This document shows, piece after piece, positions 1 through 64,000 of a stretch of DNA of 64,000 nucleotides. A program made the position numbers and the translations under genes. Position 1 is the first letter of the stretch; each line of letters starts with the position of its first letter. The stretch covers positions 34,184,934-34,248,933 of the forward strand of contig NC_019859.2 of assembly GCF_002234675.1 (NCBI RefSeq), written 5' to 3'. The stretch comes from Oryzias latipes (lineage: Eukaryota > Chordata > Actinopteri > Beloniformes > Adrianichthyidae). Under the pieces are notes generated by a model. The model made no database searches. It was not told the DNA's origin and worked only from the letters and a program-made list of their open reading frames with translations.

Positions 1-608
1 TGTGCCATACATGTTCCCCTGTCAAGTTTTCTTTCCACTTGCCTTTTGTTAAATTAAATGATTCTCCTCAGTCCACTTTGCCTCTTCATTCCTGCGTTTG
101 GGTCGTCCTGATTCCCTGTAACGGTAATGTTTTCAGTTAGCTGTGTACTACAAAAAATTTAGCTATCTAACTTGTCTTGAACTTTTTTATAAAAAGATTT
201 TTATTGATTTTCCAAGCTTTACCAACATAAATGGAAAACAAAACAAAATAAAAATGTGTAACACCAAAAGAAAGGAGGCATTTCAAATGAAAGCATTATA
301 GGTTAAACAAACATACAGTAAATGTATTTGGCACTTGATGAGTACCGTTTAAATGAATTGATGTTGACTGTATATCGCAAAGCAAAGAGAAACAATACTT
401 TAAAAAATGGTCAAATTATGAGTGGCATGGGGTAAAAGACAAAATTCCTTCAACATTAAAGTTAACTTTAGTTTCAGTAAGTGGCTAAAAATCCTGTTTC
501 AAACTCAAAGTAGAAAAGAAAAGGCTGCTATATTAAGTCATAACTTTGGAAACAGTATGTCTCAAGTGCTCAAGTTTCAAATGGGACATGACCTCTTCTA
601 CTGAATGT
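1..608. other. AT-rich intergenic DNA, nothing recognised
   Basis: No exon, RNA gene or repeat with recognisable ends is visible. The only open frame is short and has no similarity that I recognise. Confidence 0.5.
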
Positions 609-612
609 GTAA

Positions 613-805
613 CCCTTGTGCTATCCTATGACCCCACCCTTACATTGACATGTTCTCCCTACCATGACAAAGGTGGAAAGATTTCATGTAATCCATGGAC
701 ACCAGTGAAGATCACAAATCATTGAAGAAAAAAGGTTCAGAGCACTGTCTAGTGGGTCTAGATGACCCCACTCCCAATGTCAAAGTGTCTAGGACAGCAC
801 AAGGG
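613..805. mobile_element. piggyBac-type MITE, copy 1 (193 bp)
   Basis: The ends are inverted repeats: CCCTTGTGCTATCCTA on the left and TAGGACAGCACAAGGG on the right (one mismatch). The right flank is TTAA and the left is GTAA, a one-base change from TTAA. TTAA duplication with ends starting CCC is the signature of piggyBac elements. There is no coding capacity. A second copy with perfect TTAA flanks is at 8116-9186; once its nested insertion is removed it has exactly the same length. Confidence 0.8.
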
Positions 806-813
806 TTAAAAGA

Positions 814-1835
814 TGGAGGGGCTGTTTTCTTCCAGTTAAATAATATAAAGTGTCTTGCAATCAATGTAATGAAAGCTACAGCCTCGATAAGATGTCACAG
901 AGATGCCCAAAGGGACAACCCATAAAGCAGTAACAGGACGTGGCCAATTGCCTTTTTTATATATCCTGGAAATGGTTTTGAATATGTTTTTTTTCCATAG
1001 CCAGGGACACATCCAGAACATGTGGCTCAGATTGGCTGGACTGAGGCCGCACTTAGCACAGGAAGGGTCACCAGATGCATATATTCTCATTAATTAACTT
1101 GGAAATAGATCCATGGCTTCTCTTGAATTAGGACCCGTGTAAATTATGTGTGACCAGGGACAATGCCAATTACTTCATTTTTTTAAAATTGCATGTAAAA
1201 AGCAGCAGTTATTAACCGCTAAAATGCTTACCTCGCATGATTTTTCCTTGTATTTTTTGGCACTTATTGCTTGCCACACTGTATCATCTTAACCCTGCAT
1301 TACAGAAACATGTTTCCTTTTTCTTGGTCCATTGATATCTCCACTGTCTATTTCCCGATCGTGGATGTTTACGCATTCCTTTCTTATCAACATGAATTGT
1401 ATTGTTAACTGAGAGCTGGGGCCTCTGGTGAAGTAGCATGGCTTTTTCACTTTTAACTAAAATATATATTTTTTTTTTTGCATTGTATAGTTCTCTGTCT
1501 GGAAGGTTAATCCTAAATCCAATCATTTTGAAGTTTTAGGACTTTTCATCCCAGCAAAATGCAAGCTGAAGTGGAAACTACTGTACTTAATATTCTTTGG
1601 CAGTTTTGTCTACTTCAGTCTTTAAGTCATTCCTGTGAGAGTTGAGTGTGACAGCAAGCCAAACCATGTCTAGCCTTTTCCACCAATCAGAACTGTCCAT
1701 AAAACTATCTATTGTAAAATTATTGTTTGATTAGACAAAGTAAAAATCTGATAACTTCCATTGTTAATTCTTTCTACCCTTAGATTAATTTGTGTGCGTT
1801 TGCTCTGGTGTCTTGGTCATGGCCAAGTGAGAACA

Positions 1836-1880
<45 letters not shown>

Positions 1881-2560
1881 TAATAAAAAAAGATGCTGTG
1901 AAGTGTTTTTTGTGTAATTCTTAGAATATCAAATAAAAGTGAATTTCTAGTGGCATACAGCAGAGTTGAGCAACCTTTAAGACATGAAGTGTCAATTCAA
2001 AATTTTCTCTAACAAAAGTGGCATCACCAACAAAAATATCAACTCCAACACAAAGAAATACAAAAACATTGTCAGTATATCTGAAATTTTATTTATTCAC
2101 AAACACCAAGTCAAACAGCTTTTTAAAATAAATGTTGGCGTTAAAATTCTTTTATAACAATACTGCACAAGGTAAATTGTCCTAAGTTGAAATAGTTTTG
2201 CAACTATGGTTGTTTGAAACCCAAAGGACTGCATTTGTGGTACAAAATACCATCAATTTTTCTGAGAACTTTACAACCATTAACATAAAAATGAATTAGC
2301 GTATTTTAGTTTATTCATCTTTTGTTAAATTATGAGACAGGGTCTGAGTAACGTAATGTAAGTTAATTCTTTAGTGATGCTTTTTTTACATGTTAAATTA
2401 AATGCTTAACTCTTTCATTAGTTTGATAATTATAGTAATATACATTTTTCACAATTGAACAGCGTCATTATTAAGTTGTTTCATTATTAATTTGTTTCAG
2501 CCCCAGTTAATGTAGTGGTGCTCAGCTGTAGTATTAATTTAAATACTTGTTCACATTTCA
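814..2560. other. AT-rich intergenic DNA with one TA microsatellite
   Basis: No gene or element with ends was found. A (TA)n tract of about 39 bp lies at 1840-1878. Confidence 0.5.
1840..1878. repeat. (TA)n microsatellite
   Basis: Uninterrupted TA dinucleotides. Confidence 0.95.
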
Positions 2561-2563
2561 TAT

Positions 2564-2676
2564 TACCCTGCGACAGACCTGTCCAGGGTGTCCCCTGCCT
2601 TCGCCCACAAGTGGCCGAGATAGGCTCCAGCAGCCCCGTGACCCCGAAAGAAAATAAACGAAAGAAGATGAATGAA
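2564..2676 (+). mobile_element. 3' part of a fish tRNA-derived SINE
   Basis: The text GACCTGTCCAGGGTGT, then GGCTCCAGCAGCCCC and an ending in GATGAATGAAT, is the standard 3' part of a widespread teleost SINE. The tRNA-like head is missing. The fuller copy at 10661-10991 shares the CTGTCCAGGGTG motif. Confidence 0.75.
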
Positions 2677-2829
2677 TTTCATATTCACTTTTGGGAGAAC
2701 AGAAAGAAATTCTGACCTTGCTTGGTTATAATTCAAAAACTGAACTTATAACTTCATAAATGTCAGCCGCTGCAACGCCCAAAAGATGACCAAAAAAACA
2801 TTTGTGCAGTCATAAACGTGTGCGACACC

Positions 2830-3440
2830 TCACATGCTTTTCCCACTCTCCCATGAGCTCACATTTCACGATGTTTGTGGTGATTCTTGACTGGAAAAAG
2901 GTGGTTTCTCCGCTCTGGGTGGGTGTAGTGCTCCTGCCCCATGTGGAGGTGTTTAAGTTTCTTGGGGTATTTTTCAAGAGTGAGTGAAGATCAGACTGAG
3001 AGATATACAGGTAGATTGGTGCGACATCCGCTGTAAAGCGGTCGCTGTGTTGTGGTGAAGAGAGAGCTGAGCCAGTAGACAAAGCTCCCAATTTACCGGT
3101 CAATCTTTGTTCATGACGGAAAGAACAAGGTCCCAAATACAAGTGGCCAAAGAGGGCTTTCTCCAAAAGATGGCTGGGCATTTCCTTAGAGGTAGTGTGA
3201 GAAGTTCGGTCAGAGAAGTCAGCTCCTCCAGGAGCAAGAGGAGCAAGTTGAGGTGGCATGGGCATCTGGTCCGGATGTCTCCTGGATGCCGTCGTTGGGA
3301 GGTCCACTGGGCGGAGACCCCCTAGGCATCTCAGTTGGCCTGAGGACGCCTCACAGTCCCCCCAGATGAACTGCAGGAAGTGGCCGGAGAGAAGGAAGTC
3401 AGGGAGTCCTTGCCCTTGGGACCTGGTCCTGGATGGACAG
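2830..3440 (+). mobile_element. Non-LTR retrotransposon fragment, reverse transcriptase C-terminal region
   Basis: Broken plus-strand reading frames spell the C-terminal part of a fish LINE polyprotein: VEVFKFLGVFFKSE at about 2944-2984, MTERTRSQIQVA near 3113 and LRWHGHLVRMSPG near 3249. This order (FKYLGVLF, MTERTRS.IQ.A, LRW.GHLVRM) is typical of abundant fish non-LTR elements, probably RTE-like. Several frame changes and stops separate the pieces, so it is a dead 5'-truncated copy. The clade is not certain. Confidence 0.7.
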
Positions 3441-3764
3441 ACAGACGACGTCGTCAGTCAGTTAGAGTTACAGATGCTTATTAGCTAATTGATGTGATTG
3501 TGTTCGATGCAACAAGTTCCCAATCTCCAAGCATAATAATAAAGTAGCATTTAGTTAACACACATTTGCCAACTGCGCTCAAGTGGCCCAAACTTTAACA
3601 GACAGTTTAGCTACAATTGTGCTTTTATATTTTAAAAAATGATGGTTTATGTACACCTGTTGTAAAACAACATTAAAAAATCCTACTTTTTATTGTTCTA
3701 AAGTAATTTTGGTACAAATTAAAACTGGCACTTGCCTGTTTGATAGAGTGATACCATTCAACGG

Positions 3765-3880
3765 ATCAATCCATCCATTTTCTAGATCCCTTTTGGGGTC
3801 ACAGGGGTTGCTGGAGTCTACCCTGTCAAGTGAAGGCAGCGAGGGTACACCCTGTACCACCATTCCCCAAATCTAGAACC
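3765..3880 (-). mobile_element. Short SINE/LINE 3' fragment
   Basis: ATCCATCCATTTTCTAGATC followed by GGGGTCACAGGGGTTGCTGG is the reverse complement of the GATGGATGGAT-ended 3' tail of common fish SINE/LINE repeats. Only about 110 bp remain. Confidence 0.55.
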
Positions 3881-5625
3881 CAGAAAAGTGTGATGGTTTT
3901 AAAATTCACTCCACACCGCAGCGTATTAATCACACCACTGTGAAATGCACACAAAAGACAGGCTCACAAGATCTGCAGCTTATGTGTCAACAGCAGTGAA
4001 TGCTGCTGCTGCTTTCCCATGCCGCAAACGAAAGAATGAGATGAAATGCATTAGGAGATGACAATTGCTTCCTCAGAAGGCAGAGAGGTGCTTGTGGCCT
4101 TTTGCTGACTGATTCGGACCAGAGCTGCAAAATCAGTCTGTTAACCTGTGATAAGGACTGGGAGTAACAAAGGGACACGGAGAACGAAGGAAATGCAGGA
4201 AAAACAATAAATGACGGAGGTGCAGGTATGGAAAGGACAAAGAAAAAAAGGGAAGAAAAACATGAGATGGAAATTTCCATCTGCAGAGTTTCACCATTCA
4301 AATGGACCTCCAGCTGTCATTTGATCAACCTTTCTCTTCTTCATTCACACAACTGTTCACTCACCTCCACACATTTGAAGCCCCGTGGCACTTTAGTCAG
4401 TACACAGTTTCTTCTCGATGTGAAAAAAGTTGTGTAACCTTTCTGCAGTTTCCCAGCTTATTAATATTCGTCATTGCTAAAAGGCACGAAGGGAAAATGT
4501 CTCATTTAAATTTGTAGCGGCACAGAGATGGATGTGGGGTTCCATTAAAGGTGTCTCTCTCTCCTCTTGATAAACACACGAGTACACGCTCACGCTGGTT
4601 CGTACAACCCTCGGCAGACTTCCACGCAAGACTCCATGATTAAAAGGTTGGCAGTGGATCTCAATCTGAGCACGTCCCTCTTAAAGCTGACATTTCAACT
4701 CCTTGGTCCTCTCCTTTCCGATGTCTACTGAAGAGGGCTTCGTGTGGCGGTTAGTGGAGGGAATGATAGGCTTCTCCTATTCGCCGATAAAATACTTGCT
4801 TTTTATCATATAACTATATCTTATCTCCACCTTAGGTTTCTTAATCCTTGATACTTTCATTCTTTGTTTCAGTTTTCTTCCTCACTGGAATTATTTCTCA
4901 TTACCATCCTCACTATGTTCACCTGTTTGCAATTTTTTTAATGTTGGAAGAGTCTCATAATGCTGATTTCTTAGTTGTGTTTTCATAAAAGGTTCAAGGC
5001 AAAAAAGTATGAAAATTATTCCTTTTCTCTCCTGTTTTCTAATATTGGCTGTAATTAATGATGTCCCAGCCATGCTCCACACATCTAGTTTTCAGTCTCT
5101 CCTGCTCATTAAACCACCAAAAGTGGATTCATGAACTGTTTAAAAAATACAAACTGAGTTGATAAAATCGACTAATCGATCTGAATCGATCCAAGCTTAA
5201 TGGATCAATAATTGATCCATGAAAGTAGAGATGGATCTTTAACGCTTTTTCCTTTTCCGGTGACCTACTGCAAAACAGCAGTAAAGCGAAAGTCTCCTAG
5301 CTTGATGTTAACTTATAATGGAATTTCCCATTGGACGGCTAATGCTAACACTCATTCGACCTAAACATGCAACGCTAACTACATGAACAGCCTTCTACAC
5401 ACACTGGCATGCATTTTCCATACTCGTTTACGGCAGCGTTTTTTAAAGTAACCATTTGTGGTCTAAAGCAGGCTTTTTTTCTCTCAAATCTTCTGGAATG
5501 AAGTGTAATACTATAGCAAGAGCTCCACCTAGTGTCCAAACTAAAACGCCCTGGAGGAGAGGCAGAACATAATGATCTGAAACATTTTTGTTGAATCTTC
5601 TGCCATTTTACAATTTTACCAGTGT
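3881..5625. other. Intergenic DNA, nothing recognised
   Basis: Mixed-composition unique sequence. Open frames here are short and overlap on both strands with no splice-supported coding pattern. Confidence 0.45.
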
Positions 5626-5626
5626 T

Positions 5627-5745
5627 GGGATAACGGATTACAAAGTAATGAATTACTGTAACTTAATGACTTTTGTCTGTAACAGAGGAACATAATGATT
5701 TACAGTTCAAATTTAGGTTATTACAATTACTGGACAGTGTCATTT
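5627..5745. mobile_element. Fragment of a fish hAT-type MITE
   Basis: CAGTGTTGGGATAACGGATT followed by alternating AAAGTAAT/GTAACTTAATGAC runs resembles the abundant teleost MITE that starts CAGTGTTGGG. No target duplication was found, so the far end is uncertain. Confidence 0.4.
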
Positions 5746-7403
5746 CCTCTAGGTTAAATAAAACAAAATGGAGGTTAATTATAAAAAAACTGGGTCACTG
5801 GCGCACATATGTACGCGAGGAGTTGGGAATCGGTTAAAGTGGAGACATGTCCTCATTGCTCCAGTCACATTGCTTTCTAAACTGTCTCAAAGATGAGACG
5901 AAAAGAGATGCTCCAAGGAGTCTTCTCATCCCAGAGGAGCAGCAGGTGAACAGCAGAGCAGAGACCCGCCCCCCAGTACCGATGTGTCAGTTGTGAATGA
6001 AACAACTCTAAAGTCGTCTTTCTGCTGTGAAAGACAACAGGCGACTCCTTCCTGGGTGTTGTTTTTTTCAATATGGTTTTTTTAAATATTTTTTCAAATA
6101 TTAGTTTGTGCTCTGCAGAGGGACGGGGGATGGTTAGACAGAGTCTGCAAACCATTGATATATAATACTGGATTGGTCCTTGCCTATTTGCTGTTATACA
6201 CAGGAACATGCTGTAAAGCGCCATTGGTCACATCAACAGAACACTGCTGTTCCAGATTAGGACAGGCAGACATCAACCAAAAACATCTGGGCTAGCTCCC
6301 TCATTTCCAAGCCAATTTTCACAAAACATAGCTCGGATTAACGCTCGGACAGTTATTAATCTTGTGGTGTATTTAAATTGTTACTATCTCTAAAGATTAA
6401 TCAGTAAATAGTGCAAGAATGGGGCTTTCTAGTGTTACAGGTAACACATTGCTGTCAAATTAACAGCTTCTAAATATCCAGGATTTTTTTATTTTGCCCA
6501 TGAAGTGGAATTTATGTAACTGATGTTTTAATTGCTTGTCACCCAAGCCCAGAAAGGAGGGAGATTGTTGAAGTTCAATAGCTTGAATGGCTGATGAACT
6601 TCACAAAGTGAAGTAACATAGCCCTCTTCTTATGATCAACACCTAAAAGAGCTGAACAGATAAAACCAAAAAACTCCTTCTACCACACACACCAATAAAA
6701 TTAGGTATGCAACACTTTCTAAAAATCCATAATGAAAAGAAAATAGTTAGAAACTACCACTGTTCTTTCTTTTCTTATTTTTGCATTACATTGATGGCAA
6801 ATGTATCTCAAATGTTTTCAGAAATTCTATTCAATTAGACAATTTCATAATCCTTTGAGAATAAAAAGCCCCCCCTCTCAGCTGGCATCTTCTGTAAACC
6901 TAAGAACATGCATCATAATATCAAATACACCTGCTAAACTGTTAAGATTGTAAATGGTCTGGCAGGTTCGAATTTTGTGCCACAGCTTCTAACAACTGCT
7001 CTCTTCAGTGTACGCTTTCTGACAGAAAGTGAGCAGCACTGCATATTCATCCTGGGTTTCCTCCGATCTGTGCGCTCAGTGTCAGGGCTGCAAACTCTCA
7101 TGCATTAGCCGTAAGACTCACGCACTTGATTGAGCTATCACATTATCACCCCACATCTCTCTTTCTCTCGAAATACACTTAAAGTTACTGTTTCCAGTTG
7201 ATATTCCACCATTCCACCATGAAATAAATGCCACAAAAACATGTTAAAAACACCAAAAAGACCATTTTCATTGAAGTGGTCCATTTTTATGCAGATTAGT
7301 GGTTTGTTATTTAAAGCACCAGCTCTGTTCTGTAACATTTAGCTGGATTTCCAACCATTTAGTCCATGCTAACTGACAATAAAAAAAGTTAAGGAAATTT
7401 CTT
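5746..7403. other. Intergenic DNA, nothing recognised
   Basis: No element ends or exons recognised. The longest frame (5877-6224, minus) has no codon pattern or motif supporting a gene. Confidence 0.45.
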
Positions 7404-7408
7404 GTTCC

Positions 7409-7939
7409 TGTCACAATGTGATGTGACATGAGTGGCCTGGTGTACATAGGAGGCAGATGACTCTTAAGTTCAGGAACAGGTTTTATTCTCTGGTCTCACA
7501 CTCTGGCTGCACAGCTCACACCTCCTCTCACACTGAGCTCCTTCTCTTTTATGGGCTCCAGTTAATTGGCTGGCCACGCCCAGGAAGGAAGTCACATTTA
7601 AACAAACATTTCAAATAATTACAACAAAACATAGAAATGTCTTGTAAATAATACAGTTTAAGTCCTGCAAATAAAGACATACATAAATAAACAAACAACT
7701 GAAATCATTACAACAAAATGTATATACAAAGAAATCCAAATTCTTTCCACTTCCTGTGCCCAACTATTAAACAGGAAGTAAGGCCTTGGCCACCATTTTG
7801 TTCCTTGGACAACAGGAAGAGAAGGTGAGAAACATTACAAAAATCAAAGAGGTCTTAAACATTTGGTGAATATGCATTATGTGTTTAAAGTTGATGAGTT
7901 ATGACAGACCGTTGACAAGTAGGAAACTACTTTGTCACA
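7409..7939. mobile_element. Probable solo LTR of an LTR retroelement
   Basis: A 531-bp segment begins TGTCAC and ends GTCACA, giving the TG...CA ends of an LTR, and is flanked on both sides by the 5-bp direct repeat GTTCC (7404-7408 and 7940-7944). It holds no coding sequence and no partner LTR is seen nearby, so it looks like a solo LTR left by recombination between two LTRs. The intact target duplication suggests moderate age. The family (Ty3-like or retrovirus-like) cannot be told from this sequence. Confidence 0.65.
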
Positions 7940-8115
7940 GTTCCCATTGCAGCTTTATTCCATCTTCGACTTTTTTCTATAAGTGAAATTAGCCACCACT
8001 AAAAACGTTTACAACAATGAGGTTTTACTACCAGTAAACAACATGGTTCCATGGATTAACATATTTTACATAATAACACATATAAACACATTCTTGATTG
8101 ATAAGTCAATCTTAA

Positions 8116-9186
8116 CCCTTGTGCTATCCTATGACCCCACCCCTACATTGACGTGTTCTCCCTACCATGACAAAGGTGGAAAGATTTCATGTAATCCATG
8201 CACACCAGTGAAGATCACAAATCATTGAAGAAAAAAGGTTCAGCACACTGTCTAGTGGGTCTAGATCAGTGTTTTTCAACCAGTGTGCCGCGGCACACTA
8301 GTGTGCCGTGGAAGATGGTCAAGTGTGCCGTGGAAAATTGCCCTCATTAACTGATCTAAAAACATTAACCATCTCCAGGAAATCAGCTTTTTGTTCATCC
8401 AAACAGGTCCTGATAAAACACTGAGTAGTTAGGAATATAAAAGATCATAAAATACTTTTTTCTTTGTGTTTAATTGATTCTATTAAAGACATTTTGATAA
8501 GAATGACGGCAGCGCGATTTAGCTGCAGCTATAACTGTTTTCTGAAAAGTCCCGCAGCTTTTACTGTCTCCACGACTCCACCAATCATTCTTGAAGGCTT
8601 AATCACATGTCCTCAGTCTGACCAATCAGAAGTGTTAAAAGTCTTCACTTCCTTGTTCCAATTTAGCTCATAACTCACTCATTTCCCACAAAAACACCAG
8701 CTAAAGCTCGTCTTTAGCGGTGTAGCTTTCCACAGAATCTGGTATCAGACTGGAACAAGTGAACAAAACCATGAAGCTCAGAGACGCAAGTCTTTCTGCC
8801 GTTTTATCGCCGTATTCACACTACATCTCCCATGATGCATTGGGACAGCGCCTCAGCGTACATGAGTCGTCCTTGTTACACGGATTGAAACCACAACGGA
8901 CATACAGTTTGTATGTAACTTAACTTTTATTACATCTTTTAGAAAAAACATCTGCAACTTCCTGCTTTTTCTGCCACAATTATCACAAAAATGCACGTCA
9001 GATTGCCGGGGGGCTGTAGATCAAAACAGACTATGAGTTTCTGCTTTTTTTTTTTTTTTTTGGGGATGCTGGTGTGCCGCGGGATTTTTGTCAAGGTTAA
9101 AGTGTGCCGTGGCTCAAAAAAGGTTGAAAAACACTGGTCTAGATGACCCAACTCCCAATGTGAAAGTGCCTAGGATAGCACAAGGG
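8116..9186. mobile_element. piggyBac-type MITE, copy 2, interrupted by a hAT element
   Basis: The same ends as the copy at 613-805, here with perfect TTAA on both sides (8112-8115 and 9187-9190). The total span is 1,071 bp. Removing the nested hAT (870 bp) and one copy of its 8-bp target duplication leaves 193 bp, exactly the length of copy 1. This confirms both sets of boundaries. Confidence 0.88.
8267..9136. mobile_element. Non-autonomous hAT element (870 bp) nested in the MITE
   Basis: Ends are inverted: CAGTGTTTTTCAACC on the left and GGTTGAAAAACACTG on the right. The 8-bp direct repeat GTCTAGAT flanks it (8259-8266 and 9137-9144). Near each end lies repeated GTGTGCCG(C/T)GG, common in Charlie-like hAT relatives. 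There is no transposase; the interior is unique-looking with a T-run at about 9044-9060. Confidence 0.9.
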
Positions 9187-9190
9187 TTAA

Positions 9191-10655
9191 ATGCAAAATC
9201 TCAAATATCAGACCTAATTAATCTTTGGGTTTGAGGTCCCATTTGAATCTTTGACCTCATCTGCACAGATGTCCACCCAAACTGTAGGTTTGTTCATCAA
9301 AAATCTTGCAAAGGTTTTGTTTCCTGTACTTCAACTGTTCCAATATAGCCAATATGCATCTCCATTTTTAAAAAAAAAAAAAACATTTAGGGATAAATAT
9401 TTTCAGCCTGTAAAGCTGTAATTTCTGGTATTTATTCTGCATTTCAGTCTACATTATTTCCCAACATATATTTTTTTGTTTGATTTACTGTGTTGTTTAT
9501 TCCTTTAAACACCGAGCTTTAGTCCAGGTATTTAATTTCTTTCAACCGCCGGAAATCTTGAACCATTTACACAATTAACGTGATTCCAGCAGAATCTAAA
9601 GCTCAGCAAAGCAGCTTTGCATTGATTTGCAACACCTTTTATTAGTTACGTGTTTACGTACCCACTGTAAATCAGCTGATTCTGTCACAGAGACAAGCGG
9701 TTTTGCGCCATTGTTCAACATTATAAGCCGAAGTCATAACTACCCTTATGGGTGGTTAGCGGCTGTCTGCATTACCTCAGTAATGTGTTAGATATATCGG
9801 TGCCAATATGAAAAGCCACTTTTCTCTGCGTCAGAATCAGCTGTTGACTGCGTAAACAGTCAACAGCCACATAAAAATGCTATGAAGGCGTTGCTGGTGA
9901 CATCTTCAGTGTTAAAGTGTCAAAACATCAACAGCCTTGTCCTATTCAAAACCTTATTATGCATTAAGATGTTGTGAATGACGTCTTCCCACTGCAGCAG
10001 AATAAGCATGGTTATGTTGAAAGTGATAATTATCTTGGTTGTTGGGTTAGAACGCAGCCCAAAGTTCACTGATGCTGCAGTACTACAGTGGCGATTTAGG
10101 AAGACTGGCAGTAGCAGATTTATTCCTATTTTATGCACAATTATAAGGTGCTATGATGACATGTATGTGAAAATGTATCTCCTGTACACTTTCTTATGGA
10201 CAGAAAACATTTGCTCGTCTTAAAGTTGACTGTATTTATGTTTTTATTTAATGTAAAGTTGCAGTTTTTAATGTGGACATGAATGGGAATCAAATCTACC
10301 CCACAGTGGCTATTGGAAAACTGTACATTTTGCAGGCTTGTGTGTAAGTTGAAAGTTTTCCTCTCAGATGGAACCCATTTTCATCTTCAGTCACATAAAC
10401 CTGAGGGTTTTAATTCAGTTCTCTGAGGACATGCATCAGAATGAGGATGTTTGTGTTGAAAATAAAGCATGTTCTAGTGTTAAAATGAATCCTACCTTCA
10501 ATGCACGAAAAAAACACAAATGCACTGTTTATGATGACCAATATGTGATGCATGACAACTCACCGTCTGTTCAGCATACTTTCACTTTGTGTACAAACTA
10601 TCTTTTTTTTTAAACCGATTAACCAGAATTTTTGAGTTAAATACTTCTAACATTA
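9191..10655. other. Intergenic DNA, nothing recognised
   Basis: No element ends, RNA gene or exon recognised. An A-run lies at about 9370-9383. Confidence 0.45.
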
Positions 10656-10660
10656 ACTTG

Positions 10661-10991
10661 AGGTGCTCGGTGGAGCAGTGGTTATAGCCTTTGCCTCACA
10701 GTGAGGAAATCCCAGCTGGGACCCTTCTGTGCCTGCATGTTGCCCCTGTGCATGCGTGGGTTTTCTCCGGGCAATCCAGCTTCCTCCCACAGTCCAAAAA
10801 CATGCTTCATGGCTTGATTAATGACTCTTAAATCGTCCCTATAGGTGAAAGTGTGTATGAGTGTGTGGTTGTGTGGCCCTTTAACAGACTGGCCACCTGT
10901 CCAGGGTGTACCCCGCCCTCGCCCAGCAGCAGCCAAGTTAGACTCTGGCAGCCATAAAGGGAAACAACAAGGCTAAGAAAATGGATTGATG
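10661..10991 (+). mobile_element. tRNA-derived SINE, near full length
   Basis: The head GTGCTCGGTGGAGCAGTGGTT resembles a tRNA A-box region. The body has the motifs GCATGTTGCCCCTGTGC, CTTCCTCCCACAGTCC and GACTGGCCACCTGTCCAGGG, and the tail ends in AATGGATTGATG. This order is that of a very common fish SINE. Confidence 0.8.
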
Positions 10992-11082
10992 TTAAGTTTG
11001 GACATTTTACATTAGTCTACCAAACATGTGCAATCTTTAAATCAGGAAGTGCAATAATTTATATGTGCAATACATGTTTATA

Positions 11083-11141
11083 CACTATATCACCAAAAGT
11101 ATTCACTCACCTGCCTTGACTCACATACATAGACTGTAAAA
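11083..11141. mobile_element. End fragment of a Tc1/mariner element
   Basis: TACACTATATCACCAAAAG followed by TATTCACTCACCTGCC is the terminal sequence of a well-known fish Tc1-like family. The match stops after about 55 bp, so only one end remains. Confidence 0.6.
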
Positions 11142-11809
11142 ACAACAGACATATTGACCCCTCTCCGTCAGTTTACATGGCCTACCACTTCGTTGTTGAG
11201 TTGCTTCCTTCTACTTATAATATTCTATATTTAAATTTTATTTCATTCAACCTTGACTTTTAAATGTTCTTTTAACAGCTACAGAACACCAGGACTTTCA
11301 TTATATCACAATCTTCGTTGTGCAACAATTCCAATAAAAAGATTTCTGAAAATCTGAATCTACTGTATTTTTGAGAGGGGGGAAGGAGCTGTTTTTCCTT
11401 CTGAATCCATCCAATTTGTCCTCATTTTAATTTGTTTTTATCTCTTCCATGAACAACTCAGTGTTTGTGTGAAGACACAAAAGGGGCAGCTAGAAATTCA
11501 CTTATCCCTGGTCTGTGATAACAAGATGGATAAAGTCCAAGTAATTTGCTTGACTATGAACCCAAAAAAACCCAGAGGCTCCATGTCATTATGTCCCAGC
11601 TCTGAACAGCATAAACCAATAAAAAGACACCCAAAAGGGCCTTTTATCCTCTTACTGTTGTTTTAGTCATGCTCACTGATAACCCTTCATCTAAAAGGGG
11701 GACCATTGCCTACACTTGCTGGAGGGGATATGCAGGGAGAAACAAAATTAGTCATATTTAGAAGACCCTGGCTTTTTTAACTACCAGAAAAACCATCAGT
11801 GTACATAAA

Positions 11810-12180
11810 TATTAAAGGATCAGATAACCCTTCTTTGATAAAAAATGGTGATCTCTGTGTTTTTAACCTATTCTTGTAGCGTTTTTCTGATGACGAAAGA
11901 CATATATAAAGAAATGTAAGCTCAAAATTGCATTTCTGAGGATTTCTTTATTCAAATCATTGAGAATCAGGAACAAACAAAAAAAATTCAGTTTGAAAGA
12001 GAGCTCATTTGTGACGTAAAAAATACACTCAGCGGGCCACAAGCCCCCTGCTACTTGAACAGAGAGCTGTCAGTTTTGAGTAATATGCAGTAGGGGTTGC
12101 TCTGCGCCAGCAGTCTTGCCCACAACTCAGAACTCCTGCTGCTCTGCAGAAACTATGTCCTAGTAGACAGCAGGGTTTTT
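11810..12180 (+). repeat. Interspersed repeat family R1, copy 1
   Basis: The order TTTTTCTGATGACGAAAGAC, then GCATTTCTGAGGATTTCTTT recurs with divergence at 53,795-53,920 and, reverse-complemented, at about 60,840-60,975. Downstream it has CACTCAGCGGGCCACAAGCC. It is an old dispersed repeat of unknown class with no end structure visible here. Confidence 0.55.
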
Positions 12181-12528
12181 GTTTGTTACGAAGCAGCCCA
12201 ATGGCAAATACATTTTACTGTTTTGTTCACAAACATGTTCTCTGTCAAGTAGCACTTTGTCAAACAATGAATCACTACAAGTTTATTGGTAAGCTATAAA
12301 ATATTGCTTTTTAGTTTTGTGCCACCTTCCTCAAACTCACAACTAATGCTAAATAAATATTATGGAAGAAAGAGCTAAAGAATTCAGTGAAAGTACAAGT
12401 CAAAAACTACCCCATCCCAAAGACAAAAACATTTAAATGACATTTTAAGATTATTCCCCTCTAAGTTTGGAGCTACCCCACTGGAGCATTGCTAGAGCAT
12501 CGCTCCAATGGATGAATCTTTGTAACAT

Positions 12529-12772
12529 TGAGGCGGTGCAGAGGTAGAGCTGTCAACCTCAGATTGGAAGATTGCAGGTTCTGTTCCCGCCCTGTCCACC
12601 CATGTTCCATAAAGATCCTTGGGCAAGACATTGAACCACATTGCTCTTGGTGGGTTAAGGTTGGTGCCAGTGTTTGCTAGTGGAGCTGCCATCAATGTGT
12701 GAATGGGACTGGGACTGTAAATCCCTTTGAGCCTTCAGTAGTAAAGTGATATAGAAGAATACACCATTTACC
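12529..12772 (+). mobile_element. tRNA-derived SINE, second fish family, copy 1
   Basis: The head GAGGCGGTGCAGAGGTAG is followed by CTTGGGCAAGACATTGAACC, GGTTGGTGCCAGTGTT and an end near ATACACCATTTACCA. The copy at 43401-43666 shares the same block order. This is the V-SINE/AFC-like layout of teleosts. Confidence 0.75.
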
Positions 12773-12972
12773 AATTTTACCATTAAAAAAAATTGTTTCC
12801 AAGATATTTGTGTGAAGTAAAAGCTTATGTAAAATGTTGCATGGGACCCAAAATGTCAGCTGAATAAAAAATAGAATATGAGTTTATTACAGAATGGAGT
12901 GTGATATATCTTTTAGGATGATAGGCACAATAAAGAACCAGCTGCAAATAAAAATATGGTAACAACCCACCA

Positions 12973-13636
12973 ATAACTTCGTTTCCATTACACATATGCG
13001 CAAAACTATAGCAAAATTCTAAAAATATTGAAAAGACACAATTTCGCAATTGCACTGTTTCCTTTAAATCACAATTACGCAAATAGACACAAACCAACTC
13101 GAGTGATTCAAAAACATGGCGATGGATCTGAACAATACTGATCAGAGCAGAGCAGATGCATTCAAATATGTGCCACAGCAATAGCGCTCATCATCCTCTA
13201 TCAAAGGAGACGTCGGGGTCTTCTTCAGGCGAGCTCCTTACACCTGAATTTCATCTCATTTTGGGAAATGGTGGTTGGTGATTTTGCAGAGGAGCTGTGG
13301 ATCCAACAATTCCACATGACACGCTCAACGTTTGGTGAGCTGTGTGATGCTGTGTGACCTCTCGTTGTTCCTGCTGTGCAGCGCCCAAGGCAGCCAGTTC
13401 CTACCAAGAAGCGCATCGCCATCCGGTTGTTGGTCACATGACACTTCATTTTAAAAAAGTATTTCCATTGCAGTTTTGCAAAATGTGAAATTCAATACAC
13501 CCCAAAAACCAGCTACTCAAAGCACTTTTCTTTTGATAAACATGACTTTTTTCAAAATTTCTGTTTCCATTTGGCAATTTTTTTTTCCAGAAATGCAGTA
13601 TGGGCAATTTCATAGTCAATGGAAACACAGTTAGTG
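12973..13636 (+). mobile_element. PIF/Harbinger-derived element with a transposase remnant
   Basis: The outer ends are inverted (TAACTTCGTTTCCATTAC against TAACTGTGTTTCCATTGAC read from the right). Inside, the plus strand at about 13,264-13,441 spells a Harbinger-nuclease-like stretch: FAEELWIQQFHMTRSTFGEL, then PVPTKKRIAIRLLVT, with a stop between the parts. HARBI1-type transposases have FRM(S/T)RSTFEEL and (I/V)PVEKRVA at this place. The copy is a shrunken, dead derivative. No clean 3-bp target duplication was found. Confidence 0.65.
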
Positions 13637-13639
13637 AAA

Positions 13640-14645
13640 AATAAAAATAAGAAAGAGGGCTCCTGTTAATCCTTATTATCTTTACTTAACCACAAATTGT
13701 ATTTTTCAGACAATTCACGCACAAAAAAATCTCTCCTGATTATTTCAAAGCTCTGCATCAGTCAGACAATTAGTCTGCCTGGCAGCTGCCTTTACCCCCA
13801 CCTCCACTGGCCTGTTGTGTCTGCATAAATGCTCTGGCAGCTCCTGATCTAGTAGCCCTCTTCTTCCTGATTTTAGATTAGACGTTTCTTTCTACTAACC
13901 ACTGTTTGTGTGTCATTTTACCTAATTTTTTTTTAGTTAATTTGGGGGTATCAACCTGTGCTCTATTCCGAAAGATAGAAAAAAAGTTTTTGGGGAAACT
14001 AACAGACCTTTGCAGGCTTCTTCGGCTTTGGCCTCCTCTTCTGGTCTGGAGGTCTCCCGGGGGTTTCCTGCTATGTCTGGCTTCAAGTACCGCTCCATCC
14101 TTTTACCTGACATCTAATAAGCTTTTACTGCCCCTCTGGGATCGTGTCCTATTGGGTTTATCCATTACTAGAATACTTACATGTGTGGGGGTGGAACAGC
14201 AGTGGCACAAAAGGACTTTTAAAGCCTTGACAAAAACATGACAGAGAACCAATGCACTTTTTTCTTAGCAGCGTTTCAAGTGCAATAGTACAAAACTCAG
14301 TACACAACCCTTGAACTGGCTCCAGTCAAATAAGTTCTGTAGGCAGGTAACCACTCACATGTGTCCCACATCTAACGTTTTGTTGGGCATAAAATAAGAA
14401 CAAGTTTGAGTCATTTTCAACAATGCTCTTATGATTTTCACACATTTTTGACACCATTTGTTGGTAAGTCCTAAAATTCAAACAATTTGAGGGGATGACC
14501 CATAAAATACTTAAAGGCTTTTGATCAATCCCTTAAATGATACCAGATATATTTTAGAATTACTTTGTTATTTAAACCAAGAAGTTGAAGCCAGGTGAGA
14601 TTCTATCCTTTGAAGCAGGATAAAGATAGTTTCCACATTACCTAT
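13640..14645. other. Intergenic DNA, nothing recognised
   Basis: No supported feature. The frame at 13906-14241 has no splice or motif support. Confidence 0.4.
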
Positions 14646-14649
14646 TTTC

Positions 14650-14846
14650 ACATATTTATTGTTTTCACATTTTATTATTTATCATTACTTAGAGATTAGG
14701 CCTGTTTCTTTGTTGTGCATCTGCACTTTACTGTTGTCTATGTCTACGCACGGGACAGTGAGAAACGCAATTTCGATTGCTTTGTATGTCAAGCACATGT
14801 GAAGAAATTGACAAATAAACCTGACTTTGACTTTGACTTTGACCTT
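14650..14846 (+). mobile_element. 3' tail of a non-LTR retrotransposon
   Basis: CTGCACTTTACTGTTG, GCAATTTCGATTGCTTTGTATG and an AATAAACCTGACTTTGACTTTGAC tail (a short TTTGAC repeat) are the 3' end of a common fish LINE. No coding part remains. Confidence 0.6.
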
Positions 14847-14849
14847 TTG

Positions 14850-15725
14850 ATTGAGTTTTCTTACTAGAAAAGCAGTAAAAACAATTTTGCTTTTACATAA
14901 ATTCGTTTGACACAACTTGGAAAAAAATGATCGCTTGCAGCGTGCTGATTGATGTCAGAGAGTTAGAAAATCAAGACTTTTCCAGCTAAAGATTTTATCA
15001 CACACCCAGAAAATATCCAGCACCATCATTACTGCCTTGCTCACCCTATGCGTTTTCCCTTCATCACTGAAGCTCTGGGGTTTTCCCTAGACACAGACCA
15101 ATCGAGTTCAGGCAGTTTTCCTTCTTTCATGGACCCCCCCCTTTAAGAGGAAAACTGAAGGTGTTCTGGCTCTGTCTGTGTTCTTCTGAGTCTGTCAGAG
15201 TTACTGCAAAAAGAGCTTGTTAGTCTATTACCACCGGTGTGCACGTGTGTCAGTGTGATTCTTAGAAGTTCTACAAGTCCCTAATAAGTGAGAAGAGAGC
15301 TGTGGGGTGTCAGCGTGTTGAACTTTTAGCACAAGGCACAAAATGAAGAAAGTCACTACAAAGTAGCTGATTGGAAACACTTGAGAGATACCAAATCTCC
15401 TGGCTGAAACCATCTCTCAGGAACTCACACTTTTAACCCTAAACAACACAGAAACTATCCAGTCCTTGGGAAACACACGAACCAAAAAAAAAAGGAAATC
15501 AAAAACTGTTTTGTCTATGAAGACTCTCATTCATCCAGGTAGATTCCATCATAGTAGTAGGTTTAAAGGTTTTCATCTGGAAGTTTTTTTTTTTAAGTTG
15601 AAGACGTTTCACCTCTTCCCCAAAAGGTTTTGTCAATTCTGAAATAGCTGGTAAAACAGCTGGTTTATATGTGCTCATGGGGGGGGGGGGTCAGACCTGA
15701 AACTGGATGGTATTGTCGACTATGT
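14850..15725. other. Intergenic DNA with one dispersed-repeat fragment
   Basis: From about 15,520 to 15,672 the words CTCATTCATCCAGGTAGATT and GAAGACGTTTCACCTCTTCC are those of a common fish interspersed repeat of uncertain class. A G-run follows at 15,679-15,690. Nothing else was recognised. Confidence 0.4.
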
Positions 15726-15732
15726 AGTCTAA

Positions 15733-15965
15733 GTAGCCCGCTGTGCAGTGACCAAGGCAGACGGTTACTACCAAGAAGCGCATTGCCATCTGGTTCTTGG
15801 TCATGTGACTCATTTAATTCCAAAAAAGTGTTATATATCTATATATAATAATACGCCTCAAAAACCACCTCCTCCAAGCGCAATCTTTTTTTTCTTCGAT
15901 TTTTGTTTCCATTAGGCAAATTTATTATTAAAATCCAAACGCAGCAAATGTCGTCATTCAGAAAC
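15733..15965 (+). mobile_element. Harbinger-family fragment, 3' part
   Basis: CCAAGGCAGACGGTTACTAC, CAAGAAGCGCATTGCCATC and GGTCATGTGACTCATTT match the 3' half of the element at 12973-13636 in the same orientation, with a changed right end. Confidence 0.6.
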
Positions 15966-17223
15966 AACTGCTTCTTACATGCTTTTATCCATTTTTCTCA
16001 TCTGGAAAGAGAGTTTGTGTGTGGGGGGGGGTTAGGGAGGGAGTATTTCATGCCCTTTTAGAAATGCATTAAAAGGAAGAATTGTGAATGGTTCCAAAGG
16101 AATTCTATATGCCCAAAGAAAAAGTACAAATGGATGGAAATTCAAATATGACGCATAACCGGAGGCACTTTTGGGGTGTAATGGGTACAAAGAACTTCTG
16201 CTGAGCGATGACCTGAGAAGATGTATATTCATCACCGTTTAGTGTGTCTATTGACTGATTATTGTTTATAAAATAAAATTGTGTTTTTTTAACTTGTTTC
16301 TTTTATTATTTCTTGTTGAGTAAAATAATAAATGCTAAATGCTCAGAATTTGTTCCAGAGACTCACAAAAACCAAAGTAATTTTGGTGGTTTTAAAACTG
16401 CTATTATGACATAGGAAGATTTCAGTTACTTACATAAACCAAAAACATGAATAATGTCATAATGCAGAGTAGAACCTGGTCCAATTAAAACACTGCCCTT
16501 GGCTGAATAGACAAGGAAAATATGACAACTTATTCGCAACATGGAAAAGTTGTCTGCTGTTAAGTCAATGAACTCTAGGCTAAAGCTGGATAGTTTTTTC
16601 TGATGTAATCATCACTCTGTCAAACCCAAATCACTCTTTTGCCCTTGAAGTTAAACAGAAAATCTGAAACATATCATAATTAAAACTCTAATACAAGATC
16701 ATAAACTGTCCCTTTCTATTCGTGATGGAGAGGTTTTGGTGTACCACAGGTCTTAACGGCCCTTGTTGTGAGGAGAATTTTACTCCAGTTCACTGAAAAC
16801 AAAACCAACTTGTTCTTTAAGGTTCAGTTTTTGCAGTTTTTCTGATTTTATAAACATTTCTAAGAAAGTTTAAAAAAAAAGTCATGGCTCATCATTTCCA
16901 TGAAGGCTGTCAACTTTTGGGTAAATAAATCGATTTGAAAAATAACATTATTCTGAGAAGTAAAGTCTCCAAACAGCACGTCAGTTTGTTTAGATCCTTT
17001 AAAAGGACAGTGACTCTGATCAGTTTTTGTTTTAGGTTTGAGGTTAAATGCAGCTGGAAAAAAAAAAGATTTTTTTCTTCAAAGAACTTAGAAAACCTTA
17101 AAACCCTTTGTCTTAAATGACAAACACAATGGCATCTCTTGTTAAAAGCATCTCTGTGAGGTTTATTTGCCATCTTTCTCAAAGATTGTTGTTAAAAGAA
17201 GAAAACCTGCAACAACTTGTTTT
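15966..17223. other. Intergenic DNA, nothing recognised
   Basis: AT-rich unique sequence. No feature with support. Confidence 0.4.
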
Positions 17224-17850
17224 CAAGATTCAAGATCAACTTTATTAATCCCCGAAGGGGAATTTAGTTGTAGTAGCAGCACCACGGAAATAAGATGGGG
17301 GATAAAAATAAACACAAGACACAAAATGTACAGGGAAGAAAAGAAAAAAAACTATACAGTCGAAAACTCTAGAACTCTCAAAAATCTTCTTATGTACATC
17401 CAAGTCTGGCAGATGAATTGTGAAGTCTAATGGCTGATGGCAGGAAGGACTTCCTGTATCGTTCTCTAGCACAGTGGGGGTGTATAAGTCTGCCGCTAAA
17501 ATTGCTTCTCAGTTTTTCCAACTCCCCGAAGACGGGATGGGAGGGATTGTCCATGATGGTCCCCAGTTTAGCCAGTAGTCTGTCCCCCACTACCTCCTCC
17601 AGATTGGCAAGCTTGGAGCCAATAACAGACCCTGCTTTTTAATGAGTTTATTCAGTCTGTTGGCGTCCTTTGCTTTGATGCCAGCACCCCAGCACACTGC
17701 AGCAAAGAAGATGGTGCTCGCCATGACAGACTGGTAGAACATGTGGAGCATCCTACTGCAAACATTGAAGGAAAATTTTGGGTTAAATGCCTCGCTAGAG
17801 TTTTGAAAAAACTTTAAACTTATTCCAAAGATCAAATTTGAGTTTTCTTT
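17224..17850 (-). mobile_element. LINE fragment (L2/Rex1-like), ORF2 C-terminus
   Basis: The minus strand carries the end of a LINE ORF2. IKAKDANRLNKLIKKQG lies near 17,636-17,690, HPVFGELEKLRSNFSGRLIH near 17,480-17,540 and YRKSFLPSAIRLHNSS just downstream. The element's 3' end, on the low-coordinate side, has the CTTTATTAATCCCCGAAGGGG motif seen after many fish LINE ORFs. Frame changes separate the pieces; it is a 5'-truncated dead copy. Confidence 0.75.
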
Positions 17851-19175
17851 ATGTCTAAGCATGACTTAGAACGAATTGGTGTCAACCCTCTAAAACAACT
17901 TTGTTTTGATTTGGCAAATTTCTAGGAACCATTAGAAACCCTGGTATACAGCTTGTAGATTGCAATGGCGTAAGGATCAATGCCTTCAGACACTTTGTCT
18001 TAGTGTTGTTCTTTAGTATTTTTCACTTTCCGCATAAAAATAATAATAAAATATCTCATTCTTGGGAATAATTCAAGCAGATTACATAGAAACAACTTAA
18101 CAATTCTGCAAAAACCAAAATACTAGAAACCACGTTGGTTATAATCAAACTTAAACACATGCTACAATAAGGACACCTGACCCACACACATCCAAGATGA
18201 GATTTTGTTTGATGAAACATGGAATTTGTCCAAGTAAAGAGTTGCCTTAATGCTTAAAATTTTCTTTGTTTAAATTTTTAGACAAACATGAGGAGAAAGA
18301 TGTTAACTGACATTTTTCAACCACGGACCTGCAGTTTTCTTTAGATTGTTTTGCATTCTGTGTTTTGTTAGAGGTAGGATTAAAAAAAGTAACTTTTTCA
18401 TATTAAACTTTGAACCATACATAGAAAGAAATAGTACTATTTTCTCACATCCACAAGAAAGTAAGTTGTGAACACGAGAAAGAAACACGTTTAGCGCACC
18501 AGTTGATCAAAGCTGGTGTATCCCCTGAGTTATATTAATTTCATTTTCAGGTTTCTGACTCTGAGAAGATCTACTGTACTAAAGTGACCATCTCTATGGA
18601 CCAGGACTGTTTTTATTTTTTTACTTTTATGTCCCTTTAGGGGTTCTGTAGAGCCACAATGTTCCCAATGTTTATATTGATTCACATTTTCTTAGCCCCT
18701 AACAGGAAAAACTGTATGTAATAAAACATATTTAAACCAAAATTGAAACAGAAAGAGTTGTTGGACAATAGACACTCCAATCAGTCACACTTTGATTGAA
18801 GCTGCTTTGCCCTTCTTGGGCTTTGCTCATTTTATTCTTCGAAGCAAGTTTGTGGCCTTTTAGAAAATGCCAGAGGTCAAATAAACTCCGGCTTGTTCCC
18901 CATGTCCTCTTCATATGGCAGGTTGAAGTGTTTCTCCTCCTCTCCGGTAGTACCTTGATTCACTGCTGCTCATCAGTGCACCTGCCTTTCATCAACTGAT
19001 TGTAAGTTGGTCTGAGACTAAATGTTTTTGAGCATGCCCATTCCCAGTTTCACACTTGGAGTGGCTGAGTACAGAGCTACAAACAGCTTCTGATCTATCT
19101 TCAGTCAAAATAACAATGTTTCTGTTCTAATAACTCTACACTGTTATTAGTATAGAAACATAGTAAAACTCAACT
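17851..19175. other. Intergenic DNA, nothing recognised
   Basis: AT-rich sequence with no supported feature. Confidence 0.4.
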
Positions 19176-19179
19176 GTTT

Positions 19180-19677
19180 GTGGTTTCATACTGTGACTGG
19201 TCAAGAGTGCATCAGAGTAACGGCCCGGGGGAAGAAACTGTCTTTGGGGGGAGTGGTTTGGGTGTGCATAGTTCTGAAGCGCTGCCCTGAGGGGAGTAGA
19301 CTAAAAGAATTATCTGCAGGGTGTGAGGCATCTCTTGAGATTTTACCAGCCTGCTTCCTGACCCTGGACCAGTACAGGTCCTAAATAAAGGGAAAAATGA
19401 AACCAATAATCCTCTCCACAGACCTGATGGTTCTCTGCAGTCTGGATCCAAGATTTGGATCCAAACCAGACCATGATGGATGTGGTCCGGACAGACTGGA
19501 TTATTGCAGTGTATAAGAGGGTCAGCAGCTCCTGAGGCAGGTTGAACTTCTTAAGTTGTTGTTATAGGAAGTACAACCTCTGCTGGAGGTCCACTTAAGG
19601 TCCCGTGAGATGGTGGACCCTAGGAACCTGTGTGAGTCTGTTGAGGGGACTGTTCTGCTGTGAATCTTAAGTAGAGG
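19180..19677 (-). mobile_element. LINE fragment (L2/Rex1-like), ORF2 C-terminus
   Basis: The minus strand reads, in order, QQRLYFL, KKFNLPQELLTLLYTAIIQS, MVWFGS and then RTCTGPGSG / LLVYSPQGSASELCT-type text in shifted frames. In another frame it reads SLLPSGQRFR and DSFFPRAVT. This is the familiar order QQRLYFLRQL, FNLPQELL.FYSAIIQS, ITVWFGS, SLFSLLPSGRRYR, NSFFPQAV of a fish LINE. The copy is truncated at both ends and has frame changes. It abuts a GGAT microsatellite, which may be derived from the element. Confidence 0.75.
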
Positions 19678-19732
19678 GGATGGATGGATGGATGGATGGA
19701 TGGATGGATGGATGGATGGATGGATGGATGGA
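19678..19732. repeat. (GGAT)n microsatellite
   Basis: About 13 uninterrupted tetramers. Confidence 0.95.
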
Positions 19733-22376
19733 TTTTATTCCAGATCATTCATTAAAAAAGCACACTCCCATAATCGCAATACAATAAAAGATGCTGTGCC
19801 AGGAGTATACAAGGTAAAAGGTCATAAAAAGCAATATTAAAAGGTAGAAATAGAAGTATACAATAACAAATGATAAAATCACAAAATAAAATGATACAAA
19901 GTGTAGATAGCTTAAAGCTCAGATAAAAAGGCAGCTCTTCCAGTGTTTCCACATATCAGATTGAAGGCGTAAAGTACCAAACATATTACTTATATGTGAG
20001 AGTGTTTTCAAGATGAGAGTGTTTTCTGACATATTTAACCTACAGGTAAACTTTCATATGGGTGTGCCTGGAAAGTTTTGATTTACTTTTAGAGCCCAAT
20101 CCACCACAACTAGAAAAAGGAAAAGAAACATGCAGAATTTTTTTCCAAACTTTTTGTTTCTTACACTCTGTTCCTCAAACCGCGCCAGAATGCATAAAAT
20201 CTACAGAAAATCACATTGAGCTTCGAGCAGAAATGGCCAAGAACATTTTCAAATAATCATAGGTTTGTCTTTTTGTAGACAGATTTACTGTGTATCCACA
20301 CAAGACAAAATATTGGACCAGAATATGTTTTTTCCATTGTGCAAATAAACTTTGACTTCTCAGCATTAACATCTTTGAAGAGTTTACAGTAAAACAGTCG
20401 ATTTTTCTGTGCAACCAAATCACAGGGCATTATTTCCTTGTTGCAGGGTGAGTTTATATAACACCCCTAATGCTTGGTAAAGTTGAATTTATTGTGTTCC
20501 GCTTCTCTTTTCTCCTGTCCTCTTCCACCAGCAGAGTCTGTTCATCTGGAGGAAGATGAAAGGATGACATTTGCTCAACGATATAAATAAATGGAGAGAG
20601 AGGGTTGAGGCGAGGCCGTGTAGGAGGGGAGATATCCTTGGGGCAAAATAAGGAGTAGGAGAAAGGGATGAGCCGACCATAGGAAAGAGAGGAGGTGGAG
20701 TGTGAGGGCAACCGGGAGGTGGAAAATGAAGAGCAGAGACTTAAAAGAAAGAGAGTGATAGGGGAGAGGACAAGGAGGACAAAATGGTAAAAAAAAAAGC
20801 AGAAATAATAAAAGACAGAAGAATTGGTGATAAAGACGGGAATAAAAATGAGACTTCCCTTAACTCTTCCTGTAAATTAACGTATGTGCACCCAAGGCAG
20901 TGATATGTGTGCGTAAACTCTACTGTTTTCGATTTTTATGACCCTACTCGTCTGCTTTGTTAAAAGGCCCGCGCTCAGAGAATATAAACATGTATGCAGC
21001 CCCAACATCCTCAACTTGCAATTGTTGAAATACCTTTTATATGAAGCAGCAGTTAACCTTTCCCTCCTGTCTAAAGTCACACCGTTTTGACATTTTATTC
21101 ACTGTGGTGGGTGATATATTACCACGCTTCCCACCGTATTACCCCTCATTCCTCTCTGCTCTTCCCCATACGCCTCCTTATCTCTCCCACGCTTGCCTAC
21201 CTCTTCACACACCACCACCCCCCACCCCCACCACCACCACTTTTGGTAAAATATGTCCTCCCACCTTCACTGTATCCACCAAAGTAATTCCACTAAAGGG
21301 AACTACAAAAAAAAAGCAGTTAAGTCTACTCTTTACTCAGCAGCCTGATGTAACTTGTAACCAGTGACAACTGCATCACCATGGAGGATTTTTAAATAAC
21401 AGTTTCCGAGGTGGGGGGGTCATAATAACGGTGTAAGTTGGAGTGGAAATTCTTGTAAGAACAATGAGTTGTGCTTGCTGCAGCACTGATTAGATGAGGT
21501 GCTCAGAATCCAGAGACATTATTACCTGAACAAGGAGAGCTGAGTGATTAGAGCTGAGATCATGAAAGATGCACAAAACAATGATGCATCCTTTCTCTCA
21601 GGTTTAATGGGAAAGATGTCATGGTCAGTGATTTTCATCTCCCTATGGTCTGACGGTTTTTTTCAACTCACCGTTTCCATGAGTTTAAATCTTCTGTCTA
21701 TTTAAAAAAGCCTGTAAATTAGTTTAACGTCTTCATTGACTTCTGGTTTAATTTCACTGAGATCTCTTTTGTGTTGTGTGATTTCTTTCATCACCTCAAT
21801 GCACATGCAGGCCCTAGTTTTTAACTCCTTTTCAGGTTTGTGTTAGTTGATGACAGCTTGACACTGTTGTGTACTTTTGCTTGAGCTTTTGCAGCAACTT
21901 TATTTTGTTTTTGTTGGGTTTAAAGAGTAAAGGATAAAGGAAAAAATGATTTGTTACAGCTGCTTCTCATCTCTCATATTTAGGATCTCCAGCTGTACTT
22001 TGATAAGGACAGATCTTAGAAAATTCGTGTGATACAGAAAGATGTGCAAAAATATGGAATATGTCCATCAATCTTCGGCGGTTGGGCTCTGGGCAGATGA
22101 CGTCTTGCATGCCATGCGTGGGATAAACTCAGACACCAGATGAATAAACGCAAAGTGATATTTGCTAGGGGCCAGGTCATGACAAAGCATAGTTCCTGTT
22201 GGAGAAGCTGGGGGATGAGGGCTGGTGAATTTGTAAACATCCATGAATTTAAAAGCAAAACTTAGATTGGGATTAGCTGAGACAAAAGCGAGCATAGTAG
22301 TTATAGGTTCAAAATTAGGGCATAATGATGAGTGGCATGAAGAATAAACTAGGAGGAGCCAATAGTACCTGGAAGC

Positions 22377-22416
<40 letters not shown>

Positions 22417-24055
22417 AGCAAGTTTTTAGTTGTAATTTGATCTTTCACTGCACCACAATTTCACAAATTCAAATGAAACTATTTCAAAATGAGGGGTTCG
22501 ACTGCAATGATTAATCTAAAAATATATTTGATTAAAAAATAGATCAATTAATTACAGGTCGTGATTGATTAGTTGCACAAAAGTATTGACAGCACTATAT
22601 ATGTAAACAAAACAATCCCAAAGCGGTATTTTGAAACATTCACGCATTTCAAGCATTCCTCTAAAAACCCGCACTCCGAGCACCAGCCCCTCCCTGGTTT
22701 ACAAAAACCAGTGGGTTCTCGCATTCATATGTACTGACGTGGGATAACTGCCCTTCTAGGAAGAGTCTGAGCCCCCAGGCTAACACACACAGCCACTTTC
22801 TCTGCAGACCGAGTGATGATCGGCTAAACACGTTTAGTTTTTAGAATGCACAATCTGCACATCCATCTTTGCAAAAGTTTGGATGTTGTTTGTTTTTATG
22901 GGTGAAACACAGGCACACTGCCGCGGCCGACTATGATTTTTTTTAATATACCAAAAGTTTCTAAAAACTCAAATTAGATGCCCAGAGCAATCAGAGCACC
23001 CTGACCCCAACATTTTCATCTTTTTAAAAAACTGTTTTTCAAAGCAGGAAGGTAAAAGATGAGACACAAAATGACTGAAATGGTTTGAGTTATTAAGGTA
23101 CTAAGGTAAAAAAGGTGAAAGTTCAGTGTGAAAGCTCCAAGTTTTTTTTTCCATTTCTCTGTGAAGCTGAACTCTCCTTGCCTTGGGTGGATCCTGGAGC
23201 TTATCTTCATGGAACTATGCGGTGATTTGGTGACTTGCACAGAAACATTTGGCGTTTCTTCAGAGAGAACAAAAACCTTAACTGCAGCCGTGCTTTCCTC
23301 TAGGAGGAAAGAGCTACTCTGCACTGTTGATTGTAGTTTATTTACATAAATCTGCTTGGCGTGTGCTCTGATTGTATCTAGTTGGGATTTAATTCTTGCA
23401 TTTTTGTAACTTTTTGACCTTGGCCTCCACAAACAACCTTGTAAATTTAATAATTAAAACTACAATTTGGGTGAGATGGAGCAGCCCCTACAGGATGCTC
23501 CTGTAAGTCACACCAAAGCAGGAAATATATTTTCCTTCAGACAATAAAAGAGTGGTGGGCAGAGGAGCACGGATGCTGTCTTTCAGGACATTACCTTCTT
23601 TCCTCTTCTTCCTCCATTATTCATGTCTTATCCTGCATTTGATTTGGCTCCTCTGGTTTGCACAATGGGGCTTTACACAAAATTCAGGTTTATTAAAAAA
23701 GAAAAAGCTGCAGGGAGATTACTCAAATCACTCTATAAATGATGTTCTCACGTCTCTATAAAATAACTCTGTGGTAAAAGTGTGCAAGCTGGTTTCTGCA
23801 AGAAATGTAGATTTTTCCTTTAAATGCATAAAATGACCCTAACAAAAACCCTTTCACAGTGACTTTAGAACAAGTGAAGTCACTAAGGGCCAGGGTTGAT
23901 CCGTATGGGTGTTACGGATTTTTTGGTTAGGTTGCGCCTGTGGATGGTCGGCAGCATCTCTAGGGAACCCCAAGTGTTTTTTTTTTCAGTTTCCTTGAGG
24001 CTCATGCGGCCACCTTAAGGAACATTGCGATGAAACATACGATTGGATAGTAAGT
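19733..24055. other. Intergenic DNA, mostly nothing recognised
   Basis: Unique-looking sequence. A C-rich CCACC tract at about 21,220-21,240, a GATA tetramer tract at 22,377-22,414 and a poorly defined diverged repeat at about 22,495-22,600 (alternating GATTAATC/GATCAATT text) are the only structures noticed. The frames at 22016-22448 and 23016-23432 have no coding support. Confidence 0.4.
22377..22414. repeat. (GATA)n microsatellite
   Basis: About nine tetramers. Confidence 0.95.
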
Positions 24056-24058
24056 ACC

Positions 24059-24060
<2 letters not shown>

Positions 24061-24096
<36 letters not shown>
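24061..24096. repeat. (TG)n microsatellite
   Basis: Eighteen TG dinucleotides. Confidence 0.95.
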
Positions 24097-24098
<2 letters not shown>

Positions 24099-24565
24099 GT
24101 AGGGTATCTTGAAGTATTTGTAAGGCTAATGGAAGTTGCACGCGTTAAAGACGATCAGGTGATGCCGTCGCACAGTGCCTTTACGCCGCACTTTAAGGCC
24201 GTGTCACGCATCCACTACGTTGATTTTCCATGTATGGAATTCCGTTATTTCGTGATTCATGCGTGATGTTGATTATTGATAAGTGTTCTGTACACATGGA
24301 GTGTGCACATGATAAGCAGACTCTGTCTAATTTCCTTATTTCCAATAGTCAGACTGCACCACAGGAAGCACAAAGAAGTGTGATCATATGATCAGCACTA
24401 ATGGGAACCTTAGGATTTTGGGGTTAAAAAAATCTGTTAGACACACATGTGTCTCGCCTACTTTAGGCTTTGCATGTTGTATGAGTAATTGTTCACTACA
24501 ACCTGTCACCTCCAGCATACTCCGGCAACAAATGTGGATGAAAATATTTGCTCCATGGGCTCATC

Positions 24566-24793
24566 AAGTGGTCTATGGCCTTGTGGTAGAGCGTCTACCC
24601 TGAGACTGGAAGGCCACAAGTACAAATTTGGGGTTTAGCCAAACCAAAGACACTAAAAGTGGGACAGAGTGCCTTTCTGCTTGATATTCAGCATTAAAGG
24701 GTTGGATTGGAGTTCCCGAGTGCGGCTGTGTCTGCAGCTCACCGTTCCCCCGGGAGAGGGGTCAAATGAGAACAAGTTTCACACATCTTGATG
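24566..24793 (+). mobile_element. tRNA-derived SINE, third fish family
   Basis: The head GGCCTTGTGGTAGAGCGTC (A-box-like) is followed by GGCCACAAGTACAAATTTG (B-box-like), then AAAGACACTAAAAGTGGGAC, TTCAGCATTAAAGGGTTGG and a CGTTCCCCCGGGAGAGG / GGTCAAATGAGAAC tail. This block order is a very common teleost SINE. Confidence 0.8.
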
Positions 24794-24799
24794 CAGCTA

Positions 24800-27234
24800 A
24801 TGGGGCTTTACTATGACCTTGATGTTTTGTGCCTGCGTGCCCTGTAATGGTTTGCCCATTTTCTGCCTGCAGAGAGCCCAAATCCACCTTTAAGGGCAGT
24901 TGTGACTAAGGATCCCTCCTAAAGACATCTGCCTCCTGATGACATTTGCAGGAGGATGAATAAACAGGGTTCAGCCCTTTTTCATCATGGAAGAACTCCT
25001 TAATGCCACTGAACAGATGACTGACGCTGACGTGAAAGGCCATGTAAGGTAGTAAAACTACAACATAATTAAAAGGCTGCAGAGTTTTCACGGAGTCTAA
25101 CTGCAGGGAGGAACCTACCTGTTCCCCTAATGTGACTGACAGCTTTTGGATGGGATTTGGTCCACTGAGAGAGTGGCGCTCATCAGCTCAGTCAGTCACT
25201 CTCACAGAGTCTGACACCAGACCGCTTTGCCCTAATTCCAACTTCACGTCCAATCATGTTTCCCTCTCTCATAAACCCAGATTGTTCCCGCCTCCCTTCC
25301 TGTACCCTTATTAGGTGATTGTGTTTTCATTTAAAGCTGCAAGTAAGCCATTAACTGGTGTGGACACGTTACGGGTGTGAAGCTGGACAGAGGGATCCAT
25401 GACAGTTCATCCTCTTTGGCTCACTCGCTGAGCCTCTTGCGTGGAGCCCTTCTTAGCGAAATGAAGCACTCCTGCTCTTGGAAATGAGATTATCCAAACT
25501 GCTGAGAACAAACACAAACACACAGCAGATGGCTAAAACCGCTTTCTTCGGTTTTCTCCTGTTAGGTTAAAAGCTTGACGCATCACACTTTAATTACATT
25601 TTTGCTAGCTGCTGTCAGAGTGAAGAAGAAGGAAAAGGATCAAAATGAAGGCAGGGAGCTGGTTAATTTAGTTTCAGTGGGTGTCTGAGCATTATCAGTG
25701 TCTCCTCAGCATCAGGGTTGACTGGCAGCAAGGGAGGAGGCGCATCTGCAAGATAAAAAATGAAATGAGACTGTGGAAACTGGATGAAGGGAGGAGAGCT
25801 GCAAATGAAGAACGGGTACAAACGAAAGGCAAACAGGAGAATTTGAATCGAACAAATAATAAAGTGTCTCATTCAATGATTCCAACCGAGCATCTTTCAC
25901 GGCCCAGTTTAGACTAAACTAGTTTTCCTTTTTTTCTCCCTCTCTGATGAGTTTTCTGCTGCTTTTATTTCCCATATCTCTGGTGATTGTGCTTCTCAGC
26001 TGTCTCACTTTGCACTATTCTTCCACACCGCTTCTTTGTGAGCTTCCCTGCCTTTTATCCACTTTATGGTACCACTCTGGGTAAATTCAGAACACGTTTT
26101 TAAATCAGAGATGCCAGCCCTCCAGGAAACACTTCTCTCATTTGAAGAAACTTGCTTAGAATCCTTTCAAAGCAGAGAAGCCAAGGCTGAATGTTAACAC
26201 TCCACATGATTGACCTTCTGCTTCTACAATGCTCCTTTGACAGTTTCCTCACTCAGAAAATACTCACCTTGCTGATGCACAGCCAACTGTTGAGCAAAAG
26301 TCATTCAACTCCAAATGTGCACAGTTTTACAAGGTGAAAATTACAAAGTTAGAACCTTTGAAGATTCATGTGTTCTGATCAGTTAATAATATGCTTTTGC
26401 ATTTTTTTAATGGCATGAGTCATCTCCACACTGAAGGAGGTATTGAACGAAGAAGAGCTGAAGGCGACATCGTTTCTTTTAAAACTCAAGGATTGCTCTT
26501 TACAGAAATCATGGATAATGAAAGAAGATTTTGATATTTTCCCCATTTCCTTTCCTGTCATTGTGACTTGAACTTTAAAAGACTGAATTGTGTATCTGTT
26601 GTTGACATAAATGTTGCATGTAAATCCTGTAAAGCAACGTAGAAGTCAAGAATTAGAAAAAAGCAGCGTTTAAAACCTAAGAAATGGGGATTACGGAGCT
26701 ATTGCAAAATGCAGAACTCCTGTGGGAAACTTGGTTTGCTTGCATGCTCTAATTCTATCTCTGCTGCTCCTAAATTTTGCAAAAATGTCCTGGTGCCTAA
26801 ACCAGCATCATCCTTTGAGAAAACATCCATTGATTCAGAGGAAACGCAGGAGAGTTTAAACACAACAGTTCAGAAGCTACTAATTAGGCGTCTCATCTTT
26901 CTGTATGTCACAACCACAGGGATGAGAGAATGTCCTCACTTTAAAAAGAATGAAAAAGAATTACACATCTTTTCTTAGTGGCTTTCAAAACAACTTGTGT
27001 TTCATGGGATACCTTACCAAAAAAATGCAAGTCACTTCTACTTGAAAGCTTTTAAATATAAGGTACAGAAAACTGTTTTTGGTTGACCAACCATAGTTTT
27101 AGAATACAAGAAAGGACGAAAGTCTCCACTGGGGACAATATTGGACGTAGACCTCGGTCTGATCAGCCGTAGTTGGATCTCCTGAAGGAAAGCGTCTGTT
27201 ATGAGACCCAGAACATTAGCTGTGTCTCTGAGCC
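24800..27234. other. Intergenic DNA, nothing recognised
   Basis: Unique-looking sequence with moderate GC. No splice-supported frame. Confidence 0.4.
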
Positions 27235-27237
27235 TAA

Positions 27238-27924
27238 AGGCCCGTACACACCGGGACGAATATTCGCCAGGCGTTATTCGCCAGCGTTTTTCGCCACGTT
27301 TTTTGTGTTCACACCCAGGCGATTTTCGCTGACGATGAGTGGAGCGAACATGCAATTTCATTCCCTGACATTAGATGGCGCTTAATGTAAAACAGAAATA
27401 CTCCTGTACACAAGGTGGCGCTGCGCAACTTTACGCTTCTTAAAGTCGCTTTTCACTCAGAAGAAGAGAGCAAGTATTTACACGCTTGTCAGAATCAAAC
27501 AACGAAAACATGAATATTTCAAGCACCAGTAGGTCCAACTGGTGCTTGGTTCGGGGATATTTTAGAATGTCCGTCATTATTGCTTCGCGGCTGTGTAGAC
27601 GCTACTTGGCGTCTATCTTCTTCGCTGGTATGTGTGCTCAGCAAGGCAGTTTTGTGTTTGAGCGCCCCAAAGTTGTGTTTTACTGTAACTTCAGAAGCTC
27701 CAGACACGTGAGCAAAAGCGCCATTCTCATTGGTCGAGTAGATTTCGACGCGACGCGTCGAAAAAAAAAAACGAACCCGAGGCGTTTTTTTTTTTTTGAC
27801 GCTTTAACGCGTCGCGTTTTTTCGCGTCGGTGTGCACACTCTCGTTGGTGCCCTTTGTTTAGTCACGAGGCGTTAAACGTCGGCGAAAATCGCCGGCGAA
27901 ATTCGTCCCGGTGTGAACAGGCCT
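27238..27924. mobile_element. PIF/Harbinger-like non-autonomous element (687 bp)
   Basis: Inverted ends AGGCCCGTACACACCGGGAC and GTCCCGGTGTGAACAGGCCT are flanked by the 3-bp direct repeat TAA on both sides (27,235-27,237 and 27,925-27,927), the target preference of PIF/Harbinger elements. Next to each end is a CG-rich block of repeated TTCGCC / GGCGAA and CGACGCG words, far richer in CpG than the surroundings. A 153-codon frame (27,486-27,947) runs past the end and has no domain that I recognise. Confidence 0.82.
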
Positions 27925-27989
27925 TAATGGAAACATTTTTTTTTTAAAACTGACCTTTATCGAGAAAAAAAAAAAAAGTTGAGCATGTC

Positions 27990-28345
27990 ACGTGGACTTG
28001 TTGGATCCACAGCTCCTTTCTAGAATCCCCAACCCCCATATTCCTATGGCTTCACCTGAAGCCCCTCCCATGTGTAAGGAGCTCACCACTCCACGGCCTG
28101 AAGAAGACGCAGACGTCTCCTTTGATTGATGACGATGAGCGCTAGAGCCATGGTAGAAATTTGAATGTATTTGCTGTAAATCAAAGTTTTGTTCAGACCC
28201 GTTGTCGTGCATTTGAATGATTTATCGTGTGAGTTGGTTTGGGTTTCTTCACATTTATGATTTAATGGAAACAGGGTAATTGCAGAATTTGTAGAATTTG
28301 ATTAAGTTTTGCACATATGTGTAATGGAAATTTGCTATTGTAGCA
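27990..28345 (-). mobile_element. Harbinger-family fragment, reverse orientation
   Basis: Read on the minus strand it contains the left part of the element at 12973-13636: the terminal TTTCCATTACACATATG word, AAACCAACTC, the CTCATC(A/G)TC block and AAAGGAGACGTC. The far end is lost. Confidence 0.6.
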
Positions 28346-31300
28346 AATCAGCTAGCTTCTTTTTAGAAGTGTTGGGCTTTTTTGTAACTACATCAAAATA
28401 ACACCTGGGATTTTTCAGCCAAAACAGGGTTCTAGTGAGGCCCAATTAGAGCATCTTAGTAAAATTGTCACCTATAAAGGCCTTATCTTATGCTGATTGA
28501 TGCGCTTAAGGATAGTAGGCACAATAAATTGAGTTGAAGGAGATAAATGGCTGTACTCTAATCATCCAGTACCTTTCAAACCATTGATATGTCTCTTATC
28601 TTGGTTAATAGGATGCTGTTGGGAGGAAAGAGGCAGCACTGGTTCCTCAGGCCTGAGCCATTTGGTTTTACCTGTTCCAGATGCTGGAGCCTGGGAACGC
28701 AATAACAACTCAATTGCCAAATGTAATCAACACTTGAATAACTTGCATTTGGTTTATGATTAGGCATGAATAGCGAAGACCTCGGTAGTGGGAATTAAAT
28801 TAAACAATTAATGCATGTAATGTGAAATATATGTGAATCCCTTTGAATTTTGCAACAAAAATAAACTTAAATGGGTCAACATCAGTAAAATGTTTAACAA
28901 ATACATTTGTAGGGTTTAACTGAAGAGGTTCAACACAAAGTTACAAACTTTATTAGTATTCTTCTTAAGATAGTCAGATACAAAGGTACTTGAAAATAAG
29001 TTTTAAAAAGGCTTTAAAACTTTCTCGAGAATAGCTGGAGAACTATTGACCGGAACTATTGATCTCTTTATAAGGTTATAAGAAAGTCAACTACTTGGTG
29101 GTAATATAGGAAATGGGGGGGCTACCCCAAAAAGCCCTTTTTTTTTCACCTGTGTCACCAAGTTTTCCAGTGATGCATTGCTAAAATACAAACTAAGCTG
29201 CCGTGCAAGTTTGTTTTTTTAGCGAGCCTGACCTTTTTAATCAACGCGTGTATCCGGATGTGTTAAACATGTGTGCGAAAGGCTCAGATGAGATCTCTGG
29301 CTTCTCTCTCATTACAGTAGAAACTGTCTCCATGGGCAACTTCATGCACAAAAGGACGTCTAAATATGCAGCTTCAGAGGAAGATGAGGTAAATCGTGAT
29401 CTCTATTAAAAAAGACAGCTTACTCCTTAAGAACTGAGCTGTAAAGTCCTTCTGTGGCTGTGCTCCTGATTATGTACCAGATTCCATCTGGTTCCATCCA
29501 TCCAGCATTACTCAAGTGAGAAAGACTCGCATTTTTATTATTTCCTTACCCAGAAAGAAAAATAATTTGCTCTTAGTTGACATGTTTCAGAGTACCTCTT
29601 TAAATATTTTCCTTACCATGAGTTATAGCATAAAACGGCTGTCTGCTCCCCACCCCCTCCACGATCCGTTCAACGGCGAAATTGTGAGAAAAGGCTGCAA
29701 AAAGCAGATTTTCCCAAACGCTCTTGAAGATGACGTCTGCAGCTGATTTATGATGCATTCCAGAGACGTCGGTGGTTGAAACGCTGAGAGAAGCTGAAGT
29801 GGCAGATGAAATTAAAAGAATGAAAACCTCCACTGTCAAGCTTCTAGCTTTGAAGACGCTCACATCAATTATCCATGTCGTCTCTCCCCCGTTTGGTGCA
29901 TTTCCTTTAATAAGTGAAGAGCAGGTGCTGAAAGATGGTTCAGTTTTATCTGTTCATAATGCAGCATAGGCAGCCATGACACCAAACCAAGATAAATACT
30001 ATAATTATCATTGCTGCCTTTCACAGCTCACCCGTCCGCCGATCGCCTGCCTGATCCATCATCCACACAACAAACACACGTGCGCACACAGGGTTTTCTG
30101 ATACGTCAAATCTATATCCATCATGGAGAGTCAAAGTGAGATTTAGTGGAGGACCCTGGCGGGGTAACTGCACTGTGGGTGACTCTATATTAAATTGTCT
30201 ACCGAAGTGGGCCAGATTGTGTTAGGCCAGTCTATCCATTTGTCTGTGCTAATGCTTTGCAGCCTTCATTCATTTCATGAGGCCAACTGGAACGAGGAGG
30301 AAGAGGCTCAGGAGGTGAAGCACGTATAATCTAGAGCTTCAGGAGAGACACAAAATATGGATTTGAATCATTTGTTGTAAAAATGAAAATAAAAAGATTG
30401 GCCTCTTTTTCTTGGTGGGGGTCACTTATTTTCCATCAACACTGGTTTTTTTTTAGCAAATACTATGTCAGATGTATGAGCAATGGCTGCTTCTGTAAGA
30501 GCAGTCCAAAACAAGATGAATAGATGGGTACAGCGTGCAGTGTGCAGCACACAGCAGCTGCTTACCTAACAAGGCTCTCTGGTAATGAGCAGGAGGAGGT
30601 GTTAACACATATGCATGAGTGGATACCCCCCACGCACACAAATCCACAAACGCCACCTCTGTACACTAAGACACCATCAGCATGCTCTCATTTGGCCATT
30701 TTAAGTTGTGTGTTGCCATGGAGATGCTTTGATTTATTTCCCAATTAAGAGTTAGTCAACTCGCTGACTTGTGGCCAGTGATATCAAGCTGCACATAACT
30801 TACCTTAAAATCTAATGTGGTTTATTTAAAAAAACAAAAAGACTATTTAAGAAAAGTTCCATCATTGTCGCATATCTCCCAAACAAGAAAACTTCAATTT
30901 TTTAAAGTTTGTTTCTTGCGCACAAACAGATTTTTTCTGATAACTGTTTGCTGCCTCTAATTGGCAATTAATGTGCTTGTTAAAACGGATGAAATTCAGC
31001 CACCTTCACATCCAATAACAACCTTTTTCATCCATCTCGTTTAAAAGGAAGATAAACAATGTGTGGATGGATGAGAGAGTCAAGCGGGTAGGTGGGAATG
31101 TAATAGAATCAATTAGGCAAAACCCTCGTGATTTATATTCTGCACTGATAACAAAGAAATATTTATTTTGTTTAGGTCTTTTTTCACTTTCCGTATCGGT
31201 ATTATTTGTTTCTCATGCTTCTAAAGTAATAATTGATAAATCCTACTCTCTCTCTCTCATGACAAATTAATAAACTTCAGTGCTGCTCCTTGCTTTTATG

Positions 31301-34300
31301 CGTGATTGTGTTGGTATTTGTGCTGACTCAGACGAACGTTCATTCATCTTCATAGCTTGAAGATGTTGTTTTAAACATGTTTTTGAATGTTAAATGGGGA
31401 AGAAAAGTCCCCAAAATGGATCTCAAATGTTTTCCTGTAATTAACTCTGCATTTCTCTCTTATCTATTCCCCTCGTTCTGCCCTTCTGCTCGCTCACTGC
31501 AGTGTTCTTGAGCAAAGGAAGAACTTGCCTGGCCCTCATTAAGGTCCTTGGCATTCACTCAGCTCTGCAACTCTCTCCTCCTCTCCCCCGGCCTCTTACA
31601 GATTCATCCCACATTCTGACCGTGCCATTCTTGTATGCGCAACTCCACCAGGCTTCACCCACAATTAGTGCTTAACTCGTCAAGCATTCGCGGACGCACA
31701 CAAATGCACACATACTCCCGAGAAGCATTTATGTTCAGACCCTTCTCTGTACCCAATACCACACACCCCATCACAGGCCATGCAGCTTTATTGGTGATGG
31801 ACTTGCTGGATGATAATTAGACATAATGAATACCTGTACCACTAAACTTTCACACGCTGGACAGCACCTAAACAAAAAAGAAAAACCTTTAACGTTAACT
31901 TCAATTTTAAGGAACAGTTATAAAATACACGAACGCAACAGTTTCCAGTTTGTTTACACTGCCTTGGAATCCTTGTGGCGTTGTTAACATCCATACAATT
32001 GTTTTTCCCTAATAACCAGTCCATCCATTTTTTTACTGCAGTTTTATGTATCAGGTTCACTGAAAGTGTCTCAGAAAAATCTCCAGCTGATCTGAAGTGC
32101 TGCAGCCAGAGTTTTAATGAGAACTCTCAAGAGAAAGCTCATATTTCACCAATTTTAGCTTCTTTTCATTGATTGCCTGTTAAAATCAGCACTTCAGCTC
32201 ACAGAAAAGGTTTTGAATCTTGAAGATCTCAGAAGTTGTTATTTTCCCAACAGCTCACTTTGGTCTGAAACTGCAGGATCCGTTGTTACTTGAGCACTTT
32301 CTTATCGTAGAAAGGGAAGCAAACCTTCAGGTCTGGGAGGTAGACTTCCTCTAAGGCCTGACCTCTTTTGATAAAACTTCAAATTTAAGTTAGGTTGATG
32401 ACTGTAGGCCTTGCCTTTGGTTATGCTATCACAGGCCTGGACTTCTTTGGCTCATTCTAGAGGCCAGGGGACTTATTTTCCTGCAGTCATTCTTTTCTCT
32501 CTTTTTCCAAAAGCAGGTAATTCTTGTTTTTTTAGTCTTCCTTGTTTTTTTTTTTCTGATTCCAGCCTCAGAAGAAGGTGCATCTGTCCAGCTGAGGGGA
32601 AGAAAATTTCTATTTTTTAGGCCTTCTTTGTGCAATTGTGTTATTTTGTTTTTGCATAAAGGCAGTTCTTGTTGTATCGTGTTAAAAGTTAATTGGGTTT
32701 GTGGCTGCAGCTTTGGTCTATGGCTCATGTGTTGTGTGATGTTGTGTAATGTAGGTCAGTTAAACAAGCATTGTGTATTGCACAGTACCCATACGATCTA
32801 ATTCTGCTCTTGCTGATAGCTTGCAAAGGTTAGAAATAGTTACAGTGTTGTTTTATTATGAATCTTTTATTTGGGGCTCAAACCCAGAATCTCTAAGACA
32901 AAGTCATTACAGTTTTCTTTTTTCAGCCTCTTGTCCTCTTTAAGTTGTGTAATCGGCCCTTTATCCCTAGCTTTCTATTTTCCATCACAGCTTTATCCTC
33001 ACTCGCAGCCTCAAACACTCTAAACTTACAGAAATGAAATCCACGACTCTGTGAGAGAAAAGAAATGAAGGAACGAGGTCTGCGGTTATCACCGGAAACT
33101 TTCTGACATGGCAAATCAAGCCCTGAGCTAATGTTGACTGTTTTAGAGCGAGCTGGGCTCTCTTTCTGATGGGGGGAAGGCGGCGCTCATGTTTGCAAGT
33201 CTGCCGGGGCTTTAGAGGTAGAGGAGAAGCATCTCGTCTGCTCCCATCCCTTCACACTAATTAGAGAAAGCTGGCTTTAAATCTTAGCAGGGAGATGGAG
33301 GGGTGGGGTGGGGGTGTCCTCAGGCTGAGCTCAGGTGGGGGGGGGGGGGGGGGTAGTCATCATTCATCAAAGTATCTTATCAAGATCCTGTTTTTGTGTC
33401 TGAATGTGACCAGAAACACAAGTTTAGGTCACATTTTATTAGAAAACATGCTGCTGGAATACAGCGTGACAACCCCTGCGTGTGTGCATATGTGTGTGCG
33501 TGTTGGTGTGTGTAGGTGAATTCTGCAGACTGTGGTGGCAAGGCACCTCAGGCAATGATAAGGAGGGCTTAAGCGGCCAGCTCTCTAGACCTAATCACAG
33601 CACCTATTTCAAAGGCGAGAATGCCAATTAAAGCTGATAGGGCTCAATATGAGCTTTCAGGCTGCCACAGCGGAGAGCAACACAGCCAACGTGAAAATCA
33701 ATCACCCCCCCCAACCGACCCCCGGTCTGGAGAAGCAGTTTGCTGCTCGTTGATACAGGTGGAGCTCCAGATAAATACGCTGGCTCCATTAGGATGTGTA
33801 ACAGAGTAAAGGGGAGGCTCACTGGGCCACCGACAGAAGAATCAGATTTGAACCCCCTCTCCCCCTCCCCCAAAGCCATGGTCTCTTCTCTGTGGACTGA
33901 GAATCCGCTGGACTGTGATCTTCTCTTCTGAAGGGAGGTGGAAAAGCAAGCCATGCCAACTTCATATTTCTGCCAGGGGAGAATGAACTCATCAATCAAT
34001 TCCAAACCCAACTTTTCAAATCTTTAATGATCAAAAATAGACAAATATATTAACATCAAAGCGGAAACAACATGGTTATGTTTCAAAGTGAAAAGATCCA
34101 AACTTAAACTTACAGATTTAAAGAAGTTTCTTGTGGTCTGTCACAGTATTTCCCACACTATAAGCAACAATTAAAGAGAAAGTTTTCTTTTTTTTTTAAC
34201 CAACAGTGCTCCTTAAATTCTGGAGAGCTTTATACATAGATTCATTCTAGTTGTGTTACTCATATTAAATTAATTTTGAAAGTCAAAATTTTTGACTGGG

Positions 34301-34305
34301 TGTTA
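28346..34305. other. Gene-poor intergenic DNA
   Basis: No exon, RNA gene or delimited element was found in about 6 kb. Some stretches, for example about 30,000-30,300 and 33,530-33,850, have balanced composition and TAAT-type words without any repeat character, so they could be conserved non-coding elements; that needs a cross-species alignment. A G-run lies at 33,337-33,353. Confidence 0.4.
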
Positions 34306-34309
34306 TTGT

Positions 34310-34924
34310 AAACACACTAACACATCTTCCAGACTCCAGTTGGCTCATCCGTGCTCCAGTTGCTGACCGTCTACCTCGCCTTTTCTCCCGCTCCTACACC
34401 TGGCTGTGGATCCTGCCTCTGGCTCATCTCTGGCTCGTCTCTGCTCTGTACCTGACCGAGTACCTCGTCTCTGCTCCTGCTCCTACACCTGGCTGTGGTT
34501 CCTGTCTCCGGCTCGACTTGCGCCTTTGACTGTCCCCACAACCACGGCTGGATGAAGCTCGTCTGCTGGACTTTTATATATATATATATGTAGTTGTAGA
34601 TTTTGATAAGTTAATTCTTCTCTAAGAGTTCTGGTAAATCGCCTGTCCGTCCTGGGGGAGGATCCCTCCTTCATGTGGGCACCCCTGAGGTTTCTTCGTT
34701 TTTTCCGGAATCCGTTTTTTTTGGGAGTTTTTCCTTACCGCAAAGGGGGGTCTAAGGGCAGGGATGCCAGTATAGCTTAGTCAGTTTGTTAGTTCATTTT
34801 AGTATTTTCCTATTGAACTCTTTGTATTCGTGATCCTTTTAAGTTCATGTTTTACTTCGAAGCCCATCGAGACGACTGTTGTTGTGATTTTGGGCTATAC
34901 AAATAAAATTGAATTGAATTGAAT
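34310..34924 (+). mobile_element. 3' end of a fish non-LTR element with TTGAA tail
   Basis: The end GGGCTATACAAATAAAATTG followed by AATTGAATTGAAT is the tail of a widespread fish LINE/SINE family. Upstream lie GAGTTTTTCCTTACCGC, AAGGGGGGTCTAAGGGCAGG and, further up, two copies of CTCCTACACCTGGCTGTGG (34,394 and 34,481). No coding sequence is seen. Confidence 0.65.
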
Positions 34925-35069
34925 CTAAAGTGTAGCAGTGTTGAACTGTGGGTTTTTCATTACTAACAAGGCTGGGATTTAGCCAAGTCACATTAACATT
35001 TCTTTTAATATGATGCTAAGAATGTTTAATGCTCAATTAATGCAAGTGCAGGTTTTTTAGTGAAATGAA

Positions 35070-35294
35070 GTGGTTACTTGGGAGAGCAATACCAAAGCAA
35101 CAAAAAAGAACAGCTTACAGAAACTGGTGGACAAGTGTGCATCAGTGGTCAGGTTCTATGTGGAGGTGCTGGTGGTGGAGAGATTAGCCACCATGGTGGA
35201 AACCATCCTCAAGAACAAAAGGTACAAGATGCACGCGACCCTGGCCAATCAGAGGATCAGTCAAATGAGAGAATCATCTACTACTCCACGTTAG
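35070..35294 (+). other. Unrecognised short reading frame beside the tRNA array
   Basis: A 74-codon frame with a helical, charged look (VEVLVVERLATMVETILKN). I do not recognise it. It lies just before the first unit of the tRNA array and may be a fragment of a retrogene or an element. It has no splice sites that I can defend. Confidence 0.2.
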
Positions 35295-35390
35295 GACTTA
35301 TATTTCTAAGCCTGTGCAAATTGTCGCAGGGAAGAGACCCTGCCTCTATTCCCAGGGTCCATGTTTAAAGGAAAACTTGCATGAAACCCA

Positions 35391-36135
35391 GCAGAAGATC
35401 AAAGTTTCAGGCTTTCTAGGGTCAAAAGACAAAGGATATATTGAAATGTTGTATTTTTGTCTGGCGGGAATGATCACTGATTTGTTGACACAAGAGAAGT
35501 AAAAGTGCAGCAAATTTCAAATCTACCTCTGTGGAACCACAGTAAGCTCAGATTAGACTTTCTCCACTCTACAACAGAAAAAGAAGAAATGAGACAAGAT
35601 GAACAACAAACTGAAGAAATTTGCTACAGCAAAAATAAATGGTCACTCTTTCAAAAATGAAAAATATCTAAAAGTAGGCCACATCAAAATTGCAGTCTTT
35701 TGCAATTTATGACAATTCCTGTAATCTGTTAAAAATGGTGTTTGACTTGTGCAGGAATTTCCCTGATGGTCTAATGGCTAAGATTTGGCGCTCTCACCGC
35801 CACGCTCGGGGTTCAATTCCCGGTCAGGGAATCCACCATGTTTAAAGGTGAACTCACATGAAACCCTAGTTTAGCCTATGCCAATAATGACACATCATAA
35901 ACCACTTTTCAATAGAGACTTATCTAGGACTTGAACCAACCTTGTCATTTCACCACATCCTAAAGAAGGTATTCCAAGGAAAGCAAACATTTCGCAGCAT
36001 TGAATGATTTCTCTGGCAATATAGAAAAGAAGATGGAAAATTCTACACTTCAGTAGTGTGTGGGCTATGTTTTCCATGTCATAGATCAACATTAGACATC
36101 ACAGCTTGCCATTCTACAGCTTTTACTTCAATAAT
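35391..36135. repeat. Duplicated segment of the tRNA array, copy A
   Basis: This 745-bp block recurs in direct orientation at 37,734-38,496 with only scattered changes and one 17-bp difference near its start. Each copy holds one tRNA-Glu(CTC). A third, more diverged copy of its second half lies at about 36,530-36,790. Confidence 0.85.
35760..35831 (+). tRNA. tRNA-Glu (anticodon CTC)
   Basis: A 72-nt cloverleaf: acceptor TCCCTGA pairs with TCAGGGA and the discriminator is A. The anticodon arm is CGCTCTCACCG, giving CTC. Boxes GGTCTAATGGCTAAG and GGTTCAATTCC are present. The T-stem is written CGGGG where family members have CCGGG, so one pair is disturbed; the gene may be weak or a recent pseudogene. 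Confidence 0.8.
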
Positions 36136-36173
36136 ATTCAGCAAGAGGTTTACTTCTCAAAAGCACTAGTCAA

Positions 36174-36244
36174 TGCATTGGCTGGGAATTGAACCCAGGT
36201 CAACTGCTTGGAAGGCAGCAATGCTACCACTATACCACCAAGGC
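36174..36244 (-). tRNA. tRNA-Gly (anticodon TCC)
   Basis: 71 nt on the minus strand: GGTGGTATAGTGGTAGC (A box), the loop CTTCCAA giving TCC, and GGGTTCAATTCCC (B box). The acceptor GCCTTGG pairs with CCAATGC except at position 3 (C opposite T). The rest follows the vertebrate Gly-TCC gene. Confidence 0.78.
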
Positions 36245-36437
36245 AAACTCTTTCAAAGCCACACCGCATTAGACCTAGAATTTCTAAGCCTGTGCAATGT
36301 TGCACAAGGAAGAGTCCCCACATCCAGTCATAGGACCCATCATTGTTGCACAGTAGCCCAAGCCATTCGCCTTCCCAGCTATGACATCCCCTATGCTACC
36401 AATGCCAACTCTCTTGAAGCATTTCCACAGGAGAATT

Positions 36438-36509
36438 TCCCTGATGGTCTAATGGCTAGGATATGGCGCTTTCACCGCCACGGTCCGGGTTCAATTCCCG
36501 GTCAGGGAA
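36438..36509 (+). tRNA. tRNA-Glu (anticodon TTC)
   Basis: 72 nt: TCCCTGA/TCAGGGA acceptor, anticodon arm GCTTTCACCG giving TTC, and T-arm CCGGGTTCAATTCCCGG fully paired. It looks intact. It follows the tRNA-Gly(TCC) by about 190 bp on the other strand. Confidence 0.9.
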
Positions 36510-36825
36510 TCCACTATGTTCAAAGAGAAATTGGCACGAAACACTAGTTTAGCCTACACCAAAAAATGACACAGATCCTAATCCACTCTTAAAGAGAGAC
36601 CAACCTTGCGTATCAACCACATCAGGAATGCAAGCATCTCTCAGCCTTGAATGATTTCTCCAGCAACATAGGCAAGAAGATGAAAACGCCCACATTTCAC
36701 TAGTGAGTGAGCTATGTTTTCCATGTCATAGATCAAGATTGGGCTTTAGACCTTGACATTCTACATGTTTTACTTAAATACTATAATACAAAAAGGTTAC
36801 TCAACATAACAAAAACTACAATCAA

Positions 36826-36896
36826 TGCATTGGCTGGGAATGGAACCCAGGTAAACTGCATGGCAAGCAGCTATGCTACCACTATACCACCAATGC
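36826..36896 (-). tRNA. tRNA-Gly (anticodon GCC) on a Gly-TCC type body
   Basis: 71 nt on the minus strand. Acceptor GCATTGG pairs perfectly with CCAATGC; the anticodon arm is GCTGC-TTGCCAT-GCAGT, giving GCC. D-arm and anticodon stem are those of the neighbouring Gly-TCC gene, whereas the acceptor stem and the anticodon are those of Gly-GCC. The T-loop reads GGTTCCATTCC instead of GGTTCAATTCC, so function is uncertain. Confidence 0.7.
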
Positions 36897-37229
36897 CCAT
36901 ACAAGAGCTTCTGCCCCACAATAAAAGTAGAATCTCCAAGCCTGCGCAAATTTGTGCAGTGAAGAGTTCCCGCCTCTAGTCCAAGAGCCCATCATTGTTG
37001 CACAGTGGCACAAGCCATTTACTTGCCCATGTATATGTTTATGCAGTAATTAATGTGCATTTGAACTAACAGCCCACCAGTACTAGCAGCTTGTGTGGGG
37101 CAGAGTTACCTGATCCATCTGGACATCTGTTTGACTTTTTAAAGTAGACACATGTTGCAGTCAAGAAGACAAACATCAAGGAACATTCAGTCAAGGAATT
37201 CGCTCCTTTGGAAGCCTTAGCTCATTTTT

Positions 37230-37557
37230 AAGCACTCCCAGACGTACACTCTGGAAGTGGTGAAGAAGATTCTGTTGTTGAGAATAAGGGTTCGTTCATC
37301 CTCTATGATACCTTCTCTGATGAGGATATGCCAGTACCAATGGATTTGCAGCTGAAACAGCCTCTCCTCATGAGACTTACACCTACGCAGACTGAAAGAC
37401 TAATGATTGTTGAAGATGAGGACAATGAGGAGAAGCCTTCATCTGTAAAAGGAAAGTCTACCCAATTCAAAAAGGCCAATCAGCATGTTGAAGAAAACCA
37501 ACAGTGCCGAAAATGCAGGTGCACTGGAGATGTCTTCTTTGGAGACTTTGCCTTATA
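37230..37557 (+). other. Unrecognised acidic reading frame between tRNA units
   Basis: An open frame of about 108 codons ends at 37,557 with an acidic stretch (YDTFSDEDMPVPMD, then IVEDEDNEEKPSSVKG) and an ending in CRKCRCTGDVFFG. It resembles the acidic N-terminal region of some cut-and-paste transposases, but I cannot assign it. It falls where the tandem tRNA units are interrupted, which suggests a piece of an inserted element. Confidence 0.25.
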
Positions 37558-37733
37558 GGCCAGTGCTGCCTGGTCCTTAAAACTTGTTTTCTTTACATGT
37601 GTAATACACCGGAGAGGGGGAAGGGAGCAGAACTGTGTGCTGTCGTACGACCCAGATCTAATCCGCAACTTGAAGGTCCAGTTATTAGGGTGATCACCAC
37701 AACACTTTTTGGAGAATGAGAGAGGGACACTGC

Positions 37734-38496
37734 AGCAGAAGATCAAAGTTTCAGGCTTTCTAGGGTCAAAAGACAATATGCTCACAAAAGACAAAGGATA
37801 TATTGAAATGTTGTATTTTTTTCTGGCGGGAATGATCACTGATTTGTTGACAGAAGAGAAGTAAAAGTGCAGCAAATTTCAAATCTACCTCTGTGGAACC
37901 ACAGTAAGCTCAGATTAGACTTTCTCCACTCTACAACAGAAAAAGAAGAAATGAGACAAGATAAACAACAAACTGAAGAAATTTGCTACGGCAAAAATAA
38001 ATGGTCACTCTTTCAAAAATGAGAAATATCTAAAAGTAGGCCACATCAAAATTGCAGTCTTTTGCAATTTATGACAATTCCTGTAATCTGTTAAAAATGT
38101 TGTTTGACTCAAGCAGGAATTTCCCTGATGATCTAATGGCTAGGATTTGGCGCTCTCACCGCCACGCTCCGGGTTCAATTCCTAGTCAGGGAATCCCCTA
38201 TGTTTAAAGGTGAACTCATGTGAAATCCTAGTTTAGCCTATGCCAATAATGACACATTATACACCACTTTTCAATAGAGACTTATCTAAGCCTTGAACCA
38301 ACCTTGTCATTTGACCACATCCTAAAAAAGGTATTCCAAGGAAAGCAAATATTTCACAGCGTTGAATGATTTCTCTGGCAACATAGAAAAGAAGATGGAC
38401 AATTCTACACTTCAGTAGTGTATGGGCTATGTTTTCCATGTCATAGATCAACATTAGACATTACAGCTTGCCATTCTACAGCTTTTACTTCTATAA
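37734..38496. repeat. Duplicated segment of the tRNA array, copy B
   Basis: Direct repeat of 35,391-36,135. It differs by scattered substitutions and by a 17-bp stretch after the GGGTCAAAAGACAA word. Confidence 0.85.
38122..38193 (+). tRNA. tRNA-Glu (anticodon CTC), second copy
   Basis: 72 nt: TCCCTGA/TCAGGGA acceptor, anticodon CTC in CGCTCTCACCG. The D-arm reads GATCTAATGG (one change) and the T-stem 3' side reads CCTAG instead of CCCGG, breaking pairs. It may be a decaying copy. Confidence 0.72.
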
Positions 38497-38503
38497 TGTG
38501 ATA

Positions 38504-38575
38504 TCACTGATGGTCTAATGGCTAGGATTTGGTGCTTTCACCGCCACGGCCCGGGTTCAATTCCCGGTCAGGGAA
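38504..38575 (+). tRNA. tRNA-Glu (anticodon TTC), second copy
   Basis: 72 nt: T-arm CCGGGTTCAATTCCCGG is intact and the anticodon is TTC in GTGCTTTCACCG. The acceptor TCACTGA has one mismatch with TCAGGGA. It sits where copy A of the duplication leads to a spacer and tRNA-Gly, so the units are not collinear here. Confidence 0.75.
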
Positions 38576-38884
38576 ACCGCTATGTTCAAAGGGAAACTGG
38601 CATGAAACACTAGTTTATTTATTTTAGAACTTGTCCTGTCCAACAGCTGGGCAGGCAGATGAGAGCGGAGGGCCTCTTTTGTTGGACATATTTTACTTTA
38701 ACAATAGGGGTTATTAATCTTTAGACAAACCAAAGGTATGTCTTAATAAACCCTTTTTGTAATTGAGGCCAAACTTTGTTTGTGTTATCAACACACCTGC
38801 TAGCTGCAAAAATGTCCACATGTCAACATGTACACAAAACAGATAGTGTTCACACGCATACTTATGCCTTAAAACCAACTAGTG
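38576..38884. other. Intergenic DNA, nothing recognised
   Basis: The sequence leaves the tRNA unit soon after 38,610. No feature seen. Confidence 0.4.
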
Positions 38885-38889
38885 TGAAA

Positions 38890-40315
38890 TATTTCATTCA
38901 TTCTATCACGCAAACTATTAGTGCAAAGGTGTGCTAACACCTGTGCTCAGGTGAATGTTTATGTTCTTCTAAAATGGATGGAGGATTGTGTAAAGATGGA
39001 AGGAGAGTGCCCAGCCATCCCCACACCAAGACCCCCGCTGCAGCAGCTATGTATTTCATTCAATCACGCAAACTATTAGTGCAAAGGTGAGCTAACACCT
39101 GTGCTTAAGTGAGTGTTTATGTGTTTCTAAAATGGATGATGAAATGTAAAAGGACGGAGGGAGAGTGCCCAGCCATCCCCACACCAAGACCCCCGCCGCA
39201 GCAGCAGTGGCAGCTATAACCCCCCCAACGCCACACGGGAGCAGGCAGGGAACAACCGCCCCCCGGGCGACCAAATCCGCCGCCCAGGCCAGGGCCAGCA
39301 GGACTGCCGCAAGGCCCCCAGAGCCAGAGAGCAGGGAGGCATGGGGGAAAAGAGAGCGCTGCCCCAGCCCAACCAGGAGAGCAGCCCCCCCGCCGCGCCG
39401 TGAGAGCCTAACGCAGGGCCCCACCAGAGAAAGGCGCCCACAGCCCCAGACGAGCACCCCATTACCACCCAGGAGTTCCGGGCAAACCCCCGCCCCAACC
39501 CCAGGTATGAGCCAGGACCCCCCAAGGGAGACCCGCTCCGCACTCCAGGCAGCCACCCACCCAGCCCACGGTTGGTCCAGGGAGGAGCAAGGCAGGGGCC
39601 CGCCGCCCCCGCCCAGGAGGGGGGCACCCTGGGGAAAAAGGGCGCCCACAAGGGGTGTTGTAAACATGGCCCGACCAGGCTCGGCCACAGTTGGAAATTT
39701 GGTGGGGCCCAGCGCTCAGGGGCAAGTACCATAACCCACCCCCCAGGGACACGAACACCCCCGCCTCAGGTGTAATGTTAACCCCCCCCCCCGCACGGAG
39801 AGAGCACCGCCGGGCCCAGGAAACCGGCTCCCAAGGGACACGGCCGCTGTTGCCAAGGGGCCCCATACCCCATACCAGGGAAGGGGTAGGGGACAGATGG
39901 TCTTAGGTCCCACCTTCCTTGCAAAATGTGTGTGCGTGTGTTTGAGAGGGTGTGCATGTGTGTGTGTTTATGTTGGGATGTATATATTGAGGGGGGAGGG
40001 GTGTCTGTACTAAGGGGTGTGCAGTTAAAATTGGTGGGTAGGGCACTGAGGGGACATCTCCTGATTACTCACAGTGATGTCCCCTCAGCCTCCCCACCAA
40101 AGGGCCCTAAATGTCTAAGGTGCGGTTAAAATTGGCGGGTAGGGTGCCAGGAGGACATCTGCTGCTTGCTGGCAGTGATGTCCAAGCACCCCCCCTACCA
40201 AGGGCCCTACATGTCTAAGGTGCAAATAAAACCGAAAGAGGGGGGGCCCACTCCATACGGCAACCATAGGAGGGGGCCACTGCCAAGTAGCCCCCCCCCC
40301 CCCCCCCCCCCCCGA
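38890..40315. repeat. GC-rich block built of local repeats
   Basis: A unit starting ATTTCATTCA and containing CACGCAAACTATTAGTGCAA, then GAGAGTGCCCAGCCATCCCC, occurs twice in tandem (38,893-39,048 and 39,052-39,195). Bases 39,190-39,900 are C-rich on this strand, and then a second tandem pair of about 105-110 bp follows (GCAGTTAAAATTGGTGGGTAGG near 40,020; GCGGTTAAAATTGGCGGGTAGG near 40,122). It ends in a run of 23 C. The long frames on both strands are a by-product of the composition. It looks like a repeat of the genome, not a gene. Confidence 0.6.
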
Positions 40316-40886
40316 AGGCGCATCACACCCTCACCCTAATATATTTGTGTTAATGAAAAAGCATTTCTGGTATTGAATTTTATTTTGAAATATGAGACAC
40401 ATGCTGCCATACTTCCTGGTTTGGGAGCTCTGAGGCTAGTTCTAGTTTGGGGGGAGGGACAGCTGGAGACTGATGCTGCAGCTGCTGTTTCTGATGTACT
40501 TGACTCTGTTCAGACTTTCTGGAAAATAATTTTGACCGAGGGGATGTCGATTATTATTTAATAAAAACAGCATCATAAATATTTGAATGTATTGCTATTT
40601 AAATAACATACTATTCTCTCATATTTACGGACATGGGGTGTGCCACCATGACATTGAAAATAAAATATTTGTGATACCTTATTGGTTAATGACTTTTTGA
40701 ATTTATTTGTTCTGTTTTATCATTTCATCATTGTTAGTGGCCTCTGTAGGCCTTCTTAGTCTGGGAACTTAGAATCTATCACATTTACGCCCCCCCATTA
40801 CTCCCTTTTCGGCACCCCAGCCTGCGCTCTGAGTTCATTCAAACTTTATATTTAGCTTATAAAATTTTGAACGTCTATATTAGCGT
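40316..40886. other. Left flank of the large transposon
   Basis: Unique-looking DNA between the GC-rich block and the 6-bp target duplication. No gene seen. Confidence 0.5.
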
Positions 40887-40892
40887 CAGACT
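40887..40892. repeat. Target-site duplication CAGACT, left
   Basis: CAGACT directly precedes the inverted repeat. The same six bases follow the right end at 52,625-52,630. Confidence 0.88.
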
Positions 40893-41039
40893 TATGGGGC
40901 GCCGAATGTAAAAATTAACCTCATGAAAATTTTGTGTCACTTTTACCACATTTAGACATTTCTTTCCATTTATGCTGCATTTATATCACATTTTGTCTAT
41001 ATTTATCACCAATAAAAAAACAATCTGTGACATGAGGAT

Positions 41040-41815
41040 ATGTACTTTTAGAGGTTAAAATTAAATCTAAATATTAATAATAAATAATAAATATTAATGT
41101 ATATGTAAATAATAAATGTAAATGTTAAATCGAAACACATACCTAAATCCCAAACGTAAATATAAATGCTAAGTGTATATGTTATATCTAAATGTAAACC
41201 TAAATGTTAAATGTAAATGTTAAATATAAATATAAATATAAATGTAAATGTTAAAAATAAATGTTAAATATATATCTAAATGTTACATTTAAATGTAAAT
41301 GTGAAATGTAAATGTTATATCTAAATATAAATATTAAATCAAAGACTAAATAGAAGTATAAATGTTAAATGTGATTATTAAATGTAAACCTAAATATTAA
41401 ATGCAAATGAAAATCTAAATGTTAAATGCTAAATTTAAATGTATATCTAAATGTTAAATCTAAATGGTAAATCTAAATCTAAGTCTAAATCTAAATATTA
41501 AATGTAAATGTTAACTCTAAATGTAAATGTTAAATACAAATTTTGTATCTAAATATAAATGTTAAATCTAAATCTAAATATAAATATAAATGTTAAATGT
41601 AAATGTTAAATGTAAATGCTAATATTAAAAGTAAATGTAGATCCAAATGTTAAATGTTAAATGTAAATGTAAATGTTAAATATAAATGTAAATGTTAAAT
41701 GTAAATGTAAATCTAAATGTTCCGCCTAAATGTTAAATATAAATGTAAATGTTAAATGTAAATGTAAATCTAAATGTTCCGCCTAAATGTTAAATATAAA
41801 TGTTGACTTTAAATG
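41040..41815 (+). repeat. Degenerate TAAATG/TAAATC hexamer array in the left inverted repeat
   Basis: About 780 bp consist of variants of TAAATG, TTAAATG and TAAATCT words on this strand, with almost no G-C run until two longer words GTTCCGCCTAAATG. A 60-bp unit is repeated at about 41,690-41,800. The mirror image is at about 51,715-52,490. Confidence 0.9.
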
Positions 41816-41825
41816 TTTGGGAAAT

Positions 41826-41893
41826 ATGCTAATGAGGCCACGCCCCTCACCGAATAGAGCGGTCCTTGTTCAGACGAAAGTTGAACCGTAATC
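41826..41893 (+). promoter_or_regulatory. Presumed promoter and leader in the left inverted repeat
   Basis: Between the hexamer array and the ATG at 41,894 lies a short GC-richer stretch. It has an octamer-type word ATGCTAAT (41,826-41,833) and a GC/CACC-box CCACGCCCC (41,838-41,846), about 50-70 bp before the start codon. The right repeat carries the same sites in mirror image at 51,684-51,691 and 51,671-51,679. That it is a promoter is inferred from position and words only. Confidence 0.5.
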
Positions 41894-44800
41894 ATGGCAA
41901 ACTCTTTGAGACCTGAGGATATTGAAAGGGCCGTTGTTTCAGGAGTGCGAGCTGCATTGCAAGGTGTCCTGGCACCTACACCTGCTGCTGCAAATCTGGT
42001 AAGTGGAAAAGTTAAATAAAATAAGATAAAATAGTTCTATAATACTATTATGTGGAAACGGATTTTTAGCTAGCTAAACAGCTAGTCTTTCCAAGCTAGT
42101 CTTAATTTTTTTTTAGCTAACAAATGGCTAACGTTATCAAGGCATCTTTTGACATTACAGTGTAATAATATAATGCTATTTTGTAATTTCCTTGACACAT
42201 AATGATGAAAGATATCTCTGAGTAGGCCTGCTATGTATGTCTGTGGTATTTTTATGCCACTTTACATCACTGCAACTCTAAATGAAAAAAAGAACATTGG
42301 CGGGGGGGGGGGGGGGGGGGGGGTCTTTTTATTTATTGCTTGTCTTCTTTCTCATTACAGATCTTTCTTATTTGCTAAAATCTGCTACAATCACTTATTT
42401 TCAATGTAAACTTTCTCTGTTACATGCTCCTACTCTACAGGTTAACACATCATCACCATCCACAAGTTCTGCCGCTTCACACAGACCGGTAAGAACATCA
42501 TCAGTTGTTTTCTTCCATTGAGTACAGTGATTACATTTTTTACAACTGTTGTTTTTTATTTTTATAGTTTAGTGTTTAACTGATTTTTAAAATGTAACAA
42601 AACATCCATATGATTGTTCTTCTACCACCGCCCACCTCAGGTCAACACTCTGCCGCCACCCATAGCATCCACAAGTTCAGCCACATCTGCAGGGGCTGGC
42701 ACATCCCAGAGATTGGTAAGAACTGAATGACTTATTTGCTTTTAATGAGTAGAATTACCATCAACTTTGTTGTGAAAGTGTACCTTTTAAGATGTTTTTT
42801 TATTTGTTCGCTGAATAGATTATTTTTTGTTACCGAATATATATTCCTGTTTATATGAGTTCTGTAAGTTTATATCAGAGATGGGCAAACTTTTCAACTC
42901 GTGGGCCATAGATGGTGTGGAGTGTTTTGGGAATCTGTATCATAATAGAAAGAAATAACTTAGAATATGGACGAAAACATGCTTTAACCTTGATTAAAAC
43001 TTTATATCTTTAAAACAGGTTTTATTTCAAAGCTTTGGCTTTTGTTCTCATGTTTGTGCAAATTGCACCCAAGGGTGGATGTCCGTCAGAGAAAAAGGCA
43101 AAATTAGAGAAATTATGATGATAAAAAAAAAAGACTTTCAGACTTGGAAAACATGCGCAAATGTCTGAAAACAACATCTTCCAACACCACATGAATGCCC
43201 AATAACGTTCTGCTCCTACAAAAAGATCAATGAATTAATATGGGTAGATACCAGGGCAAATAAAACAGTAAGGATAATTAGTATAAGTAATTACAATTTG
43301 GCAGGCTTGATTAATTGTTTTTAGGGATGCATATGGCCACCGTGCCTAAGTTTGCCCACCACTGGTTTATACCTTAGTAATGACTGCTGCTGACCCATTT
43401 GGGCAGCCGTGGTGCAGCGGTAGGACGGTCGACCCATGATCATAAGATTAAAGGTTAGATTCTCGCCCATTTGTCGAAGTGTCCTCGGGCAAGACGCTGA
43501 ACCCCACCTTGCCTCTGGTGGGAGGTTGGCGCCAGTGTTCGGCAGTGGAGCCACCACCAGTGCGTGAATGTGTGTGTGCATGGGTGAATGGAACTGTGAC
43601 TGTAAAGTGCTTTAGGCCTTCGAAAGAGGGTAGAAAGCGCTATATAAGTATACGCCATTTTCCATTAACTTTGATCTAGTTTTGGTAATTTTTAAGAATA
43701 AATCTTGTGTCCTCTCTTCTTAACAGGTTCCTTTTCCATCATATTTTCAATCAAGAAGAGGTCGATCAGGATATCAGCAAAGAAAAAACGTGAAAACGTT
43801 TACAAAAGACGTTGTATGTTTGCCATTTTCTCCAAGGGAATCAGTTTTCGTCATACCTAGAGGAGAAAACAGAAGTCGCTTGGCTCAAGCTGGTCTAATT
43901 GGAAAAATTTCCTTTACCACCGAGTGGTCTGAAGATCAGCTCAGAGAAGAAATTTCTGCTATCTTCAGAGGATCATTTGGCATCTCCGAGCATGATGTTT
44001 TCCCTTTTCAGTACTTGAGCACAATAAAAGGGTGCAAAAAATTAATGAAGCCCAATGTCACACTCAACTTTCCCTGGGGGGGAAAGAAGTTTCTTCTGTT
44101 TGCTCAAATACCTGTCTTTACATTATGGCTGAAATGGAAATGCCAACACAGGTAAGCTTGATAGTGAAAGTACTGGTAAACCTTTTTCATGTAATATTAT
44201 TTGCATGCGATTTTTGTTAAAATTATTTAGATATGAACATAACTAAGCACAGCATCATCTTTACATGTGACACTTTTTATTGTTGTAAATTGTTTTTGCA
44301 ATCACAAATTAACTTTGAACATTTAGTCATGCTTGTTATGTCTAAATTACAATTTATATGCTTTTAAAATTGCTTTCTTACACAAAATTTCCACATCTTA
44401 TCATTCAGCACAGAGTTTTTGACACGGATGACAGTGACTTTGAAAGTCCAACTTTTCAGAGTAGAGGTGGGTAGTTTCAAGGTTAAGATTATCAACCTGT
44501 GTTTCCATCCAACCCCCATGTTACATCAGCAATCCCACACTACCTGATTGATTTTGATCAACGTATTGGTCATTTCCAGAGAGTCGTTTGCATCCTTTTT
44601 TTTTCCAACTATCATTTCATAATGTGTCTTCTGCTCAATCTGTTCCATTTAGATCTTGAGACATTGGAGCAATCTAATGTTGACGGTCCATATGAACCAA
44701 TGGAGGCAGATGCCACAAATCGAGAACATGAGACCGAACAAGGAGGCACTCGTTTCTCTGATTTCATGTATGTTTTATACTGGATTTGTTAGAAAAACCA

Positions 44801-47097
44801 GTTCATTTACATTTTTTTCGTCCAATTTAGCTTTTTCTTCTTCTTTTTGAATCTCTTTTCAAGACCACTTGATTTCGAAGAAGAGGAGGCAGTCGAGGAA
44901 GCCATCAGACGCAGTTTGGAAGAAGAAACTGTCCAGGTTCCACAAGAGTCGAGGTTTTAATTATTTCAGTATTACATTTAATTATTGACAATATTTTCAT
45001 TTTCCTGATCTTTGTAACGATGACATCTGCTGTTTTATCTTTTCAAGGTCTATTAAAACGTTGACAACAGAAGAAATAACTGGAATTGTAAAAGCTCACA
45101 GTGAAATGGTTGTTACAGAAGGATTTAGGTCAATCATTGTCAGCCGAAGAAATGTGTGGACATCTGCGATCCGACAATTCAGGCGACCAAGATTTGTTGA
45201 AAGCACCGATATGCTTTATGTAACATTTGCCAGTGATGAAAACACCACAGAAGATGCAGAAGATCTTGGAGGTCCCCGTCGAGAACTCTTTCGCTTGCTT
45301 GTTAAAGCAATTTTCCAAGAAAGTGGGGCATTTGAGGGTGAATTCTTTTTTATTTTTCATTAGTTAAATGAGAAATTTAAGTTAATAACAGACTGCATAG
45401 ATAATTTTTGTTTAATAAAATTAAGTTTGTTTAAAGCTGACATGAACATATTTTATTTGATCTGCAGAGTCCCCCAATGGCTTCATTCCAAGACTAAATG
45501 TTTCGCATGTCCAAAATCGAGTCTACCGCACTATTGGTCAGATGATGTCTACCATCATTGTCCAAGGTGGAGAATGTCCTGCTCTCCTTTCGTCTGTTGT
45601 CTTGGACTACCTGCTGACTGGGCGTATGTTCGACATCCGCGTTTCTCCAGAGGATGTTGCCGATGTGGAACTTAGAGACAGCCTCAAGACAGTATGTTTA
45701 TGAAAGTGGTTAAACTCTGTAATAATTTTATCATTCATTTTCTAACTATTTTTCTATGTAAAGTGTCAGGGAAGGTGTTGGCAATTAAAATACAAATTGA
45801 TGACATTTCATAAACACATATTTTCTCCTTCTGACATTTTAAGATTGATCAAGCAACAACTGATGATGATCTGCAACGAGCAATAGAATCCTGTGAGTCA
45901 TGGAGGTACCAAATTGAAGGTCTTCCAAACCCTGTTACCATGGACAACAAGGATGCATTTGTTAAAAATGCTATAATTTTCCATGTTCTACTACAACGAA
46001 AGAGCTGCTACGATCAGTTAGCTGAGGGGTTGGAATGTTATGAGGTAAGTCTAGGCTGACATTCATTAGTGTCTGGTTTGTAGGTAAAAGTTGATCAGAA
46101 ATGTATAAAAATAACTAGATGTTATGTTTTTACAGCTCTTACCACTTCTGAAAGAGAACCTTCCCCTTCGGGTTCTTTTAGAGATGCCCAAGGTTCGCAG
46201 TGATCTTACAGCAGATGTGGTTGCTACCCTTCTGAAGCCCAGCTACTCCGTTCTGGGAAGCAACAAACGACCAAAAGAAGAGCTGATGGTGGTTAAGTTC
46301 AGAGATTTCCTCAATAGTGTTCAAGGTAAAATAAATAAAGCAGACAAGCCATAATTTGCTCTAATTTGCACTAAGACCTAAAGTCTTATACATTTTTTTT
46401 TCTTTTAAATGCTGATTTTCAGTAAGCATTACATTTTAGCTACTGCTGGCATATTTAATTATCATTTTGGAAATTTTAATTTTTCTTTTTAGTATACAAA
46501 ATTACGAAGGTATGGAATTATATTCAATTCAATAAAAAAACATTTTTTATATGGTTCCAAATAAAGTGAATAATTTGTCTAAAAAATTTCAGGTAAGGGA
46601 AAATGTGGAGTTTAAAATATAAAAATTCATTAGCACATTTACCCGTCATATTGAAAATGTAAACTTTGTAGAAATTTTAGACAACCAGTTTTGCAGTATT
46701 AAAAGAACAGTTTATTGCAATGAAGAACAAGTGAATCTGAATATTGTTTTTTCTAATTTTTTTTTTCTAATAATATCTTACAATGACAGAAAGAGAAGTT
46801 GAGGAATGTCTTCATGGCAGAACCCTGACAGAAGCAGAGAAGACCTTTCTCAGAAATTTAAATCCTGGACATATTCTCGCCTTTGTGACTGGAAGTAGCA
46901 GAGTTCCAGCAGTTGGATTTCAACCAAGTCCAAAGTTAAGCTTTGTTCATAATGAAAACAAGTACCTTCCAGTCGCTCATACGTGCTCAAATGAGCTTGA
47001 AATCTTTGTAAATTCCAAAAATCTAGCTGACAATGATGAGTTTGAATATAACTTCCTAGTAGCGCTTATGAATGGAGCAAATTTTAGTGCAGTTTAA
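41894..47097 (+). CDS. Transposon-borne HECT-type E3 ubiquitin ligase (G2E3-like)
   Basis: Twelve coding exons: 41894-41998, 42441-42488, 42641-42715, 43727-44151, 44414-44466, 44653-44767, 44864-44953, 45048-45337, 45468-45691, 45844-46044, 46136-46325, 46790-47097. All introns are GT-AG and all phases match, giving 2,124 nt or about 707 aa. Residues 1-76 (exons 1-3) are Ser/Thr/Pro-rich and come from the inverted repeat. Exon 4 is the family's N-terminal region. Exon 7 has a ubiquitin-interacting motif, EEEEAVEEAIRRSLEEE (about 279-295). The HECT domain starts near DLGGPRRELFRLL (exon 8) and ends with LPVAHTCSNELEI; catalytic Cys is about residue 671 (codon 46984-46986), 36 residues from the C-terminus as usual. 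No stop or frameshift was seen. A polyadenylation word AATAAA overlaps the stop. It would join ubiquitin to unknown targets; substrate and role in transposition are unknown. Exon 4 has no early ATG, so the repeat-borne start is needed. Confidence 0.9.
42302..42323. repeat. Poly-G run (22 G) in intron 1 of the HECT gene
   Basis: The partner run in the right repeat is 14 C. This is the only length difference between the two repeats. Confidence 0.95.
42876..43364. mobile_element. Non-autonomous hAT element (489 bp) nested in intron 3
   Basis: Inverted ends CAGAGATGGGCAAACTT and AAGTTTGCCCACCACTG, with 8-bp flanks GTTTATAT (left) and GTTTATAC (right), one change apart. No coding sequence. It begins 43 bp inside the end of the left inverted repeat, so it interrupts the single-copy arm only. 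Confidence 0.87.
43401..43666 (+). mobile_element. tRNA-derived SINE, second fish family, copy 2, in intron 3
   Basis: The head GGGCAGCCGTGGTGCAGCGG is followed by CCTCGGGCAAGACGCTGAAC, GGTTGGCGCCAGTGTTCGG, GCGCTATATAAGTATACGCC and a CCATT end. It is better preserved than the copy at 12529-12772. Confidence 0.85.
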
Positions 47098-47917
47098 ATA
47101 AACATGAAAATATATTCCAGGGAAAAGGGTCCAGGTGAGTAAGAAGGGAAAATAAAGTGGAGAAGAGAAGAAATGTAGAAGAATGGATACGTTATTTGTA
47201 TTAATCCAAAACACCTCAGTGATGTTTTTCTGTTTTTTTTTTACTTCTGTATTAATAAATATAAAAAATTTGCCTTTGTATGGAGTTTTGCTATGTTTAA
47301 ATGTTATTAATAATTTTAGTTAATTCATAAAAGCAGGAAAATGTGCTACTTGTGTCTTTGTTGAGGATCTGTTTCTGCTGTTTGATGAGCAAATTGTATT
47401 TAATTAAACAAAAACAGGAAATGTTGAACGGTTTTCTTTTTTCTGTTTCCATGTAAAGCCACTCAAGACAACAGTTAAATATGAAAAGTTACAAAAGAGG
47501 AAAAATGGTAAAATATAGATTTGGATCTCTTTGTTCGGGAAACTTATATTTATTTATTTTCTATGGGAAGGAATTGGTATTGTCTGTAGAAAAGTATGCA
47601 TTTTCTGAACACCAGAGAGAGTACACCCATTATTTCATGTTGATCCATTTCAAATAATAGGTTATTTTTTGAAATGTCAATAGATGTTTGTTTAGCAGAG
47701 CAACATGGTTGTGTGTTGAAAGTGTTTGCATACGTTGTCTCACATGTAAAGCCTATTGGATGTTCATTCTTTATGGAAAAGGTTTCAATTACAAACTCAA
47801 ATGATGAAACATTAAACAAACAATTAAACTAGATGTTGTGTCATTGCTTTTAGAGTAGACCAAGTCCTTCTTTTCAGTATTTCCTCTAGTGCCCTGACTT
47901 GCTCTTACAATGAACTG
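47098..47917. other. 3' flank of the HECT gene inside the transposon
   Basis: AT-rich single-copy DNA with polyadenylation words (47,097-47,102 and near 47,253). The minus-strand frames at 47,550-47,977 have no support as a gene. Confidence 0.5.
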
Positions 47918-49392
<1,475 letters not shown>

Positions 49393-49681
49393 TGTTGTTA
49401 AAAAATGATACGTCTGTATAAGGAATTTTTGAAAACTCTGCAGGGAAATAAAAGACCAAATATTTGGTGATATTTTTTTAATCACAATATCAGTGAACTT
49501 GCATAGATGTCAAAAACATTCAACAGTGCTACCCAGTAGCTAGTTTATTATTTATAAATTCTTGCACTTTCTGATACAGTGTTTTTCCTTGGTTTCCATC
49601 ATTTTCTAGTGGGTTCACGTTTGCAGACAGTTCTTGCAAGTCTTGATCAGTAAGTGGTGTGAAGAGGTAATCTGAGCTTTG
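49393..49681. other. 3' flank of the integrase gene inside the transposon
   Basis: AT-rich DNA. On the minus strand an AATAAA word lies near 49,545, about 135 bp past the integrase stop codon. Confidence 0.5.
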
Positions 49682-51623
49682 TCATGATTCTGGGCTTCTC
49701 TCAGTTACCGAAGCAGAAGTTGCAGAATTCGGCATTGGAAAACAAGTGTTTTGGGTGAAAAGCTGAACAGGGGTTTTGTTTCCCTCAGAGGAGATGGAAT
49801 GACTGTTGAATGCTGCCTGAAATTCCTCAAGTGTGCAGTTGATTCTGGGAATGTATACATAATGGAGGCAAAATAAATCAGTCGGGTTGTCTACATCCAG
49901 CATGTTCAGGGATTCTAGCTCATAGAAAATGGGCGCATACACGTTTCGGCAGTTACAGTTCAAATCACGATTAAATCGCTCAATACGTTGATTATGAACA
50001 GAGCTCCCTGTCAACACAGAACTTACTCCTTTGTGCACTCTCATGTCCTCCCAAATCAAAACATTTTCCCCTCCATGATCAGTTCTTATGTGCATAGGCC
50101 ATCCAAACTTGTTCACACCTTTCCTAAATAGATCCAGGACAGTTGAAGCACGATTGTTGTTAGAACAATGCAGAAAAGTCAAAAATCTGCTGTACCCATC
50201 AATTGCGGTATGAATGACTAATTTCCATCTTATGAGCTTATGGTTGCCGTCAATGTGCCATATATAGTTTGGAAAGGGGACAGAGTATGTTCTTCTTTGC
50301 ACTGCTGATGTTCTCCTAGACTGTGCTCCAGCAAAATCAACCCTTTGCACTGAGTCTCTGAGACGATGTCTTTGAACTATGATGTTCCTGGCACGCAAAT
50401 GTCCATTGAGCATAACCTCTCCAACATGAGGGTGATTTGATTTTATTGCACGAATTACTTCATCCAGTTCCTGATCGGAAATGTCACTGAATTTTTGGTG
50501 TTTTATGCCATACTCTCTCATAAGCTTGTACAACGTTGGTCTTGATATTTCCAAGATTGATGCCGTTTCTGAGAGTGTTGTCCCCAAGAATATTAATCTT
50601 TCAATGTCCTCTTTGGAAATTAGGGTTGTTCCAACCTAACACCATAGGTGAAAAAAGGGACAAAAACAGACAAATTGAATTACTTCTACATATAACAAAA
50701 AATAATCTATTCAGCGAACAAATAAAAAAACATCTTAAAAGGTACACTTTCACAACAAAGTTGATGGTAATTCTACTCATTAAAAGCAAATAAGTCATTC
50801 AGTTCTTACCAATCTCTGGGATGTGCCAGCCCCTGCAGATGTGGCTGAACTTGTGGATGCTATGGGTGGCGGCAGAGTGTTGACCTGAGGTGGGCGGTGG
50901 TAAAAGAACAATCATATGGATGTTTTGTTACATTTTAAAAATCAGTTAAACACTAAACTATAAAAATAAAAAACAACAGTTGTAAAAAATGTAATCACTG
51001 TACTCAATGGAAGAAAACAACTGATGATGTTCTTACCGGTCTGTGTGAAGCGGCAGAACTTGTGGATGGTGATGATGTGTTAACCTGTAGAGTAGGAGCA
51101 TGTAACAGAGAAAGTTTACATTGAAAATAAGTGATTGTAGCAGATTTTAGCAAATAAGAAAGATCTGTAATGAGAAAGAAGACAAGCAATAAATAAAAAG
51201 ACCCCCCCCCCCCCCGCCAATGTTCTTTTTTTCATTTAGAGTTGCAGTGATGTAAAGTGGCATAAAAATACCACAGACATACATAGCAGGCCTACTCAGA
51301 GATATCTTTCATCATTATGTGTCAAGGAAATTACAAAATAGCATTATATTATTACACTGTAATGTCAAAAGATGCCTTGATAACGTTAGCCATTTGTTAG
51401 CTAAAAAAAAATTAAGACTAGCTTGGAAAGACTAGCTGTTTAGCTAGCTAAAAATCCGTTTCCACATAATAGTATTATAGAACTATTTTATCTTATTTTA
51501 TTTAACTTTTCCACTTACCAGATTTGCAGCAGCAGGTGTAGGTGCCAGGACACCTTGCAATGCAGCTCGCACTCCTGAAACAACGGCCCTTTCAATATCC
51601 TCAGGTCTCAAAGAGTTTGCCAT
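49682..51623 (-). CDS. DDE integrase/transposase with N-terminal helix-turn-helix
   Basis: Four coding exons on the minus strand: 51519-51623, 51037-51084, 50810-50884 (all in the right inverted repeat) and 49682-50635. All junctions are GT-AG and phase 0; 1,182 nt, about 393 aa. The first 76 residues are identical to those of the HECT protein. The last exon opens VGTTLISKEDIERLI, followed by a helix-turn-helix (LSETASILEISRPTLYKLMR). The integrase core follows, with D in WHIDGNHK (about residue 205), D in IRTDHGGENV (about 262) and E in HNQRIERFNRDLN (about 295), 32 residues between the last two. No stop or frameshift interrupts it. The first ATG in the last exon lies inside the helix-turn-helix, so the start must come from the repeat exons. 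It should cut or join the element's ends. The core is of the retroviral/IS481 kind. Confidence 0.88.
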
Positions 51624-51670
51624 GATTAAGGTTCAACTTTCGTCTGAACAAGGACCGCTCTATTCGGTGA

Positions 51671-51691
51671 GGGGCGTGGCCTCATTAGCAT
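51671..51691 (-). promoter_or_regulatory. Presumed promoter words in the right inverted repeat
   Basis: Mirror image of the left repeat: GGGGCGTGG (51,671-51,679) and ATTAGCAT (51,684-51,691), upstream of the minus-strand ATG at 51,623. It would drive the integrase gene. Confidence 0.5.
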
Positions 51692-51714
51692 ATTTCCCAA
51701 ACATTTAAAGTCAA

Positions 51715-52490
51715 CATTTATATTTAACATTTAGGCGGAACATTTAGATTTACATTTACATTTAACATTTACATTTATATTTAACATTTAGGCGGAACAT
51801 TTAGATTTACATTTACATTTAACATTTACATTTATATTTAACATTTACATTTACATTTAACATTTAACATTTGGATCTACATTTACTTTTAATATTAGCA
51901 TTTACATTTAACATTTACATTTAACATTTATATTTATATTTAGATTTAGATTTAACATTTATATTTAGATACAAAATTTGTATTTAACATTTACATTTAG
52001 AGTTAACATTTACATTTAAAATTTAGATTTAGACTTAGATTTAGATTTACCATTTAGATTTAACATTTAGATATACATTTAAATTTAGCATTTAACATTT
52101 AGATTTTCATTTGCATTTAATATTTAGGTTTACATTTAATAATCACATTTAACATTTATACTTCTATTTAGTCTTTGATTTAATATTTATATTTAGATAT
52201 AACATTTACATTTCACATTTACATTTAAATGTAACATTTAGATATATATTTAACATTTATTTTTAACATTTACATTTATATTTATATTTATATTTAACAT
52301 TTACATTTAACATTTAGGTTTACATTTAGATATAACATATACACTTAGCATTTATATTTACGTTTGGGATTTAGGTATGTGTTTCGATTTAACATTTACA
52401 TTTATTATTTACATATACATTAATATTTATTATTTATTATTAATATTTAGATTTAATTTTAAACTCTAAAAGTACATATCCTCATGTCAC
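51715..52490 (-). repeat. Degenerate hexamer array in the right inverted repeat
   Basis: Mirror of 41,040-41,815: CATTTA/GATTTA words on this strand. Confidence 0.9.
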
Positions 52491-52624
52491 AGATTGTTTT
52501 TTTATTGGTGATAAATATAGACAAAATGTGATATAAATGCAGCATAAATGGAAAGAAATGTCTAAATGTGGTAAAAGTGACACAAAATTTTCATGAGGTT
52601 AATTTTTACATTCGGCGCCCCATA

Positions 52625-52630
52625 CAGACT
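52625..52630. repeat. Target-site duplication CAGACT, right
   Basis: Same six bases as at 40,887-40,892. Confidence 0.88.
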
Positions 52631-53316
52631 CAACACTTTTTACTCTCTTTTTTGTTCTGGTGGGGTCATGCTGCAGGGCGTTTCCTGGCAGGAAGACGGC
52701 TGAGAAGGTACCCTGATAAGTGTTTATGACATTTGGATTGACTGGAAAACAGTGAGAAGCAATGTGCGTCATGTTAAAAGTTGTTTTAATGAGCCTGCAT
52801 TCATCCAACCACAATTCAATGTATTGCTGTGTCTCATCGTTGTGGCATTGTTTTAGGAGAATTCTGTTAGAGAACTACCTTGCAGTCAGGTGAAGGGCTG
52901 GTCTGAAAATGAGTAAAATCATAAATGGAGAATGGAGCTTTGGACAAAAGACAAACTATGAGGGCAAAAGAAGCAAATGTTGGAAGAAATGTACGAGCTG
53001 AGCAGGAGCGGAGCAGAATGTCAAGCTGAGCCTTGGAAGTCCGCGAGCACGTCAGCGCTGCAGGCCACACTTTGTTCAGGCCGCCAGAGCTGATGTCCAG
53101 AGCTGTGATGTGTGTATCTGATGTGAGTGACAGACAGATGACACCTTTCCTGTCATCTCGTTTAGCATGACTGATTCCTGAAGACAGTCGGCTCTCTGCT
53201 TCCTGTCCAAAAGGCTTTGCCCCGCTGCTGTTGTGGTGAGTTTGCGTTTATGTGCAAAGAAAGTGAAAAGAAAACACAAATAGAAAGAAGCTGCATTTTT
53301 TTTTCTTTCTGACAGC
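52631..53316. other. Right flank of the transposon, 3' of the C4orf33 homologue
   Basis: Unique-looking DNA. No further exon recognised; it includes the likely 3' untranslated region of the minus-strand gene. Confidence 0.45.
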
Positions 53317-56300
53317 TCATGGCTTTCCCAGCCACAGATCGGATTCTGGCTGGATCCAATCCTCTCCCATAATGCTCTGCAGGCGGAATTCTTGGAAATA
53401 CTCCAGACGGTGGCTGAAGGGACAGACAGAAAACGGTTACAAAGGAGCCAGGGAACTCATTTCTGCACATCTAAGCTGTTTGAATAAACTTTATTAAGAT
53501 CTGGAGGAAGAGTTTGAGATTTGGATGTATTTATAGGAAAGTAATAGCTAAAAAGTTAAAGACTTCAAAATAAATTCAGCAGCTAATCAAAGTAACTGAT
53601 ACGCAGTTGTGTCACAATAATGAGCAATAACAACATGCATTTCTCACAGGTGAAACGGGTAAAAAGACGAGCAGGGACTCTCAAATCTGTGTGTGACTTA
53701 AAATTATAACTGTAAATAATGTTTCACAGTCCCAAGATGACAGATTAAAAGGAAAGTTTCAAACTCTTGCACCGTTTTTTTTTTTTACTTTAAAGACCCA
53801 CTCTGATGAAAATAATATTTTTTTAACATGTTCTTGTGAAATTTTTCTGATGATGAAGGACACATATTAAGAAAATTAGGCAGAACATTGCATTTCTGAT
53901 TATTTCTTTATTCTAATCGGGGTGACTCAGGCGCAGACGAAAAAATGGGGTTGGAGAAAGGAAACTTTCTGAAGTCTGAACAACCACTGACAGATAAAAA
54001 ACGAAATGCTTCTTTCCTTTGTTTTTTATAAATAAAGTTTGATTTGATTTAAAACTGTAGAAAAAAGGCAAATGAAGCTCTGTTTGGCCTGCAGAAAGCC
54101 TCAGTGCAATAAAGCCTCGTTTCCACTGCATGGTCCGGTCCAGTCCGGTATTTTGAGTGTTTCCATTATAAAATTGACCCATTGGGGCAGGACCAAATAG
54201 TACCATTTTGGGCCTCCGTTGGTTCTAGGTCTATGGAAAATGGACCGTTTGGACGGAGCTACTGTTGAAACCCATTGATTGGCAGGCAGTCATTACGACA
54301 ATAGAAAGAGCCGAACCAGCGCCAGCGTATTCCTCTTCTCCGCCCGTAATCTTCAACATTAAATGCTTTGTACATTCTAAGAACAAAAAGGCCAAGCGGG
54401 AAAAAGAGAAACGGCTGGATGACCTCCGTTGTTGTTGTTGATGGCTTCGCTTTTACTGTAATTGCACTACTATGATTCAAACTACGCAATTGGTCTGCAG
54501 CAGGCATGTGCCGTGGCGGTCCAACTTGGAGTGGAAACACTCCCCTGAATTGCCGGACTGGACCGTACCAATGCTTAAATGAAAACACCTCAACTGCGGA
54601 TATAAATCCTTTTCCTCAGAACTCACCTAATTTATTTATCTCTAATCAATAATCTATAGATTGACTGATGGATAGAATGAAAATATCAGTTTTCCTGTCA
54701 GAAACATGCATTGATTGCATGTTTTGGGAGTTGAGACATACAGCAGGAGTGAAATTATCTGCAAAGATGGATCTGCCCTGAACTGTAGGAGTCCGCATAC
54801 TCACAAGTTGGGCTTTTGGCCCTCCTGTATCTCTTCTTTGGGGATGGGGTAAAGGGCCTCGTACGTCCGCTTCTCTCCAGACCCATGAATAGCGTAGGAG
54901 TTCATTTTGTTGACATTGGGAGGAAAATAGGACCAGGGGATTAGAGCCTCCCCAAACCACCGGTCTCCTGTGATTGTGGTGGTGAACACCATGGGCAGCT
55001 GTTGCTGAAGGAAGACGTGAGGAGCAAAGGAAGACGTTGTTCATCAGCAAACCTAAAAACGGCTCCAGACCTTTTTTTTTGGCTTACCGTGAATGCTTGG
55101 CCCACTCCCGACAGCAGCAAGATCAGATGCTGTCCGTGCCTAAAATTGAAACACAGAAAAAGATGTGCGAGACTTCCTGAGCACCCCCAAACAAACGACC
55201 ACGGACAACAAGAGCTTAGCTTGCTACTCACGGGCAAAGCTCCACCTCCAGGTAATTTTCTGTAGTGCTATCAAGGAAGAAAGACTCCACAACTGACGAG
55301 ATTAAAGAGAGAAAATGAAGATAAGACCTCCAATCTCACAATGGCAAACTGTTTAACAGCTGTTATTAACCCCAGCTGCAACTATGTTAGGAAAAAAACA
55401 GACAATAATTAAATCATTTCTTTTAATTACAGCCCAAGAATTATGTGAGAATATGCAAGAAAAACAGAACAGAAAGTTTTAATAGGATAATGCAACAGCA
55501 TACCCATTAACCTGGCAACAAGCTCATTATCTTCCTCCTCTATGATGGGGTTAGTTTTACATCTATTACGAAGCATTAATGAGGCCAAATATGTTGGTAT
55601 GTCTCATTAACCGGAAGTCCAACTTTAAGGTCAATTAGAAGGCCCTGTTAATACTTAACCTCATTACCGGGCTTAATAGATGCATCGACATGATAACGAT
55701 AATGCAGTAACTATAATCACAATGTGTCGTGAACGCAGTGGATCTCTCTTGGACTCAATGCAGTCTTATTTCAGCTTGTTTAAACACTTAGCGTTGCCTC
55801 ATGCGGACACAGCGTGACAAAGGGAGGAACCGAGATCGCAGTCTTTCTTTTGGACTAATTAAAGATGTAATGTTACAGGCCCCGGAGCAACATGGCTGCA
55901 ATAAAATGCAATTCATTTCAGCCGGCCATAAAAGCGACCTCTGAAACTTTAAAGGTTCATTATTAATCATCATCATCGAGGCGTCAAAGGAATCTGATAA
56001 ACAATATTTCCTGTTTTTGAGATGTCTGACATTTTGAGAAAGAGCATACAATTATTGTGATTGTTATTCTTGCTACAAATAAAGAACAGACTGTATCTTT
56101 TAAAAATGAATGAATATGAACCAACACATGCAGTAATTATTGAACTTTAGAGGATTTTTTTTGTCTCTTCTGTCTTCTAGCTAAAGATGTAAGGGGGGCA
56201 AAAAATCATATTAGAATTAAAGCAAAATCCTTTTGCAATTTTTGAGACTTATTTTTACCAAACAAACAAACAAACACTCAATTACTAGTTTGTTTGGCAT

Positions 56301-56571
56301 TGAATAAGAACATGCAGCTTTTATTTCCAATACGGGGGTAGAATGGATGAAAAACAAACTACAGTTAGGCTCCACCGTTGGCTCACATACCTTCATAATC
56401 CCACAGTCCCGGGAACGCCTGACTGGGGGGTCCAGCAGGAGCCGCAGGATCATTGAAGAACGGACCATACACATACATCTTCAACCCCCCCAGCCCAGGG
56501 GAAAAGACCACCCTGATGGGGTCGTGGTCCACGGGGTTGCTGTCCCAGGTGTGCTTGATGGAGAACTCCAT
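53317..56571 (-). CDS. C4orf33 homologue (UPF0462 family)
   Basis: Five coding exons on the minus strand: 56391-56571, 55232-55292, 55088-55139, 54805-55004, 53317-53413. All junctions are GT-AG with matching phases; 591 nt, about 196 aa, against about 199 in human. The protein begins MEFSIKHTWDSNPVDHDP and has PFFNDPAAPAG, LWDYEVVESFFLD, YLEVELCPHGQHLILLLSG, PWSYFPPNVNKMNSYAIHGS, YEALYPIPKEE and QPESDLWL near the end; these follow human C4orf33 closely. A splice acceptor 13 bp before the ATG shows a non-coding first exon further up, probably near 57,000. The biochemical role of UPF0462 is not established as far as I know. No break was seen. It is head to head with sclt1, as in human. The last intron (53,414-54,804) holds a MITE and an R1 repeat. 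Confidence 0.93.
53790..54055 (+). repeat. Interspersed repeat family R1, copy 2, with a LINE-type tail
   Basis: AAAGACCCACTCTGATGAAA, then TTTTTCTGATGATGAAGGAC and GCATTTCTGATTATTTCTTT, as in the copy at 11810-12180. A separate ATAAATAAAGTTTGATTTG tail ends at about 54,050. Confidence 0.55.
54113..54591. mobile_element. MITE in the last intron of the C4orf33 homologue
   Basis: The left end AGCCTCGTTTCCACTGCATG with GGTCCGGTCCAGTCCGGTA is mirrored at the right by TGCCGGACTGGACCGTACC followed by AATGAAAACACCTC. Length is about 480 bp. The target duplication is unclear. The TTTCCAC-type end recalls PIF/Harbinger MITEs of fish. Confidence 0.7.
55293..56390. other. First intron between coding exons of the C4orf33 homologue
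   Basis: No element or RNA gene recognised inside. Confidence 0.6.
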
Positions 56572-56899
56572 CTGTGGCAAAGATCTGCGAAGAGAGAGAG
56601 GTCAGAGGTCAGACAGTGGGTTGTGAGGACACACAGCGCCACACACTTACAGAGATTCACAGCAAAGTAAAAGGTGAAGCAGCATTAAAAACCCAAGTCC
56701 ACGACTCAACGCCATGGTGTCAAAGCCTGTTTCCACACAACGCCGCTGCTGGAACCTTTAAGCTTTTCGTTATCTACTTCCATCAGAGCTTTGTCAATCA
56801 GTAACATATTTCCTCATAAATGTAGAAGTCCATCTACTAAATAAGGCTAATATGGAGGTAGAGCTTCCAACATAACTACACAGCAAACATGGTCAATTT

Positions 56900-57060
56900 A
56901 GAATTACTAACAAAATATGCTAAAATATTAATGTTGTTTAGTGGTTTAACAACAATAAAAACAACTGGATTTCAAGTAGTGTACTTAAAAAAACGTTCTA
57001 CAAATTAGAGATAACACTGACTTCACTTCGTGCATTGTGGACTGCTTCCTGTCTTTGACC
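56900..57060. promoter_or_regulatory. Shared (bidirectional) promoter region of the C4orf33 homologue and sclt1
   Basis: The two genes diverge. The sclt1 non-coding exon ends with a donor at 57,171, and the minus-strand gene needs a non-coding exon above 56,584. A CCATTGG (inverse CCAAT) word lies at about 57,122 and the region 57,030-57,170 has GGCGG and CpG words typical of housekeeping promoters. The exact start sites cannot be read from sequence. Confidence 0.5.
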
Positions 57061-57502
57061 GGAACTACAGGGCTTTGCTGATGTCCAGACGGACGTATTT
57101 TAGCGGTGCACACGGCTGTCGCCATTGGCTGTTGTTTGCTTCAAAACAAGCGGCGGAAAAGCCGATCAAAGTAAGACAAGTCAACTTTGTTCTTTCATTT
57201 TTATTTAACAGTTATGTCACTTGTTTTGTGCCCCATGTGTGGTGAAGTTACTCTGCGGTATTTGGGTATTTTTGTGGATCGGAACGACAGCTTTGTTGCT
57301 AGCTAAGCGGTTACCGATCTGTCTCTGACTGTTGCAAATGCTGACGTTACTTAGAGCAACCAGTATATGTCCTCTGCTGGGTGTTTCGAGGGTTTGTAAT
57401 GCAGTCGGTTGGTTAATTTGTGCCTGACTTTGTTTACAAACGGTGTCTGTCTCTTCTTGAAGCCATCATCATTCTACAGAAACTGCTGTGATTTAGATCA
57501 GC

Positions 57503-60500
57503 ATGATGGAGGCAGAACTTGACTACCTGCGCGATCAAGGTAAGGAAAAACTGTTTACAATACACTCCTTCATATTTGCTTTAGTTTGGATTTTTATATC
57601 TATCACTATTTCACTGGGAAATGGTCTTTTTCAGAAGTTAAATTACGTGGTAATATCGTCTGCAGATGATGGAGCATTAATGATGTGTTTTACTTCCAGT
57701 GCGCAGGTTAAATCTCTCTCTCCGCCAGTATCAGGATGGACTCCATCCTCCGTCTACATCATCTCAGGTAAAACATATTTAAATCCCACACCCATCATCT
57801 TTGCATATTTTTTCAAAGTTTTCCCAGCGGTCTTTTAATTATGAAGCCTGTGTCGTTTTCTAGGACATAGTTTCTGCAGAGCGGCAGTGGTTCAATAGGT
57901 ATTCGCTTCTGAGTTGTGGGTTGGACTGTCTGGTTTCTCTTTATTTTATTTATTTTCCACTGGTGTTTGTCTTTGTGTATTTTATTGCATTTGTTTTTGT
58001 TTATATGTACAGCACCTTGAGCTGTCTTCTCGTCATGAAAGATGCTATATAATTAAATATTAATTTGAATTTGAATTTGTTGGAGCAGAGCAAGCCTGCC
58101 CCTACTTCCCGTCATCCCTCTGTTTACTCTCTCTCCAGCTAGCTTACAGCCCGTCACAACCCCAACCTAGCATTAGCGGTGCTACAAAAAAATGGCGAGC
58201 AACATCGTGGCTATCCAGGCGTACAGTTCTGTTACAGATTCCAGCTGGAATGAAGAAGACAAAGATGTTCACGGATCTATTTGTCTGCAAGCGGATGCAT
58301 CAAAATGGGGCGGAGCAGGGAGCCTGTGGCTCCGCCCAGCGCATTTTCTACTCCACAAAAAAGCTCTTTTTTTCAAACGGCATTTTTCTTTCGTCTCCTG
58401 ATTCGCAGTGAAATGAAATTTTCAAGCTTCATTTTTTTATTCTTAAAAAAAAATGCAAATTTGTCTTAGTAGTACAATTCTTTGTACTACAAGTACTGAA
58501 AGCTAAAAATATAGGTTTGTCTAGCTTTATCTGACACTCTATAAATAATACAATGTTTTGATGCAACAAGGCCAAATAATCGGTTTCCTTAAGGGAGGAA
58601 AAAATGCAGAACTTCTGCTACAATAGGCTTCTGAGTGAGCGCTATTGTTCAGTTTCTGTTTAGCACCTTTAAGATGACCTGATTTCCTCATAAAGGTCAT
58701 TCACTTTTGATCATTTGAGCAGAGTTAAATGATTCCACAAAGGTTTATTTGGGCTTCATGTCATCACAGCGACTGGAGTTATTATTCATTCTAAAGAACA
58801 CGAACAAAACCAAGTGGATTGAAGGAACAAAGACTTATCTGTGACGATGGGCAGCTATGGTGGCTTAGGAATAATTCAATAGGAGCTGGAAATGTCACTT
58901 TGAATGTAGAGAGAGGAAAATGGTTGATAAAGGAGAAGAAATTACAGAGGAACATGCTGAGATATTTGTTCCAATGTTTCTTAGCATCATTACAGAAGCA
59001 AACATGTAGTTAGAAAATGGCAGAAATGCTCCATGATCCTCTGACTTATCGTCGTGTATTTTGTTTTGTAGACTGAGGATTTGGGAGTATTAGAGTATTG
59101 ATGAACCTTATCTATGTTGTCGCGTTTCTCACGTCATACAGGTTGAAGAGGCTTGGCGGGCCGAGAGTTCTGCACCTTGGCTCACAGACAGAAGGTCTGT
59201 TAAATCATTTTCATTTTATTGATTTATTTTTTCTTGAAAAAGACCGAAACATTTCCGGTGTGCAGATATGTGTAAAATGCTTCCTCCAAGGTGGAAATAA
59301 AGCCGAACATTTCTCTGGTTTGCAGTCTGATGGCTCCTCTCATAGCAGAGTACGATCGACACATTGCTGACATGACTGAGCGGCTACGGAAAAACCAGGT
59401 TCCAAAGCTTCTGGACAAACTCGACTGCAGAGAAAAGAGCCTGAAGTAACTTCTGGTCTGGTTTAACAGGAGCAGATGACGAACCTCAAAGTGCAGCTGG
59501 AGCGGGTGGTGAAGGAAAACGAAAGGTAAACGAGTTCCACAAATCTGTAGAAAGATGCAGGATTTTTACCAACCACAGGCTTTTATGCGTGGAAGAAATC
59601 ATTTTGGGAGGGTTATTGGTGATGTCACCTCAGGAAGAAGGTTCCAGGTCCAAATCCCAACTGGCTCTGGAGGTTAAAGTGGTTCAAATTGCTGAGTCAT
59701 GGTTACAAAGACTGCTTACAAACAGAGTTTCTTTTACCTAACACCAAAGAAAACTCTGAATATAAAATGATGTGGTAAAAGGAATCCTATGTGACGAATA
59801 TACAGAAGACATTTTTTATAAAGTGTTTGAAGAAACTCTGCATTTAACCCTGACATCAGGAAAAACGTCACAAACTGAGAGTTTTATACCTCATTAAGGT
59901 ATTCACTCTTCACTACAATCACCTTCGGATCTGTTTAAAAGTGTTCCCAGTGCTCTTGTAATTATGATCAGGCCATTTTTGGGCCAAAACCCAAAAGCCT
60001 GTGTCGTTTTTTTTAGGACCTATTTTCTTTATTTTTTTATTTAGCCAAGGCAGGGGCCCATTGAAATGTGAAACTTCTTTTTCAAGGGAGCCCTGGACAA
60101 GAATGTTAAACAGTTAGAACAAAGTTACAATGCTGATTAAATTGCATATAAATGAATAAGGTAAAACATGTACGATTGAAAGATGTTTAGTTTCTTAAAT
60201 ATTTGCTTAAGTTGTGGACTGTTGGTGCAGAGACCCACCCCCCTTCCCTTCATCCATAATTATCTGTTTACGCTCTCTCCTGCTAGCTTACAGCCCCTCA
60301 CAACCCAACCTGACACTAGTGGTGATACTATCCAGTGTAGGGCTGCACGGTATGAGGAAACTCGCAATATGCAATATTAATGATCCATATTGCGATGACG
60401 ATATAACTTGGGATACATGAACCAATAGCAAAACAACCAAAAACAAAATTTCCATTTCACTGCAACAGTTTAATTTAAATAACACTCCAAATGACCCTCG

Positions 60501-62982
60501 TTTACATAGGAGGTGAACATCTAACATAAAAGGGCTCCATCCTGATTGGTTAACAACGTGAAGGCGTCCATCTGATTGGTCAAATGCTTAAAAGGATTTA
60601 TTTGATTTGTTAAATACTTCAAGCTGCCATAAGATTGTTTTGGCACATTTAACCATTTATTGCAATATGCGTATTGCGCAGCTTGATATTGCAATAATGA
60701 TTTCGTTTGCAAATTAATGGACGGACCTAATCCAGCTGTACAGTTTAAATCAGGATTCCAGCTCAGACGAGGAAAACAGGCGTTCATGGAGCTATTTGTC
60801 TGCGCCAGAATGGAGCGGAGCGTATTGTTTACATCACAAATTTCAAACAGACCTCTTCTGATTAAAACATTTGAATAAGGAAAACCCTCAGAAATGCATC
60901 TTTAAGTTTAATTTTCTTTTTATATGTCCTCCATCAGAAAAAGGCTGTATTTTCATTGCAGTGGGTCTTTAACCATCAAACCTATGAGTTTCAGTCTCCT
61001 CTCACGCCAAAGCCTGCAGAAGCCGCCAGAAGTTTCTGTTTATGATGTTTAGGGATTTTCTTTCTGAATCATGGATTCATGTCTATTTCTGTCTTTATCT
61101 GATGAGCTTCGCGTTTTTAAGGGATCACCGTTGCAGAGGGTTTGTCTCATTTCATTGTTTGTAGTTCTCCCCTTTTCTCAGCTCCTTTAAAACCTCCAAC
61201 AGTTACCACTGATGAGGTGATTGAATTTAGTCAAATACTGCTTCGGTTTAAGTTTAAGCTTAGTTATGTACCACGGTCCACGACATCCAAGCTTGATTTC
61301 CCCGCTTTGAAAGTGCAGCCCAACGCGCGTCTGCGTTTGGACACGGTGAGCTGCAGCACCTCCTGGGCTCTTCTTGATGGGGGGGGGGGGGGGGGCAACT
61401 ATATATATAAAGTGGATGATGGCTTTTTGACTAATTTAAGACAAGTGTGCAACAGAAAAGTCAGAAAAATTCTAAAGTTTCAAAGATATCCTTTCAAAAC
61501 AAAATCTGCTGCTGACACCTCCCATCTCCACCAGGTTGCATGCAGAGCTCAAAGAGTGCGTTGAGAAGCAGCTCCATTCTTTGCCTGTGGCTTCAGGGAC
61601 GAGCGGCGGCACAATGGAGGAGGACGCCATCATCAGGAACCTCCAAGAGCAGCTGGAGCTGTCCGAGCAGGTCTGGGCATCTGCAACTCCCACCGGGGAA
61701 CAATGCAACCCTCAGGGAGGCTTTGGGTTTTCCGGCTCAGCATCTTCAGCAGCTCCATGTCCACTGGCCCAGAGGCTGATGGGAATTTATGAACAGATCT
61801 CCAAATGAAATCAACAGAAAATTCAATAAATGAAAAAAGGCGCTTCTATAAATGTCGGAACCCCCCCAAAAATACAATAAAGACCTAAAGGATGGCAAAA
61901 ACCAAAGCTGCTAAACCAGAGAAGAAGAAAAGGCAGTTTTTGTAGTTTTTTTTTTAGGGTTTTTGGCTTATTAATCCCTTTTGAGAGCCAAAACAAAACC
62001 TGACTCTCAACACAATCTGTTCAAAGCACGAAGATCAAAAATGAGTAAGACAACAGCCGATGTCCAAAGAAAAGCTCCCAAAGGCCTTCTGGCAGTCTGG
62101 AGGACTGTTGAAAAAGAATAACCAGGAAGGGGCTCTGTGAGGAAAAAAAACTCTGTGCTGGCCCAGAGACGGCAGTTTTCCTCTGCCTCAGCTCTCAGTC
62201 TGAGCCGAGTAACAAGGTCACAGCTGTTCTGCTTGCTGTGCAAATGTGCACAGATTCCGTGTGAGGCTGGAGCGCCACGCGGGGATTCCACCGCGCATGG
62301 CGCCATGGCTGCAGGGATAGATTACACTCTGCTTTATTGAATCTGATATCGGCGTTGCTGTCATATGCGTTGCTGTGGGCCAGATGAGCGATGGGAACCG
62401 GTGGGTGTGAGCGGAGATTGGAAGAAAAGCAGCAAGTGTCTCTCAGTCTTACAGATTAGTTGTTCAGCTGAAATGTTTCATCTCCATCGTGATATTTGAT
62501 TTCTCTTTTAAACTGGTTGGAAATCTGAGCTACGCTTTTGATAATTTCTACAATTATCATCAATAAAGACAAAAACAAGCTGAAACTATTAGGAGGAAGA
62601 TGCAGCTCTCTGTCAAACATGAAACGGAAATTTGTCCAACGCTTTTCGAGATCACGGTGCAGTTGCATGCTGGGAGCTGTCCCTGCGCCTGGATGCTGGA
62701 TTAGAAAATGGGATTTTGATCTGTCCGTTGAAGAACACACAGTAAATGACTGTGCTTTCTGCTTTCAGGAGAACCTTTAGCAGATGTATTGTGTGCACAC
62801 AGCAGGACACGGGGGTTCAGTAAATGGACTGACTGTAGGCGGTCTCTGTTTGAGTCCAGGAGCGGATAAAGGCCATGGAGCTCTGGCAGACAGCCGATCA
62901 GGAGCTGGACCGCCTGCAGCGGATCCACCAGCAGACCGTCTCCGACCACGAAGGCCAGGATGCTGAGAGGCGGCAGCTGAAG
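57503..62982 (+). CDS. sclt1: sclt1, sodium channel and clathrin linker 1 (5' part, gene runs off the window)
   Basis: Coding exons seen: 57503-57539, 57700-57767, 59142-59194, 59326-59398, 59470-59525, 61535-61670, 62860-62982; 546 nt, 182 codons, phases all match. A non-coding exon ends at 57,170. The protein begins MMEAELDYLRDQVRRLN and continues LMAPLIAEYDRHIADMTERL, LKVQLERVVKENERLHAEL, KECVEKQLHSLPV, DAIIRNLQEQLELSEQ and then ELWQTADQELDRLQRIHQQ. This follows human SCLT1 (MAAEIDFLREQNRRLN; FLAPLVTEYDKHLGELNGQL; VRNLQEQLQL; VELWQTVSQELDRLHKLYQ). SCLT1 is a coiled-coil protein of the distal appendages of the mother centriole, needed for cilium assembly. The donor after 62,982 (GTTCAG) is weak, so that exon end is less certain. 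The rest lies beyond 64,000. Confidence 0.93.
57870..58470 (+). repeat. Interspersed repeat in sclt1 intron, with LINE-type tail upstream
   Basis: At 57,994-58,078 lies a GCACCTTGAGCTGTCTTCTC tail ending in an AATTTGAATTTG run. From about 58,080 the text CTCTCTCCAGCTAGCTTACA, GTACAGTTCTGTTACAGATT and ATCTATTTGTCTGC recurs with divergence in the same orientation at 60,230-60,830. It includes a 69-codon frame (MASNIVAIQAYSSVTDSS) that is partly kept in the second copy. Class unknown. Confidence 0.6.
59930..60975 (+). repeat. Second copy of the sclt1-intron repeat, interrupted by a hAT-like MITE
   Basis: It shares with the copy at 57,870-58,470 the words GCTAGCTTACAGCCC, TACAGTTT...GATTCCAGCT and GAGCTATTTGTCTGC. 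Its end at 60,840-60,975 is the reverse complement of repeat family R1. The insertion lies after CTATCCAG, a word that is unbroken in the first copy. Confidence 0.6.
60336..60727. mobile_element. hAT-like MITE nested in the intron repeat
   Basis: Starts TGTAGGGCTGCACGGTATG, the familiar end of a fish hAT MITE, followed by CAATATGCAATATTAATGAT-type alternations. The flanks are CTATCCAG (60,328-60,335) and TAATCCAG (60,728-60,735), a probable 8-bp duplication with changes. The right end is diverged. Confidence 0.6.
61240..61440 (+). repeat. Local repeat shared with 63,340-63,490
   Basis: Both places have CGGACACGGTGAGCT-type text (TTTGGACACGGTGAGC), CTCCTGG(G/A)CTCTTCTTGATG, a G-run, then GGGGCAACTATATATATAAA and GGATGATGG. 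The G-run is 19 G at 61,379-61,397 and 6 G in the second copy. It is a dispersed repeat within sclt1 introns, class unknown. Confidence 0.75.
61805..62855. other. sclt1 intron, nothing else recognised
   Basis: Minus-strand and plus-strand frames here have no splice or similarity support. Confidence 0.5.
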
Positions 62983-63339
62983 GTTCAGCAACCTGCACAC
63001 ATGTTTCCCACAGTAGGGCTGAGTTCAGAAAACCAATCAGTCTGACTACAACCAGCTTTTATTAGAACTTCTTTTTTGGTTTAGTTGATATCACTACTGT
63101 GAACACTTTGGTGTTTTGTACTGAAGGGGATCTTTTTTAATGCTCATTTATTTTGTTTGACATCATATTTTAAATTAAATGTTGAAATTTTCCAAATGAA
63201 ATAGAATAAATTCAGGATTTTATCAGTGATTCCCAGCCCTAATCCCACTTTGAGCCGACATATTCCTTGGATCAAGATCAGTGTTGCCAGATAGAGTCCA
63301 GATTTTCTGGACCAAAAGTTCTTTAAAAACTGCTAGAAA

Positions 63340-63490
63340 TGAGGTTAACCAGTTATATGGATTTTTTTTCTCTGAATTTCCTCGCTCTGATAGTGCAGCC
63401 CAACACAGTCTGCGTTTGGACACGGTGAGCTTCAGCGCCTCCTGGACTCTTCTTGATGGGGGGGGCAACTATATATATAAAGGGGATGAT
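63340..63490 (+). repeat. Local repeat, second copy
   Basis: See 61,240-61,440; same orientation, shorter G-run. Confidence 0.75.
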
Positions 63491-64000
63491 GGATGTTGAT
63501 AGGATGGACAGTGGAGATAAATATCAGACCAAACGAGATAAAAGCAATAAGCAGTAATTATCCATGTATTACTTATTAATTCCTGTTTGGATTGAAAGTC
63601 AGATTTTTAGACATCTTTTACTGAGAATACAGCCACCATCCTTGCAGTCCCAGAAAACCATTAAATAATGGATAATAATTCAACTTAATAGCAGCCACTG
63701 GAGATCAAGCGTGAGATCATGAGGCCACTATTGCCTCAAACATCAAGACCAAAAAGGAAAAAAGGCATAAATAATCAATACTAGGGGTTCTGGTAACTTA
63801 TTATCATGAACAAAGGTGGAAATTGTTCTTGTGTTATTACTTTTTGTGATTTTTATGAAGTAATCTTTACGCCACCACATTGCAAACAAAACTTTCTAAG
63901 TAGCAAATGAAAATATGACATTTTTTCTTTCAAAAAAAATATTTATGCGCTTGCAGCATAAATGTTTTGACATCTTATCTCGCTTTTTCTCTAACTTTTT
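63491..64000. other. sclt1 intron, window end
   Basis: AT-rich intronic sequence. The next sclt1 exon is not within the window. Confidence 0.6.

Follow-up and report, generated by a model that had tools for sequence, protein, structure and literature searches.

How could two unrelated enzymes, encoded by one transposon, come to share the same N-terminus? Terminal repeats are usually read as transposase-binding sites, at most with a promoter. In a transposon of the medaka Oryzias latipes, the terminal repeats are also protein-coding. Very probably, the element is of the IS3EU type, moves by cut-and-paste and has two genes. Its repeats carry an upstream region and three coding exons, from which a leader would be joined to a HECT ligase at one end and to an integrase at the other. 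The two leaders would stay alike through exchange between the arms.

Anatomy of the transposon

The window (the whole 64,000-nucleotide stretch that was analysed) contains an 11.7-kb transposon, at positions 40893-52624, with 1.9-kb terminal inverted repeats. The outer ends read TATGGGGCGCC and CAGACT flanks both sides. The features outside the gene bodies are listed below.

40887..40892, no strand: target-site duplication CAGACT, left copy
40893..42832, + strand: left terminal inverted repeat, 1940 nt, end TATGGGGCGCC, inner edge in intron 3
41024..41830, no strand: AT-rich minisatellite in the outer part of the left repeat, mirrored at about 51687-52493 in the right repeat
41838..41893, + strand: stretch from the minisatellite to the ATG, a common upstream region with a putative promoter/5' UTR role, mirrored at 51624-51679
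47918..49396, + strand: broken Tc1/mariner-type insert between the HECT and integrase genes
50693..52624, - strand: right terminal inverted repeat, 1932 nt
52625..52630, no strand: target-site duplication CAGACT, right copy

The Tc1/mariner-type insert occupies the same place in all seven copies compared (see below) and is no part of the shared-leader arrangement. Over some 1930 aligned nt, the repeats show four substitutions (41054, 41497, 41888 and 42622) and one G-run of unequal length, all of them outside the exons. Chance does not explain 1.9 kb of repeat identity. A hairpin produced by the assembly was rejected because the two bodies are unlike, four sites distinguish the arms and 6-bp duplications flank five of the six two-ended copies.

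Leader exons within the repeats

Each repeat contains three leader exons, as follows.

41894-41998, + strand: leader exon 1, left, 35 codons
42441-42488, + strand: leader exon 2, left, 16 codons
42641-42715, + strand: leader exon 3, left, 25 codons
51519-51623, - strand: leader exon 1, right, 35 codons
51037-51084, - strand: leader exon 2, right, 16 codons
50810-50884, - strand: leader exon 3, right, 25 codons

The left and right exons are identical (228/228 nt) and give one 76-residue translation. All have GT/AG borders and end in phase 0. The left leader is followed by HECT exon 4 (43727) and the right leader by the integrase exon (50635). The inner edge of the repeat (42832/50693) falls in intron 3, 117 nt beyond the common exon 3 donor. 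The earlier note had described the identical exons, the two different bodies and the intronic edge in the same way, and all coordinates checked were right. Ranked among local GT or AG sites with a simple matrix, the three leader donors are in the top 2.2%, both internal leader acceptors (exons 2 and 3) reach the top 6.1%, and the acceptors of HECT exon 4 and the integrase exon are in the top 0.6% and 9.4%, respectively. Farther along the HECT gene, the donor after 44953 (38th percentile) and the acceptor at 46790 (78th percentile) are weak. Leader residues 7-24 are modelled as a helix (10-26 in the HECT structure model), followed by a disordered Ser/Thr/Pro-rich linker.

Two bodies without starts of their own

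The body exons are given below.

43727..44151, + strand: HECT exon 4, frame shifted at a G-run near 44076 in the window copy
44409-44466, + strand: HECT exon 5
44653-44767, + strand: HECT exon 6
44864-44953, + strand: HECT exon 7, with a motif that we take to be UIM-like
45048-45337, + strand: HECT exon 8
45468-45691, + strand: HECT exon 9
45844-46044, + strand: HECT exon 10
46136-46325, + strand: HECT exon 11
46790-47097, + strand: HECT exon 12, HECT domain with catalytic-type Cys (HTC)
49682..50635, - strand: integrase body exon, 317 residues, with helix-turn-helix and DDE core (WHIDG, RTDHGG, NQRIERF)

Joined, HECT exons 5-12 (44409..47097) form one open frame that matches PF00632 (5.1e-17). 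The HTC/NTC motif is present in all 16 alignment rows that reach the site (21 rows in total), octocoral included. By its HECT domain and catalytic cysteine the protein belongs to the HECT E3 ligases; ligase function is predicted. The structure model of the whole protein is poor (mean pLDDT 49.3). For exons 5-12, dN/dS was 0.32, 0.22 and 0.23 against medaka copies C6, C23 and C11a, respectively. Values were higher against C9 (0.86), C22a (0.57) and an old copy (0.52), and C22b differed by no synonymous and five non-synonymous changes.

The integrase matches the Pfam families rva_4 (6.5e-70) and rve (7.3e-10). A match to HTH_17 (4.6e-4) is below the curated cut-off, and a zinc family is absent among the eight listed Pfam matches. 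The structure model has helix-turn-helix-like helices and a core, and the triad motifs are present in the window sequence. As expected for this class of enzyme, the core fold matches retroviral intasomes (best 5ejk_H, E 7.8e-8). Neither Pfam nor the element ends gave any sign of a virus or Polinton. Viral contigs searched with the hake integrase returned 10 pattern matches and no relatives. Compared with relatives, the window-copy integrase ends 51 codons early. The earlier note mentioned neither this early stop nor the exon 4 frameshift.

Read in frame, the integrase exon has no ATG before codon 39, which falls inside the helix-turn-helix, and HECT exon 4 has none before codon 107. Stop codons in frame precede the integrase exon and HECT exon 4 by 1 and 2 codons. 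The claim that neither body has a usable early ATG thus holds. The same note had predicted that both proteins start with the same 76 residues. This is borne out, at the level of predicted proteins, by a medaka integrase model and by leaders on both bodies in other species. The medaka model, NCBI LOC111946834 (393 aa), agrees with our leader and integrase splice model over its full length, with four differences (99%). In P0121, the HECT model of NCBI for medaka, the start falls in intron 4 and the leader is missing, probably because of the exon 4 frameshift.

The same leader on both bodies in other animals

Leaders of other species were read from predicted proteins, at the protein level only. 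Integrase and HECT bodies bear the same leader in Merluccius (hake; 57/58 residues), Epinephelus coioides (grouper; 34/35) and the octocoral Dendronephthya (52/53). In Xyrichtys (wrasse), where the HECT model begins inside the leader, agreement is 16/20. Within each of these four species, the integrase and HECT proteins are encoded on contigs of the same size. Mapped on a tree built from 27 leaders, the label of the body requires 9 changes, compared with 9.2 when labels are shuffled. Hence, leaders are not sorted by body. The leader is absent from 12 of the 29 HECT proteins found. Nine of these start within the body, P0121 starts in an intron, and P0130 and P0149 have other N-termini in the portion covered.

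Such leaders might be ordinary paralogous exons, or products of prediction, with inverted repeats confined to this medaka family. We consider this unlikely. Window-type integrase leaders agree at 46-71% between genera, whereas agreement between the integrase and HECT leaders of one species is 34/35 to 57/58, as terminal inverted repeats would explain. Moreover, the Dendronephthya integrase and HECT proteins diverge abruptly past their 53 shared residues. What speaks for paralogy or prediction is that the evidence comes from predicted proteins, and that one leader type is alike across genera (Merluccius integrase and Gadus HECT, 56/58; Sander integrase and Carassius HECT, 55/61). Within-species likeness alone is therefore no proof of homogenisation.

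Probable exchange between arms of medaka copies

We compared seven medaka copies: the window copy and six further copies. Six are two-armed and one, C22a, has a right arm only, giving 13 arms. The copies are about 93-99% alike and were therefore treated as a single observation. In 13/13 arms, the inner edge of the repeat is at one and the same base of intron 3, directly after TTTTGTTA. Hence, the edge lies at that base in all six further copies (five two-armed, one with a right arm only), and repeats lacking exons 1-3 were found in none of them, although some leader exons are damaged. Both ends read TATGG..CCATA in 6/6 two-ended copies. Five have 6-bp target duplications (CAGACT, GGAAAC, GTTATT, GGAGTG and AGGGGT) and C6 has none. 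The leader frame is open in both arms of only three two-armed copies (C1, C11a and C22b). It is also open in the single arm of C22a, where the third donor is GC.

Across the genome, an integrase match lies no more than 15 kb from 20 of 26 medaka HECT loci. The nearest HECT and integrase pair is convergent in 20/20, of which 13 are divergent members. Upstream of a divergent medaka integrase family (loci L036 and L046), no such leader was made out.

The arms might be alike merely because the insertion is young, with no exchange between them and with a shared promoter as the leader's only role. This is decidedly unlikely. In the absence of exchange, left arms of different lineages should be more alike than the left and right arms of one copy, and the reverse was found. 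In the inner 995 nt, the arms of one copy differ at 2-10 sites but arms of different lineages (three) at 15-31, and no alignment column distinguishes left arms as a group from right arms. A 4-nt insertion private to C9 is found in leader exon 2 of both its arms; private substitutions occur in both arms of C11a (four) and C23 (one). What speaks for youth is that only four substitutions separate the window-copy arms, and that private substitutions in one arm only (18 sites) exceed those in both (five). Nor is the pairing of arms across close copies strict: C23_R is nearest C6_R (1/961) rather than C23_L (7/940), and C22b_R is nearest C9_R. Between C1 and C6, substitutions number 0/228 in leader exons and 20/674 in introns, a test of exon constraint that is weak, being significant in one of six copy pairs. 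The claim that recombination keeps the leaders identical finds support: the copies show that mutations pass between arms, although private mutations are more often confined to one arm.

It is hardly credible that the leader exons belong to just one gene, the repeats having grown inward over that gene's 5' end and left the second exons 1-3 as an unused by-product while the other body starts elsewhere; transposon repeats can lengthen through recombination and P0121 is leaderless, but neither body has its own start, both bear the leader in Merluccius, Epinephelus and Dendronephthya models (in part in Xyrichtys), and the leader tree ignores the body.

A model for the shared leader

We propose that each repeat, beyond being a transposase end, supplies the upstream region and first three coding exons of one gene. 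Transcription would start within each repeat and run inward. As the exon 3 donor is inside the repeat and the acceptor that follows is in the unique middle, splicing would yield leader plus HECT ligase at one end and leader plus integrase at the other. Hence, the two proteins would have one common 76-residue N-terminus. Recombination or repair between the arms, with gene conversion as the likely means, would keep both leaders alike. Because the edge of the repeat is intronic and the leader exons are in phase 0, the edge can shift with the reading frame unharmed, and both genes would survive an inversion of the middle intact. The common helix may bring the two proteins together, or each to one partner.

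A wider proposal has, in our judgement, even chances. An entire clade of IS3EU-type transposons in animals, from octocorals to fishes, would make transposase and HECT ligase from one repeat-housed leader. Its repeats would be transposase-binding ends, promoters, coding 5' exons and a self-repairing pair at once, the element would be indifferent to inversion, and the helix would join the proteins in one complex.

If the model is true, it is the continued likeness of the DNA ends that gives two unrelated enzymes one N-terminus. Protein evolution would be tied to end recognition, and concerted evolution of two genes is predicted. The element would also be a test case for inverted-repeat exchange. 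The arrangement may explain some gene models of fishes and corals, named 'G2/M phase-specific E3 ligase-like' and 'integrase core domain', as halves of one element. Repeat masking before gene prediction would cost both genes their first exons.

Comparison with known systems

The earlier note knew the arrangement from no described family. This stands for transposons in the openly accessible papers searched; HSV-1, however, offers a close formal parallel. The 5' exons of US1 and US12 (ICP22 and ICP47) are shared in inverted repeats, as are those of the medaka genes, judged from sequence in the window and from proteins in relatives. HSV-1 is a virus, not a transposon, and its shared exon is largely non-coding, whereas the medaka transposon shares 228 coding nt. 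The position of exon 1 suggests that the medaka promoter is also repeat-borne, as in US1/US12.

MuDR of maize has a convergent gene order and promoters in repeats of about 0.2 kb. To our knowledge, these short repeats share at most a 5' UTR and no coding exon. The two genes, mudrA and mudrB, each lie beside a near-identical terminal repeat, as in medaka, and part of the TIRA repeat corresponds to the mudrA transcript (PMC8224964). ProtoRAG and RAG-like transposons likewise have two convergent genes in one transposon, with a transposase of another family; the start of the abstract does not mention a shared leader (PMC7204232).

In the literature search, within the scope given above, no paper named both IS3EU and HECT. 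The passages available from a related HECT/transposon paper contain no HECT domain. The medaka element fits the IS3EU superfamily by its duplication, its ends and a predicted DDE core without an HHCC zinc domain. Members of this superfamily of eukaryotic DNA transposons have 6-bp target duplications, ends TAYGG..CCRTA, a DDE transposase that lacks the HHCC zinc motif and a second, oppositely oriented gene (PMC12730594, PMC10045372). Fungal members have transposase and alpha-kinase genes. Unlike these, the medaka element has a HECT ligase as its second gene, and its repeats are 1.9 kb long and contain coding exons.

One leader on two bodies in the window

The window holds one complete copy of the element, C1.

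40893-52624: complete insertion, single, with ends TATGGGGCGCC and CAGACT at both flanks
Arms of C1 (terminal inverted repeats): left 1940 nt, right 1932 nt
43727-47097, + strand: HECT gene exons 4-12, between the arms
47918-49396: broken Tc1-type insert, between the HECT and integrase bodies
50635-49682, - strand: integrase exon

Our recheck of repeats, exons and body exons agreed with the coordinates of the earlier note, made from sequence alone. That note had proposed that both genes share one 76-residue N-terminus. Indeed, exons 1-3 (the leader) are identical in the two arms (228/228 nt) and give the same 76-residue translation. Between the arms there are 4 substitutions and a difference in the length of one G-run, all outside the exons. 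The inner end of the repeat falls within intron 3, at 117 nt beyond the common donor. Splice sites were scored with a simple matrix and ranked against local GT or AG sites. The three leader donors fell within the top 2.2% of GT and the two leader acceptors within the top 6.1% of AG; by the same matrix, two sites farther downstream in the HECT gene were weak. On our reading of the sequence, neither HECT exon 4 nor the integrase exon could start independently, which bears out the proposal that they lack a usable start of their own.

NCBI gene models were compared with these structures. LOC111946834 of Oryzias latipes (393 aa), found by protein search with the spliced leader plus integrase, equals that query in length, with 4 differences and none in the leader; its longest contig is as long as C22 of this genome. 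The medaka HECT model P0121 is 100% identical from exon 5 onward. It starts in intron 4 and so has no leader. We read this start as a detour of the gene caller round the exon 4 frameshift; the model is leaderless all the same.

Two further repeats were observed. A minisatellite of TAAATGTTAAATGTAAATC-like units occupies ~0.8 kb of each outer arm (41024-41830 and its mirror), and outer-arm length varies somewhat among copies. Outside the element, 38890-39205 is a tandem pair of 158 nt units, 87% alike, adjoining a GC-rich stretch with long ORFs on both strands. One of these ORFs (207 aa) had no match in Pfam.

The repeat edge is constant among medaka copies

HECT exon 4 DNA gave 13 matches in the medaka genome. 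Both bodies were present in seven copies: C1, C9, C22b (C22, 1.26 Mb), C22a (C22, 28.37 Mb), C6, C23 and C11a (C11, 24.88 Mb). Six have two arms; the left arm of C22a was not found in the stretch examined. The placing of the edge in intron 3 held in the further copies, with the same terminal base in 13/13 arms. Past it, each of the 13 continues into either of two intron sequences that are unique. Because the copies are related, we count the constant edge as a single observation.

Perfect 6-bp duplications flank five of the six two-ended copies. C6 (C6:12720711-12733866) has none despite good ends, and may derive from recombination between two insertions. In C22a (C22:28369758, locus L009) homology starts 25 nt into the unique part of intron 3, near the inner repeat edge; perhaps an entire arm was lost. 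For an eighth copy (C2, 5.52 Mb), the stretch examined has the last part of exon 1, followed by exons 2 and 3, ahead of the integrase body. The left arm of an older half copy (C11, 27.40 Mb) is ~11% different, and no right part of this copy was found in the stretch examined. The broken Tc1/Sleeping-Beauty-type transposon (about 90-99% alike) occupies the same site in 7/7 copies compared. Hence, it was carried as a passenger while the element spread.

Changes common to both arms

The inner 995 nt of the arms were compared in three lineages: (C1, C9, C22a, C22b), (C6, C23) and (C11a). Within a copy, the two arms differ at 2/959 sites in C1, 2/963 in C9, 3/959 in C22b, 2/962 in C6, 7/940 in C23 and 10/953 in C11a. 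Arms of different lineages differ at 15-31 sites, and no alignment column divides all left from all right arms. Private substitutions occur in both arms of C11a (4, of which 42467, 42690 and 42704 are exonic) and C23 (1). In C9, exon 2 carries a private insertion of 4 nt in each arm. Among near copies the closest arm is not always the partner: the right arm of C23 is closest to that of C6, and the right arm of C22b to that of C9.

Judged from these alignments, changes move between arms: repeats diverging since their origin could not give such a pattern between lineages. Possible means are recombination among copies, gene conversion and post-excision repair. Mutations common to both arms favour the suggestion that recombination keeps the leaders alike; against a strict reading of it, private substitutions confined to one arm outnumber those in both (18 versus 5).

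Coding state and constraint

The C1 integrase retains all three catalytic-type motifs (WHIDG, RTDHGG, NQRIERF) and ends 51 codons short of its relatives. This early stop (49682-49684 in C1) is common to C1, C9, C22b and C22a; the frame continues in C6 and C23, and C11a has a frameshift. Since the early-stop copies C1, C9 and C22b each have their own 6-bp duplication, the short enzyme may work, or such copies may be mobilised in trans by another.

HECT exons 5-12 of C1 form a single open frame once joined; C6 and C22a each have a new stop there. For exon 4, C6 and C23 keep an open frame, C9 and C22a have an in-frame stop, and C1 (at a G-run within the exon), C11a and C22b are out of frame. For C22b this depends on how the exon is cut, and a genome search with goldfish HECT read it as mostly open. 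The leader is open in both arms of C1, C11a and C22b. Damaged leaders have a stop (C23 left), an insertion (C6 left), a 1-nt insertion (C6 right) or a frameshift (C9, both). The right leader of C22a is open but followed by a GC donor after exon 3.

For HECT exons 5-12, dN/dS was 0.32 against C6, 0.22 against C23 and 0.23 against C11a (14-18 changes each). Hence, the HECT gene was probably constrained while these lineages parted. Against closer copies and the old copy, values were higher (0.86, 0.57, 0.52) or undefined. Between C1 and C6, leader exons have 0/228 changes versus 20/674 in introns; the other five copy pairs had no significant deficit.

The predicted structure of the integrase P0001 (mean pLDDT 80.9) gives high confidence for both the helix-turn-helix and the integrase core. 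Its leader forms a helix at 7-24 (mean pLDDT 76 for residues 11-20), then a disordered linker. The Betta HECT leader has a helix at 10-26 in an otherwise poor model (mean pLDDT 49.3). As a guess, the simplest use of the common N-terminus would be to recruit both enzymes to a shared partner or to each other.

The leader in other species

In four species we paired an integrase with a HECT protein taken as encoded on the same contig, since their longest contigs are equal in length. The leaders agree at 57/58 residues in Merluccius polli (P0006/P0122), 34/35 in Epinephelus coioides (P0007/P0139) and 52/53 in the octocoral Dendronephthya gigantea (P0089/P0153), after which the latter two proteins diverge. 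For Xyrichtys novacula (P0029/P0138), where the HECT model begins inside the leader, 16/20 aligned residues agree.

By reading of sequences, 17 of the 29 HECT proteins found carry the leader, whole or partial. The other 12 start inside the body (9), in an intron (P0121) or, over the part examined, with other N-termini (2). By eye and pattern check, a leader of the same kind starts 13 of 120 integrases among the matches listed. For integrase leaders of the type in the window, agreement between genera is 46-71%. Likeness also crosses genera and bodies: 58/61 for Sander integrase and Perca HECT, 56/58 for Merluccius integrase and Gadus HECT, and 55/61 for Sander integrase and Carassius HECT. In a 27-leader tree, with the shared leader of the window entered once per gene, the HECT label required 9 changes versus a mean of 9.2 when shuffled (284/500 shuffles equally good). 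By this measure, leader kinship tracks the element rather than the body.

A separate Merluccius polli protein, P0126 (leader plus HECT), is annotated as zinc finger MYM-type protein 1. It contains a stretch absent from relatives, which may be an insertion nested in the gene or a sign that the gene model is fused.

Convergent pairs across the medaka genome

Hake integrase and goldfish HECT protein queries gave 103 and 67 matches. Manual grouping reduced these to 82 integrase loci and 26 HECT loci; left out were 21 integrase matches taken as second fragments of loci already listed, one of them 6.6 kb distant. An integrase match lies within 15 kb of 20 HECT loci (6 have none), with convergent orientation of the closest pair at all 20. 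Seven of these belong to the window's family. The other 13 are divergent members, with convergent matches 2-10 kb apart. Upstream of L036 and L046, integrase loci of one divergent family, no leader was seen. Two further integrase loci have HECT matches at 8.7 and 7.6 kb, one not convergent. By our count, a HECT match lies within 15 kb of 22/82 integrase loci; the 60 without are weakly informative, the queries being distant. We conclude that convergent HECT-integrase pairing is general in the medaka genome.

Comparison with known systems

Two reports (PMC12730594, PMC10045372) describe IS3EU elements with duplications of 6 bp and TAYGG..CCRTA termini; those of fungi carry transposase and alpha-kinase genes in opposite orientation. 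In our literature search, no paper mentioned both IS3EU and HECT. The earlier note knew the arrangement from no described family, and the literature searched likewise held no transposon case. Within that literature, several coding exons common to two unrelated enzymes via transposon ends are undescribed. In MuDR, part of one terminal repeat lies within the mudrA transcript, as stated in the section consulted of PMC8224964.
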